Of a stretch of DNA of 42,444 bases, positions 1 to 42,444 are shown in pieces. A program made the position numbers and the translations under genes. Where the stretch lies: the IMG/VR virus record IMGVR_UViG_3300018481_000034, positions 1 through 42,444 of that record, one strand, 5' to 3'. The stretch is from a virus. The notes beneath the pieces were generated by a model, which saw nothing but the letters and a program-made list of their open reading frames with translations, did no database searches and had not been told where the DNA came from. Position 1 is the stretch's first letter. Every line of letters starts with the position of its first letter.

Positions 1-813
1 GGTTAGATCCTTGGTAGCATCACGCAAAATCTGGAATACAGTATTAAGATCTTTAGCTTCGCCGGCCGCATTGAAAAAGTTATTTGCGCCTTCCTCAGTG
101 ATGATACCCAGTTTTTCTAGTTCTGCTCGAGCTTCTTTAGAATCAGGTGAGAGCTGAAGGAGGATTCGTCGCAGAGATGTACCACCGGTTGACCCCTTGA
201 TACCAGCATTGCCCAACAAGGCCAAAGCCGTAGATACATCCTCGATAGGAATCTGCAGAGCGGCAGCTACACCACCTACATACCGCATAGAAACCGCAAG
301 GTCTTCTACATCGAGTGTGGATTGGTTGGCTGCTCCAGACAACGTATCAACAACATCATTGACATCTTTAGCCTCGATGCCAAAGGTTCTCATGGCATTG
401 GCAGCAATCTCTGCTGCTCTAGCTATAGGAAGATCACCCGCCTTGGCAAGGTTGATTGTCGCTGCGCCTGCACCATCAATAATCTCAGTAGCTGACAAAC
501 CAGCCTTGGCCAATTCCAAGAATGCTTCTGCTACTTCAGTAGGACCGAAAGGACCTTGAGATCCCATGTCCAGTGCTGCTTGACGCAATGTCTCTATATC
601 TTCAGCACTAGCAGCAGTGACTGCCGAGATAGCTGAAATTTCTTTCTCAAAATCTGCCGCAGTTTTAACCGCAGTTACGAAACCACTAGCCAGGACTGTT
701 CCAAAGCCCAGCATTTGCCGGCCCGCTGATGTCAACTTTCGTCCAGCAGCATCCACACCTGAGGTGTCTATATCTATGAGGCCATGTGCGGTACCCAGGT
801 TATAATCTGGAAT
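1..813 (-). CDS. Tail tape measure protein, N-terminal part (runs off the left edge)
   Basis: About 270 codons are visible and the frame is still open at base 1. The product has the Ala/Gly-rich, helical pattern of phage tape measure proteins (PhageMin_Tail family), for example AADFEKEISAISAVTAAS followed by a long run with TEVAEAFLELAKAGLSATE and GNAGIKGSTGGTSLRRILLQ. Such proteins set tail length and line the tail tube. No ATG, GTG or TTG lies near the expected start. The frame opens right after the TGA of the upstream chaperone gene and is in the same frame as it. A strong Shine-Dalgarno GGAGG sits 6 bases before an ATT at 811-813, so ATT is taken as the start. A later CTG or TGA readthrough are alternatives. 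The position after two chaperone genes is canonical. Family call is firm; the start is not. Confidence 0.88.
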   Translation of the reverse strand, partial: MPDYNLGTAHGLIDIDTSGVDAAGRKLTSAGRQMLGFGTVLASGFVTAVKTAADFEKEISAISAVTAASAEDIETLRQAALDMGSQGPFGPTEVAEAFLELAKAGLSATEIIDGAGAATINLAKAGDLPIARAAEIAANAMRTFGIEAKDVNDVVDTLSGAANQSTLDVEDLAVSMRYVGGVAAALQIPIEDVSTALALLGNAGIKGSTGGTSLRRILLQLSPDSKEARAELEKLGIITEEGANNFFNAAGEAKDLNTVFQILRDATKDLT

Positions 814-816
814 GGT

Positions 817-1044
817 TCACCTCCCTGGTGGTTTCATTGGACGGAATCGTTGTTTGTCTGGCAACTGCAGTATTCTAGCAAGAACCTGGTAACGTTTTCG
901 GTTTCGGTCAGTATCAGTCTTAGCTTGCACTGCGTCCATTTCAGCTTCCACACTCATACCAAAGTGTCCGCAAGCCTGATCGAAACAGTAAGCAGTATAA
1001 TCATCTTGTATAGCCAGTAGCGTACTAGGACGCACCGACCACAT
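817..1044 (-). CDS. Tail assembly chaperone, second component (small)
   Basis: This 75-residue product lies between the first chaperone gene and the tape measure, the place of the lambda gpT-like part of the tail chaperone pair. ATG is 1 base after the TAA of the upstream gene, so translation is probably coupled. The frame stays open upstream of the ATG and overlaps the end of the first gene, but I saw no classical -1 slippery heptamer; reaching this frame from the first gene would need a +1 or -2 shift. The sequence is polar with CFDQACGHFGMSVEAEMDAV and a basic C-terminal end. The function is assigned from gene order only. Confidence 0.6.
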   Translation of the reverse strand: MWSVRPSTLLAIQDDYTAYCFDQACGHFGMSVEAEMDAVQAKTDTDRNRKRYQVLARILQLPDKQRFRPMKPPGR

Positions 1045-1045
1045 C

Positions 1046-1591
1046 TTAGCTTCCCGATACGTCGTCCATAACAGAGGTAAGTTCTTTACGAAAGGAGTCT
1101 ACGTCAGACGTACCTCCGACTGCATAGTTGAAAATGAACATCTTATCTTCGATATCCACTTCATCAACATACAGTATATTCGGATCTCTATAACTTTCAA
1201 CTAAGCCATTGCCTTTAGCATCCATAGGCACAGCGACTACCTGAGGTTCCACACAAGAATGGATGACAACCGCATCAACTAATGCCATCATATCTTTCAT
1301 GGCCTCAGGATTCAGGTCTAGATCTTCCATTTTGGGCTGAGCTTTGCCCTTAAGTGCCTGAGTGATAAACTCCATAAGACTATTCGGAATCTTACCTTGA
1401 GCTAGAAATACCTGAAGACCAGGTCGTTTGACCAAAGCGACATTGCCGCTAGGAACACGGATAGGGGTGCCCCCACCAGCCTTTTTCCACTGAGAAGCAG
1501 AAGTAGGTCCAGAGAGGACACCCGAATCCGGTACCTTGCTCGGCGTCACACGAGAAGGAGTTTTCTTTGCTGTCGATTTCTTTGCAACCAT
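1046..1591 (-). CDS. Tail assembly chaperone, first component
   Basis: A 181-residue protein with a Lys/Ser/Thr-rich N-terminus (about 40 residues), then an alpha-helical body containing SLMEFITQALKGKAQP and NPEAMKDMMALVDAVVIHSC. It lies directly between the major tail tube gene and the tape measure, like gpG-type chaperones that bind the tape measure during tail assembly. It resembles the longer chaperone of actinobacterial siphophages in size and in the C-terminal pattern of a conserved acidic stretch followed by FIFNYAVGG. The start is preceded by two purine-rich stretches (AGGAGG and AGGAG). Confidence 0.7.
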   Translation of the reverse strand: MVAKKSTAKKTPSRVTPSKVPDSGVLSGPTSASQWKKAGGGTPIRVPSGNVALVKRPGLQVFLAQGKIPNSLMEFITQALKGKAQPKMEDLDLNPEAMKDMMALVDAVVIHSCVEPQVVAVPMDAKGNGLVESYRDPNILYVDEVDIEDKMFIFNYAVGGTSDVDSFRKELTSVMDDVSGS

Positions 1592-1624
1592 GGGCTCCTA
1601 GGCCTCCTATATAGTGAGCATAAC

Positions 1625-1664
1625 GGTGGGCGGATGTCAAAGGACGAAAAAACACCCGCCCACC
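1625..1664 (-). terminator. Stem-loop between major tail tube and chaperone genes
   Basis: GGTGGGCGG at 1625-1633 pairs perfectly with CCGCCCACC at 1656-1664; three more pairs follow after one mismatch. It occupies the 96-base gap between the tail tube gene and the chaperone gene. No U-run follows in the direction of transcription, so it is probably a partial terminator or mRNA-stabilising hairpin that lets the abundant tube protein be made in excess of downstream products. Confidence 0.5.
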
Positions 1665-1687
1665 AGACCATGCTCAGGGTTATTATA

Positions 1688-2524
1688 TTACGATCCGCCC
1701 TGCTTATTGGTACGGATTGTCAATGAACCACCCGTCAATGAAGCAACGTTGGCAGTCATCTGTGATACGTTAATACCGGCCAAAGTACCCTTGAACTCGA
1801 TGATCCAGTCACCTGGAGCACCAGTAACAGTAACATCACCTGGGGCGATATTTGACAAGCCCTCAAGCGCCGTAGTAAGGGCTGCAACGCTGACATTGTA
1901 TGGTAGTGCTCCGGTCGTTTGAGCGGAGTAGGTGAGTGTGAATGTACCACCAGTGGCATCCGAAATGATTTCTTGGATTTCATTGGAGGTAAGCGAGATG
2001 GATGTAATGGTTTCATTCCAAGTAATGCGATAGAGGTTATCACTCGCATCGCCCAGGCCTCGACCAGAACAACTTGTCACGAAGAAAACACCATCACCGA
2101 ACTCACCCTCGAGAGTATCATCTGCCTTACACTTATAGATAATGACGTGGACGTCACCACCATCGTCGGCAATAGATTGACCCTCGATACGGAAGTATCG
2201 GCGTTGATCAGTAGTCTTCTTCAGGAAGTCTTTCACCTCGGCAGTGCCCGAACCCGATGATGTGACAGTGCCACCACTGAGTACGTTCCATGCCTCGATA
2301 GAAATACCACCTGCTTCTAGTTCCCATTCAACTACTGGACCTTTACCATGGATAGCCCAAAGTCGATCATCCCCACGGAGTTCCTCATAATCTTCGGCTT
2401 CTGAGAAGCTAAGAGTTTGAGCCACCGGAAGATCAACTGTGGTAGCCAAGGTACCATCCGCGTTGATAGGTGTCAATTTAATATCCCTCAAGCCAAACGG
2501 CAATACGGGATCAGTTAGCGGCAT
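1688..2524 (-). CDS. Major tail tube protein with C-terminal Ig-like domain
   Basis: A 278-residue protein. Residues about 1-180 form the tube domain (LPFGLRDIKLTPI, EWELEAGGISIEAW, FRIEGQSIADDGGDVHVIIYKC). Residues about 190-275 form a separate beta-rich domain of a type often repeated in phage tail proteins (NEIQEIISDATGGTFTLTYS and a VTVTGAPGDW core), comparable in place to the Ig-like tail domain of lambda gpV. Gene order between the connector genes and the tail chaperones supports the call. A close paralogue of the tube domain begins the 877-residue protein at 21136-23769. Start ATG has GGAAGG 7 bases upstream. Confidence 0.85.
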   Translation of the reverse strand: MPLTDPVLPFGLRDIKLTPINADGTLATTVDLPVAQTLSFSEAEDYEELRGDDRLWAIHGKGPVVEWELEAGGISIEAWNVLSGGTVTSSGSGTAEVKDFLKKTTDQRRYFRIEGQSIADDGGDVHVIIYKCKADDTLEGEFGDGVFFVTSCSGRGLGDASDNLYRITWNETITSISLTSNEIQEIISDATGGTFTLTYSAQTTGALPYNVSVAALTTALEGLSNIAPGDVTVTGAPGDWIIEFKGTLAGINVSQMTANVASLTGGSLTIRTNKQGGS

Positions 2525-2717
2525 TATACTTCCTTCCCTGAGCTGGGTGTGGAGGCGTTTTAAACCTCAGAGTTTCTAACAAATCTCCCTTAATAGAGAA
2601 GCGATGGATAATCACGACACCCGGGCGCTTACCACACCAACGACTGTCACATCGAACCTCGATGACATCATCCTCCATGGTTCCATGAAGTTTATTCTCG
2701 CACCTTAGTTCAATCAT
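2511..2717 (-). CDS. Small zinc-binding protein of the head-tail region (Com-like)
   Basis: A 68-residue protein starting MIELRCENKLHG with two Cys pairs' worth of ligands (C6, then CDSRWCG), the pattern of small actinophage proteins found beside the tail tube gene and of Mu Com-like zinc-binding translational regulators. The start at 2717 is preferred over upstream GTG/ATG codons at 2726/2723, because it has a GGAAG at good distance and matches the usual N-terminus. The end overlaps the start of the tail tube gene by 14 bases. The role is unknown; regulation of the next gene's translation is a guess. Confidence 0.6.
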   Translation of the reverse strand: MIELRCENKLHGTMEDDVIEVRCDSRWCGKRPGVVIIHRFSIKGDLLETLRFKTPPHPAQGRKYNAAN

Positions 2718-2735
2718 TCCCATCACTTCCGCAGG

Positions 2736-3023
2736 TTACTGATCACCTTCGACCGTTTCAACCCATACTCCACCCTCTTCGGTACCTTTGGGGCCCCTTT
2801 GAGTTTCGGCTGGGCGAGTGCTCGGTTCTTCCGGTGCGGCTTCTTCCAATTCGTCAGGAAACTCATCCAGCAACTTCCTTGCCTCACCATCTGGCAACTC
2901 AAGGACAAAGTTGTTACTGGCTTCCCACACCAACTCTTCCGGATCTTCTTCAGTCCGGTTCGGGTCAGGGTTTGGAATTACTCTCCTGTGGTTTGCGGAA
3001 GGAGCATTGTATTTGACTCTCAT
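2736..3023 (-). CDS. Hypothetical protein in the head-tail connector cluster
   Basis: A 95-residue, strongly acidic protein (many Glu and Pro in the second half). The start ATGA overlaps the stop of the tail terminator gene and has AAGGAGG upstream, so it is well supported as a gene. The middle segment LPDGEARKLLDEFPDELEEA looks helical. I do not recognise a family; the position suggests a head-tail or tail assembly role. Confidence 0.55.
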   Translation of the reverse strand: MRVKYNAPSANHRRVIPNPDPNRTEEDPEELVWEASNNFVLELPDGEARKLLDEFPDELEEAAPEEPSTRPAETQRGPKGTEEGGVWVETVEGDQ

Positions 3024-3418
3024 GTAACCTCCTTGTAAAGAACACGGAATCTTATAAACCTTGTGACAGTACCCATATCTGGGTCCTTGAAATCTTCACT
3101 AGCATCTATCCAACGAACTGATACCACACCAGCCAGTTTATCAGAAGCATTGGTAAAGAGGTTTCTGAGTATCTGAATGATGTCGTCGAGACGTAGATAA
3201 TCACCCGGCACATCGTGTACAAATACCTGAAAACTCTGAGTGAAGACCTTGGACAGATCATCACCCATCATCTCAGGTTGAACTACAAACATCTTGTACA
3301 TGATGTAGGGTTTCGTAGGGACTTCTTGCAAAACGCTTGACTCATAAATACGACTACCAACATGGGCCGTCAAGGGAGCATACCCTACCATCTTACCGTA
3401 GATCCATGACCTAATCAT
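3020..3418 (-). CDS. Tail terminator / tail completion protein
   Basis: 132 residues with the size, position and pattern of siphovirus tail terminator proteins, which cap the tail tube below the connector: MIRSWIYGKMVGYAPLTAHVG at the start, then RIYESSVLQEVPTKPYIMYK and a central segment predicted beta (FQVFVHD). The upstream ATG at 3454 is in frame but has no ribosome site; the ATG at 3418 overlaps the previous stop by 8 bases and follows a GGGGA, so it is preferred. Confidence 0.7.
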   Translation of the reverse strand: MIRSWIYGKMVGYAPLTAHVGSRIYESSVLQEVPTKPYIMYKMFVVQPEMMGDDLSKVFTQSFQVFVHDVPGDYLRLDDIIQILRNLFTNASDKLAGVVSVRWIDASEDFKDPDMGTVTRFIRFRVLYKEVT

Positions 3419-3779
3419 AGTAAACAATCCCCGATAAGATATCTGAGAGGTCATTCATCAACTCAGGACCAAGTATTTCTATGGTGGGCAGGATGATCGC
3501 GTAAAGACCACCCCAACGGATTTCTAGCCAAATGCCATAGTCCATTGTGTGGAATAAAGAAATGCCGAAAGAAGACTGTGTGATCAAAGGTTCAGATTTC
3601 AAACCCTGTCTCGCATCGCCAGTGCGGTCTTCCCAAGGCGCATTCGCTTGGGCATACTCTGCTAGCTTCGGTGCAAACTCACGCACCTTCTCTTCTAATT
3701 TCTTCTTTGTCTTAGCGCTAAAATTATCCAGTCCATCCCATAAAGTATCAACACCCCAGTCCCAGTCAATTTGTGGCAT
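3411..3779 (-). CDS. HK97 gp10-like neck / tail-joining protein
   Basis: 122 residues from MPQIDWDWG. The body has a helix KTKKKLEEKVREFAPKLAEYAQ followed by APWEDRTGDARQGLKSEP, the typical signature of HK97 gp10-family proteins (N-APWRTGNARRSL type). These sit at the head-tail joint. The start is chosen at 3779 because AGAGG lies 5 bases upstream and it overlaps the previous gene by 14 bases; a longer frame upstream has no ribosome site. Confidence 0.75.
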   Translation of the reverse strand: MPQIDWDWGVDTLWDGLDNFSAKTKKKLEEKVREFAPKLAEYAQANAPWEDRTGDARQGLKSEPLITQSSFGISLFHTMDYGIWLEIRWGGLYAIILPTIEILGPELMNDLSDILSGIVYYD

Positions 3780-4179
3780 TCGGACCTCTGTAAATAATGC
3801 CGGCCTGTTTGTGGTCGTGTCTTCTGACTTGAACGAAGTTGACCTCGTATCTGCCCGGATTGAGAATTTTACCATCGGTCCATAGAAAGTAATCATTCTT
3901 TTCTATGTCTATCTCTGGAGTTGCAATCAGAACATATTCGATCAACGAAGTTTCATCCTCGCCAGTCTTGAGATTAGCCCTTGCTAGTTCGATGGTAAGG
4001 CGGCGCTTAAAGGGCATAAAGGAGAACCTCTGCTCTTCAAGCACCACCTCGCCATTGATAACCCTACCGCCTGCTGCCGTGGTTGTCCAGGAGGGCCGAT
4101 GCAGAATGATAGGAATATAGTCTAGGTCGATATACCTAAGCATCAACCTATTCCGTACCTGTCGCTCTGTCCAGCTCAT
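3766..4179 (-). CDS. Head closure / stopper protein
   Basis: 137 residues, start ATGA overlapping the adaptor stop. The N-terminus MSWTERQVRNRLMLRYIDLDYIPI leads into a beta-rich body (IEYVLIATPEIDIEKNDYFLWTDG, then YEVNFVQVRRHDHKQ), the usual form of siphovirus head-closure proteins whose second half describes a small barrel. Identification rests on gene order (adaptor, stopper, neck, terminator) together with this pattern. Confidence 0.65.
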   Translation of the reverse strand: MSWTERQVRNRLMLRYIDLDYIPIILHRPSWTTTAAGGRVINGEVVLEEQRFSFMPFKRRLTIELARANLKTGEDETSLIEYVLIATPEIDIEKNDYFLWTDGKILNPGRYEVNFVQVRRHDHKQAGIIYRGPNATN

Positions 4180-4511
4180 CTGTTTGAATTCTCTCTACGA
4201 ATGTTACCGATAACTGCTCTACCCCTCCCTGAGGTCGGGGCAAAGCCGGCATACATATCGACCATTCGTTTTGCTGCTTTGTGAAGTTCTGTCAACTCTC
4301 GCATGGCATTACCTTCGTTAACCGTAACTAGGTTTGCGTAGTTGGCCATCTTCGCCATCCACCCATGCCATGCGGCAGCCTCTACAGTACTACCAATCTC
4401 GAGGAAATCATCGACTTCCTCATTACTGAACATAGTATCTGCATCGGTCTTGCCAGCAGGAATGCTTTCACCTAAAAGCAAACGAAGGCGCTCATGCGAG
4501 GTTTGATTCAC
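4176..4511 (-). CDS. Head-tail adaptor (connector) protein
   Basis: 111 residues, mostly helical (ERLRLLLGES, FSNEEVDDFLEIGSTVEAAAWHGW, NAMRELTELHKAAKRMVDMYAG), the typical pattern of gp6/gp15-like adaptors that bind under the portal ring. GTG start overlaps the preceding stop as GTGA. Located directly after the capsid block, as expected. Confidence 0.72.
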   Translation of the reverse strand: MNQTSHERLRLLLGESIPAGKTDADTMFSNEEVDDFLEIGSTVEAAAWHGWMAKMANYANLVTVNEGNAMRELTELHKAAKRMVDMYAGFAPTSGRGRAVIGNIRRENSNR

Positions 4512-4969
4512 GAGGTTCGATCCTCCTGTGTAAGTTGGTCACTATCGTAACGACGTAGTCGCTCGATAAGTTCTTGCTTCTTCCCACTCACCACGAGTTC
4601 ATTCTCACGCAGTGAATCACGGAGTTCTTCGGCAGTCCATTGGTCATAGTCGTCCTCAGTGGTGCCTTCAGACATACCTTCAGTTCCTTCTCCTCTGACT
4701 TCGACTACACCTCCTCGATCACCGATACGAGGTGGACCTTCCTCTTCTTCCTGCTTCTTACGACGATAGAACTCTTTGAGTTGTTCCGCCGAGAAGTTTT
4801 TGACAACATCCCATCCATCGCCCTCATCCGCATAGGCAACGCCTGTAAACGGATCACGCTTAATGGGTGTAACGCCAGCAGGAAGTTGGCCACGGTCCTG
4901 AAGATAAATGATCTCCGCCTCTGTAAGATCGCCAGAAGCAATCTTATCTGGGTCAATTTTCATACTCAT
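4508..4969 (-). CDS. Head-region protein with a C-terminal SAP domain
   Basis: 153 residues. The N-terminal third contains LTEAEIIYLQDRGQLPAGV; the middle is charged and Gly/Glu-rich; the last 40 residues (about 110-145) match a SAP motif: WTAEELRDSLRENELVVSG followed by KKQELIERLRRYD. SAP domains usually bind DNA or chromatin-like partners, so a role at the DNA-filled head vertex is plausible but inferred. AAGGAG lies 7 bases before the ATG. It follows the major capsid gene and overlaps the adaptor gene. Confidence 0.65.
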   Translation of the reverse strand: MSMKIDPDKIASGDLTEAEIIYLQDRGQLPAGVTPIKRDPFTGVAYADEGDGWDVVKNFSAEQLKEFYRRKKQEEEEGPPRIGDRGGVVEVRGEGTEGMSEGTTEDDYDQWTAEELRDSLRENELVVSGKKQELIERLRRYDSDQLTQEDRTS

Positions 4970-4980
4970 GTCAGGTCTCC

Positions 4981-6156
4981 TTACGCGTATGCCGCTGGGA
5001 TGGTGTAAGTCCCACCGGTTCCGAGTTCGGTCACCACACCTGCACCACGATGCCGGACACCAGTTCCGAAACCATGCAGGTAGAATGAGTCGATCAACGG
5101 ATAGTCAGGAGTACGACCCTTGACCAACCGCAGACCACGGAGTGAAGCATTCTCATGTTGACGAATGCCGATAGGATTGCCGATATTGTCAGGACCACCT
5201 GAAGCCAGACCAACGATGTAGTTGCTGGGGATGTATTCTTCCTCAATAACTACCCATGGACCATATGTTCCAATGGTGCGGAGACCAGGAACATTGACTG
5301 TAGGAGGACGACCGACAATACCACTATTCGCTGGAAGAAATACCCCGCCACCAACTGCTTCACCTGGAATGAAGGTGTACAAAGAACCACCAACACCAGC
5401 TACCATGGCACGAATCAACAGACCTTCCTGGCGTGAGCACAGGAGAAGGAGCTGATATCCATTGGCAAGGCTATAGCCATGATGATACAGATGATCTTCC
5501 ATCGTGTTAATATCACCAGCATCGAGAGTCAAAGAACCACTCTCAAGATAGTGATTATGTGAAGCCGCGTGGGTGACGTTCTTCCACTTAGGCGGAACCA
5601 TCGAGTCACCGTTATAGAACGGGTACACGTTATAGGCTACACCCTCGATTGTGGCAGCATTGGTGGTGCTGTTGAACAAACGACGCATGATCCGGGTGAA
5701 CAGGAGACGATTGTCCGCCTCGAGTGCCTGGTTATTGAGGGCAGCGAGTTGCTCCGAAGAGGTCTCTGCCAGGAACATCCAGGTGTACCGGATTGCCAAG
5801 TCCCACCACTTGAAGTCATATCCATGCTGGAACGCTGGGCCCAGACGGATACCGACCGGCTCACCGAACTCCGATGCTTCTTGGAAATTCTCTTCTACTG
5901 GGTATCGAACATTTTCGATAAGTGTTGATACGTTGTAGGTAAGCATGTTCACCAACGCAGAACGCTGGCGATTCCAAAGGGCAACGGTACGACTGAATTC
6001 GTCCCACATGTTATTGAGGGCAACGCCATCAGTCGTCTCGGTAATGAGATCTGCCATCTCATTATAGCCTCGAGCGCCACCCGAAGCCTGAGCCATCTTG
6101 AGGATGAACTCCCGTTGTTTGGGGTCAAGAAGATTAGGAAGCGAAGTTTTGTACAT
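4981..6156 (-). CDS. Major capsid protein
   Basis: About 391 residues beginning MYKTSLPNLLDPKQREFIL. Size, position (scaffold, decoration, capsid, connectors) and sequence type (YNEMADLITETTDG, FSRTVALWNRQRSALVNML, VRYPVEENFQEASEFGEPVG) fit HK97-fold capsid proteins of actinobacterial siphophages. The shell is built from several hundred copies. A TTG at 6162 two codons upstream is an alternative start. The start overlaps the end of the decoration gene by about 23 bases. No capsid protease is seen nearby, so maturation by N-terminal cleavage is not indicated. Confidence 0.85.
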   Translation of the reverse strand: MYKTSLPNLLDPKQREFILKMAQASGGARGYNEMADLITETTDGVALNNMWDEFSRTVALWNRQRSALVNMLTYNVSTLIENVRYPVEENFQEASEFGEPVGIRLGPAFQHGYDFKWWDLAIRYTWMFLAETSSEQLAALNNQALEADNRLLFTRIMRRLFNSTTNAATIEGVAYNVYPFYNGDSMVPPKWKNVTHAASHNHYLESGSLTLDAGDINTMEDHLYHHGYSLANGYQLLLLCSRQEGLLIRAMVAGVGGSLYTFIPGEAVGGGVFLPANSGIVGRPPTVNVPGLRTIGTYGPWVVIEEEYIPSNYIVGLASGGPDNIGNPIGIRQHENASLRGLRLVKGRTPDYPLIDSFYLHGFGTGVRHRGAGVVTELGTGGTYTIPAAYA

Positions 6157-6502
6157 TGACAACCAACCTATCTGCCTCGACGGTGAAACCGATGTAAACC
6201 TGTGTGGCTGATACAGCGGCGGATGATATGACGCCAGTTGTGGTGTTCGCAGTGTATGCAGTGCCTGCTGCGAGAGCAGCCTCTACAATCTCACCGTGAT
6301 TCATCACGTCGATGACATCTCCAGCAACTCTGTTTGCCGGTTGACAAATTACACCGACAATTCCTGTCTGGCCGGCTCCGACCACCACTCTTCCGCTTGA
6401 GTTAATACCAACTGCTATTGGAGCAACAGCACCGGTATAGTTAGCGTTGAGAGGCGCTCGAGTCCCACCACCGACAGGGTTATATTTATCAAAACGAGCC
6501 AA
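6134..6502 (-). CDS. Capsid decoration / cement protein
   Basis: 122 residues, Gly/Ala/Val-rich beta protein (IAVGINSSGRVVVGAGQTG, then GVICQPANRVAGDVIDVMNHGEI) of the type of DUF2190-like capsid stabilising proteins, which attach to the outside of the shell. It lies immediately before the major capsid gene and after the scaffold, the usual place. The end runs 23 bases into the capsid gene. Confidence 0.72.
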   Translation of the reverse strand: MARFDKYNPVGGGTRAPLNANYTGAVAPIAVGINSSGRVVVGAGQTGIVGVICQPANRVAGDVIDVMNHGEIVEAALAAGTAYTANTTTGVISSAAVSATQVYIGFTVEADRLVVNVQNFAS

Positions 6503-6526
6503 GCTCGTCCCCTTCCTAGTGTGTGG

Positions 6527-7219
6527 TTAACCCCGACGAAGCGCTGGATATTTCTCGATCAGCGCCTGATCAGGATCTGGTTCTCCTTTACCATTTCTAC
6601 CACCGGCAAACTTAGATCCGCTAGCAGGAGGCTTAGTCTCACCGATGAGGTGTGGCTTCTTTGTTACCAAAGTTTTCAACGCGGCTTCGACCGACTTCTC
6701 GTCGATAACGATGTCGTCTGGTTCGTCTTCATCCTGCTCCACGTCGATTTCTTCTCGATCGACGAGGCGTAGGGCATCATCAAGGTCAACGAACTTCATC
6801 GCCGTGGCCTTCTTCTGAATGACGTTGTCCAATGCTGATTGCTTTAGTTTCGCAGCAAGCTTCTCTGCCTTGGTCTTGTTTTCCGAGGCTTCATTCTTTG
6901 CCTGGTCGAGCTCAGAGGCCTCTTTGTTTTGAAGAGTCTTCTGTGACTTGGCCAGTTTTCGATTCTCCTTCTCAAGCTTCCTCCGAGCATCTCGCTCTTT
7001 CTTGAGGGCAGTCTTGAGGGCGGTGTTATCTGGTTGATCGTCCTCTTCTCCGTCGTCTTCGTCACCTTCGGTTTCGTCGTCATCAGTTTGATCATCCGCT
7101 TCACCTTCAGAATCATTCTTCTGGTCAGGCTTTGTATCATCCTTCTTGTCTTCGAATCCTCGTATAACGAGAAACTTAAAATCCTCCAGAGTAAGAGGAG
7201 TATAACTTTTGCAACCCAT
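6527..7219 (-). CDS. Capsid scaffold protein
   Basis: About 230 residues. Residues 25-75 are extremely acidic (runs of DD/EE/GD), residues 75-150 form a long charged coiled coil (KKERDARRKLEKENRKLAKSQ), and the C-terminal end is basic/Gly-rich (GSKFAGGRNGKGEPDP). This layout is typical of internal scaffolds that direct capsid assembly and leave before DNA entry. AAAGGA lies 8 bases before the chosen ATG at 7219; a GTG sits directly before it. Confidence 0.75.
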   Translation of the reverse strand: MGCKSYTPLTLEDFKFLVIRGFEDKKDDTKPDQKNDSEGEADDQTDDDETEGDEDDGEEDDQPDNTALKTALKKERDARRKLEKENRKLAKSQKTLQNKEASELDQAKNEASENKTKAEKLAAKLKQSALDNVIQKKATAMKFVDLDDALRLVDREEIDVEQDEDEPDDIVIDEKSVEAALKTLVTKKPHLIGETKPPASGSKFAGGRNGKGEPDPDQALIEKYPALRRG

Positions 7220-7249
7220 CACGGGTTCCTTTCTTACGGCCTCTCGCCG

Positions 7250-8806
7250 CTAACGTTTGGTAACTACTTCGTTACCATCCGACTCATTAACTCGACTTGT
7301 GTTATTCGAGTTAGATTGTTGTTTAGGTGGAAGAGTATCGCCCGGTCCTTGCTTGCGTCCACCAGGTCCAGCAAACTGTTCTTGCTGCATGCTCATGGTA
7401 ACTTCAAGGAGTGCTTTCTCTTCATCCAAGATCTGTTGTTCAATATCATCTGGGAAGTGATAACCCAGCTTCTCCATCTCAAGGCGAAAGAAGGCTCGTG
7501 AAATGACTTTGCGATCTATCATGTTGGTCAGTTCTTCAACATGCTTCGCTCGATTGATGGGGAGTTTATCTCCCAATCTAGGTAAGATCTTAAGGTCGCC
7601 AAAGTCAAACCCCTCATAGACCCTGAACCATACCTTCATGTCGAACCACATTTGGGTGAGTCGCTCTATTGCGAACTCTTCCCTAAGTTCTATCTTCGCC
7701 ATGAGAGGTTCAAATTTGACTGCTAAGGTCATAGGTGATTCAGCAGTAGCAACATCTACTTTGCCAAGAGCTACTTCAGGAATACCAGAAGATTCATACA
7801 TAGAACGCTCGAGGTATTCAATGTGTTTCTCGATCGACGATGTATTAGTAATTCCATCTAGTTTCTTAAATAGAGTCTGTCCTGGGACAGTTAGAACCTT
7901 GCCCGGAGCAATAGTCCAAGCTATTTCACGACCAGCTCGATCTACAGGCGGTGAGGCATCAGTAACGTAAGCACCCAGACCAGCAAGTGAAATGCCAGTA
8001 TCAGTATCAGTAATGGCTTGATTAACTGCCTGGAAAAGTCGCTCAAGACCCTTGAGTTCTGACGAGCCATACGGATCTCCATCCCATATACCATTCTTAA
8101 AGTGATACACTGGAATCTGTCGAATGTCAGGATGCAGTGTTTCCAAGGGATGGATAGTGGCTATTCGCTCAGCCTTCTCAGGATCATTCCATCCCTCGAG
8201 TTCCCAGAGATCCTCTACCCTCCACACTGAACCATTCTCATTGTAACCATACTGCAGAATCTTGACGATAGATTTATTGGGATCGTCAGGGTGTACCTGC
8301 AGTTCAACTAGCCGTACCCCGATGCGGTTGTTAAGGTCATCTACATCAAACACTGGAAAATAACTGCCGGGATGAACTGAGTTGATTGAAACCCTCGAGC
8401 CCTCCTCTTGCTCAGGGTCGCCAGTTACATGGAATACAAAGTCACCCTTTACCACACCTGATAGCTTGGCAATTTGAAACCGACTGCAGAACTCTTCCCT
8501 GGTACAGAAGTCATCTAGAAAGGCTTGTTGCTCAGGATGCTCGTCGGAATGTTCGACGGCCATGTGCATACCCTTGAGAAAATAGTAGGCAGTGATATCT
8601 ACTATCTTACGAGGGTTAGGAATGAATATGGGTCCGCCTTCGTTCTCCTCATCTACAAGCACAATATCAAAAGTGTCTGGGACACTCCAGTACATATCGT
8701 CGTATTTGTTATACGAGGCGATACGTGCTTGTTCTAAGTCAGGAACCCACTCTGGAAATCCAGATATGTATGGAGTTACTGTACTATAAGGAGTAACGAT
8801 ATCCAT
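7250..8806 (-). CDS. Portal protein
   Basis: 518 residues. Typical SPP1-type/actinophage portal features: VPDLEQARIASYNKYDDMYW near the N-terminus, a central beta region, PLETLHPDIRQIPVYHFKNG, and the clip/stem region WDGDPYGSSELKGLERLFQ followed by long helices; SSGIPEVALGKVDVATAES is the characteristic loop. The C-terminal tail is Gln/Asn-rich. It forms the dodecameric channel for DNA entry. The start codon shares one base with the stop of the large terminase (TAATG), consistent with coupled expression. Confidence 0.85.
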   Translation of the reverse strand: MDIVTPYSTVTPYISGFPEWVPDLEQARIASYNKYDDMYWSVPDTFDIVLVDEENEGGPIFIPNPRKIVDITAYYFLKGMHMAVEHSDEHPEQQAFLDDFCTREEFCSRFQIAKLSGVVKGDFVFHVTGDPEQEEGSRVSINSVHPGSYFPVFDVDDLNNRIGVRLVELQVHPDDPNKSIVKILQYGYNENGSVWRVEDLWELEGWNDPEKAERIATIHPLETLHPDIRQIPVYHFKNGIWDGDPYGSSELKGLERLFQAVNQAITDTDTGISLAGLGAYVTDASPPVDRAGREIAWTIAPGKVLTVPGQTLFKKLDGITNTSSIEKHIEYLERSMYESSGIPEVALGKVDVATAESPMTLAVKFEPLMAKIELREEFAIERLTQMWFDMKVWFRVYEGFDFGDLKILPRLGDKLPINRAKHVEELTNMIDRKVISRAFFRLEMEKLGYHFPDDIEQQILDEEKALLEVTMSMQQEQFAGPGGRKQGPGDTLPPKQQSNSNNTSRVNESDGNEVVTKR

Positions 8807-10206
8807 TACCTCGTCCTGCCTCTGCGTCTTCCGACTACCGCACGTCTAGTTGTGGGCAACTGGATCTTTTCGTCGACTATACTAAAGTAGCCATAGATGA
8901 ATCGACTAAGAGCCTCGGGACCATGATTGTCCTTATCCATCGGAAGCTCAGTAGAATTTTTTTGTTCTGTCTTATGCCGAGGCCAGCGATACCCTTCTCG
9001 CATTTCCCATGCTAGCTGTTTACAGCTGATGTCAACGACAATATCTGCCTTTTGATTCTCCGGCGGTTCGTCCGGAGGCATAGGCTTGAGATGTTTACGG
9101 ACCAGCGCAGTACGCGTCTGCACTTCTCCACCCGTGTTAAGTCGTGCAGGCTTGCGAAGAACTCTTTCCAAAATACGCACGTCGTCTGGGTTGTGGGGGT
9201 CTGGATAGAAAGCCACAAGACCTGACATCCAGGGATGAGCTGAAAGGAATCGGGCGATTTCATCAGTATCTTGCTCGAGGAAGTAGTGTTCCCCAATGAC
9301 ATATACCCGGTTGAAGTTGTCCACCTGAATCCATAGCCATACCCAGTAGTTTGTGAAGCCGAAGTCAACGGCGGCGTAGACAGGCCAGTCAGGGTTGTAA
9401 ACAATCTTCCGAAGGTGAACCGCATCATCCCACTCCTTCATTACTCGACCGACTTTGTCGATGAACTCCCCGCCATATTGACGACGGAATTCTTCGGCAG
9501 TCAGATCCTCTTCAGCCTCAAGAATCTCAGGATCCCTGCGCCCACCCGGAAAAACTATGTCGTTAGTCCAAGAGGGCATACGCCAAGATTTCCAAGGCTT
9601 CTTATCAGATGTATCTAGCCCACGTCGATACCCCCAATATAAAAGAGAGATATCTGCGGAAATCTCTGGCACTCCACTCATAAGGGACCAACCGCGCTTG
9701 TCAGAGAGGGCCGGTCTCACATACTCGGTGAAAGTAGACCGGTGCAACCTTCCGGCTTCAGCGAGGAGAACAAAATCCAAGCCCTCTCCGACTAAGCTCT
9801 CTGGAGTCGCTGCGCTTCGACAATCCAGATCCCATCCCCAAGAAGTCGCAATATGCATATTGCCATTCTCAACGTTCTTGAGGAACTTATGAGAAACAGT
9901 ATCCACACCCAACTTCTTCAGGGAATCATAGATAACACGAAACTCTTTTTCGCAGTCGATGTAGTTAGGACCAATGATCCATCCTCGCTGAGGCTCACCG
10001 AGACGATTTCGTAAGAATGCTGTCGGTTCGCATTCCTTTCCACCAAGAAGAGTTTTCCCCCACCTTCGACCATTGGAAAGCACCCTATGTCGATGATGGT
10101 CATAGTGTACCTCCTTCTGAGCTTCATGTGGGAAATAACCTGTTGCCTCGAAATATGCATCCTTGCGAAGAATGCCGCCTGCCATTGCTGGAGGTGTAAA
10201 AGTCAT
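8806..10206 (-). CDS. terL: Terminase large subunit (ATPase and nuclease)
   Basis: 466 residues. The ATPase half has Walker A NGRRWGKT (about residues 44-51), a Walker-B-like segment LDFVLLAEAG (about 145-155) in which Ala replaces the usual Asp before the catalytic Glu, and the coupling motif MSGVPE. The nuclease half has the acidic sites VDFGFTNYWVW (about 275) and FYPDPHNPDD (about 335), and an Asp in KADIVVDISCKQL. It pumps DNA into the procapsid and cuts it. It is separated from the putative small subunit gene by about 10 kb of fibre genes, which is unusual. Confidence 0.9.
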   Translation of the reverse strand: MTFTPPAMAGGILRKDAYFEATGYFPHEAQKEVHYDHHRHRVLSNGRRWGKTLLGGKECEPTAFLRNRLGEPQRGWIIGPNYIDCEKEFRVIYDSLKKLGVDTVSHKFLKNVENGNMHIATSWGWDLDCRSAATPESLVGEGLDFVLLAEAGRLHRSTFTEYVRPALSDKRGWSLMSGVPEISADISLLYWGYRRGLDTSDKKPWKSWRMPSWTNDIVFPGGRRDPEILEAEEDLTAEEFRRQYGGEFIDKVGRVMKEWDDAVHLRKIVYNPDWPVYAAVDFGFTNYWVWLWIQVDNFNRVYVIGEHYFLEQDTDEIARFLSAHPWMSGLVAFYPDPHNPDDVRILERVLRKPARLNTGGEVQTRTALVRKHLKPMPPDEPPENQKADIVVDISCKQLAWEMREGYRWPRHKTEQKNSTELPMDKDNHGPEALSRFIYGYFSIVDEKIQLPTTRRAVVGRRRGRTR

Positions 10207-10412
10207 TGACGAAGTTCCTTATCTTCGGTCAACCCATTCCAACTGAGACCACCATCGGCATCAGCATTTGGCTCCGGTGTACCCGCAGTGTAGATTGACT
10301 TCATCTGATTAGATGGATTCAATACATGGGCTCTGGGTTTACGGAAAATAGTAGTCGTATGAGTATCAACTTCATATTCTGTCTCAGGAATGTTCTTACT
10401 AAAATCAGGCAT
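10203..10412 (-). CDS. Hypothetical small protein before large terminase
   Basis: 69 residues: MPDFSKNIPETEYEVDTHTT and a polar C-terminal half ending ELRQ. It overlaps both neighbours by 4-8 bases (end overlaps the terL start as ATGA), which supports it being translated. No family recognised; low complexity and probably short extended structure. Confidence 0.5.
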   Translation of the reverse strand: MPDFSKNIPETEYEVDTHTTTIFRKPRAHVLNPSNQMKSIYTAGTPEPNADADGGLSWNGLTEDKELRQ

Positions 10413-10683
10413 GCTTCTCCCTCACATCAAACCAGAATTCCTCTTCACCTTGTTGAGTACCAGAGGCAATGAATCGGTAAAAATGCCGACCACTTACCTC
10501 TGGTGAATACTCTCCCTCGTATATTCCAAGGGGTGACTGCAAAGCAATTACGGATTCTACAATATCACTACCGGGTCTCTTTACGGTAAATTCACCAGTG
10601 ACACTAACTAGGACAGTGTCTACATAGGTTTCCGCATGGAGAATGACTACATCCCCTACATCATATTTGTTTGGAATAGCCAT
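10405..10683 (-). CDS. Small beta-sandwich virion-type protein
   Basis: 92 residues starting MAIPNKYDVGDVVILHAETY, with alternating strands (VTGEFTVKRPG, YEGEYSPEVSGRHFYRFIAS, EEEFWFDVREKHA). The pattern looks like a single Ig-like or related beta sandwich, as found in small phage structural proteins near fibre genes. It directly follows the giant fibre gene by zero bases and may be a fibre accessory. Function inferred from place and fold impression only. Confidence 0.5.
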   Translation of the reverse strand: MAIPNKYDVGDVVILHAETYVDTVLVSVTGEFTVKRPGSDIVESVIALQSPLGIYEGEYSPEVSGRHFYRFIASGTQQGEEEFWFDVREKHA

Positions 10684-13600
10684 CTAACGAGTCCTCGTAA
10701 CAATAATCAATCCAGTAGATTCAGCTGGTTCGATATCTAGCATCTTATAATCCCTAAGTGAAATCCTCATAGATTCATAGTCATAGAGAACTATAACTAG
10801 GGGTAGAACTTCCTGACCGAATAATCTCCAACGAAGATCTAGATTATCACCGAAGTGAGCCTTCAAATTCCATTGCAACGCAACAGAATCTCCAGCAGGA
10901 GTTCTGATGGCCCAACGATAATCAATCTGATCAAAGAAGAAGGTACGGATGCCCCATTGAATCCCTACAGAATCCGTGACCTTTGATCGCGTATTCCATA
11001 CGAACATTTGCTGATCGCCGGTAAGAGCTCGTAGGACCCAACGTAGATCACGTTGCTTTGATACCGACTGTATCGTTCGCCAACGAAGATCCCTTTGTTG
11101 ATTAACCTTAGCCCTAGTATTCCACACCAAACCTAGAGTATCACCGACAGGACCACCAAGACCCCAGAGCAACTCTAGGTTATCATTGAATGTAGTTCTG
11201 ACACCCCATCTTAGGTTAGCATTGTCAGCCAACAGTGCTCGTACAGACCACCGAGGATTTATACTCTTGCCAACATAACCCCAGACCTTCCAGCGAAGAT
11301 CTAAAGTATCATTGAAAGTACTTCTTACATTCCATCGAAGATCTAGTAGATCACCGACAGTTCCGGTCTGCAATACATTCCACACCAAACCAAGTTGATC
11401 ACCGGTAAGTGCTTTGATAGCCCAACGAAGATCTTCCTGATCACCTATGAGTGCTCTGACTACCCAGCGATAATCTATGCTATCATTGAAGCTAGTCCGA
11501 ATACCCCAACGCAGATCATTCTGATCGTTTATTAAAGCTCTAACATTCCACCGAAGGTTATTGTTATCGCCAGTTAGAGTTCTAATACCCCATCTTAGTT
11601 CAGAAGAGTCACCAGCTGTACTGCGTAATGCCCATCGAAGATCTGTCTCATCGAGAAGCCTAGTACGAACTCTCCAGCGAATATCCAGGGCGTCCCCGAT
11701 GACTCCAACTGGTCCAAGGACGTCCCATCGGATGTCCAGAGGATCACCAAGAAGGGCCCTAACTGACCACCGGAACTCAGTATTGTCGCCAAGCGGTACT
11801 CTTATTCCCCAGCGGAAGTCAGCTTGGTCTCCAACTCCAGTTCGTATACCCCATCGGATATCTTCCTGGTCACCAACCACCGTACGGATCGCCCACCGGA
11901 GGTCTGAAGAATCATTGATCCGACTTCGGATCGACCAACGCAGATCGCTTGCGTCGTTGACCAGTGCCTTGATATTCCATCGTACATCACTGGTATCACC
12001 TATGAGCGCCTTGAGTCGCCAACGAAAATCTGATTGATCTCCAACAAAAGTTCTAACGCTCCACCGATAATCCACACTATCATTGAACTTAGTGCGGACA
12101 CCCCATCGTGTATCGAGGCTATCGTTGAACTTGGTTCTAACTCCCCAGCGGATATCGTTGAGAGCAAACGAGGCTTGCTTTGTATGCCAGCGATAATCTA
12201 TCTGATCACCCAAAGCAACCCTGAGGGACCAACGGAAGTCACTAGACTTACCTATAGCGAAGGATGCTATACCGGACCACCAAGGCAACATCCCCGTTGC
12301 CCACATGCGGTCTTGCTTCGTATTGATGGGTAGGTTCGGTGCTATAGGCAGACACTTAGTTTGCCAGGTAACAATCGACCAACGCAGTACCTGACCAGAA
12401 CCAATCCACGTATTCCATCGCAGATCAGTCTGATCACCCAGGATGGTTCGTACTGACCATCGAGTGTCTAGAGAATCATTGACTCTAGTGCGAACACCCC
12501 AGCGATAATCTATCTGGTCACCGAGAGCAGTACGCACATTCCAACGATAGTCTATCTGATCACCCAGTGCAGTGCGAACACTCCATCGAGTATCTAGGGA
12601 ATCATTAAGTGTAGTGCGTACTCCCCATCGTGTGTCGAGGGATTTTCCAACTGCTGTTGAGGGCTGTTGGAAGGTTATTAATGGATCTACTCGACGTTGT
12701 CTATAATTACCTATAATGCGAGCTACCGTTTTAGGCAGTACCCATGTCGGTTGAATGATAGTTGGGAAGGAAGGAAGAGGAGCAACAGTTACTGGAGGTG
12801 TACCGGGTGTTACATCAGCAGATGCCGTAGCAGTTAACCCACCCCATGCTGCGGATGCCGTAGCTTGTACTGGAGTAAGCGGTGTGGCAGTTACTGTGCC
12901 AGTCAAACCACCAAAAGCTGCTGAAGCTGTGGCCTGTGTTGTGGCTGTTCCTGGCGGATATTGATTGCTGGTACCCTCACCGACGAACAGGTTATCAAAT
13001 GAACACTCATTGGTTGGTGATGTCGTTTCTTGCAGATAAACGACGAGGTTGACAGCACCGCCCATCATGGCGGTATTGGTAGTGTTCTGGACTTCTTCTA
13101 CCAATTCACTGTCGTGGTAGACACGGAACCAATTGCCCGACGCCGTGTAGGTCCAGCGCACCAACGTCGCTCGATTGGTGCGATTGGCACCACTGAAGTT
13201 ACCACCATTGACATAGCCAGTAGTACGCACCTGCAGATGCGTCTCGTTGGCGATGGCGATGGAGTAGCCAACCCCGTTGCCGTCGACCAGTCCGACATTG
13301 ACACTGCCGTTGCCGATCGTCAGTGAGGCATTGGCATCGACAATGACTTCCCAATCACCAGAGAGGTCAACGCCGTGCGCCAAAACCCCCATGCCATGAA
13401 GGCCGGTGTTGTTGTTCGTCGTTCCTCGACCGGAGATGACTCCCCAGTCAATGGCGCCCAGCGAGATCCATCCAACCGGGGCACCATTCGCTTGATCGAA
13501 TGGCTCCCAGAAGTATGAGGTCGGAGTCGAAGGGGTCGCCGTTGCGGTGGCTCCCAAACCACCCCAGGCAGCCGACGCGGTAGCCTCTACCTGAGTGGCA

Positions 13601-15393
13601 TAGGCAACGTTGGTATCATTGACCACTGCCCCGAGATCTTCCGAGACGAGAGTCTTGCCATCGTTCGGAGCAACCCGCATGTTCGAGATGGTGACATCGA
13701 CAATGCCGCTGTCAATCTCAAGACCACGAATATGCCATGCAGTGGACGGATGACCGATCGAATTTGTGATCGCTCCGTTGGTCACCGTGGCGGAATTAGT
13801 GACCGAGGTGTTTGTGATCGACTTTGTGGCACCTTCAGCATAGAAAAGAACATCACCGTGGTCGACGTCAGTCGAGTCGTTGGCCCGATTGATCCGCTTA
13901 ACAGTAACTATTACGTCGTCTACATCACGAGTATTAGACTCGCAAGCAATATAAAGACCCGCAGCAACCGTGTGGTCCACGTCGATGTCATAAAACCGGA
14001 TGTTGTTTCCACCAACAATAGCACAGCCTCGACCGGCAGTGTTTGCGACAACCGGAGATTGCACCACCACATTACTGCAGGGACTGGCATCTCCATCATA
14101 AGAAACAACTGCCACACCATCATCAGCACAATTTGCTACATTCGGTGTATTGATTACTACATCAGTAGAACCATTAGTAACATGGATAGCATCAGCCCTA
14201 GAGCCAGTCAGCACCACATTATCGAGAATTGGTCGGGATGCCCCATAAACAAAGAATCCGACAGAGTGGCTCGAGGAAACTAATGTATTTGTAAGGCGCT
14301 GTTGACTACCGCTAATAACGACCTTGTGGTGCTCAAGATCAGTTCCTCGTGAAGTATTGACCGAAGAGAATTCAACATCAGTCAATTCCTGAAAAGTGCC
14401 AGACATCTTGAATGCGGAGGCTGTCTGCACCGTCGCATGAATGCGCCCTGGACCGATGATCTTTCCAGGGGTTGTCCAGTTCAGCACCACGTTGTGGTTA
14501 TAAATCTTCCCCACACGAATGTCGAGAATTGTGTTGGAAGTCATGGCGTCGAGGGCGCTTTGCAGCGCCGTAGCATCGTTGGTGGCGCCTGCTCCTCCAG
14601 CACCATAATCCTCTGGATAGATTATAGTAGGCTCAGCAGCAGCTGCAGTACCGGTCAATCCTCCCCATGCCGCCGAAGCGGTGGCCTGGACAACGGTTGG
14701 CTCGGGTCGTACCAAGACCACTGCGGTCAACGATTCCGACGCGGCATCATTGGTGCCATTCGTCCAGGCGTTGGTACCCGTAGTAGAACCAGCTGCACCG
14801 AGGGTCTTGTATGCCGTCATGCACTGGTTGTCGAGCGAGCCGCCCGCAGTTTCCGAGGCGTTGCCCCCCGTGACCAAGGTATACCCCGACGGTGCCCCAG
14901 GTGTCTTGGTCGCGGCAGTTGCCAGCGAAATCTGCAAGTGGGCAATAACAAATGCGTTGGCCGTCGCGCTGGTGGCATTGAGCGTAGCAGGCGTTGAGTT
15001 ATTGGCGATAACCCCGTAGGCGGGGACCGTGATGTCTTCAGGGGTGGCGTTGTTGACACCCCGCAAAGCGATGATGATCCCAACCATCTGTGACGACGTA
15101 GCATTACCCGACACAACGAAGGTATAGTTGGACGGCTCTCCTGAAGCCGTAGTGATCACCTTGCGTAAAATGGTAGTGTGGCGGTCGTTCTGAGTGGTGC
15201 TGCCCGCCGTTGCTGGCGTTAGTCCAGTCCAACCGCTACAGGTGAAGTTGGAGGTGTTGGCGAACGTGGTCTTAGAAATAAACGCGTAGAGGACATCGCC
15301 ATCTGCTAATCCAGTAGGTTTTGTGACGGTGATACCCGTCGAAGCCGCGGCGGTAACCGACGTGGCCTGTGCATTGACGATCGTGATGGCCAT
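10684..15393 (-). CDS. Giant multidomain tail/appendage fibre with 41 Trp repeats
   Basis: 1569 residues. In order: residues about 1-230, a Thr/Ala-rich jelly-roll-like domain similar in style to the protein at 16293-17141; an AWGGL linker repeat (about 235); residues about 255-600, a right-handed beta-helix of pectate-lyase type (EDYGAGGAGATNDATALQSA start motif); a second linker; residues about 625-820, a lectin/LamG-like beta sandwich (FWEPFDQANG, WEVIVDANASLTIG, WFRVYHDSELV); two more linkers (about 825-860); residues about 910-1525, roughly 41 tandem 14-residue repeats; a unique 45-residue C-terminal end. It is most likely a host-binding surface fibre. GC content is higher in the domains (about 13.0-15.4 kb) than in the repeat part, suggesting mosaic origin. 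ATG start, with the usual GGAGG upstream. Confidence 0.72.
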   Translation of the reverse strand: MAITIVNAQATSVTAAASTGITVTKPTGLADGDVLYAFISKTTFANTSNFTCSGWTGLTPATAGSTTQNDRHTTILRKVITTASGEPSNYTFVVSGNATSSQMVGIIIALRGVNNATPEDITVPAYGVIANNSTPATLNATSATANAFVIAHLQISLATAATKTPGAPSGYTLVTGGNASETAGGSLDNQCMTAYKTLGAAGSTTGTNAWTNGTNDAASESLTAVVLVRPEPTVVQATASAAWGGLTGTAAAAEPTIIYPEDYGAGGAGATNDATALQSALDAMTSNTILDIRVGKIYNHNVVLNWTTPGKIIGPGRIHATVQTASAFKMSGTFQELTDVEFSSVNTSRGTDLEHHKVVISGSQQRLTNTLVSSSHSVGFFVYGASRPILDNVVLTGSRADAIHVTNGSTDVVINTPNVANCADDGVAVVSYDGDASPCSNVVVQSPVVANTAGRGCAIVGGNNIRFYDIDVDHTVAAGLYIACESNTRDVDDVIVTVKRINRANDSTDVDHGDVLFYAEGATKSITNTSVTNSATVTNGAITNSIGHPSTAWHIRGLEIDSGIVDVTISNMRVAPNDGKTLVSEDLGAVVNDTNVAYATQVEATASAAWGGLGATATATPSTPTSYFWEPFDQANGAPVGWISLGAIDWGVISGRGTTNNNTGLHGMGVLAHGVDLSGDWEVIVDANASLTIGNGSVNVGLVDGNGVGYSIAIANETHLQVRTTGYVNGGNFSGANRTNRATLVRWTYTASGNWFRVYHDSELVEEVQNTTNTAMMGGAVNLVVYLQETTSPTNECSFDNLFVGEGTSNQYPPGTATTQATASAAFGGLTGTVTATPLTPVQATASAAWGGLTATASADVTPGTPPVTVAPLPSFPTIIQPTWVLPKTVARIIGNYRQRRVDPLITFQQPSTAVGKSLDTRWGVRTTLNDSLDTRWSVRTALGDQIDYRWNVRTALGDQIDYRWGVRTRVNDSLDTRWSVRTILGDQTDLRWNTWIGSGQVLRWSIVTWQTKCLPIAPNLPINTKQDRMWATGMLPWWSGIASFAIGKSSDFRWSLRVALGDQIDYRWHTKQASFALNDIRWGVRTKFNDSLDTRWGVRTKFNDSVDYRWSVRTFVGDQSDFRWRLKALIGDTSDVRWNIKALVNDASDLRWSIRSRINDSSDLRWAIRTVVGDQEDIRWGIRTGVGDQADFRWGIRVPLGDNTEFRWSVRALLGDPLDIRWDVLGPVGVIGDALDIRWRVRTRLLDETDLRWALRSTAGDSSELRWGIRTLTGDNNNLRWNVRALINDQNDLRWGIRTSFNDSIDYRWVVRALIGDQEDLRWAIKALTGDQLGLVWNVLQTGTVGDLLDLRWNVRSTFNDTLDLRWKVWGYVGKSINPRWSVRALLADNANLRWGVRTTFNDNLELLWGLGGPVGDTLGLVWNTRAKVNQQRDLRWRTIQSVSKQRDLRWVLRALTGDQQMFVWNTRSKVTDSVGIQWGIRTFFFDQIDYRWAIRTPAGDSVALQWNLKAHFGDNLDLRWRLFGQEVLPLVIVLYDYESMRISLRDYKMLDIEPAESTGLIIVTRTR
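10815..12660 (-). repeat. Tandem array of about 41 coding repeats of 42 bp (14 residues)
   Basis: Each unit reads approximately [G/N]D-x-x-D-[L/Y/T]-R-W-x-[V/I]-R-[T/A]-x-[L/V]; examples are NDSLDTRWSVRTAL, GDQIDYRWNVRTAL and GDQEDLRWAIKALT. The Trp and the Asp-x-x-Asp spacing are near constant; two units are damaged and one 40-residue insert interrupts the array near residue 1000. At DNA level the units are about 42 bp but have diverged, except near the N-terminal end of the array where neighbours are almost identical. Confidence 0.85.
12815..12950 (-). repeat. Two AWGGL linker repeats in the giant fibre
   Basis: Two tandem copies of QATASAAWGGLT(A/G)T lie before the Trp-repeat array. Further single copies lie at about 14640-14695 and 13545-13600 in the same gene, and another tandem pair at about 16355-16485 in the neighbouring fibre gene. 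DNA is similar between copies (for example ccaccccatg-type blocks), which gives short homology for domain exchange. Confidence 0.75.
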
Positions 15394-15428
15394 GTCTCAC
15401 CTCCCCCGACTATTCAGGCCAGAGAAGG

Positions 15429-15875
15429 CTAGCCCTTTTCAATGTACTCGATCATAGCCGACATAACCGTAGCTCCAGCTGGGGCTACCATCAGTTCTAT
15501 ACCAAAGAAGCTCGAGGGCGGTACAACTAACCGTCCCTCTTCATCCAAGGCGACCCACTCCCAACCCGCTACAAGATTAAATCCATCGCTATGTAGCACA
15601 GTCTGAGAGGAGGGTTCAACAGAATGATTTACACCCCCATCTACACCTGATGCTGCATAAGCACCTAAAGCATAAGGTGTAGATGTTGTATTGGTACCCT
15701 CAGTAGTAGCACGGAAGATAGTCACCTGAGAAGCTTCAGAAACAGTAGCCCTCGTAGTGATTTTACAACGCACCACTTCTAAAACAGCAGTCGCAGGAGA
15801 TCCTACTGTCACTAGCGTCTTTGCTGCTGTAACCGAAATAGAATCCATCTTTACTGCATAACGACCTCTGGCCAT
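15429..15875 (-). CDS. Small virion appendage protein
   Basis: 148 residues, Ala/Val/Thr-rich beta protein (MDSISVTAAKTLVTVGSPATA, VVPPSSFFGIELMVAPAGATV). Conserved small actinophage virion proteins of this type are commonly found with fibres or decoration proteins, but the exact role is unknown. First gene of the run of eight fibre-like genes when counted from the terminase side. Confidence 0.5.
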   Translation of the reverse strand: MARGRYAVKMDSISVTAAKTLVTVGSPATAVLEVVRCKITTRATVSEASQVTIFRATTEGTNTTSTPYALGAYAASGVDGGVNHSVEPSSQTVLHSDGFNLVAGWEWVALDEEGRLVVPPSSFFGIELMVAPAGATVMSAMIEYIEKG

Positions 15876-15891
15876 TTATACTCCTTTAAGT

Positions 15892-16290
15892 TTAAGTATT
15901 GATGGGCAGAGTTAGTTCAGCTGCACCAATAGCAATGTTATAAGTATCTCCAGCAGTATAAGCAGCAGCAGTAATAACACCACTACCCAGATAATTGCCC
16001 GAGGTCGAAGCATCCCAAAGACTGAAGTGTGTGGCATCTTGTGACCCGGCGATGGCAACCCATGTGACGGCGGCATCATTGACAATCTTACGAAATCCCG
16101 CTGCTCCTGCCTGAGGCGCACCAAAGCTTACTAGTTTACGAGATGTCTCAGTTGCCACAGAAGTTGTCCCTGCAGTGCCCGGCTCAGCCGTATGGAGCTG
16201 CATATAGGGTGTCGCAATAACATAGCTAGTGTTATTGCCTATTGCATTGAGGATTGCATCAGCAGTCGCCGAAGCCATTCCAACAGCCAT
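15892..16290 (-). CDS. Phage tail/head-fibre-type small protein
   Basis: 132 residues. Shows the pattern of a widespread small virion family: MASATADAILNAIGN, MQLHTAEPGTAGTTSVATE, WDASTSGNYLGSGVITAAA, ending in a short strand. Members are usually annotated as minor tail or fibre proteins. It sits 2 bases from the next gene, in a tightly packed appendage operon. Confidence 0.6.
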   Translation of the reverse strand: MAVGMASATADAILNAIGNNTSYVIATPYMQLHTAEPGTAGTTSVATETSRKLVSFGAPQAGAAGFRKIVNDAAVTWVAIAGSQDATHFSLWDASTSGNYLGSGVITAAAYTAGDTYNIAIGAAELTLPINT

Positions 16291-16292
16291 TG

Positions 16293-17141
16293 TTACCTTC
16301 TAACTAGGGTAGGTCGTATCATAAATAACTGAGCTTGAGCTGGAGAAGTTACATCAGCCGAGGCAGTTGCCGTAAGTCCACCCCATGGTGCTGAGGATGT
16401 AGCCTGTATTGGAGTAAGTGGAGTCGCCGTCACCGTCGCAGTGAGTCCACCCCATGCCGCTGAGGCAGTGGCTTGTACTGTAGCTCCACCAGCTGCTGCC
16501 TTAATCTCGACGCCCGCCATTGCCCCCGATGTGAGCAATTCGGTGGTCGTGAATCCAAGGGTCAGGGAACCGGCACCGGCCGAGGCTCGACTACATGCCC
16601 GTTCGTTGAATCCGAACCCGCCACCACCACCGCCGTTATACTGCGATGTTGAATTGGCATCAACCCCAATATCCCCGCCCGCCGAACGGTAAGGCAGACC
16701 GGCTAACAAAAGCGACCCTGTTGCCGTTGCGGTTATGGCAACGTCCCCGTCGTTCGCCGTCGTCGTCGTCCCAGTGTTGCCGACTCCAGAACTGTCCGAG
16801 CCCGCCAACGACCAAATAATGACCGACTGTCGATTGTAAGACCGACCAGCGGCATACGTTGTATTGATCTGTTCAGTCGTGACAACCGACGCTGCCCATG
16901 CCGTCCATATCTCGACTCGCCAATTATTGGGTCCGTCAACGACTTCAACGGCGCGCGTCCACGTCAGATTCCCCGAGGTCATCGTGGATATCTGGTTCGT
17001 TGCCGCTCCGTTCGCTACAAGCATCGCGACAACCATCCGGTTTGTACCCGGAGTGGTGAACGTCGGCCACGTTACGTCAGTGGCACTGCCGGTGAGATCC
17101 CGAGCGCTTACTGGAAAGCTTGCATCAACGGTTACAGCCAC
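16293..17141 (-). CDS. Fibre protein with jelly-roll domain and two AWGGL linkers
   Basis: 282 residues. Residues about 1-215 form a Thr/Ala-rich beta domain with WRVEIWTAWAASVVTTEQIN and a Gly-run (NGGGGGGFGFN); residues about 220-270 are two AWGGL linkers (VQATASAAWGGLTATVTATP, then IQATSSAPWGGLTATASADV); the last few residues are unique. It shares the linkers with the 1569-residue fibre and looks like a shortened version lacking the beta-helix, lectin and Trp-repeat domains. Base composition changes sharply between the GC-rich domain and the AT-richer linker, suggesting module exchange. Confidence 0.6.
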   Translation of the reverse strand: MAVTVDASFPVSARDLTGSATDVTWPTFTTPGTNRMVVAMLVANGAATNQISTMTSGNLTWTRAVEVVDGPNNWRVEIWTAWAASVVTTEQINTTYAAGRSYNRQSVIIWSLAGSDSSGVGNTGTTTTANDGDVAITATATGSLLLAGLPYRSAGGDIGVDANSTSQYNGGGGGGFGFNERACSRASAGAGSLTLGFTTTELLTSGAMAGVEIKAAAGGATVQATASAAWGGLTATVTATPLTPIQATSSAPWGGLTATASADVTSPAQAQLFMIRPTLVRR

Positions 17142-17144
17142 GAG

Positions 17145-17651
17145 CTATGCCCACTCTCCACGAGTGAGTGTGGTGCCATCATCAGAGATTGAAGATGTGC
17201 CTACGTTACCGCTATCAGCATCATTTCTGAGGGTAGTGAGGGAAGAGGTCTGGGTTAGCTTATTGCGGTTCAATGCGAGCAGCCACGCCAAGACCTCTTC
17301 CACACCACTCCCGCCTGCACCGTATGTTGGCGCTGCAGTAGGCTCTTTAATATCCACGGGATACATCGTCAAGACGGTGGTCTTTGCCCCAGCAGTAGCC
17401 GTCTTAGCAATAACAGTGACACAGTCAGCATTCATCTCTGTCGCAGTGAGATCAAGATAATATACCCCAGAAGCCGAAGCTATCTCAGTCATCTCATTCG
17501 TACAGTCGGTGAATGTGCCCTGATCCTTTGATACCTCTGAATCAGGTGTAGTTGCCCCAGTAACAAGATCTCCATCTGCATCCAGAATGGGAAATACAAC
17601 CCGAAAGGCTCTGTTCTTAATCGGGAAGGGCATTGCATCAGCTGCTGCCAT
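17145..17651 (-). CDS. Fibre/appendage protein
   Basis: 168 residues: FRVVFPILDADGDLVTGATTP, then VYYLDLTATEMNADCVTVIAK and a Gly hinge (YGAGGSGVEEVLAWLLALN) before a polar tail. This pattern (a beta sandwich, hinge, short helix) is common in actinophage tail appendage proteins. It lies between two other appendage genes with 1-3 base spacing. Role inferred from context. Confidence 0.5.
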   Translation of the reverse strand: MAAADAMPFPIKNRAFRVVFPILDADGDLVTGATTPDSEVSKDQGTFTDCTNEMTEIASASGVYYLDLTATEMNADCVTVIAKTATAGAKTTVLTMYPVDIKEPTAAPTYGAGGSGVEEVLAWLLALNRNKLTQTSSLTTLRNDADSGNVGTSSISDDGTTLTRGEWA

Positions 17652-17652
17652 A

Positions 17653-18339
17653 CTACCATCTCCTTATATGACTACCTGGGGCATGGGCTGCAAACTGAAC
17701 GCCACCACGTCGTTTCGCTGTCGGTTGTCCTGAGGGTGCTGCAGTAGTATGATTGACTACTAGCTTCGGATCATTTGTCGTACCAGATGTATCTGCAGAT
17801 ATTAACTGAAGATATTCTTCAACTGAAACAGTACCAGCAATATGCCGATTAGAACAAAGAACATACCGGCTAAAACCAGTCTTATTGACTGACCCTACCA
17901 TACCAGCTTGAGAGGCGAAGTCATTATAGTCAGTAGTGATCAAGGACCCCGGAGCTAAAGTGGCACATAGAGTTAAAGCATTTAACTGGGAATCACTTCG
18001 CCAGTCCGTGTCCTGCATAGTGCCACCCCAGTCATATGCTCTGAGTTGGACGGTCATCAGATCACCGGGGTCATTATCATTAGAACCCCATATAGAGAAG
18101 ACTCCAGAATCTATAGTATCAGTATCTGGAATGCTCGAGGTATCAAACTCCAGCATAATCTCCATGCATTCATAGCCACCAGCATGTGCAGGATCAGCTT
18201 GTCCTACAAAGAGAACTGGCTCATTGCCTACATCCATGAATTTCGTACCAGCCGCACCACTACGAGCATTGGCATAAGAGTCATCATGGTTTAGTACCCA
18301 GAAGTCATTAGCTCCAGCAAATACTGTAGTCGTGGTCAT
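17653..18339 (-). CDS. Virion surface protein with large beta domain
   Basis: 228 residues. A single beta-rich domain (LFVGQADPAHAGGYECMEIML, FDTSSIPDTDTIDSGVFSIWG, LMTVQLRAYDWGGTMQ) of DNRLRE-like appearance, known from secreted and phage surface proteins, then a basic C-terminal tail (KRRGGVQFAAHAPGSHIRRW). Start 14 bases from the next gene. The family suggestion is by eye. Confidence 0.5.
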   Translation of the reverse strand: MTTTTVFAGANDFWVLNHDDSYANARSGAAGTKFMDVGNEPVLFVGQADPAHAGGYECMEIMLEFDTSSIPDTDTIDSGVFSIWGSNDNDPGDLMTVQLRAYDWGGTMQDTDWRSDSQLNALTLCATLAPGSLITTDYNDFASQAGMVGSVNKTGFSRYVLCSNRHIAGTVSVEEYLQLISADTSGTTNDPKLVVNHTTAAPSGQPTAKRRGGVQFAAHAPGSHIRRW

Positions 18340-18353
18340 TTAAATACAATCTC

Positions 18354-18764
18354 TCATATCTGAGCCTTTACTGCATCTGTCACCATGGTACGCAGGGCCT
18401 TCAACAGATCCTCACTATACTTAGCAGAGTAAGGTGGTCCATGTAGACTATCTGATTCTTTGACATAGTCACCAGTAGGATCCGGTACATGCGTTGGGGG
18501 ATTCACAAAGATAAAGGGGTTATCTAGCGTCAGATCTGTCCCGCCCTGTCGAGCCTCCAGGGTCATCACCAAATCTGCCCCATTAAAAGCCGCAGTGACG
18601 ACTGTGATCGACAGGCCCCCACCAGCTGGGAAAGTCAGAGGGAAGTTTATATTCAACGCCACAAACGCCTGAGCACGAATATGGCGTATCTGCTCACGCT
18701 TTTCCGCTGGAGTCAGGTTGGGATCATCCCTTACAGCCTGTATAGCATCCCGGACAATGCCCAT
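18354..18764 (-). CDS. Small appendage-operon protein
   Basis: 136 residues. The N-terminal 30 residues are helical and charged (DDPNLTPAEKREQIRHIRAQ) and are followed by a beta part (LTFPAGGGLSITVVTAAFNG, DLVMTLEARQGG). No family recognised. It lies 1 base from its neighbour in the fibre operon. Confidence 0.45.
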   Translation of the reverse strand: MGIVRDAIQAVRDDPNLTPAEKREQIRHIRAQAFVALNINFPLTFPAGGGLSITVVTAAFNGADLVMTLEARQGGTDLTLDNPFIFVNPPTHVPDPTGDYVKESDSLHGPPYSAKYSEDLLKALRTMVTDAVKAQI

Positions 18765-18765
18765 G

Positions 18766-19212
18766 TCATGTTAGACGGACGAAGTCCGCAATGTTGACGG
18801 TGTAAGGTGAACCGTTGGTGGCTGTAACACCGAAGTTAGTATCATGGTAGCTGACGAGGCGGGAGTTTGCATCCGTACCATCAACATCATGGTAGATGAC
18901 CGCCGCAACTGGGGTATTGTTAGTGGCACCCCCTGCGGGATCCCACGTGACGTTTGCAGAGTCAACATTAGCTCTGTCATTCGTGTCATCCTGTGTTACA
19001 GTCACCGAGGTAAGAGTTTTACGCACGTATGAGGTGAAATCAGCCTCGACCACACCTGACACTGCCTTGAGCTGAGTAACCGAGAGCAAATCAGGGTTAA
19101 ATGCTCCAGATGCCGTCGTTTTAAGCAACAACATCTTCAGTGTAGAGGTATCGAGATCAGTAGCACCAGAAGCGATGCGAGCTTTTGCTACGTTATAAAC
19201 GACTTCAGCCAT
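18766..19212 (-). CDS. Phage virion protein (tail/fibre associated)
   Basis: 148 residues with the family pattern VYNVAKARIASGATDLDTST, TLKMLLLKTTASGAFNPDL and a C-terminal PYTVNIADFVRLT. Proteins of this type are frequent in phage appendage clusters and usually lack a known function. One base overlaps the next gene (19212). Confidence 0.55.
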   Translation of the reverse strand: MAEVVYNVAKARIASGATDLDTSTLKMLLLKTTASGAFNPDLLSVTQLKAVSGVVEADFTSYVRKTLTSVTVTQDDTNDRANVDSANVTWDPAGGATNNTPVAAVIYHDVDGTDANSRLVSYHDTNFGVTATNGSPYTVNIADFVRLT

Positions 19213-19751
19213 TATGCTGCCGTATCCCCTTCTGCCCGGATTACAACACCATCAGTATCAACTGCAGCGGTGTTGGCTGCCGAGCGACGCACCCAAATAG
19301 CCACACACTGACCAGAGCCAATATTGCCTACGGTCAAACCAGTGCCTTTGGTCGTAGGTGATGAGAATGACTCACCTGACGGAGCAGTATCCTCGTTGGC
19401 AATACGTTCGGCCTGTGCGGATGCTGACGTAGCGGATACAACGCCGGTTCCGTCGATAGCGATAGCGGCCGCGGCGCCTCCTGCCGTTTCCGAAAAGAGC
19501 CATACCTTCACCGCTTCCCAAGTAAGTGAACCATGGTTGTTATGGATGAAGAAGCAACGATACTCCAGATTCGAAGCAGCGTTCTCATCACCCGTGACCA
19601 CATCAAAAAGGTTATGGAGTGTGGCGTCAGTAATCGCCGTGGATGACATGAATCCACCGATACTGTCGTTCGGATCTCCCTGAGGTGAGCTGTTACCTGG
19701 ACCGGTATTCTTGCTCAGCTTAAAGAGAATATCTGTTGCCGTTATTGCCAT
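19212..19751 (-). CDS. Phage virion protein (fibre cluster)
   Basis: 179 residues beginning AITATDILFKLSKNTGPGNS, with NLFDVVTGDENAASNLEYRCF and VKVWLFSETAGG. The pattern (ILFKLS, a Gly-Asn rich segment, LFDxV..xE....YRC.) occurs in many tailed phages in surface or baseplate clusters; function unknown. ATG preceded by AAAGGA. Confidence 0.6.
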   Translation of the reverse strand: MAITATDILFKLSKNTGPGNSSPQGDPNDSIGGFMSSTAITDATLHNLFDVVTGDENAASNLEYRCFFIHNNHGSLTWEAVKVWLFSETAGGAAAAIAIDGTGVVSATSASAQAERIANEDTAPSGESFSSPTTKGTGLTVGNIGSGQCVAIWVRRSAANTAAVDTDGVVIRAEGDTAA

Positions 19752-19762
19752 ATCTTTCCTTT

Positions 19763-20101
19763 CTAGAAAACTACGGCTTCCCCAGTGGGAATGGTTACTA
19801 CAAGGTAATTTAATCCTTCTATCTTTGTTTGCAGGTCTTCCCTACTGGGTCCGACTCGACCCCTGGGGTGTGTATGCCACACTCCTACCGTATCGCCCAG
19901 GTTATCTATGAGATCCTGGCGACTCTCAAAGAGTTCTACCACCTGTTCCTTATCCATAACATAACTATCGTGTGGACTCTCGCTCACGTTGCGAACGCAG
20001 ATTACTTCCCCTGTCGCAGTGTAAATACCACAGCATTCGATGGGACTACCCTCCGATAGTTGCTGAATCTTCTCCACTACTTCTGGCAACGGTACCAACA
20101 C
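19763..20101 (-). CDS. JAMM/MPN-domain metallopeptidase (lambda gpK-like N-domain)
   Basis: 112 residues, a single JAB/MPN domain. All JAMM residues are visible: Glu22 in PIECCG, and the metal-binding stretch VWHTHPRGRVGPSREDL with His76, His78, Ser86 and Asp89. In lambda gpK such a domain is joined to an NlpC/P60 domain and acts in tail tip assembly; stand-alone versions are also known in phages. Here it lies between the small terminase region and the fibre block, not after the tape measure. A zinc isopeptidase or endopeptidase activity is likely; the substrate is unknown. Confidence 0.8.
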   Translation of the reverse strand: MLVPLPEVVEKIQQLSEGSPIECCGIYTATGEVICVRNVSESPHDSYVMDKEQVVELFESRQDLIDNLGDTVGVWHTHPRGRVGPSREDLQTKIEGLNYLVVTIPTGEAVVF

Positions 20102-20357
20102 TGGCCACTCCTAACGCATTTAGCTCTTTCTCGGCAGCCTCGAGATCCTCTATCGTAAGAATGCCCTTGCGTATGAGCACTAAACGGAGTATAGGATCTG
20201 AACTAGGACGACCGTTGGTAAAACCTCGAGAAGGTTCAGCCGGTGATGGGGATTTTGCCTTAAGTTGACCCTCGAGACTGAACTGATGTTTGACTGTGTC
20301 GGAGAGATGATATTCCCGATCTCGTCCGCATACCAAGCAAAATTCCTTAATCTCCAC
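20046..20357 (-). CDS. Small zinc-type protein between terminase small subunit and peptidase
   Basis: About 103 residues from the GTG at 20357, chosen because GGGGAG lies 7 bases upstream; a TTG/ATG further upstream (20384/20381) is possible. CLVCGRDREYHLSDTVKHQF gives a probable zinc or metal-binding site; later SDPILRLVLIRKGILTIEDL looks like a short helical dimer segment. The C-terminus overlaps the JAMM gene by 56 bases. Function unknown. Confidence 0.5.
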   Translation of the reverse strand: MEIKEFCLVCGRDREYHLSDTVKHQFSLEGQLKAKSPSPAEPSRGFTNGRPSSDPILRLVLIRKGILTIEDLEAAEKELNALGVASVGTVARSSGEDSATIGG

Positions 20358-21090
20358 TATTATGTCTCCCCATGGTATCATCAACTATACCGGCATCAAT
20401 ATACCCCTGCGTGAGTTGATACTCGTCAAAGTTCGTCTGGCTGGGGTTGACCATGGCATGAGCAAGAATGCCCTGTAGCGTAACCGAGACCTCATTCTCA
20501 ATGCGCTTAACTGGCTTGCCAACTACATGCTCGATCAAGAACTTCGCAGCATCCAGTTTCACCGCAGCAGGCACCATAGGCCGGCCCTTTTTATCTATCT
20601 TATTATTCTTGAGAATATTTGACATCACCGAGAGAGCCTCGATGGTAGCCACATTCATCTCAGTCTTGACTACCTTTTCATACCTACGAATGATCTCCTC
20701 GTGATATGCCTTGCTGATCCAAGTAGGTTGTCGTCCCCGAAAACCTCCAGCAGCATCACGTGGACGTCCTCGAGCAAGTTCCTCATCATCCCATTCCTCG
20801 ACAGGCTTATATAGCAGATCCAAATCCGCTTCCAAGAGTTCTCCCCGCCTTCTAGCGCGTTTTCTAATCTGCTTGTCGTTCGAGGACCGCAGCGGATGCA
20901 AAGGAGTAGTCGTGTAGTTTATGACATCATCCGAGGGATCATCCTTTTTAGCCTGATAAGGTCTGCCATTGCGACCAACCGCCGGCATCCCTCGAGCGTT
21001 TAGGAAGCCATAGCGCATATCCAGCTCACATGGAGTAGCTCCTGAGCCATTCTTATAAGCAAATCGCTTACGTCGCTCTTCATTCCTCAT
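20347..21090 (-). CDS. Putative terminase small subunit
   Basis: 247 residues. The middle and C-terminal half are helical with DNA-binding character: a basic stretch KQIRKRARRRGELLEADLDL, the segment ELARGRPRDAAGGFRGRQP, then ISKAYHEEIIRRYEKVVKTE and ALSVMSNILKN. These resemble small terminase subunits of actinophages (long, with a basic region and a HVVGKPVKRIENEVSV segment). Such proteins recognise the packaging site. The call is from pattern and place; other DNA-binding functions are possible. Confidence 0.55.
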   Translation of the reverse strand: MRNEERRKRFAYKNGSGATPCELDMRYGFLNARGMPAVGRNGRPYQAKKDDPSDDVINYTTTPLHPLRSSNDKQIRKRARRRGELLEADLDLLYKPVEEWDDEELARGRPRDAAGGFRGRQPTWISKAYHEEIIRRYEKVVKTEMNVATIEALSVMSNILKNNKIDKKGRPMVPAAVKLDAAKFLIEHVVGKPVKRIENEVSVTLQGILAHAMVNPSQTNFDEYQLTQGYIDAGIVDDTMGRHNSGD

Positions 21091-21135
21091 GTTAACTAAC
21101 CTCGTTAATTGACTCTCATGTCATGCGCCGCATGA

Positions 21136-23769
21136 CTATGCCATGAACCCCGGAGGAGGTGAGCTTCCTGGTGAACCATCAAATACCACACCGGAGCCAA
21201 CATTGCCCTGACCAGTTACTCCTGGCGAGGTGTGGAATGAGACAAACTTATAAGCCGGCAAACCATTGGAAGGATCATCAATGACTGTGTTAAAGCTGCA
21301 AGTAACCGATCCTCCACCAAAACTTCCCATCCAGCCATACCCACCAATAGCAGTAAGAGGCTCAGAGAAGTGACCATCATCCGGTGATGGACCAAGGAAG
21401 TTAGCCCAGGCCGGTCTAACCGTATTGCTCAGGATAGACACTGGTGAATCGCTCCAACTAGACCTAAGAATCTGAATACCCCGCCCAGACACATTCTCGA
21501 CAAGGTTATTGCGGATCATAATCGGTCCAACAGAGCGATTACTGTAAAGGCCATTGCCATCCGAATGCCAAAGATCAATAATTATCCCATTACGGTCTGC
21601 AGACGGATTGCCATCATCCTGAATCTGATTATAGACCTGGTTATTCTCCAGCAGAATACGGAAACCACCCAGTCCACCCCCCACACCAGCCCAGCTACGT
21701 CCGATAGAGATGCCCGAACCAGCACCACCAAAACCATAAGCGGCATTGCCAGAAGCATCACGGATAATGCAGTTACGGACTACGAAGTTGTCCCCATTCC
21801 AAAAAGCAATACCATTACGTCCTATCTTGCCCGTACCGGGAATAGGACGGACGGTTAGACCATCGACAACGATATTGCCGCTAGGCCCAGAAGTAGAACC
21901 GCCCCTGTTGCTCCTCGAGCCATCCCCATAAATACCCTCAGCGTTCGTATTGCTGCCAGCAGCCTCCACCACACCAGGGCCAAACAATGTTATATTCTTG
22001 CAAGCTCCATAAAACTCCATGCCAGAGCCCCCAGGGTTTCTCAGTATCGCCCCAGCAGCCCATTCAACCCGGACACCCCCAAAATCCTTATTCAAATACC
22101 AGTTATCATCATTCCACAGCCCCGAGGGGATCAACACCAGTCTACCAGCCAGTTGCGATGTAGATAGATTGAGAATTTGACTGAGAGACCCGTTTACACC
22201 CACCACATAGTCAGGTGTTCCCCCACCTCCGCCAGAAGTAATGACAATATTATGGAAGCGAGAGTGTTGTCCAGCCGCATTGCTAGCCGTCAACAGCACA
22301 TCGTATGATGCAGCACCCGTATAGACATGTGTGGGATGCTGCAAAAAAGAATCCGTGGAAGCATCCCCAAAGTCCCAGCTCCATCCCGTGGGCACGTTGG
22401 TGCTCTGGTCATTAAACTGAACCGTTTGTCCCACCTGAGCAGAGCTTGGTGTTATCGTGAATTCCGCAACAGGAGGTAGACCCGGATCCCCACCACCACC
22501 AGACGCATTGCCAATAGTATAACTATCAAGATCAGCATACGTATACTCTAGTCCCGCATGCTCAATGCGTATAGTATTATTGCCAGAGTTGAGTGGAATG
22601 TTGATCGTTGTTGACTGCGTGAACCGAGCCGCACTCTCCCAGGAAGTAGCAGTGTTCGGAAGGCTGATAGTGCCCTGAATAGAGCCATTGACCCGTATAT
22701 TGACTATCGTTGGAGAATTGGGCGGATCGCCCTGTCCAAACCGTATCGAGAATGGATAAGTACCGCCGGTAGCGATGTTAGCGATAATCTGGTTAACGTC
22801 TCCCGTCAAACCAAAGAACCCAATATATCCCGTACCCGTATACCCCGGATAATCCGTACTAACAACAGCATTACCCTCAACCGAGCCAGCCTCAGCCTCT
22901 ATCGTCACCGATGTGCCCGATAGTGAAAGTGGTCTACTGCTAAGGTTGACTACAGCAGGCTGCAAATTTATGCCCCTCGAGACCGTCAAGGGCACCGCAG
23001 TAACAGCCAATGTACGTGGCGCCAACGTGAGTGCTCCCACACCACCAGATACTGACAATGGTTGCGCACTCATCTGGATGAGGCGTGGTTGTAAAGCAAT
23101 GGCTACGGCAAAACCAAGTGTAACTGCCAGAGGTTGAGCCTGTAGTGTGGTTGTAGCCGGCACTAGCGTGCCAGCAACCACATTGCCCGTAGAAATAGTC
23201 AGCGGCCGGGCAAGGATGTGGATGGTGTTGGGCAGGGCACGCACACCGCCAAAGACCTCTGTCGGAGCGGCGTTCCACCGCATTCGCCAAAGCTCTCCGG
23301 TCGAGTCTCCGATGCCCAGCCCTTCACACCGTGTCAGGAAGAACTCGCCCTCCGAGAACGTTCCCTCAACAGTCCCATTGACCTTACAGCGCCGTATGAG
23401 CACGTGGATATCAGAGCCATCATCATTAATAGACTGGCCCTCGATCACAAAGTAAGGTCGTACGTCCGTATCCAGTTTAACCAGTTCACGAAAGCCTGAT
23501 CCCGATATGAGAGAAGCCCCGGTAAGTATCTGCCAGGCCTCGAAACTGATTCCTCCGGCCTCGAGTTCCCACTCGACCATCGCCCCCGTGCCCTCCATGG
23601 CAACATTGCGATCATCGGACTTCAGTAATTCCACATTTTCCGTCTCACGGAACGTGACGACTCGACCTACCGGCAAATCCACCGGAGTGCCCACACCCAA
23701 CTCCCCAATGAAGGGAGTTATTTTAACATCCCTAATACCGAAGGGCAGATATGTCTCGACTAGCGTCAT
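21136..23769 (-). CDS. Tail-tube paralogue fused to CBM, PKD and beta-helix domains
   Basis: 877 residues. Residues 1-180 closely match the major tail tube protein (LPFGIRDVKITPF, EWELEAGGISFEAW, FVIEGQSINDDGSDIHVLIR). Residues about 185-290 hold three or four short repeats (L-x-P-x-x-L-x-A-x-P-L). Residues about 295-440 look like a CBM6/35-type carbohydrate-binding domain (EAEAGSVEGN, IRVNGSIQGTISLPN). Residues about 450-535 are a PKD domain (WSWDFGDASTD, PTHVYTGAASYDV). Residues about 545-860 form a right-handed beta-helix, strongly similar to the one at 34113-35756. The most likely reading is a minor tail-tube subunit that displays a carbohydrate-binding or depolymerising adhesin along or at the end of the tail. 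Its ribosome site is inside a hairpin. Confidence 0.8.
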   Translation of the reverse strand: MTLVETYLPFGIRDVKITPFIGELGVGTPVDLPVGRVVTFRETENVELLKSDDRNVAMEGTGAMVEWELEAGGISFEAWQILTGASLISGSGFRELVKLDTDVRPYFVIEGQSINDDGSDIHVLIRRCKVNGTVEGTFSEGEFFLTRCEGLGIGDSTGELWRMRWNAAPTEVFGGVRALPNTIHILARPLTISTGNVVAGTLVPATTTLQAQPLAVTLGFAVAIALQPRLIQMSAQPLSVSGGVGALTLAPRTLAVTAVPLTVSRGINLQPAVVNLSSRPLSLSGTSVTIEAEAGSVEGNAVVSTDYPGYTGTGYIGFFGLTGDVNQIIANIATGGTYPFSIRFGQGDPPNSPTIVNIRVNGSIQGTISLPNTATSWESAARFTQSTTINIPLNSGNNTIRIEHAGLEYTYADLDSYTIGNASGGGGDPGLPPVAEFTITPSSAQVGQTVQFNDQSTNVPTGWSWDFGDASTDSFLQHPTHVYTGAASYDVLLTASNAAGQHSRFHNIVITSGGGGGTPDYVVGVNGSLSQILNLSTSQLAGRLVLIPSGLWNDDNWYLNKDFGGVRVEWAAGAILRNPGGSGMEFYGACKNITLFGPGVVEAAGSNTNAEGIYGDGSRSNRGGSTSGPSGNIVVDGLTVRPIPGTGKIGRNGIAFWNGDNFVVRNCIIRDASGNAAYGFGGAGSGISIGRSWAGVGGGLGGFRILLENNQVYNQIQDDGNPSADRNGIIIDLWHSDGNGLYSNRSVGPIMIRNNLVENVSGRGIQILRSSWSDSPVSILSNTVRPAWANFLGPSPDDGHFSEPLTAIGGYGWMGSFGGGSVTCSFNTVIDDPSNGLPAYKFVSFHTSPGVTGQGNVGSGVVFDGSPGSSPPPGFMA

Positions 23770-23774
23770 TTTAT

Positions 23775-23791
23775 ATCCTATGAAGTAGGAT
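23775..23791 (-). promoter_or_regulatory. Hairpin that can hide the ribosome site of the tube-fibre gene
   Basis: ATCCTA and TAGGAT pair across a 5-base loop. In the mRNA the second arm contains AGGA, the only Shine-Dalgarno candidate for the ATG at 23769 (6-base spacing). Formation of the hairpin would lower translation, in keeping with a minor tube component. Confidence 0.45.
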
Positions 23792-23796
23792 GTACT

Positions 23797-23865
23797 TTAT
23801 CTCAGCAATAGAACAATAACAATGATGAGAAGAATTAGTAAAAGCAGTCCACCCCCAACATACAT
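23797..23865 (-). CDS. 22-residue hydrophobic peptide
   Basis: ATG with GGGAGG 7 bases upstream, then a product consisting of MYVGGG and a run of Leu/Ile/Val ending LLLR. It would form one transmembrane helix. It lies between the lysis-type genes and the tube-fibre gene, where small hydrophobic accessory peptides (holin-like or membrane regulators) occur. Too short for family assignment, but start, spacing and pure hydrophobicity support it. Confidence 0.55.
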   Translation of the reverse strand: MYVGGGLLLLILLIIVIVLLLR

Positions 23866-23888
23866 TTCATACCCTCCCTAGAAAGATG

Positions 23889-24146
23889 TTACTTGATTTT
23901 ATCTTCTTCTTTAGGTTCGGGAAGATCTGGCACTTCGGGTAGAGGCACTCCATTACTCACCAAAACTCGCCGATAGGCGCTAGCCGCATAAGCGTAATGA
24001 TCTCTCTCAGCCTCGACCCTATGTATTTGTTTGCGTAGTCGGGCAAGTTCGTCAACACTAATGCCCCACACAAATCGGGAGACGATCAGCATGGCACCCG
24101 CCCCTCCCAAGGCGGGAAATGCTTTTAAAATTTCACTGAAGTCCAT
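23889..24146 (-). CDS. Membrane-anchored coiled-coil protein of the lysis region
   Basis: About 85 residues from MDFSEILK. Residues about 10-30 form one hydrophobic segment (FPALGGAGAMLIVSRFVWG), then a coiled coil (LARLRKQIHRVEAERDHYAY) and an acidic Pro-rich end. Placement directly after the holin-like gene with overlapping start fits a second holin or spanin/accessory protein. An ATG at 24161 is an alternative start. Confidence 0.55.
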   Translation of the reverse strand: MDFSEILKAFPALGGAGAMLIVSRFVWGISVDELARLRKQIHRVEAERDHYAYAASAYRRVLVSNGVPLPEVPDLPEPKEEDKIK

Positions 24147-24537
24147 TGTCACTGGCCTCATTTGCCCTCAAGAACATCCAATCAACTTGAATCACAAAAT
24201 GAGCGAGTAAAGCGGCAAAGGTGAATATTCCCCGAGCCACACTCTCAATGTCTAATTGATCCTCTGGTGTTTGAAATAAACGCCCCGTAAGAGCAAATCC
24301 CATCAAGATGAAGAACATCCAGCGGAAGAAGGGCTGTTGAGGCCAAATTGCGGTAGGAATAGTTGAAAGAGCGGCAATAATGTAGATAATTATGGAAAAA
24401 GGTTCGGATTCAAGAGTATACTGCATGAACGCATGTGCTCCGCGGGCAAGTGAAATAGCCGCTAGAGTGCAATATACGCCCAGAGCGAGAGGCCAGCCAC
24501 GTTCAACAATAAACTGGACTAGTCTTCTGCGCCACAC
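24133..24537 (-). CDS. Holin-like membrane protein
   Basis: 134 residues starting with GTG. Three or four hydrophobic segments are visible: LALGVYCTLAAISLARG, FSIIIYIIAALSTIPTAIW, RWMFFILMGFALTG and VARGIFTFAALLAHFVIQ. AAGGAG lies 7 bases upstream of the GTG. With its single-helix neighbour this is the best holin candidate in the window; a recognisable amidase endolysin is not present, so the Rpf and glycoside hydrolase genes at 35.8-37.3 kb are the wall-degrading candidates. Confidence 0.6.
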   Translation of the reverse strand: MWRRRLVQFIVERGWPLALGVYCTLAAISLARGAHAFMQYTLESEPFSIIIYIIAALSTIPTAIWPQQPFFRWMFFILMGFALTGRLFQTPEDQLDIESVARGIFTFAALLAHFVIQVDWMFLRANEASDNGLQ

Positions 24538-24550
24538 CCGTGATCTCCTT

Positions 24551-24565
24551 GAGGTCTGAGACCTC
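24551..24565 (-). promoter_or_regulatory. Hairpin just upstream of the holin ribosome site
   Basis: GAGGTC and GACCTC pair perfectly around a 3-base loop, ending immediately before the AAGGAG of the holin-like gene. It may shape start-site access or cap the large structured RNA that lies upstream. Confidence 0.5.
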
Positions 24566-24583
24566 CTAAGTTGGGATGAGAAG

Positions 24584-24789
24584 GGTTATCCGTCTGGTAT
24601 AATCCATAACTTGCGGGCAACGGATTTCAGTCAGGTGCTAGCACCTGCTGGGTGGATCTCAGAGTTGAGGCTGTTAAAACACTGAGAACCCGTCTACCGA
24701 TTTGATAGACGAGCGGGGATACCAGACGGATAACCTTATCAACTTAAAAGATTCGCAATTGCCGTGTCAAATGCCACGGCCGGAATCTT
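24584..24789 (-). ncRNA. Candidate structured non-coding RNA or 5' leader of the lysis genes
   Basis: No plausible gene covers this stretch. GGTTATCCGTCTGGTAT (24584-24600) and its exact complement (24719-24735) form a 17-bp closing helix. Inside are four hairpins: AATCC/GGATT (24601-24626), CAGGTG/CACCTG (24632-24647), CTCAG/CTGAG (24658-24686) and CGTCTA/TAGACG (about 24691-24712). On the 5' side in transcript direction is another compound hairpin: AAGATTC/GAATCTT enclosing GCCGTG/CACGGC (24748-24789), possibly a terminator for the HNH operon as it is followed by U-rich sequence. It does not look like a tRNA or any RNA family I can name. Strand is assumed from the neighbouring genes. Confidence 0.6.
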
Positions 24790-24808
24790 TGCGGATCAGA
24801 TTTGTGAA

Positions 24809-25027
24809 TTATGTCACATCTACTAGGGATGCTATGCTGGGGATGGCCACTGCTTCCGTATCCCAGTTTTTGATTAGGTTGGATATCAGAGTTTTCATGT
24901 CGAGGTTGGTGGAGTCGGCAGTGTCCCATTTCTTCACCCCCATGGCTTGGATGCTGGCAGCGATGGCGACGTGTAGATGAGCGGCTTGTTCTTCTGTGCA
25001 TTCGAGTTCGATTAGGATCTTATGCAT
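24809..25027 (-). CDS. Hypothetical protein downstream of the HNH gene
   Basis: 72 residues (HKILIELECTEEQAAHLHVA, then a mixed helical part). Start overlaps the HNH gene stop by 16 bases, so it is co-expressed. The first strand plus helix resembles small regulatory proteins, but no family is recognised. Confidence 0.5.
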   Translation of the reverse strand: MHKILIELECTEEQAAHLHVAIAASIQAMGVKKWDTADSTNLDMKTLISNLIKNWDTEAVAIPSIASLVDVT

Positions 25028-25395
25028 TGATGCTCCCTAAGGTAAATTTCGGCTCGTTTGAGATTGGCACGGGAATCTTTGAACAGACCTATGGCGATGT
25101 TACAATTGTGGCAGAGTAAGCCCCGAACCTTCAGAGTTGTATGGTCGTGATCTATACAAAGAGTAACTTCTTGGAGACAGATGGCGCACTTGTTCTGTTG
25201 AGCTTTGTATAGTTCTTTTAACTCTTCGGTCGAGATAAGAGTGCCTGCTTTTTGTCTGAGTCTTCTTCGTTGGTGTTTCAGTGTTTGACAGGGATCACAA
25301 CTTCTTGCCAGTCGCGTCTTGCGATGGTTGAGGGGAAACTCTTCTATCGGTTTGTAGAGTCGGCAAATGTCACATCGTTTCTTTTTTCTTGGCAT
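25012..25395 (-). CDS. HNH endonuclease, recombination endonuclease VII type
   Basis: 127 residues. An N-terminal zinc region (CDICRLYKPIEEFP, then CDPC) is followed by the T4 endonuclease VII-like core: CAIC (70-73), CIDHDHTTLKVRGLLC with the His-x-Asp-His cluster (82-85), and HNCNIAIGLFKDS. Such enzymes resolve branched DNA before packaging or act as homing/host-DNA nucleases. Expressed alone with one small gene. Family is clear; the biological substrate is not. Confidence 0.85.
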   Translation of the reverse strand: MPRKKKRCDICRLYKPIEEFPLNHRKTRLARSCDPCQTLKHQRRRLRQKAGTLISTEELKELYKAQQNKCAICLQEVTLCIDHDHTTLKVRGLLCHNCNIAIGLFKDSRANLKRAEIYLREHQCIRS

Positions 25396-25636
25396 GTGGC
25401 TATTTTACTATAACTTGAATCCTCGGGCAAGGAGTTCGCTCTTTTGCTAGGGGGAGACAGGGGGCGTTGATCCTATGGTCCGCGGAGCGGATGGGCAGGA
25501 GGGGGTGGGCGAGAAGGGGACGGCGGGGGTTCACGCCCGAAAAAATTTTTTTATTTTTTTGTGATATATGACCGAAATATTTTTTGGGGGAGCGGGCCGA
25601 TTTTCGCCGACCCGCTCCCGACCAAATTTGCGCCGA
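25396..25636. other. Intergenic region with G-rich tract and A/T-runs
   Basis: No gene seen. The section near 25440-25530 is a purine/G-rich tract; near 25540-25590 there are A-runs and T-runs followed by the strong hairpin listed separately. A TATAGT box occurs upstream of the HNH gene, with a weak -35. Confidence 0.5.
25588..25619 (-). terminator. Strong GC-rich hairpin after the small HTH gene
   Basis: GGGAGCGGG (25588-25596) pairs with CCCGCTCCC (25611-25619), 9 bp, 18 bases downstream of the HTH gene stop. On the minus strand it is followed by CC and A-rich, then T-rich sequence instead of a classical U-run. Probably the end of that transcript. Confidence 0.6.
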
Positions 25637-25858
25637 TTACTTCAATTCGGCGACAACCGTTTTCCGGGCCTTTTTTTCAGCGAATTTGGCGATCCATTCT
25701 TCTGTCGTCAAATTTGTGAGATTCCAGCGACCGCCGCTACCAGGCTGTTCGGTTGTGATTTTGCGGAGAATTCCCCGAACCGTTTTTTCGTCCATGAAAA
25801 GGACCGCTGCAAGATCTTTCGGAGTTTTCACCTGGGGGAGCTTTTTTTCGTTTTCCAT
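25637..25858 (-). CDS. Small helix-turn-helix DNA-binding protein
   Basis: 73 residues from MENEKKLPQVKTPKDLAAVL. It contains DEKTVRGILRK followed by GSGGRWNL, the same layout as the protein at 40119-40478 (GTDGRTFRKFLRS, GQGNRWAI): a helix-turn-helix plus a Gly-Arg-Trp turn known from small actinobacterial/actinophage DNA-binding proteins. AAAGG lies 8 bases upstream of the chosen ATG. It is the first gene downstream of the iteron array and is a candidate for binding it. Confidence 0.6.
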   Translation of the reverse strand: MENEKKLPQVKTPKDLAAVLFMDEKTVRGILRKITTEQPGSGGRWNLTNLTTEEWIAKFAEKKARKTVVAELK

Positions 25859-25980
25859 TTTTTTTCGCCTTTCGTGCTGCGCTGGATTGCGCTTGCAAGG
25901 CGAGTCTAATAAATCGGACATAAAACTAGCGTAAAAAAAATAATTATTCATCCATTTTTTTGCATAAAAATACAGTAGGC

Positions 25981-26072
25981 AAACCTAATTGATTATGTTA
26001 AGTCACCTTAATTAGTTGTATCTATTCACCTTAATTAATTGTATTAGGTCGGATTAATTAATTGTATTTGGG
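25981..26072. repeat. Iteron array: three 23-bp repeats plus a degenerate fourth
   Basis: TTAATTARTTGTAT starts at 26008, 26031 and 26054, a constant 23-bp period; the first two copies are also preceded by CACC. One period upstream (25985) the sequence matches at 9 of 14 positions. The flank at 25930-25980 is A/T-rich. Such phased iterons are typical of replication origins or operator arrays. Confidence 0.7.
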
Positions 26073-26385
26073 CGCCCTAATAAACCCCGTTAACCACGGT
26101 TAACACATGTTCTTCCGCGCACCTTAAGAGTAACTCTTAGTCCGCCCTAAGCCGAGCGCTTAAGGTTTTCGTAGCGGACCTCTTCGGTCCCACTAAGACC
26201 GACCCAGGCTCCACGGAGGCTAAAGATTCTCGGGCCCTGGGGCTCTCATTGGTTTCACTTCTCGCGCCCACGGGCTCTCATTCGTTTGGCCACGGCCAAA
26301 AGCGGAACGTTCCCGTGCCGGAACGCGCGGTTTTGCGTGCGGTCCCACTTAGTCTTTTCTTCGGACCGCGAAGTTTCCGTGGAAT
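26073..26385. promoter_or_regulatory. Palindrome-rich non-coding leader
   Basis: No gene seen. Contains many inverted repeats: GTTAACCACGGTTAAC (26089-26104), TAAGAG/CTCTTA (26125-26139), CCTAAGC/GCTTAAGG (26146-26165), GGACC/GGTCC (26176-26190), TTTGGCCACGGCCAAA (about 26285-26300), CGTTCC/GGAACG (about 26308-26324) and GCGGTCC/GGACCGC (26339-26369). Two of the palindromes share the form 7 bp, AC, 7 bp. It lies between the iterons and the plus-strand promoter, so it may be origin or operator DNA. Confidence 0.55.
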
Positions 26386-26425
26386 TTGACAGAGGTTTAC
26401 AGGGCATATAAAATGGGGTTATAAT
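26386..26425 (+). promoter_or_regulatory. Two overlapping strong sigma70-type promoters
   Basis: TTGACA (26386-26391), 17 bp, TAAAAT (26409-26414); and TTTACA (26396-26401), 18 bp, TATAAT (26420-26425). They drive the plus-strand pair of genes beginning at 26446, the only genes facing that way. Confidence 0.75.
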
Positions 26426-26445
26426 TCAACGAAAGGGATCAAACC

Positions 26446-26733
26446 ATGAATCTTATTCCGAAACTTTGCATGATCGGAGGTCTTGCGCTTTCCCAATGCG
26501 GGCCACCGCCGCAAGAGCCGGTTCCACAAAAACCGGACTCCATCTTGATCGAAGAAGGCTACAAAGGCCCAATCGACATCGATCCGCCCACGCGACTCGA
26601 CGTTCTGCTCGAGGGTGACCCCGACGACGACCCCGAATACTTTCGGGACAAGTGCGCACGCATGGGTGGCGATACGGAACTGATCTTCGACCCCACACTC
26701 TACCGATACATCTGCGAAAACGTCGACTACTGA
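26446..26733 (+). CDS. Small secreted or lipoprotein-like protein (plus-strand mini-operon)
   Basis: 95 residues. The N-terminus MNLIPKLCMIGGLALSQCGPPP looks like a lipoprotein signal peptide, with Cys18 as the lipid site, though Gln before it is atypical. It is followed by a Pro-rich acidic stretch, then a domain with two Cys (DKCARMGGDTEL and YRYICENV) that could form a disulphide outside the cell. AAAGGG lies 8 bases before ATG. GC content is clearly higher than that of neighbouring genes. A surface protein that blocks superinfection is one option; not proven. Confidence 0.6.
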   Translation: MNLIPKLCMIGGLALSQCGPPPQEPVPQKPDSILIEEGYKGPIDIDPPTRLDVLLEGDPDDDPEYFRDKCARMGGDTELIFDPTLYRYICENVDY

Positions 26734-26749
26734 ACAAGGAGCCTAAACA

Positions 26750-26947
26750 ATGACCATAGAAACAGCCGATGGCTATCCCCTAGCTGAAGGTGACCGAGCC
26801 TTCAACTATTACGACCGCAAGTGGGGCCATATTGGCCCTGACATTGACTCTGAAGGCTGGTTCACCTTCGACCATGATGATGGCACCCATGCCATTCTCA
26901 ATGGCGACCGAATCGCTCGATACCAGCCTGATTGGATGAAAGACTGA
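26750..26947 (+). CDS. Small conserved acidic protein of the plus-strand mini-operon
   Basis: 65 residues: DGYPLAEGDRAFNYYDRKWG, then DSEGWFTFDHDDGTHAILNG. The pattern (G-L-x-x-GDR-x-FNYYD ... GWF ... DGT ... LNGxR) belongs to a small actinobacterial/phage family of unknown function, likely one small beta barrel. AAGGAG upstream; 16 bases after the first gene, followed at once by a terminator. Confidence 0.65.
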   Translation: MTIETADGYPLAEGDRAFNYYDRKWGHIGPDIDSEGWFTFDHDDGTHAILNGDRIARYQPDWMKD

Positions 26948-26955
26948 CTGGAGAG

Positions 26956-26995
26956 CCCCCCCATCATACTCGGACTCCGAGTATCGGGGGGTTTT
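26956..26995 (+). terminator. Rho-independent terminator of the mini-operon
   Basis: CCCCCC, then ATACTCGG, ACT, CCGAGTAT, then GGGGGG and TTTT: an 8-bp upper stem on a 6-bp GC stem followed by a T-run. It ends the plus-strand transcript 9 bases after the second gene. Confidence 0.9.
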
Positions 26996-27294
26996 CCACA
27001 CGGTTACCTTGCGGTCCTAGCCGGTCCTAGTTAGACAACGAAGGTTTTGCGTGCGGACCTAGTTAGACCAACAGAGGACGGTCAGTGGTTCTTGGAGGTT
27101 CTTTGTAAAGGCTAGCAGCTCTCGCTGGCACGAGCTCTCATTGGCCCGTGAGAGCCACGTCCAAACTCTCAAAAGTCTCAGAAATCTTCCTTACCACATC
27201 AAATCTAACCATAGATAAACTCTGCCTCCTCGATTCCGCGTTCCCTATTCATCCACCTACACACAACATTAAAATCATCCCCACCTGTCTTTAA
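26996..27294. promoter_or_regulatory. Non-coding region with repeated GGTCCTAGTTAGAC-like motifs
   Basis: No gene seen. GGTCCTAG occurs at 27013-27020, GGTCCTAGTTAGAC at 27023-27036 and GGACCTAGTTAGACC at 27055-27069; a related GGTCCCACTTAGTC is at 26341 and GGTCCTAGTTAGTC at 40620. GGTTTTGCGTGCGG at about 27046 repeats a block at about 26329. A hairpin GCTCTCA/TGAGAGC lies near 27140-27165 and also echoes the leader at 26240-26280. Confidence 0.5.
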
Positions 27295-27576
27295 TCAATT
27301 CCTAAAAGCCTTGAAAACCAAATACCAAAACCACCCTACACCAACCAAAGCACATACCCAAACTATCACTGCCACTGGATCCCACTGCCTCGGGTCCCAC
27401 GCAGACCACCATTGTTCTAACACACGTCTACGCATCCTACGCTTAAACCTTCTATCCTCTCTCCTCCATTTCTTCATCATTCTTACCCTCTGCTTCTGAT
27501 TATACGTATCCAACCACTCCACCAACCTCCTTTCCTCCTCAATCCTTCCTCGATTATATTCCCTATCAAGTCCCAT
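27295..27576 (-). CDS. Small basic membrane protein
   Basis: About 93 residues. The first 60 are very rich in Arg, Lys and Glu with amphipathic helices (QKQRVRMMKKWRREDRRFK), then a transmembrane segment about residues 67-89 (AVIVWVCALVGVGWFWYLVF). GGAGG lies close upstream; an ATG one codon before is possible. A tail-anchored membrane protein with unknown role. Lies at the end of the early minus-strand operons. Confidence 0.55.
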   Translation of the reverse strand: MGLDREYNRGRIEEERRLVEWLDTYNQKQRVRMMKKWRREDRRFKRRMRRRVLEQWWSAWDPRQWDPVAVIVWVCALVGVGWFWYLVFKAFRN

Positions 27577-27713
27577 CATTTCCCTCCATCGCGGATCAAA
27601 TCAGTGATCGAATCACCCTTGAATGAGCCTTAAGGAATCGTCAGGAAGCTTTAAAACAGCCTGAGGAATCGTCGAGTCGCATCAATCGGTCAGCATAATC
27701 AAGCATGATAGCC

Positions 27714-28052
27714 CTAGAAATCCTCGAGATAATAGTATGCAGAAGTTTGAGCCCCTTCATCACAGGGAGCCCCATAAGCATGCAAGTGTGTTTGGAATGA
27801 GTATAGCATTCCCTCCAAAACGATCCCCACACCCTGAGCAGTCCTGATTTTCTTCAGGTCCCAATCCTTCTCGCCAGCCTCAATCTCATCGCACCAAACC
27901 TTGATCATGGTCTGCATCACCGTGACTGCCATCCGAGCTACCTCCCCAGCCTGATCCCAGTCATAAGGAGATGGGGTATCGGGAAACCCGGTGGCCGGAT
28001 CGCGGTAAACCGGCTTATGATGTTCATTGAGTATTTGGTCGTTTCGGTTCAT
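27714..28052 (-). CDS. Hypothetical protein, small-gene operon
   Basis: 112 residues from MNRNDQILNEH, with the ATG overlapping the previous stop (TGATG) and GGGAG upstream. It has an N-terminal NEHHKPVYRDPATGFPDTPS and a helical second half (EVARMAVTVMQTMIKVWCDE). No family recognised. Confidence 0.55.
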   Translation of the reverse strand: MNRNDQILNEHHKPVYRDPATGFPDTPSPYDWDQAGEVARMAVTVMQTMIKVWCDEIEAGEKDWDLKKIRTAQGVGIVLEGMLYSFQTHLHAYGAPCDEGAQTSAYYYLEDF

Positions 28053-28336
28053 CACCCACACTCCCAAATCAACGCAGTGTGCAGGCAAGCGAAGAGCATT
28101 TGGTCCTCATTTTGAACCATCCTCAGCTGATAATATTCCCCATCAGCCGCTTCCTGCTTGGTCTTCTCGAATAGCCTCACAGCCATCGTCAGCACTCGGG
28201 TCATTGATCCAGGCAATCCCTCGAGCTTAAGCAAATCCTCAAGAATCTTCCCAGCCCTGAATCCCTCATCGTTGAAGATGTCCAGAGTGAGATTCTCAAA
28301 GACCACCTCCTCCTCAGTCAATCCATAATATAACAT
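28052..28336 (-). CDS. Hypothetical protein, small-gene operon
   Basis: 94 residues (MLYYGLTEEEVVFENLTLDI, helical end). GAAAGGA upstream of the ATG. Mixed alpha/beta; no recognised family. Shares a one-base stop/start overlap with the next gene. Confidence 0.5.
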   Translation of the reverse strand: MLYYGLTEEEVVFENLTLDIFNDEGFRAGKILEDLLKLEGLPGSMTRVLTMAVRLFEKTKQEAADGEYYQLRMVQNEDQMLFACLHTALIWECG

Positions 28337-28363
28337 TTTGATTCCTTTCAGTGTTTTGAGTTG

Positions 28364-28996
28364 TCAGACCTTAGTAGCGGGATGTGGCCAGCGAGTGGTG
28401 TGTCCCCATTCATCGGCATGGTCGCGTCCGTCGGCAGAGCATTCGTCGTAGATTTTTTGAGCCATTTGAGCAACCTTGACCTTGTATCGGAAGCCCGAGA
28501 TCAGATCAGCATCGTTTCGATTCAGATCATCGAGATCAGTTGCGAAAATGTAAAGCATGTCCATGGTATTCGGCCAGTAGTCGAAGAAGTCGTCATCCCC
28601 AGATGGCGCAGAATCGAGAGCATTGAAGAGTGCATCGAAGGCCCTAGTCAATCCCCCTATCGCCCCTGAAAGCTTCCAGATCACCGCATCAGCGGGGGTA
28701 GCAAAGTCGATCAAGTCATCCAGTTTGTCAGCAAAGAGCAGGCGGAAAGCCTTGATAACTTCAATTTCCGCATCAACCATACCCAATTCGGGCCTTAGAT
28801 TGGCAACCGTTTGTGAGATTGAGTAGCCATTCCAGAGAATTTCAGCCCTCAGCCAAGTATCAGTGAATGGCAGGCCCTTGTCAGTGGCCTCCTTGTCATA
28901 GTTGGGCAAAGCATCAATGCAGCCCGTATACTCCTGATGAGGGTCGAATAGCAGAACCTCGTAGTGATGCGTATGTGGGTTGGATTCGGTAATCAT
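28364..28996 (-). CDS. Hypothetical helical protein, first gene of its operon
   Basis: 210 residues, mostly helical, containing YSISQTVANLRPELGMVDAE and a long acidic middle (PSGDDDFFDYWPNTMDMLYI). A His-rich ending (DGRDHADEWGHTTRWPHP). It is preceded by a promoter-like site (29048-29076). No known family; possibly a phage-specific host-factor modulator, but without evidence. Confidence 0.5.
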   Translation of the reverse strand: MITESNPHTHHYEVLLFDPHQEYTGCIDALPNYDKEATDKGLPFTDTWLRAEILWNGYSISQTVANLRPELGMVDAEIEVIKAFRLLFADKLDDLIDFATPADAVIWKLSGAIGGLTRAFDALFNALDSAPSGDDDFFDYWPNTMDMLYIFATDLDDLNRNDADLISGFRYKVKVAQMAQKIYDECSADGRDHADEWGHTTRWPHPATKV

Positions 28997-29047
28997 CAGT
29001 TCATTCCTTTTTAATCCTTGATCAACCCCATTGATTGATCATACCCT

Positions 29048-29076
29048 ATTTTATCAAACCCAGATGACCAAGTCAC
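29048..29076 (-). promoter_or_regulatory. Promoter for the 28.99 kb gene
   Basis: On the minus strand GTGACT, 17 bp, TAAAAT with TGA directly before the -10 (extended -10). It lies about 50 bases upstream of the ATG at 28996, in a region with GATCAA/TTGATC sequences. Confidence 0.5.
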
Positions 29077-29101
29077 CCGTCCAATTCCGCAGATATTGAA
29101 C

Positions 29102-29314
29102 TTAATACTCATCGAGGTCTTCATGTTGAACGAAGTCGATCAGGTCCTTCCAGACCTGCGTCTCACTCTGACTCCTCAGACTCCCTCGAGTCATCATAAA
29201 CTCCTTGATGCTCAGGGCAATCCCCCTCAGAGCCTCATACTCCTCCGTGGTGTATTGCGGGGCGTCATCCCCCTCCCACTCCCACAATCCATCAACCAAA
29301 TTCATCTCAACCAT
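29102..29314 (-). CDS. Hypothetical small acidic protein
   Basis: About 70 residues from MVEMNLVDG; the ATG overlaps the stop of the preceding gene. Contains EWEGDDAPQYTTEEYEALRG and a helical end; very acidic. A downstream ATG at 29305 is possible. Unknown. Confidence 0.45.
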   Translation of the reverse strand: MVEMNLVDGLWEWEGDDAPQYTTEEYEALRGIALSIKEFMMTRGSLRSQSETQVWKDLIDFVQHEDLDEY

Positions 29315-29693
29315 TCCAAATCTCAGAGGCATTCAAGCCCTCGAGAGAGTGATGAAAAGCCATGTCCATGAAGAATGGATCATCTTGGGCTTCCTCGTGC
29401 ACCCAGATAGTATCAAAGCGATCCATGTTGCGAAAGCATAGGATGCGATCGTCCATGCCATACTCAGGATCCGTTCCTGCCGTACCGTCCGTCACCTTGA
29501 ATCCCCCGGTGCGATAGGACAATACCATCCATCCGGGCATTGCCTCCCCAAAGAGTTTTTGAATCTTTGGAAACTCATAGTCCCAGTTATCCCAGTTAGG
29601 ATCATTCGCAGCAATGCGAGCCTCCATCTCCTGGACCACACCCTCCTCAATCTCGAGGAAAGCCCTCAGCAGTTGTTTCGTTTGATCCTTCAT
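29307..29693 (-). CDS. Hypothetical protein, small-gene operon
   Basis: 128 residues: an N-terminal helix (QTKQLLRAFLEIEEGVVQEM), then NWDYEFPKIQKLFGEAMPGW and a beta segment (WMVLSYRTGGFKVTDG). Starts with ATGA overlapping the previous stop. Rich in Trp and Phe, acidic. No known family. Confidence 0.5.
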   Translation of the reverse strand: MKDQTKQLLRAFLEIEEGVVQEMEARIAANDPNWDNWDYEFPKIQKLFGEAMPGWMVLSYRTGGFKVTDGTAGTDPEYGMDDRILCFRNMDRFDTIWVHEEAQDDPFFMDMAFHHSLEGLNASEIWNG

Positions 29694-29932
29694 GAGCGCA
29701 CCAAGCTTTCAATGTAGAATCGGTAGAAACCATCGTCATCATCGGTCAGGTGTGCGAGATAGAAAGCGTTGAATCCCGCATTTCCAAGAGTCTCAATCCA
29801 CTCATATGATTCCCTTTCAAAGTCATCATAGCAAGTTGGGCAGAGCGGGTAGATTTCGCAGTCGCAAAAGTAGTCGCAGCCGCAACTCGTAGTCTCCCTC
29901 ATAGCATCATGAGGGCAATTTGAGCATTTCAT
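29690..29932 (-). CDS. Cys-rich small zinc-binding protein
   Basis: 80 residues with nine Cys in the first 35 residues (CSNCPHDAM, SCGCDYFCDCEIYPLCPTC), enough for two zinc sites; the rest is acidic and aromatic. Probably a two-zinc ribbon-like fold. First gene after the promoter at 29980-30008. Confidence 0.6.
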   Translation of the reverse strand: MKCSNCPHDAMRETTSCGCDYFCDCEIYPLCPTCYDDFERESYEWIETLGNAGFNAFYLAHLTDDDDGFYRFYIESLVRS

Positions 29933-29979
29933 AGTTTGATCCCTTTGATTCCCTTGCGATCAATTTGATCGCATGAGCG

Positions 29980-30008
29980 ATTATATCAAACCATCGTCAC
30001 CATGTGAC
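29980..30008 (-). promoter_or_regulatory. Promoter for the 29.93 kb operon
   Basis: On the minus strand GTCACA, 17 bp, TATAAT with TGA directly upstream (TTTGATATAAT). It overlaps the end of the preceding gene. GCGATCAAATTGATCGC, an inverted repeat, lies at the expected transcript start and may be an operator. Confidence 0.6.
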
Positions 30009-30286
30009 CCCTTGGATATAACTTCGCGGTCTCTTTCTTTCTTGTCAGGGACAAGATGGACCGCAGTGGTCACTAGGCCATTATCGGCTGCCCTGAAATA
30101 CCAATCGGTCCCATCATGTGCTTGATAGGCTACCATACTAACTTCTCCAGCCGCGGCCAGATCAAACCCATAATTCTTAATCTCATCCATCACATCATCC
30201 GGGATACCCCACTCCATACCCTCATTCCTCGATTCCGTGATCAACTCAACTTCCACACTGAACGTTACTTTCAATACCTTGCTCAT
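29981..30286 (-). CDS. Hypothetical protein with ferredoxin-like pattern
   Basis: 101 residues from MSKVLKVTFSVEVEL (a strand), followed by an acidic helix and another strand set. The ATG lies 1 base after the upstream stop with GGAGG before it. No family recognised; small alpha/beta fold suggested. Confidence 0.55.
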   Translation of the reverse strand: MSKVLKVTFSVEVELITESRNEGMEWGIPDDVMDEIKNYGFDLAAAGEVSMVAYQAHDGTDWYFRAADNGLVTTAVHLVPDKKERDREVISKGSHGDDGLI

Positions 30287-30287
30287 T

Positions 30288-30659
30288 TCACCTCCCTCCC
30301 TCACGCAGCTCGGCTCCACAATCTCCACACACCCTGATTACTTCATAGGCCTCGAACCCGCCCAGGTTTCCCGGTCGAGCGGCGAGAATTGGTTCCCCTT
30401 CGTGAGCGCAAGCTCCCATTCGTGAGCCCGCTAGCTCTCGTTCAAACTCAGGATTGAGAGCGCAGTTGAGAAAAGTTTGGGCGAGATAGATCAAGAATCC
30501 ATTCTTTTCCACACCGCTCATCAAAACATAGGGCTCCTCGCTCAAGATCTTCGAGGCCATAACCTGAGCAGCCAATTCCATCCGCTCAGTCAAAGTCAAT
30601 TGGCCAAGAACATCCCCAATCACATCCTCAAGCGTTGGTTCCCGTGAATCACCCTTCAT
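30288..30659 (-). CDS. Hypothetical protein with C-terminal zinc-ribbon-like motif
   Basis: 123 residues from MKGDSREP. Helical N-terminal two thirds (LEDVIGDVLGQLTLTERMEL, TFLNCALNPEFERELAG), then CAHEGEPI ... VCGDCGAEL, a probable zinc site. GGAGGG upstream. The promoter at 30993-31022 drives this operon. Confidence 0.5.
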   Translation of the reverse strand: MKGDSREPTLEDVIGDVLGQLTLTERMELAAQVMASKILSEEPYVLMSGVEKNGFLIYLAQTFLNCALNPEFERELAGSRMGACAHEGEPILAARPGNLGGFEAYEVIRVCGDCGAELREGGR

Positions 30660-30660
30660 C

Positions 30661-30957
30661 TCAGTCAACCCTCCATCCAGCGTCGATCAAATCCTCGACC
30701 GTGTCGAACTTCGTGACCGGGATAGCATCCCAGTCCATGCCTGTCTTGAGCTGAAAGAGATTGATATGATAGACATTGTAAGTGTCAGAGTCTTCTTCGG
30801 TCATGACCCCGAGCACCTTTGCCCCTCGATCCCATTCAACTTCATTTCGCATGGGGAGGATAGGCCAGGTGGGCCAATTATCATAATCCCCCACCAAATG
30901 TCTCGTAGCCTCAATTCGAGCCTTAACTGGATCCCAGCCTTTAGCCTTTGCCATCAT
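30661..30957 (-). CDS. Hypothetical protein, first gene after a strong promoter
   Basis: About 98 residues starting MMAKAKGW (second ATG three bases on). A longer frame upstream starts before the predicted transcript start, so it is rejected. Trp/Asp-rich (YDNWPTWPILPMRNEVEW), ending DLIDAGWRVD. No known family. Confidence 0.55.
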   Translation of the reverse strand: MMAKAKGWDPVKARIEATRHLVGDYDNWPTWPILPMRNEVEWDRGAKVLGVMTEEDSDTYNVYHINLFQLKTGMDWDAIPVTKFDTVEDLIDAGWRVD

Positions 30958-30992
30958 ACCCTCGATTCCTTTGTCATCAATTTGATACACTG

Positions 30993-31022
30993 ATCATATC
31001 AAAACCCTATCTCACTTGTCAA
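30993..31022 (-). promoter_or_regulatory. Strong promoter for the 30.96 kb operon
   Basis: On the minus strand TTGACA, 18 bp, TATGAT with TTTTGA upstream of the -10. The transcript would begin about 30986, so translation starts at 30957. Confidence 0.75.
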
Positions 31023-31026
31023 TTAC

Positions 31027-31578
31027 TTAGCGGTCCCTTGATCCAGCCCCACACGACGGGCAGTACCTCCATTCATTCTTCAGGTATCGGCCACACCCGG
31101 GGCCCACACACCTACGAGTGGACTCGATATGTCCTTCTGGCTTCAGGCTTGTAGCGATTTCCACACTCAACAGGCGGAGTTTGCGGTCTACTTCAGTCTT
31201 AACCTTCAGCGCCTTTTCATTGCGGATAACCCAAGCATTTCGGTATCGCTTCGTGCCTTCCCCTTGTGCCCCTCGAGCTACCACACCCTCATTCTGTCGT
31301 CCCGTGTTCGCTCTTACCTTGGCTCTACTTTGTTCGCCTTTACGGTCCTTAAGTTTGACGGTCATTTCGCCTGCTCGAGCTTCGAGGTCAGTGCCCTTTG
31401 CATCTTCCCGTAGGGCCTCAAAGAATAGGGTAGTGTATTGTTCGATGAAGACCTGCGGCAACAAGTAAAGGACCTCGAGAGCGATGCGATTCTGAGCAAG
31501 TCCGCCCGAGGCGGAGAGCTCCTTCAAAATCTGAATCTTAAGGTCTTCCTTAGTTTTGTCAAGTTTATCCTTAGGCAT
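31027..31578 (-). CDS. Coiled-coil protein with C-terminal zinc ribbon
   Basis: 183 residues from MPKDKLDKTKEDLK (GGAG upstream; upstream ATGs lack ribosome sites). Residues 1-70 form acidic helices; 70-140 a basic coiled region (TVKLKDRKGEQSRAKVRANT); the end is a zinc ribbon (CVGPGCGRYLKNEWRYCPSC). Basic residues plus ribbon suggest a nucleic-acid-binding protein, perhaps a transcription modulator. Confidence 0.55.
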   Translation of the reverse strand: MPKDKLDKTKEDLKIQILKELSASGGLAQNRIALEVLYLLPQVFIEQYTTLFFEALREDAKGTDLEARAGEMTVKLKDRKGEQSRAKVRANTGRQNEGVVARGAQGEGTKRYRNAWVIRNEKALKVKTEVDRKLRLLSVEIATSLKPEGHIESTRRCVGPGCGRYLKNEWRYCPSCGAGSRDR

Positions 31579-31650
31579 ATTGTCGGGCTCCGGGTGGTAT
31601 TGGGTTGTTGGTGTTTCGGTTATGTAAGTTATTGTCATTGTTTGTGCATC

Positions 31651-31671
31651 GTCGCATATATATAATGCGAC
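31651..31671. promoter_or_regulatory. Palindrome over a promoter: probable operator
   Basis: GTCGCAT and ATGCGAC arms surround an AT centre, a 21-bp near-perfect palindrome. On the minus strand the AT centre could be the -10 (TATATG/TATATA) with TTGTTG or TTGCAT as -35. The gene at 31027-31578 starts about 75 bases downstream. Confidence 0.5.
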
Positions 31672-31836
31672 CGAATGCAACAATAACAATATCTCACCAT
31701 AACCTCAACTTACTATAACTGAAGGGCATCGTGCGTGGTTAATTTTTTGGTGTCATTGTCGGCCCATCGTCTGCTGGCAGGTGACTTCCTGACGAAGGGG
31801 CTCAGTGAGGGAGGTCATTTCTGGCACTATTCCAGC
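31672..31836. other. Intergenic stretch, no gene seen
   Basis: About 165 bases with A/T-rich blocks near 31690-31720 and the TGTCATTGTCGG and AATTTTTTGG blocks around 31740-31770. No convincing gene or hairpin terminator. Confidence 0.4.
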
Positions 31837-31992
31837 CTAATTTGTCGATTTAGTTATCATACTTTGTTGTTGTAATGGGATGATGACTTCCTTCTCAGGC
31901 TGAGCCTCTTCATTTTTGGTGGCCGACCATAGCAATATGCTGATTACCACGAGGGCTAGGATGATTTTTAGGGGGAGTGGTGGATCTTTCAC
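31837..31992 (-). CDS. 51-residue single-pass membrane protein
   Basis: GTG start overlaps the preceding stop as GTGA. Product begins VKDPPLPLKIILALVVISIL and continues LWSA: one transmembrane helix (about residues 9-25) with a charged, Gln-rich tail (QPEKEVIIPLQQQ). Last gene of the operon that begins at 33567. Short but well supported by overlap and composition. Confidence 0.55.
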   Translation of the reverse strand: MKDPPLPLKIILALVVISILLWSATKNEEAQPEKEVIIPLQQQSMITKSTN

Positions 31993-32153
31993 GATATATC
32001 TCTTGCCTCGGTCTTTAGGAGCAATGGCACTAAAGCGCAGGTTGTCGTGTGGAGGATAGGGGCGTCAGAGTTTTCTCGGACTGTCCCGCAGTATGGACAA
32101 GGCTGGAGAGCCTTTATCAGTAGATAGGCTTCGCGTACATCATCGACATTCAT
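31989..32153 (-). CDS. 54-residue protein with CPYC motif
   Basis: MNVDDVREAYLLIKALQPCP, then YCGTV, then TTTCALVPLL. The CPYCG and a later Cys suggest a half zinc ribbon or redox motif. Starts inside the end of the preceding gene by 14 bases, ends inside the start of the membrane protein gene by 4. Confidence 0.5.
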   Translation of the reverse strand: MNVDDVREAYLLIKALQPCPYCGTVRENSDAPILHTTTCALVPLLLKTEARDIS

Positions 32154-32502
32154 ACCATTCATACTCCCGTTCGTAGTCTTCGTCAGGATCTTTAGTTTTG
32201 GGCTTGATCGGTGTCATATCAACTACCCAGTATACATGATCGACCCCATGTGACATAAAATCTACAAGATCTTCCCAGCTGAGGGGTTCCCCCTTGCGCT
32301 TCGGCCCGGAGGGATACCACATCCCCTGAGACTTCAGGGCAGTGTACTTATACTTTCTGGCCCCTGGCCTCTCGGTGAAGGACTTCTCGAAGTAGAGGAT
32401 AGCCCCATCCGCATAATCATCCTCCCCCCAGCTCATCAGTTTTTCCAGTTCCCTCCGGTGAAATTCCATCTGTCTCAGATGGTAACTTGTCTTGGTTGTC
32501 AT
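32140..32502 (-). CDS. Hypothetical protein, small-gene operon
   Basis: 120 residues from MTTKTSYHLRQMEFHRRELE; the ATGA overlaps the upstream stop. Contains DYADGAILYFEKSFTERPGA, then KYKYTALKSQGMWYPSG and a charged acidic end. Aromatic rich, possibly an RNA- or nucleotide-related small protein; no family recognised. Confidence 0.5.
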   Translation of the reverse strand: MTTKTSYHLRQMEFHRRELEKLMSWGEDDYADGAILYFEKSFTERPGARKYKYTALKSQGMWYPSGPKRKGEPLSWEDLVDFMSHGVDHVYWVVDMTPIKPKTKDPDEDYEREYEWYECR

Positions 32503-32714
32503 AGCTTTATCTTCTCCTCTGTGAAGGCGGTAGATCCGCACTTTGGACATTGGCTAGCCTCTAGACAAGCAGTTCGCAGGGTTACTTTACCTGCTATATT
32601 CCCTTGCCTAGTGAAACTGCCCAGGATAGGCATTCTTGGTATTTTGCGTAGTTCATCGGGAACATACCATACGGTAAGATCCCTTCTGCATCGTCGCTTC
32701 CACTCCTTTTTCAT
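32499..32714 (-). CDS. Small zinc-binding protein
   Basis: 71 residues, basic (KKEWKRRCRRDLTVWYVPDE). Ends with ASQCPKCGSTAFTEEKIKL, a zinc ribbon half. ATGA overlaps the previous stop. No known family. Confidence 0.5.
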   Translation of the reverse strand: MKKEWKRRCRRDLTVWYVPDELRKIPRMPILGSFTRQGNIAGKVTLRTACLEASQCPKCGSTAFTEEKIKL

Positions 32715-32890
32715 TCCTCATCCTTTGTGTATATCACGGTGTCTCCGTACCTATGGGTCAATTCGACCCGCGTGACTGTGCCAGCCATGAGCCAGCCCAT
32801 CGGGCTATCAGGCGTGAGAATAAACTTCTCGGTCGTGACTCTGCCATCACAGGTCCTGATAGTTTCCCTGGTGACCCTATTAGCCTTCAT
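32711..32890 (-). CDS. 59-residue hypothetical protein
   Basis: MKANRVTRETIRTCDGRVTT, then FILTPDSPMGWLMAGTVTRV, ending TKDEE. GGAAAGGA lies upstream of the ATG, and both ends overlap neighbours by 4 bases (ATGA). Beta-rich and probably real; function unknown. Confidence 0.6.
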   Translation of the reverse strand: MKANRVTRETIRTCDGRVTTEKFILTPDSPMGWLMAGTVTRVELTHRYGDTVIYTKDEE

Positions 32891-33039
32891 TTCTCAGTCC
32901 TTTCCTTTTGCATCCATTTCCAGTATTTGCAGTTCGGTTGATGGGTCAGTTGATGTCCCTCCCAATTAGCACCGCATACCGGGCAGGATCCGCCCCGGTA
33001 GATGGTCTCGTGCATATCCCAGTACTTTTTATCAGTCAC
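32887..33039 (-). CDS. 50-residue zinc-binding protein
   Basis: GTG start chosen: GGAGG lies 6 bases upstream and the stop of the previous gene overlaps it. Product contains GGSCPVCGANWEGHQLTHQPNC, a CxxC...HxxxC zinc site, then an aromatic-basic end. A longer frame from upstream ATGs has no ribosome site. Confidence 0.6.
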   Translation of the reverse strand: MTDKKYWDMHETIYRGGSCPVCGANWEGHQLTHQPNCKYWKWMQKERTEK

Positions 33040-33313
33040 CGAGCACCTCCGGTCTATCATACTCAACAGCAGCTTCCTGCAGTCGTTTGACTGCATTATC
33101 AGCTTCTTCATAGTCATCTGGATCAGCAAACATTTCGTCCCAGCAAGAGGGATGGATGCCCGTGATCAGCAACTCGCGTTTGGAAGGTGCCCAGTCGGGG
33201 AGAGCTTCCTGAATATGGAGGCCAGCGTTCATGCGGTCAACCTCCTCATGAAACATATGAACCTGAGATTGAAGACCGCAATGCGGGCATCGTGGGCATA
33301 AGATCATAGGCAT
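33032..33313 (-). CDS. Small zinc-binding protein with acidic helix end
   Basis: 93 residues from MPMILCPRCPHCGLQSQVHM. CPRCPHC gives a zinc site together with a later Cys/His; the second half is acidic and helical (DDYEEADNAVKRLQEAAVEY). Start shares a base with the previous stop (TAATG). GGGGAAAGG upstream. Unknown role. Confidence 0.55.
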   Translation of the reverse strand: MPMILCPRCPHCGLQSQVHMFHEEVDRMNAGLHIQEALPDWAPSKRELLITGIHPSCWDEMFADPDDYEEADNAVKRLQEAAVEYDRPEVLGD

Positions 33314-33567
33314 TATCGTAGCCTTTCCCCGTTGCAGCGGTAAAGGGCGCGGCATGAGGGGCAAATCATCGCCCCAACCGTAGCACGATACCAAGCCTTC
33401 TCACCGCATTCGCAGTCAATCGGCTCCGGAGCCCCTGCATATTCCAGGCGCACCAGTTTTTCAGCCATTTGGCGTGCACCCCGTCGACCGAGATGCCATT
33501 GGTAATCCATTTCCGCAACTATGTGTTGCTCGATCCATGGATTGTTCTCATCAACCTTGTATCCCAT
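33313..33567 (-). CDS. Zinc-binding protein, first gene of the eight-gene operon
   Basis: 84 residues from MGYKVDENNPWIEQHIVAEM. Contains EPIDCECGEKAWYRATVGAM and ICPSCRALYRC, a complete CxC/CxxC zinc ribbon. Start is set by the promoter (33599-33627) and AAAGGG 6 bases upstream; the longer upstream frame begins before the transcript start. Confidence 0.65.
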   Translation of the reverse strand: MGYKVDENNPWIEQHIVAEMDYQWHLGRRGARQMAEKLVRLEYAGAPEPIDCECGEKAWYRATVGAMICPSCRALYRCNGERLR

Positions 33568-33598
33568 TTTTTGCCCTTTCATTTGATTTGATAGGGGC

Positions 33599-33627
33599 AT
33601 TATATATGACCTATATTCCAGAGTCAA
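33599..33627 (-). promoter_or_regulatory. Consensus promoter of the eight-gene small-protein operon
   Basis: On the minus strand TTGACT, 17 bp, TATAAT, perfect -10. The operon runs 33567 to 31837. Confidence 0.85.
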
Positions 33628-33789
33628 TAACTTAGCGGAACCATTTGATGATTCGATCACTCGATCAGTGCGATCAGGAGCATTATCAGTCATTCCCATA
33701 AAGTCCCCAGGATGAGGGATACCATCAAGTGCGATGATTCGATCACTCGATTGGTCCTCATCCCAGGGAGCTTTTAGGACTTAACCTAG
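33628..33789. promoter_or_regulatory. Structured region with repeated TGATTCGATCACT sites
   Basis: TGATTCGATCACT occurs at 33649-33661 and 33735-33747 inside a longer 19-bp direct repeat, and its complement at 27603-27615. AAGTCC/GGACTT (33701-33706 with 33777-33782) and GGATGAGG/CCTCATCC (33710-33717 with 33756-33763) form a long compound hairpin that encloses one copy. It lies directly downstream of the gene at 33790, so it may be its terminator and an operator for the next operon. Confidence 0.55.
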
Positions 33790-34098
33790 TTACTCATTAA
33801 CTTCTTTGATGTTTCTTAACTTCTTAACCATATTCATGAGGTCCTCTGTATGCTGATCGCTTAACTTCTCAAACTGATCAGCCATTATAGCATTCTGTTT
33901 TTGATGGTGAGCTCTCAGTTTATTCCTACCATCATATAGAAACCCCCAACACTTTTTACATATCTTACGATGACCTCCCTTACCATCACTGGCAAAGGCA
34001 GTTGGCCAAACTTTAGGTCGATTACATGGACCCATACAACGCATTATCTCTGTAGCTTTACCCCGAGGTATAACGGGTTCTTTACCTCGATTGTTCAT
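33790..34098 (-). CDS. Hypothetical basic zinc-binding protein
   Basis: 102 residues. RCMGPCNRPKVWPTAFASDG, then HRKICKKCWGF give a CxxxC...CxxC zinc site; the second half is a basic/polar helix (MADQFEKLSDQHTEDLMNMV). Probably binds nucleic acid; similar zinc-finger-plus-coil proteins are common in actinophages. AAAGGT upstream. Confidence 0.55.
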   Translation of the reverse strand: MNNRGKEPVIPRGKATEIMRCMGPCNRPKVWPTAFASDGKGGHRKICKKCWGFLYDGRNKLRAHHQKQNAIMADQFEKLSDQHTEDLMNMVKKLRNIKEVNE

Positions 34099-34112
34099 AT
34101 CGTACCTTTCAG

Positions 34113-35756
34113 CTATGGGGTGTTGCCGGAGGATGTGACTGGAGTGCTAAAGCCCTCCCACCCATAGGCAGCTTTGCCTGCACCTTGTGATGTATCTACC
34201 GTATTGTTGGTTACGGTTGGCCCTCGAGAGAAGCCCGCACCATAGCCACCGATAGCAACTTTGGGGTTGCCCTGGTGTGGATCATTACCGAGGCCATAGG
34301 CATATCGGCCACTGACCTTATTCTGGTCTACAGTCACTAGAGAATCTGCTTCTCCAGCTATCAGTACCTGAATACCTCGGCCAGCAACATCCTTGATGTC
34401 GTTGCCCTTGATCAAAACAGGCCCATGAGCGCGGTCCGAATAAGCTCCTCCATGATCACCATGGTAAAGGTCGAGGATGATACCATTGCGGTCCGCAGAA
34501 TCTTGACCGTCAGTGATGTCGGCACTATATAGCTTGTTGCCTTCCAGACGACAGGCATAAGACTTTGCTGGTACTCTGGTATTGGTCTTGCTATGTCCGA
34601 TCGAGATGAGTGAACCTGCCGTATTGTAACCGAAGATGGCATTGCCCGCAGCGTGATGGATTTCACACCCCAGGACCTCTACCTTATCGGCTCCCCAGAT
34701 ACCCACACCATTGCGTTGGATGTTGCCGGTACCTGAGATGGGTCTGACCACAATGTTCTCGATGACGATATTGCCGGCGGACATACCGTTGCCGCCCTTA
34801 TCAGCTCTGGTTGAGTCGATAAAGACACCTTCACTGAAGACATCGTTGCCAGCAGCTTCGATGAAAGCCTTGCGAGCCGCTGTAGCCGTGACTCGGAAGT
34901 TTTCAATCTGACCGTAGCCTTCAATGCCTGAAGTACCTCGGATGACTGCTCCTTCTTCGAGAAAAATTTGCAGTTTTTTGAAGGGCTTGTTGACCATGTA
35001 GAGTCGGCCATTCCACACTCCCGAGGGAACCCCGATTTTCCACTCACCCTGCAGAGCCTCAGCTCTATCTACAAGCTGCTGCAGCGTGCCATGGGTACCT
35101 ACAACCACATCATAATTTCCCGCCACTGGTGGGGGCGTTACGGGTGGCTCCGGGGTAACGATGGGGGGTACTCCTGGGTCGGTATTTACTCCGACAACTG
35201 AAAATGTCCCATCTTTCGATGTGCAGCCCACGGCGTAGAGATCCGCCCAGTTGCTCCATGCCGAAGTGCCATCATGTTCAATTTTCACAACCGACTCACC
35301 TTTGGGCAAGCTGAAACTTACCCGAGAGGTCCACTCCCTGCTATTTTCAGCCCATAGATCCTCGGTGACTGCCAGCGTCAACTGCTTATTGGTTGTCCCT
35401 ACACTCACTTTTCGTGTGGACCCCGTTTGCTGCGACTCAGAGGCCAAGGCATAATCGAGGGCAAATTCTACCGTCATTGCCTTGTCAGTTATAACCTTGA
35501 GACTCACAGCTTCACCAGGTTGACCCCACATACCGATATGATTCTCAACGAGAACCATGGTTTCAGCGTTGACCAGAGTGAGCTTATTGGCTGGTACCAC
35601 CAGTGAAAATTCCTCCCCAGGTTCTACAGGAGGTTCTACAGGGGGTTCAACTGGAGGTTCTGTTGTTGCCAGATCCTCTGATATGACAATGAGGCGATCT
35701 CCTTTTACTTTGAGATCCTCCCCCATCGCCTTAAGTTCTGCTGAATAATCTGTCAT
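34113..35756 (-). CDS. Beta-helix surface protein with N-terminal helical tag
   Basis: 547 residues. Residues 1-28 (MTDYSAELKAMGEDLKVKGD and on) are nearly identical to the start of the next protein. A Pro-rich PPVEPP linker follows, then residues about 50-195 form a beta sandwich of CBM-like type, then residues about 220-540 a right-handed beta-helix homologous to that in 21136-23769 (PISGTGNIQRNGVGIWG against PIPGTGKIGRNGIAFWN; DSADRNGIILDLYHGD against PSADRNGIIIDLWHSD). This is probably a polysaccharide-active or -binding enzyme. AAAGGT upstream. Confidence 0.7.
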   Translation of the reverse strand: MTDYSAELKAMGEDLKVKGDRLIVISEDLATTEPPVEPPVEPPVEPGEEFSLVVPANKLTLVNAETMVLVENHIGMWGQPGEAVSLKVITDKAMTVEFALDYALASESQQTGSTRKVSVGTTNKQLTLAVTEDLWAENSREWTSRVSFSLPKGESVVKIEHDGTSAWSNWADLYAVGCTSKDGTFSVVGVNTDPGVPPIVTPEPPVTPPPVAGNYDVVVGTHGTLQQLVDRAEALQGEWKIGVPSGVWNGRLYMVNKPFKKLQIFLEEGAVIRGTSGIEGYGQIENFRVTATAARKAFIEAAGNDVFSEGVFIDSTRADKGGNGMSAGNIVIENIVVRPISGTGNIQRNGVGIWGADKVEVLGCEIHHAAGNAIFGYNTAGSLISIGHSKTNTRVPAKSYACRLEGNKLYSADITDGQDSADRNGIILDLYHGDHGGAYSDRAHGPVLIKGNDIKDVAGRGIQVLIAGEADSLVTVDQNKVSGRYAYGLGNDPHQGNPKVAIGGYGAGFSRGPTVTNNTVDTSQGAGKAAYGWEGFSTPVTSSGNTP

Positions 35757-35770
35757 TAGATACCTTTCTA

Positions 35771-36781
35771 TTAGTTGACCGGAGGAGGTGGATAGGGTGA
35801 CTCAGCCCACCACATCAAAACATGTTCACCAGGCACTGATTTGAGTTGTTCAGCGACTGTAGTCCACATTGCTTGCCCACGAACATAGGGATAGATTTCA
35901 GACCACCAAATAGGCTTGTTAGGTACCTGTGTGCGGATCCATTTAGCGACTTCTGTGTAGTATCGGGCAACTTCAGCGTTATTTGTTCCTGGAGGACTGT
36001 TCAAGGTCCCATCCGGCTTCCAAGGCCGGCAGCCCAGGTTGGCATCCACACATACAAAGTCAAACTTGCCATTGGCGAAATAGTATTTGAGGGCGTCATA
36101 GTCCCGCTGGTCACTATCTCCCCATGGTCCATTGATAGCTGGATTAGTAGCCTTATGAGACCCAGTACCAGGCAAATCTTTGCTCATGGCCGGATAATTG
36201 CCTCCACACAATACCCCAGGGTCAACCTTCTTCACCGCATCGAAGATTTTATTCTGGAGGTCAGTTGCCCCTTCATAGTCCCATCGGTTTTGAGCTTGGT
36301 TATAATAGCCCTTGAGCTCATTCCACAGCTGCACATGGGTGAGACCTCGTTTTTGCCCTGAGGGATTGTGTCGTTTGACTATCTCAGCAATCCAGTTGGC
36401 ATAATTTTGGTGTTGGCTGGCCAAGATGCGATCCCCCAGCCCATTCCATGGTCCTGGCGGTGAGGGTCTGAATCGAGCAGGTCCATTGCAGGCCGTAAGC
36501 ACTCGATACTCTGCATTAGCCATCTGACGAATACGGGCGTCAAGGTTTGTCTCGGTAGAACCCCACCCGAATGCCGGTACAGCCTGTACTTTATAGTTCA
36601 TGACCGCTGGTAGTGTGGGATCACTATAGGTGGCTCCATAAAGTATTCGGTTGGTTGGTGTGGGGGGTATTGGGGGTTCTACGGGGTCGGGCTTCAAATC
36701 ATCTCCTATGACTTTGAGTCGGTCTCCCATGACCTTTAACTGCTCGCCCATGGCTATCAGTTCTGCTGAATAGTCTGTCAT
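35771..36781 (-). CDS. Clan-A glycoside hydrolase with N-terminal helical tag
   Basis: 336 residues. Residues 1-30 repeat the tag (MTDYSAELIAMGEQLKVMGD); residues about 32-42 are a Pro linker; residues about 45-330 look like a TIM-barrel glycosidase: VQLWNELKG with the Asn-Glu acid/base pair (Glu155), and PIWWSEIYPY with the predicted nucleophile (Glu295), as in GH39/GH5-like clan GH-A enzymes. It is likely to degrade a host surface or wall glycan. AGGGAG upstream; 9 bases from the Rpf gene. The exact GH family cannot be told by eye. Confidence 0.7.
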   Translation of the reverse strand: MTDYSAELIAMGEQLKVMGDRLKVIGDDLKPDPVEPPIPPTPTNRILYGATYSDPTLPAVMNYKVQAVPAFGWGSTETNLDARIRQMANAEYRVLTACNGPARFRPSPPGPWNGLGDRILASQHQNYANWIAEIVKRHNPSGQKRGLTHVQLWNELKGYYNQAQNRWDYEGATDLQNKIFDAVKKVDPGVLCGGNYPAMSKDLPGTGSHKATNPAINGPWGDSDQRDYDALKYYFANGKFDFVCVDANLGCRPWKPDGTLNSPPGTNNAEVARYYTEVAKWIRTQVPNKPIWWSEIYPYVRGQAMWTTVAEQLKSVPGEHVLMWWAESPYPPPPVN

Positions 36782-36790
36782 TGTTCTCCC

Positions 36791-37315
36791 TTAGTTGTAA
36801 AGAAACCGGCCGCAGGTGGGCCAAGGTGCTGGGCCACGGGCTGCGTAAAGTAACTGAGCACGGTAATTTTGTTCGTCTCTTGAAGCGTCGATAGGATCTC
36901 CTGTACCTCCGACGCTTCGCCAGGTGGATAGGTCAAACTGATAGAGCCCTCTATACCACCCTTGTGGTGAAATCGCGCGTGGGTTGTCACTAGATTCGCA
37001 GAGTCGAAGACTAAGCCACTGTGACTCAGATGGATTTCCATAGTTTGTCCTTGGCGGGGGAGTATAGGCCCTAACTTGAATCTTAGGTTCTTCTACAGGT
37101 TCAGGTTCGGGCGGTGGGGGAGGTGGAGTATATTGTGGTATATCGGGTTGTAAGTCGTGCAACGCATGATCGACATATGTCCCCGAGACTCTATAGGCTG
37201 GCGAAAAAATTGCGTCAGCTATAGAAGGTAAACCGTTAGGTTCTTCTTGATAGTCAGGGATTAGGGCGCCTGCTAGGAGCGTCGCGAAAGTTGTCGTGAG
37301 CACCAATTTTGCCAT
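36791..37315 (-). CDS. Rpf-domain muralytic enzyme (transglycosylase-like)
   Basis: 174 residues from MAKLVLTTTFATLLAGALIP, a signal peptide or membrane anchor. After a Pro-rich linker (QYTPPPPPPEPEP), residues about 96-172 form an Rpf/transglycosylase domain: LRLCESSDNPRAISPQGWYR with catalytic Glu107 after Cys106, YRGLYQFDLSTWRSVGG, and a C-terminal Cys168 that can bridge to Cys106. Rpf proteins cleave peptidoglycan in Actinobacteria and are a strong host hint. SD AAGGAGG 9 bases upstream; the frame continues upstream, but without a ribosome site. Confidence 0.82.
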   Translation of the reverse strand: MAKLVLTTTFATLLAGALIPDYQEEPNGLPSIADAIFSPAYRVSGTYVDHALHDLQPDIPQYTPPPPPPEPEPVEEPKIQVRAYTPPPRTNYGNPSESQWLSLRLCESSDNPRAISPQGWYRGLYQFDLSTWRSVGGTGDPIDASRDEQNYRAQLLYAARGPAPWPTCGRFLYN

Positions 37316-37583
37316 CGTAGTTGCCCTCCTTGAGCGCCTTACAGATTTCACACTCAGGGTCTTCCCAAGTGATCGGCTTTCCATGCACGATGCATGTAGG
37401 TGTGGGATGCGGTAGCTGGGGCATTGGGGGATTCAGAAGATCTCGTTCGTATTTGACTAAGCTCTCATTGACTGAACTAAGAGCCCTAAATACTATTTGT
37501 CTTCCTGATGTAGGTTCAAGATTATTAACAAGGATTCTCATTTCATCTAATGAGGTCCTGATCCGTTCAACTTCATCTGCCAT
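37254..37583 (-). CDS. Small coiled-coil protein with Cys/His motif
   Basis: 109 residues: MADEVERIRTSLDEMRILVNN, a helical coil, then CIVHGKPITWEDPECEICKA, a CxxH...CxxC zinc site, ending in a basic tail. GGAG lies 4 bases before the ATG. The end overlaps the Rpf gene by 62 bases. Unknown role. Confidence 0.55.
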   Translation of the reverse strand: MADEVERIRTSLDEMRILVNNLEPTSGRQIVFRALSSVNESLVKYERDLLNPPMPQLPHPTPTCIVHGKPITWEDPECEICKALKEGNYDGKIGAHDNFRDAPSRRPNP

Positions 37584-39571
37584 TTGTCTCCAATCTTTTC
37601 GACTTCATTTCGATGTCGTCTGAGTTGATTATGTACCGTACCATTTCCTAGTCCTGAAACTTCCATTACCTCTCGAGTACTATGACCTCCCGGCCCTAAT
37701 GACTTCAAAGCTATTAATGCCTTAGCGCCTTTAGTTGATTTGCTTCCATTCGTATGAACCTTACTTCTGATATCTATTACTCTGACTTCTGATTCTTTCT
37801 CGATAGGCATGACTACTTGAGGTTCCCATCGAGTATTATTGAGATTTACTATCTTAAATCCTGGACTAGTACTACTTTTAGACTCTCGCTCTACCCAAAT
37901 TTCTCCACGTTTGCCCCGTTTGAGATATAAACTATCCTCTGCCCAGGCATGGTTTGCCATGGAGCCCAACATCAACTGACCCCCACGTTGAGCATACTTA
38001 GGATCATTCTTACGGAGATGATGAACTACTATGAGAGCCATTTTATGTTTGCGAGCAAGTTGTTTGAGAGGTTTAAAAACTTTCTCAGTCATTTGCTGAG
38101 CTCGAGTCTCCTCAACATCACCTGCCATCATCATCAGTGGATCAAGTATACATAGTCGATACTGACCCTTCTCTAATACCTCATCAAACCAAGATAACCA
38201 AGCCCCATTGCTGATGGTAAAACGATGTCCGATATACGCATCAACAGGTGGGTCCCCAGGGAGCTCCCGAACTGGAGCCCAAAAAATTTGGCCGTTTTCA
38301 GTTATAATCTTGTCTAACATCTTTGAGGGATAGATTTTGTCGAGGCGTTGCTTCACTGTTGGAGGTGGATCTTCTTCTTGAATCCATAGTACTGGACCAG
38401 GGTTTAAAACATCAAAGTAATCGAGGAAAGGTACACCGGTTGCAACTGAGATTGCCAGATCTAGGGAACAAAAACTCTTGTAAGACTTGGGTTCTCCAGC
38501 AATGAATCCACATGCTCCCTCAGAAAGAATATCCTTGACCAACCATGTAGGAGGTTTGACTGAACGCATCTGGGCAAAAAGATTTGAGGGATAGATGAGT
38601 CGTTGTTCTTCATCCTTCTCATAGGTTTCAACTATCCTATCGCCCTCTTCAGTGCGTTGTGCTAGAGCTTTAGCAGTCTCAGTACTGAGTCGTTTGTATT
38701 CATCTGCCCGTCCAACATATTTATTCCACACTGAATGTTTGACGAGAGCAATAATCTCGTTAAAGAGTACACCAGCATCAGCTAGTTCACGTTCAACTTC
38801 CCAGAGAACCTCGCTACGATCACCCGAGTATTGCTTAGCTGTAAGAAATTCCTTAGCTCTTCTGGAAACTCCAAACTCAACCTTATCATTCCATACCTTG
38901 TGTCGATCAACCCTCTCAACCTCCTCCTCGAGCAAGTCAGAGATGATGGAGACATCAGGTACATTAGGTAGTTCATTGAAGTCATCTACCAGATATAATC
39001 TGCCAGCGGACCAGAGTAATTTGCCAGTAGGTGCCTTACCGAACTGCTGAATATACTCGGGCTTATGATTCTTCCACCCTGGTATTCTAAGTAATTGTGT
39101 GGTATCCCAGCCGCCCAGATCTGCACCTAAGTAATAGGTCAGACATTGGTTCTCACGTCCAGGCCATGATGCCCCTTGAATACCCCCCGATACAATCCAC
39201 AAAGCCTGATATCTTCCAGGCGAGGTTTCCCATGCAATAGTGGGACGATAATCTTTGTCGATCTTACTAGGATCTACTCCATCGAGGTCAGCCCATAACG
39301 CATGCTCATCCATTGCTTGATCTAAACGTCGTCGAGGGGTTTCGAAGAGGGAGGGGCACCAGTAGAGATCATCGTTTTCATGGGCAGCAAGGTGAGTGAG
39401 AATCTTGGCTTTATCTTTGGGCCACTTGAAAGCTGGACCCTCACGATAACTCTGGATTCGTTCGGTCTTATCTACTGCAGTGCCTGATATCCAGGGAAAG
39501 AAACAAAACCCTGATTGATTCCCCCAAGCCCGTGAGACGACCTTTAACATATCCTCGTAACTGCTCACCAT
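37547..39571 (-). CDS. Primase-polymerase and RepA-type AAA ATPase fusion
   Basis: 674 residues from MVSSYEDMLKVVSRAWG. Residues about 1-300 look like a primase-polymerase: LWADLDGVDPSK (Asp-x-Asp, about 95), ETSPGRYQALWIVSG, and TTQLLRIPGWKNHKP. Residues about 340-590 are a RecA/RepA-like ATPase: Walker A AGEPKSYKS (about 357), Walker B LCILDPL (about 475), ALIVVHHLRK. The last 60 residues form a helix-turn-helix (HSTREVMEVSGLGNGTVHNQ). It likely initiates and drives phage replication. A longer frame from 39628 is possible. It has no other replication genes beside it in the window, apart from small neighbours. Confidence 0.8.
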   Translation of the reverse strand: MVSSYEDMLKVVSRAWGNQSGFCFFPWISGTAVDKTERIQSYREGPAFKWPKDKAKILTHLAAHENDDLYWCPSLFETPRRRLDQAMDEHALWADLDGVDPSKIDKDYRPTIAWETSPGRYQALWIVSGGIQGASWPGRENQCLTYYLGADLGGWDTTQLLRIPGWKNHKPEYIQQFGKAPTGKLLWSAGRLYLVDDFNELPNVPDVSIISDLLEEEVERVDRHKVWNDKVEFGVSRRAKEFLTAKQYSGDRSEVLWEVERELADAGVLFNEIIALVKHSVWNKYVGRADEYKRLSTETAKALAQRTEEGDRIVETYEKDEEQRLIYPSNLFAQMRSVKPPTWLVKDILSEGACGFIAGEPKSYKSFCSLDLAISVATGVPFLDYFDVLNPGPVLWIQEEDPPPTVKQRLDKIYPSKMLDKIITENGQIFWAPVRELPGDPPVDAYIGHRFTISNGAWLSWFDEVLEKGQYRLCILDPLMMMAGDVEETRAQQMTEKVFKPLKQLARKHKMALIVVHHLRKNDPKYAQRGGQLMLGSMANHAWAEDSLYLKRGKRGEIWVERESKSSTSPGFKIVNLNNTRWEPQVVMPIEKESEVRVIDIRSKVHTNGSKSTKGAKALIALKSLGPGGHSTREVMEVSGLGNGTVHNQLRRHRNEVEKIGDKWQMKLNGSGPH

Positions 39572-39785
39572 TTTCGATCCCTTCAACCGGTTCGGTCGGT
39601 TTAGCATTGTAATCATATCGCAATCCAACGGGGGCAGTCAAATGACCCGTTCCTTCTAATTCTTTACTGAGTCTTTGTAGTCGATCCGCAACTAGATGGC
39701 TGATTACTGCGCCATGGGTAGGACCAAACTTTTCTAGATCAGCTGCAGCTCCATCAATGATCTGCTTAGCTGTCCATATATCCAC
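39468..39785 (-). CDS. Small protein before the replication gene
   Basis: 105 residues starting with GTG (AAAGGAA 8 bases upstream). Helical: DIWTAKQIIDGAAADLEKFG, VADRLQRLSKELEGTGHL, ending RVLFLSLDIRHCSR. It overlaps the replication gene by about 100 bases. Function unknown; a loader or partner is conceivable. Confidence 0.5.
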   Translation of the reverse strand: MDIWTAKQIIDGAAADLEKFGPTHGAVISHLVADRLQRLSKELEGTGHLTAPVGLRYDYNAKPTEPVEGIENGEQLRGYVKGRLTGLGESIRVLFLSLDIRHCSR

Positions 39786-39827
39786 TGGGATTCCTTTCGG
39801 GGAAGTAATGTCTATCTACACAGGGGA

Positions 39828-39859
39828 AGAGCAGGGGAAATGGTGAAAACCCCTGCTCT
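39828..39859 (-). terminator. Strong hairpin in the leader between promoter and gene
   Basis: AGAGCAGGGG (39828-39837) pairs with CCCCTGCTCT (39850-39859), 10 bp. It lies between the promoter at 39883-39911 and the gene starting at 39785, so it may act as an attenuator or stabilise the 5' end. Confidence 0.55.
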
Positions 39860-39882
39860 CCGCCTGCCTTGTTGCCTTAGCT

Positions 39883-39911
39883 ATTGTATCAGTTTCCGCG
39901 CTTCGCGTCAA
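39883..39911 (-). promoter_or_regulatory. Promoter of the replication operon
   Basis: On the minus strand TTGACG, 17 bp, TACAAT with CTGA directly upstream (extended -10). It overlaps the end of the gene at 39889-40119. Confidence 0.7.
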
Positions 39912-40119
39912 CCAATTTCTTCTCGTACTCAGTTACCTTGCCCGACCAATATGCTTCCTCGTTGGTTCGAACTTCGTGTTCAAACTGAGTGCACCAGGTT
40001 GAATCCCCTCTATCAGTTTTGCCTCTGGAGTTAGACCCGAGATAGAAAGGCTGTCGCCTGACATGTTGGAGCATGTCAGACGCAACCTGCAGCATAATTG
40101 TTGCAACTACTGGAGTCAT
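39889..40119 (-). CDS. Hypothetical small protein
   Basis: 76 residues. ATG is in TGATG, overlapping the previous stop. Contains ASDMLQHVRRQPFYLGSNSR and a basic-acidic helical end (YWSGKVTEYEKKLVDAKRGN). Unknown. Confidence 0.5.
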   Translation of the reverse strand: MTPVVATIMLQVASDMLQHVRRQPFYLGSNSRGKTDRGDSTWCTQFEHEVRTNEEAYWSGKVTEYEKKLVDAKRGN

Positions 40120-40478
40120 CAGATCTCGATCTCTTCGAGGTCGTCGATCTCCAATGCCTCGTCCTCCAGGAGTTCATCGAAGTCATCCGCGTCGATCACG
40201 TCGGCCTTGATGACCTTCTCAACTGAGGGCTTCGGCTTGTTGAATGCCTCGAACCCCTTGCGAAGTTCCTCGACCTCGTCGATGCCGATTGCCCAGCGAT
40301 TGCCCTGTCCAACTTTGCCCCGCTGCGAGCGGAGGAATTTGCGAAAGGTGCGCCCGTCGGTTCCGAGCATGGTTGCAACTGCCTTTGCCGAGAGAACCTC
40401 GACCGTGTCCTCTTCGACCTCGTCGATTTCCTCATCGACCTCGTCTTCGAGAACCTTCTTAACCTTGTCCTTTGCCAT
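40119..40478 (-). CDS. Helix-turn-helix DNA-binding protein with acidic tails
   Basis: 119 residues: an acidic N-terminus (VEEDTVEVLSAK), then SAKAVATMLGTDGRTFRKFL and SQRGKVGQGNRWAI, a HTH with the Gly-Gln-Gly-Asn-Arg-Trp turn known in actinophage DNA-binding proteins, and a very acidic end (ADDFDELLEDEALEIDDL). Paralogue-like to 25637-25858. First gene after a consensus promoter; likely a regulator or DNA-bridging protein. Confidence 0.65.
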   Translation of the reverse strand: MAKDKVKKVLEDEVDEEIDEVEEDTVEVLSAKAVATMLGTDGRTFRKFLRSQRGKVGQGNRWAIGIDEVEELRKGFEAFNKPKPSVEKVIKADVIDADDFDELLEDEALEIDDLEEIEI

Positions 40479-40525
40479 TTCCCTGATTCCTTTCGTTGGG
40501 GCGTTTCCCCTTTATCAATAAATCT

Positions 40526-40554
40526 ATTGTATCAGAACTCGAGAACTTTGTCAA
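40526..40554 (-). promoter_or_regulatory. Consensus promoter of the HTH gene
   Basis: On the minus strand TTGACA, 17 bp, TACAAT with CTGA before the -10. AAAGGA lies near the ATG at 40478. Confidence 0.8.
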
Positions 40555-40672
40555 CCACTAATTGTCCCCCCGGACCAATCGAGGCCAGATCCCTCGCGTG
40601 CATATAAAAATGCAGGGGAGGTCCTAGTTAGTCTCATGAGTCCACCCATTCCATGTTCTCGGCACTTTCTGG
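40555..40672. other. Intergenic stretch with GGTCCTAGTTAGTC copy
   Basis: GGTCCTAGTTAGTC at 40620-40633 matches motifs at 26341 and 27013-27069. A TGCAT/ATGCA hairpin lies next to it (about 40598-40613). No gene seen. Confidence 0.5.
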
Positions 40673-41176
40673 TCACTTTCTAGAACCTCTGGCGGTTTCC
40701 TTAGCAGCCAGCTCTCGATCATAGTAACTGGGAGGCAGGTTAGACTCATACTTTTTCTGGAAATTCTTCCGCGCTCCACAGATTATGCATCTGGATGCGA
40801 CAGGGTCACTGAGATGTGTAAGGGCGTGGTGCCTTGTGAACGTTCCATAAAGTGTAGGGCGTCGGCAATATCCACACCATCTATAACCTGCAGGAGTTGG
40901 CCAGTAGTACTTCTTATCTCGATAGCGTATAACTGGCGGTCGAAACTCGTGTCCTTTGCTATAGAGCACCAGGTCTTCATAGTCATGCATCCTCTTTGCT
41001 ATCCAATTATATGCCTGACTGTACTTAACGAAGTCAGACTTGGTCTTGGTCCAACCTTTATCAGTGTGGACCCACACTCGCCAGGGATATGTTCCTACTA
41101 CAGACTCGGTTGGTATTTTACCATACCATGCCTTGTAAATAGGGTCCTTTAACAAGTCCTTAAGCGTTAGAATCAT
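40673..41176 (-). CDS. Two-zinc-site protein (actinophage family)
   Basis: 167 residues. RWCGYCRRPTLYGTFTRHHA and SRCIICGARKN form a CxxC...H...CxxC zinc domain, a pattern I associate with conserved actinophage early proteins; the N-terminus is a beta part (YPWRVWVHTDKGWTKTKSDF). The ATG overlaps the previous stop by 4 bases. Role unknown, probably nucleic-acid binding. Confidence 0.6.
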   Translation of the reverse strand: MILTLKDLLKDPIYKAWYGKIPTESVVGTYPWRVWVHTDKGWTKTKSDFVKYSQAYNWIAKRMHDYEDLVLYSKGHEFRPPVIRYRDKKYYWPTPAGYRWCGYCRRPTLYGTFTRHHALTHLSDPVASRCIICGARKNFQKKYESNLPPSYYDRELAAKETARGSRK

Positions 41177-41310
41177 CGCTTGACTCTGAAGGTGCTACCG
41201 CAGAATAGACATCGAAGATAGCCCCGGTCATATGCAGGGCCTATCAAAAGCTTCTGAGCCTTACACTTCGGGCACCTCTTTTTGAGGATTCCCTTCTTCA
41301 AGCCTCTCAA
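41173..41310 (-). CDS. 45-residue zinc ribbon protein
   Basis: Starts with TTG (AGGAGG about 9 bases upstream; a second TTG three codons on). CPKCKAQKLLIGPAYDRGYL, then RCLFCGSTF: a clear zinc ribbon. The stop overlaps the next start by 4 bases, but the start lies inside the membrane protein gene by 50 bases. Small yet convincing. Confidence 0.55.
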   Translation of the reverse strand: MRGLKKGILKKRCPKCKAQKLLIGPAYDRGYLRCLFCGSTFRVKR

Positions 41311-41530
41311 CTTCCATCTCCTCCTGTTTTACTTCTACCTTGGTCGCTTGCCAGCTCGACCAATGGCCCGCAACGTTCGCATATATAGATACGAAAACGA
41401 GGAATGGTATGGAGTTTTTCCAGTACACCACACCTGGCACAGCGAGCCCTAACCATAGGACAGTCAACCATCCATGAACCTTTCTCTGTGTGGTAGCTTC
41501 TTGGCACCACGCTAGGAAGGATCGGCTCAA
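41261..41530 (-). CDS. Small two-helix membrane protein (actinophage family)
   Basis: 89 residues from a TTG whose TTGA overlaps the stop of the basic protein gene. TQRKVHGWLTVLWLGLAVPG and SIPFLVFVSIYANVAGHWSS are two membrane segments followed by WQATKVEVKQEE. The spacing of HGW, GHWS and WQA matches an actinophage membrane protein family I recognise, of unknown role. An 87-residue alternative frame on the same DNA also looks protein-like (see findings). Confidence 0.65.
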   Translation of the reverse strand: MSRSFLAWCQEATTQRKVHGWLTVLWLGLAVPGVVYWKNSIPFLVFVSIYANVAGHWSSWQATKVEVKQEEMEVERLEEGNPQKEVPEV

Positions 41531-41649
41531 CGCCTTCTGCGTCTTTTACCACGCTTGGTGAAGGTTCCATACTTGTGAGCCCATCTCCTTGCTATTCTAG
41601 GATGTCGAGCGAACATAAACTTCTGTTGTTTGTAGGATTTGAACGGCAT
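41527..41649 (-). CDS. 40-residue basic protein (MPFKS family)
   Basis: MPFKSYKQQKFMFARHPRIA, then RRWAHKYGTF and a run of Arg/Lys at the end. Small proteins beginning MPFKS...Q..YM.A.HP.IA.RW..KYG are widespread in phages; the function is unknown, DNA or RNA binding is likely. GGTGAG lies 2 bases upstream. Confidence 0.7.
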   Translation of the reverse strand: MPFKSYKQQKFMFARHPRIARRWAHKYGTFTKRGKRRRRR

Positions 41650-41690
41650 GTCTCACCGAGCTTTTTTTATAAGATCAGCGGTGCTGAAGA

Positions 41691-42125
41691 TCATTCATCC
41701 TCATCCTCATCGTCGTCGATGAAATCATCCTCGTCGAGATCCCTCAGCGATCCGGTATCTTCATCCAACTTCTCGATGTGAACGAGTGGGATAACAAACT
41801 TCTTGCTTTGCTTGGTCTTGGTAGGGCGCCCTGCATGCCCTTGGGGAAGTTCATCGAGTTGGACTACTGCCGAATCGCCCTGAACTTTGACGATGTGCCC
41901 GGTCATTCCATCGAGATACTTTGGCTTGATGCCATTCGTCAGAATGACCTTGTCCATTGCCTCGAGATTCACTGCCAGGCGTCGTGCCTTGCGTCGAATC
42001 ACTACTTCCCGTCTCATGTTGATCGTCTTCACGATCTCATTGAGCCCTTCATCGTAGGTCCCATCATCAATCTCATCGCAGAGGATGATCCAGTCCCTTT
42101 CTCTTGGTAACTTTGTCATTGTCAT
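41691..42125 (-). CDS. Protein with KOW-like middle and acidic C-terminal tail
   Basis: 144 residues. MTMTKLPRERDWIILCDEID and a basic helix (MRREVVIRRKARRLAVNLEA), then DGMTGHIVKVQGDSAVVQLD, a KOW/SH3-like strand set, and a tail of about 25 Asp/Glu. Such a basic core plus acid tail is typical of nucleic-acid-binding phage regulators. Promoter at 42161-42189, AAAGGA before the ATG. Confidence 0.55.
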   Translation of the reverse strand: MTMTKLPRERDWIILCDEIDDGTYDEGLNEIVKTINMRREVVIRRKARRLAVNLEAMDKVILTNGIKPKYLDGMTGHIVKVQGDSAVVQLDELPQGHAGRPTKTKQSKKFVIPLVHIEKLDEDTGSLRDLDEDDFIDDDEDEDE

Positions 42126-42160
42126 TGTTCAATTCCTTTCGTGATTTATTGATTAATGAC

Positions 42161-42189
42161 ATTGTATATCATCTCATCAACCAAGTCAA
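42161..42189 (-). promoter_or_regulatory. Consensus promoter at the right end
   Basis: On the minus strand TTGACT, 17 bp, TACAAT. It drives the gene at 41691-42125. Confidence 0.75.
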
Positions 42190-42411
42190 TCACATTATGT
42201 CCAGGTATTCTCTTCTCTCCTCCGAATAATCAGTAAGCTCAGAACAAAGATGCACTATCCCATTCTTGACATAGATTTGATCGAGGGATATAACCTCAAC
42301 ATCATCACCCTCATCCCAATCTGCAGTCCAATTTTCCAGATCCCGCTTCATACTATCTCGCGGATGCTTGACAATCGTGACAAGTACTGGCGCATCCGGA
42401 GGCGACGACAT
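42190..42411 (-). CDS. Small protein near the right window edge
   Basis: 73 residues from MSSPPDAPVLVTIVKHPRDS (GAGGGG a few bases upstream). Beta-alpha-beta pattern with ENWTADWDEGDDVEVISLDQ. Unknown; the pattern resembles small phage proteins of regulatory type. In-frame TTG codons upstream are less likely starts. Confidence 0.5.
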   Translation of the reverse strand: MSSPPDAPVLVTIVKHPRDSMKRDLENWTADWDEGDDVEVISLDQIYVKNGIVHLCSELTDYSEERREYLDIM

Positions 42412-42444
42412 CAACCCCTCAATCAATTACTCAACAGTATCTAC

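Follow-up and report, generated by a model that had tools for sequence, protein, structure and literature searches.

The window, which is the whole 42,444 nucleotide stretch of viral DNA analysed here, encodes an 877 residue protein, hereafter the tube-adhesin, in which a tail tube domain is followed by carbohydrate-binding, PKD and beta-helix domains. It is paralogous to the major tail protein that the phage also encodes: the anchor has the tube fold and is under tube-like purifying selection, the cargo that it carries changes faster, and the arrangement is conserved in two phages. From this we infer that the tube-adhesin is probably a minority tube subunit, which would be present in the virion and would display a family 35 carbohydrate-binding module (CBM35), a PKD domain and a beta-helix outwards on the tail, where they would bind sugar.

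Domain architecture of the tube-adhesin

The gene and its parts are as follows:

21136..23769, minus strand: tube-adhesin gene, 877 amino acids, ATG start
23254..23769, minus strand: tail tube domain (the anchor), residues 1-172, assigned from PHROG 4971, identity with the phage's own tube protein, fold and pN
23611..23616, minus strand: Asp52-Asp53 at the tip of the long beta-hairpin, found without exception in the aligned tube proteins
22915..23253, minus strand: linker, residues 173-285, five degenerate repeats of about 20-24 amino acids, LxPxxxxLxAxPLxVSxG
22528..22902, minus strand: CBM35, residues 290-414 (Pfam CBM_35, 2.3e-9)
22246..22476, minus strand: PKD domain, residues 432-508 (Pfam, 2.3e-12; PKD structures in the PDB search)
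21139..22221, minus strand: right-handed beta-helix module, residues 517-877 (weak Pfam Beta_helix match to residues 634-784, 0.0025)

The tube-adhesin is encoded separately, as the earlier note on this DNA had claimed, with its own open reading frame and start codon and a match to PHROG 4971, and these Pfam matches agree with its description of the rest of the protein as carbohydrate-binding, PKD and beta-helix domains, that to the beta-helix being the weaker. The assignment of residues 290-414 to CBM35 is secure, with the structures 2w3j and 2w1w matched by Foldseek and 2w3j also matched by profile (1.5e-7). In the linker, where only 2 of 1000 shuffled sequences were equally repetitive, pLDDT is about 40 and the fold is not predicted.

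The beta-helix model is moderate, and its weak fold matches are to polygalacturonase, CBA120 TSP2 and phage 'pectate lyase superfamily' proteins, which supports, at the level that such a model and such matches allow, the right-handed beta-helix known from polysaccharide depolymerases and lyases. No enzyme family exceeded the cut-off for the tube-adhesin in searches of Pfam, Foldseek and PDB profiles, so that no catalytic family is assigned, and anti-phage defence models gave no match. A SADRNGII-DL-H block is invariant across four relatives. Judged from sequence, the module may be an adhesin or a depolymerase.

Relationship to the major tail protein

The paralogue to which the anchor is related has a tube domain and an Ig-like domain:

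1688..2524, minus strand: ordinary major tail (tube) protein, 278 amino acids (PHROG 4971, 3e-62)
1997-2524, minus strand: tube domain of this protein, part of the same gene
1691-1996, minus strand: Ig-like C-terminal domain of this protein, residues ~177-278, part of the same gene

Three lines of evidence identify this as the genuine tube protein. The gene follows tail terminator-like and completion genes and precedes a tail assembly chaperone-like gene, a place that it occupies in the window and in the records G001 and L003; in the tail operon of G001, a related phage described below, the genes that come after its ortholog are those for chaperone, tape measure, Dit-like and Tal-like proteins and endolysin; and its relatives, which are single-copy in actinophages, are annotated as major tail proteins in hundreds of these phages. 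The Dit-like and Tal-like genes of G001 were called by position and by sequence features seen by eye, with a weak tail match for Tal only. No fibre genes were found in the tail operon of this related genome, and adhesins must therefore come from elsewhere.

Over residues 1-172 the tube-adhesin can be aligned to the first 176 residues of the ordinary tube protein at 49% identity and 68% positives (E 1e-55), so that the earlier note's alignment of the first ~180 residues holds, and the motifs EWELEAGGIS, IEGQSI and DDG-D-HV that it had listed were all found in both proteins. PHROG 4971 'major tail protein' matches residues 3-212 of the tube-adhesin at 2.2e-43. The likeness is confined to the tube domain, the Ig-like domain not being common to the two. 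The tube-adhesin gene is situated upstream of the terminase, at a distance of ~19 kb from the gene for the tube protein, and the place between the terminator and the chaperone and tape measure genes is held by 1688-2524; the tube-adhesin therefore belongs to the PHROG 4971 family as a paralogue and is not this phage's major tail protein. Because the Ig domain of the ordinary tube protein is widespread, records with several tblastn places for its gene were not counted as having paralogues.

Conservation and age of the duplication

Both genes are also carried by a 60,886-base virus contig (L001/G001) and by a 60.9-kb contig binned with an Acidobacteria genome (L006); these are near-identical and were counted as one related phage. 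The tube-adhesin ortholog has 884 amino acids and is 65-67% identical overall and 88% identical in the tube domain, the ordinary tube protein is 87% identical to that of the window, and synteny with structural genes is kept around the tube-adhesin gene. When viral contigs were scanned with the beta-helix modules of the tube-adhesin and of a second gene, 34113-35756, no relatives came up, so only this one related phage could be compared.

An assembly chimera was ruled out as the source of the architecture, as it recurs in the independent virus contig and in the Acidobacteria-binned contig, which, being near-identical, count once.

A scan with the tube-domain alignment gave 286 relatives, and in the best 80 of these all other tube proteins were 167-321 residues long. 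A second tube domain was found in none of 44 related virus records, all of which had a single one though many are fragments, and duplication thus appears to be rare in the family. In a maximum-likelihood tree with a midpoint root, the adhesin's tube domain lies inside an Ig-bearing clade of 17 that includes the phage's own tube protein, on a long stem of 1.14 changes per site (support 100/92). The length of this stem indicates that the duplication is old, not recent.

Constraint on the tube domain and its proposed place in the tail

Structure prediction gave a tail tube fold with a long beta-hairpin for the N-terminal domain (AlphaFold and Foldseek), in accordance with the earlier note, with a pLDDT of ~80-95 over residues 11-170. 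The top Foldseek matches of residues 1-172 were the tail-tube proteins 8xkn, 9jgh, Douge, lambda V, monocin and 80alpha, and all the best PDB fold matches were tail-tube proteins or tube-like rings. The fold came from this Foldseek search, since the tube alignment, used as a profile against solved structures, had given chance matches only.

Comparison of the two phages gave a pN of 0.085 (0.054-0.122) for the tube domain of the tube-adhesin and of 0.088 (0.055-0.125) for that of the true tube protein, as against 0.31 in the linker, 0.24 in the CBM35, 0.30 in the PKD domain and 0.29 in the beta-helix. Within the tube-adhesin the cargo has therefore changed about three times faster than the tube domain, in a comparison of one pair of phages. 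Since a leftover of a fusion would not be kept at the tube's own rate, the tube domain is unlikely to be such a leftover.

The tube-adhesin keeps 41 of the 51 conserved positions of the tube family, where ordinary members keep 45-51. Both aspartates at the hairpin tip, Asp52-Asp53, are intact; the stacking of rings in lambda gpV depends on the corresponding pair (PMC8718954). At eight of the ten lost positions both phages share an identical change: V37, T39, S51, A85, a deleted Gly, G90, S119 and W161. These include the substitutions G51S, beside the hairpin tip, G85A and G119S, and the deletion goes with a four-residue shortening after the helix; the remaining two belong to the NET end after residue 166. 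Mapped by analogy onto the contacts described in PMC13033339, the lost positions would fall mostly in ring-contact loops, namely the hairpin tip, the loop after the helix and a beta-beta loop. The loss of ten conserved residues suggests that free mixing of the paralogue and the ordinary subunit may no longer be possible. The cargo begins at the point where the tube proteins of the clade attach their Ig domain, which in solved tubes stands outside the tube (PMC8718954). Fold, selection, conserved sites and geometry together favour an anchor that is still assembled into the tube, but specialised.

We propose that an old duplicate of the tail tube gene was turned into a carrier, whose product would be a minority tube subunit. 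Its N-terminal domain would enter the hexameric tube, either beside ordinary subunits or as a separate ring of its own, and the C-terminus would leave on the outside by way of the repeat linker, so that the CBM35, the PKD spacer and the beta-helix could bind, and perhaps cut, a sugar of the host surface before the tip engages.

Such subunits need not be scattered along the tube, and a dedicated homo-hexameric ring at one of its ends, whether at the neck, where it would be the last, or above the distal tail protein, where it would be the first, is a real possibility, though not the expected arrangement. Its six adhesin arms would then form a collar or crown. The inferred position of most lost residues in ring-contact loops (PMC13033339) fits such a ring, the eight identical changes in both phages are as expected for one fixed special neighbour, and lactococcal phages have neck collars with beta-helix or CBM ends, borne on another anchor (PMC6669499). 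However, the sequence points to neither end of the tube, and the Asp pair used in ring stacking is intact at the hairpin tip.

A position outside the tube proper is improbable. The tube fold is common to distal tail proteins, which often bear sugar-binding domains, as in JBD30, and the tube-adhesin might on that account be an extra Dit-like adaptor at the tip; yet its sequence falls inside the tube-protein clade (support 100/92), and in the related genome a separate Dit-like gene is already present after the tape measure. Slightly more improbable still is a free or host-directed protein, such as a secreted depolymerase, in which the tube domain would be an unassembled relic: the synteny with structural genes and a tube domain that keeps to the rate of the real tube while the rest drifts argue against this, although the gene does lie outside the tail operon and some conserved residues have been lost. 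The preferred reading remains that of a minority subunit within the tube.

The true tube gene had the lowest pS (0.49-0.52), and that of the tube-adhesin gene was ordinary (0.65-0.75); with overlapping intervals, the difference would be consistent with a weaker expression of the latter. A low copy number had also been proposed in the earlier note, from a hairpin at the ribosome site:

23775..23791, minus strand: 6-bp hairpin holding the AGGA of the tube-adhesin ribosome site, not significant and not conserved

The site does lie in a hairpin, but the argument for copy number falls away, as the folding energy does not stand out (z -0.92) and the sequence upstream of the orthologous gene differs, with AGGUGG in another context.

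Cargo modules and neighbouring genes

The beta-helix also occurs on another protein of the window:

34113..35756, minus strand: paralogous beta-helix module, homologous to residues 517-877 of the tube-adhesin, on a different N-terminal anchor, 547 amino acids

The beta-helix modules of the two genes show 41-44% identity between phages, and the ortholog of 34113-35756 likewise joins the module to a different N-terminal anchor. The presence of the module on this other anchor, in the window and in the ortholog, indicates that the cargo is a swappable cassette.

The products of 34113-35756 and 35771-36781 (minus strand) have a common N-terminal segment, MTDYSAEL-AMGE-LKV-GDRL-VI. The latter resembles a TIM-barrel hydrolase by eye (WNE ... 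WWSE), with no Pfam or PDB match, and the two, one of them with the beta-helix, look like a shared anchor with swapped cargo. The 1569 residue product of 10684-15393 (minus strand) contains a beta-helix at residues 335-487 and dozens of ~14-residue repeats, GDQxDxRWxVRT; its relative in G001 has 1081 amino acids, with the same repeats and a different N-terminal half. A short repeated motif, QATASAAWGGLTATA, is common to 10684-15393 and 16293-17141 (minus strand).

A resuscitation-factor-like transglycosylase, typical of actinobacterial phages, is encoded at 36791-37384 (minus strand; Pfam 1.5e-15). Set against the sister contig in an Acidobacteria bin, this actinobacterial type of enzyme leaves the host uncertain. 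The sister phage genome (L021) encodes at 1967-2662 (minus strand) a papain-like C1 protease (3.5e-8), which is absent from the window.

Comparison with known systems

Tube genes are also found in multiple copies in the actinophages of PHROG 2645, which have two or three each (243 records with 480 places, mostly two per genome) at within-genome identities of 35-51%; 'two major tail proteins' are mentioned in PMC11080557. In at least 15 actinophage genomes, of the Sporto and DizzyRudy groups, a separate tube paralogue bears a C-terminal extension of 350-460 residues. Such copies are gp19 of Arthrobacter phage Sporto (679 aa), with full-length matches in 13 close relatives, and gp19 of Microbacterium phage DizzyRudy (586 aa), and Microbacterium phage Damascus probably has one too. 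In other phages, relatives of the extension are joined to 'minor tail' anchors of a different kind. The extension itself has no Pfam match and is without CBM35, PKD or beta-helix domains. A third, unextended tube paralogue was seen in DizzyRudy (L108, 14035-14802, 255 aa) and in Sporto (L113, 6567-7388, 273 aa). These genomes resemble the window in having at least two tube-domain genes, of which one is extended at length on the C-terminal side. They differ in that their tube family, PHROG 2645, has no detectable sequence relation to that of the window, and in that their genes are adjacent in the tail operon, whereas that of the tube-adhesin is placed far from it. No literature discussing the extended actinophage copies was found.

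Host-binding proteins of siphophages are usually placed at the baseplate, at the neck or on frameshifted tube ends. A separate paralogue under full tube constraint, together with extended paralogues in an unrelated family, suggests a general route by which the tube gene is duplicated and the cargo swapped on the copy, leaving the tube gene itself untouched, a route that could be tested in the cultured phages Sporto and DizzyRudy and that offers a natural scaffold for the display of proteins on phage tails. It is a more speculative and rather doubtful extension of this idea that duplicated tube genes have repeatedly become cargo subunits, with altered ring contacts setting a programmed, adhesin- or enzyme-bearing minority at fixed places in siphophage tails, the cargo here being a CBM35 and a beta-helix depolymerase. 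If true, such subunits would add to the baseplate and the neck fibres a third means of adhesion.

The earlier note had taken tube proteins with one small Ig domain to be the known kind, and a review of tube proteins covers only Ig or FN3 extensions (PMC8718954); the implication of the note that no others are known is contradicted by TpeX (PMC6669499) and by the separately encoded, extended paralogues of actinophages. In lactococcal 936 phages, a frameshift extends a fraction of the tube subunits with a host-binding carbohydrate-binding module, the extended tube protein being TpeX (PMC6669499). The tube-adhesin is similar in having such a module, here a CBM35, C-terminal to a tube domain, but TpeX arises from the same gene through the programmed frameshift and has a smaller, BppA-like cargo, whereas the tube-adhesin is a separate open reading frame with its own start. 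SPP1 gp17.1/gp17.1*, lambda gpV, T5 pb6 and Douge likewise have a tube domain with an outward C-terminal domain, and the SPP1 tube mixes short and long forms at 3:1 (PMC8718954), but in these phages the extension is only an Ig or FN3 domain of ~90 residues encoded by the same gene. The neck passage structure of 936 and TP901-1 phages consists of virion proteins of 500-900 amino acids with CBM or beta-helix C-termini, and differs in its anchor, a BppU-like N-terminal domain at the neck rather than a tube domain. Among these systems, the tube-adhesin is an independent, distantly located case, with larger cargo and in an unrelated tube family, of the little-noticed kind represented by the extended actinophage copies.
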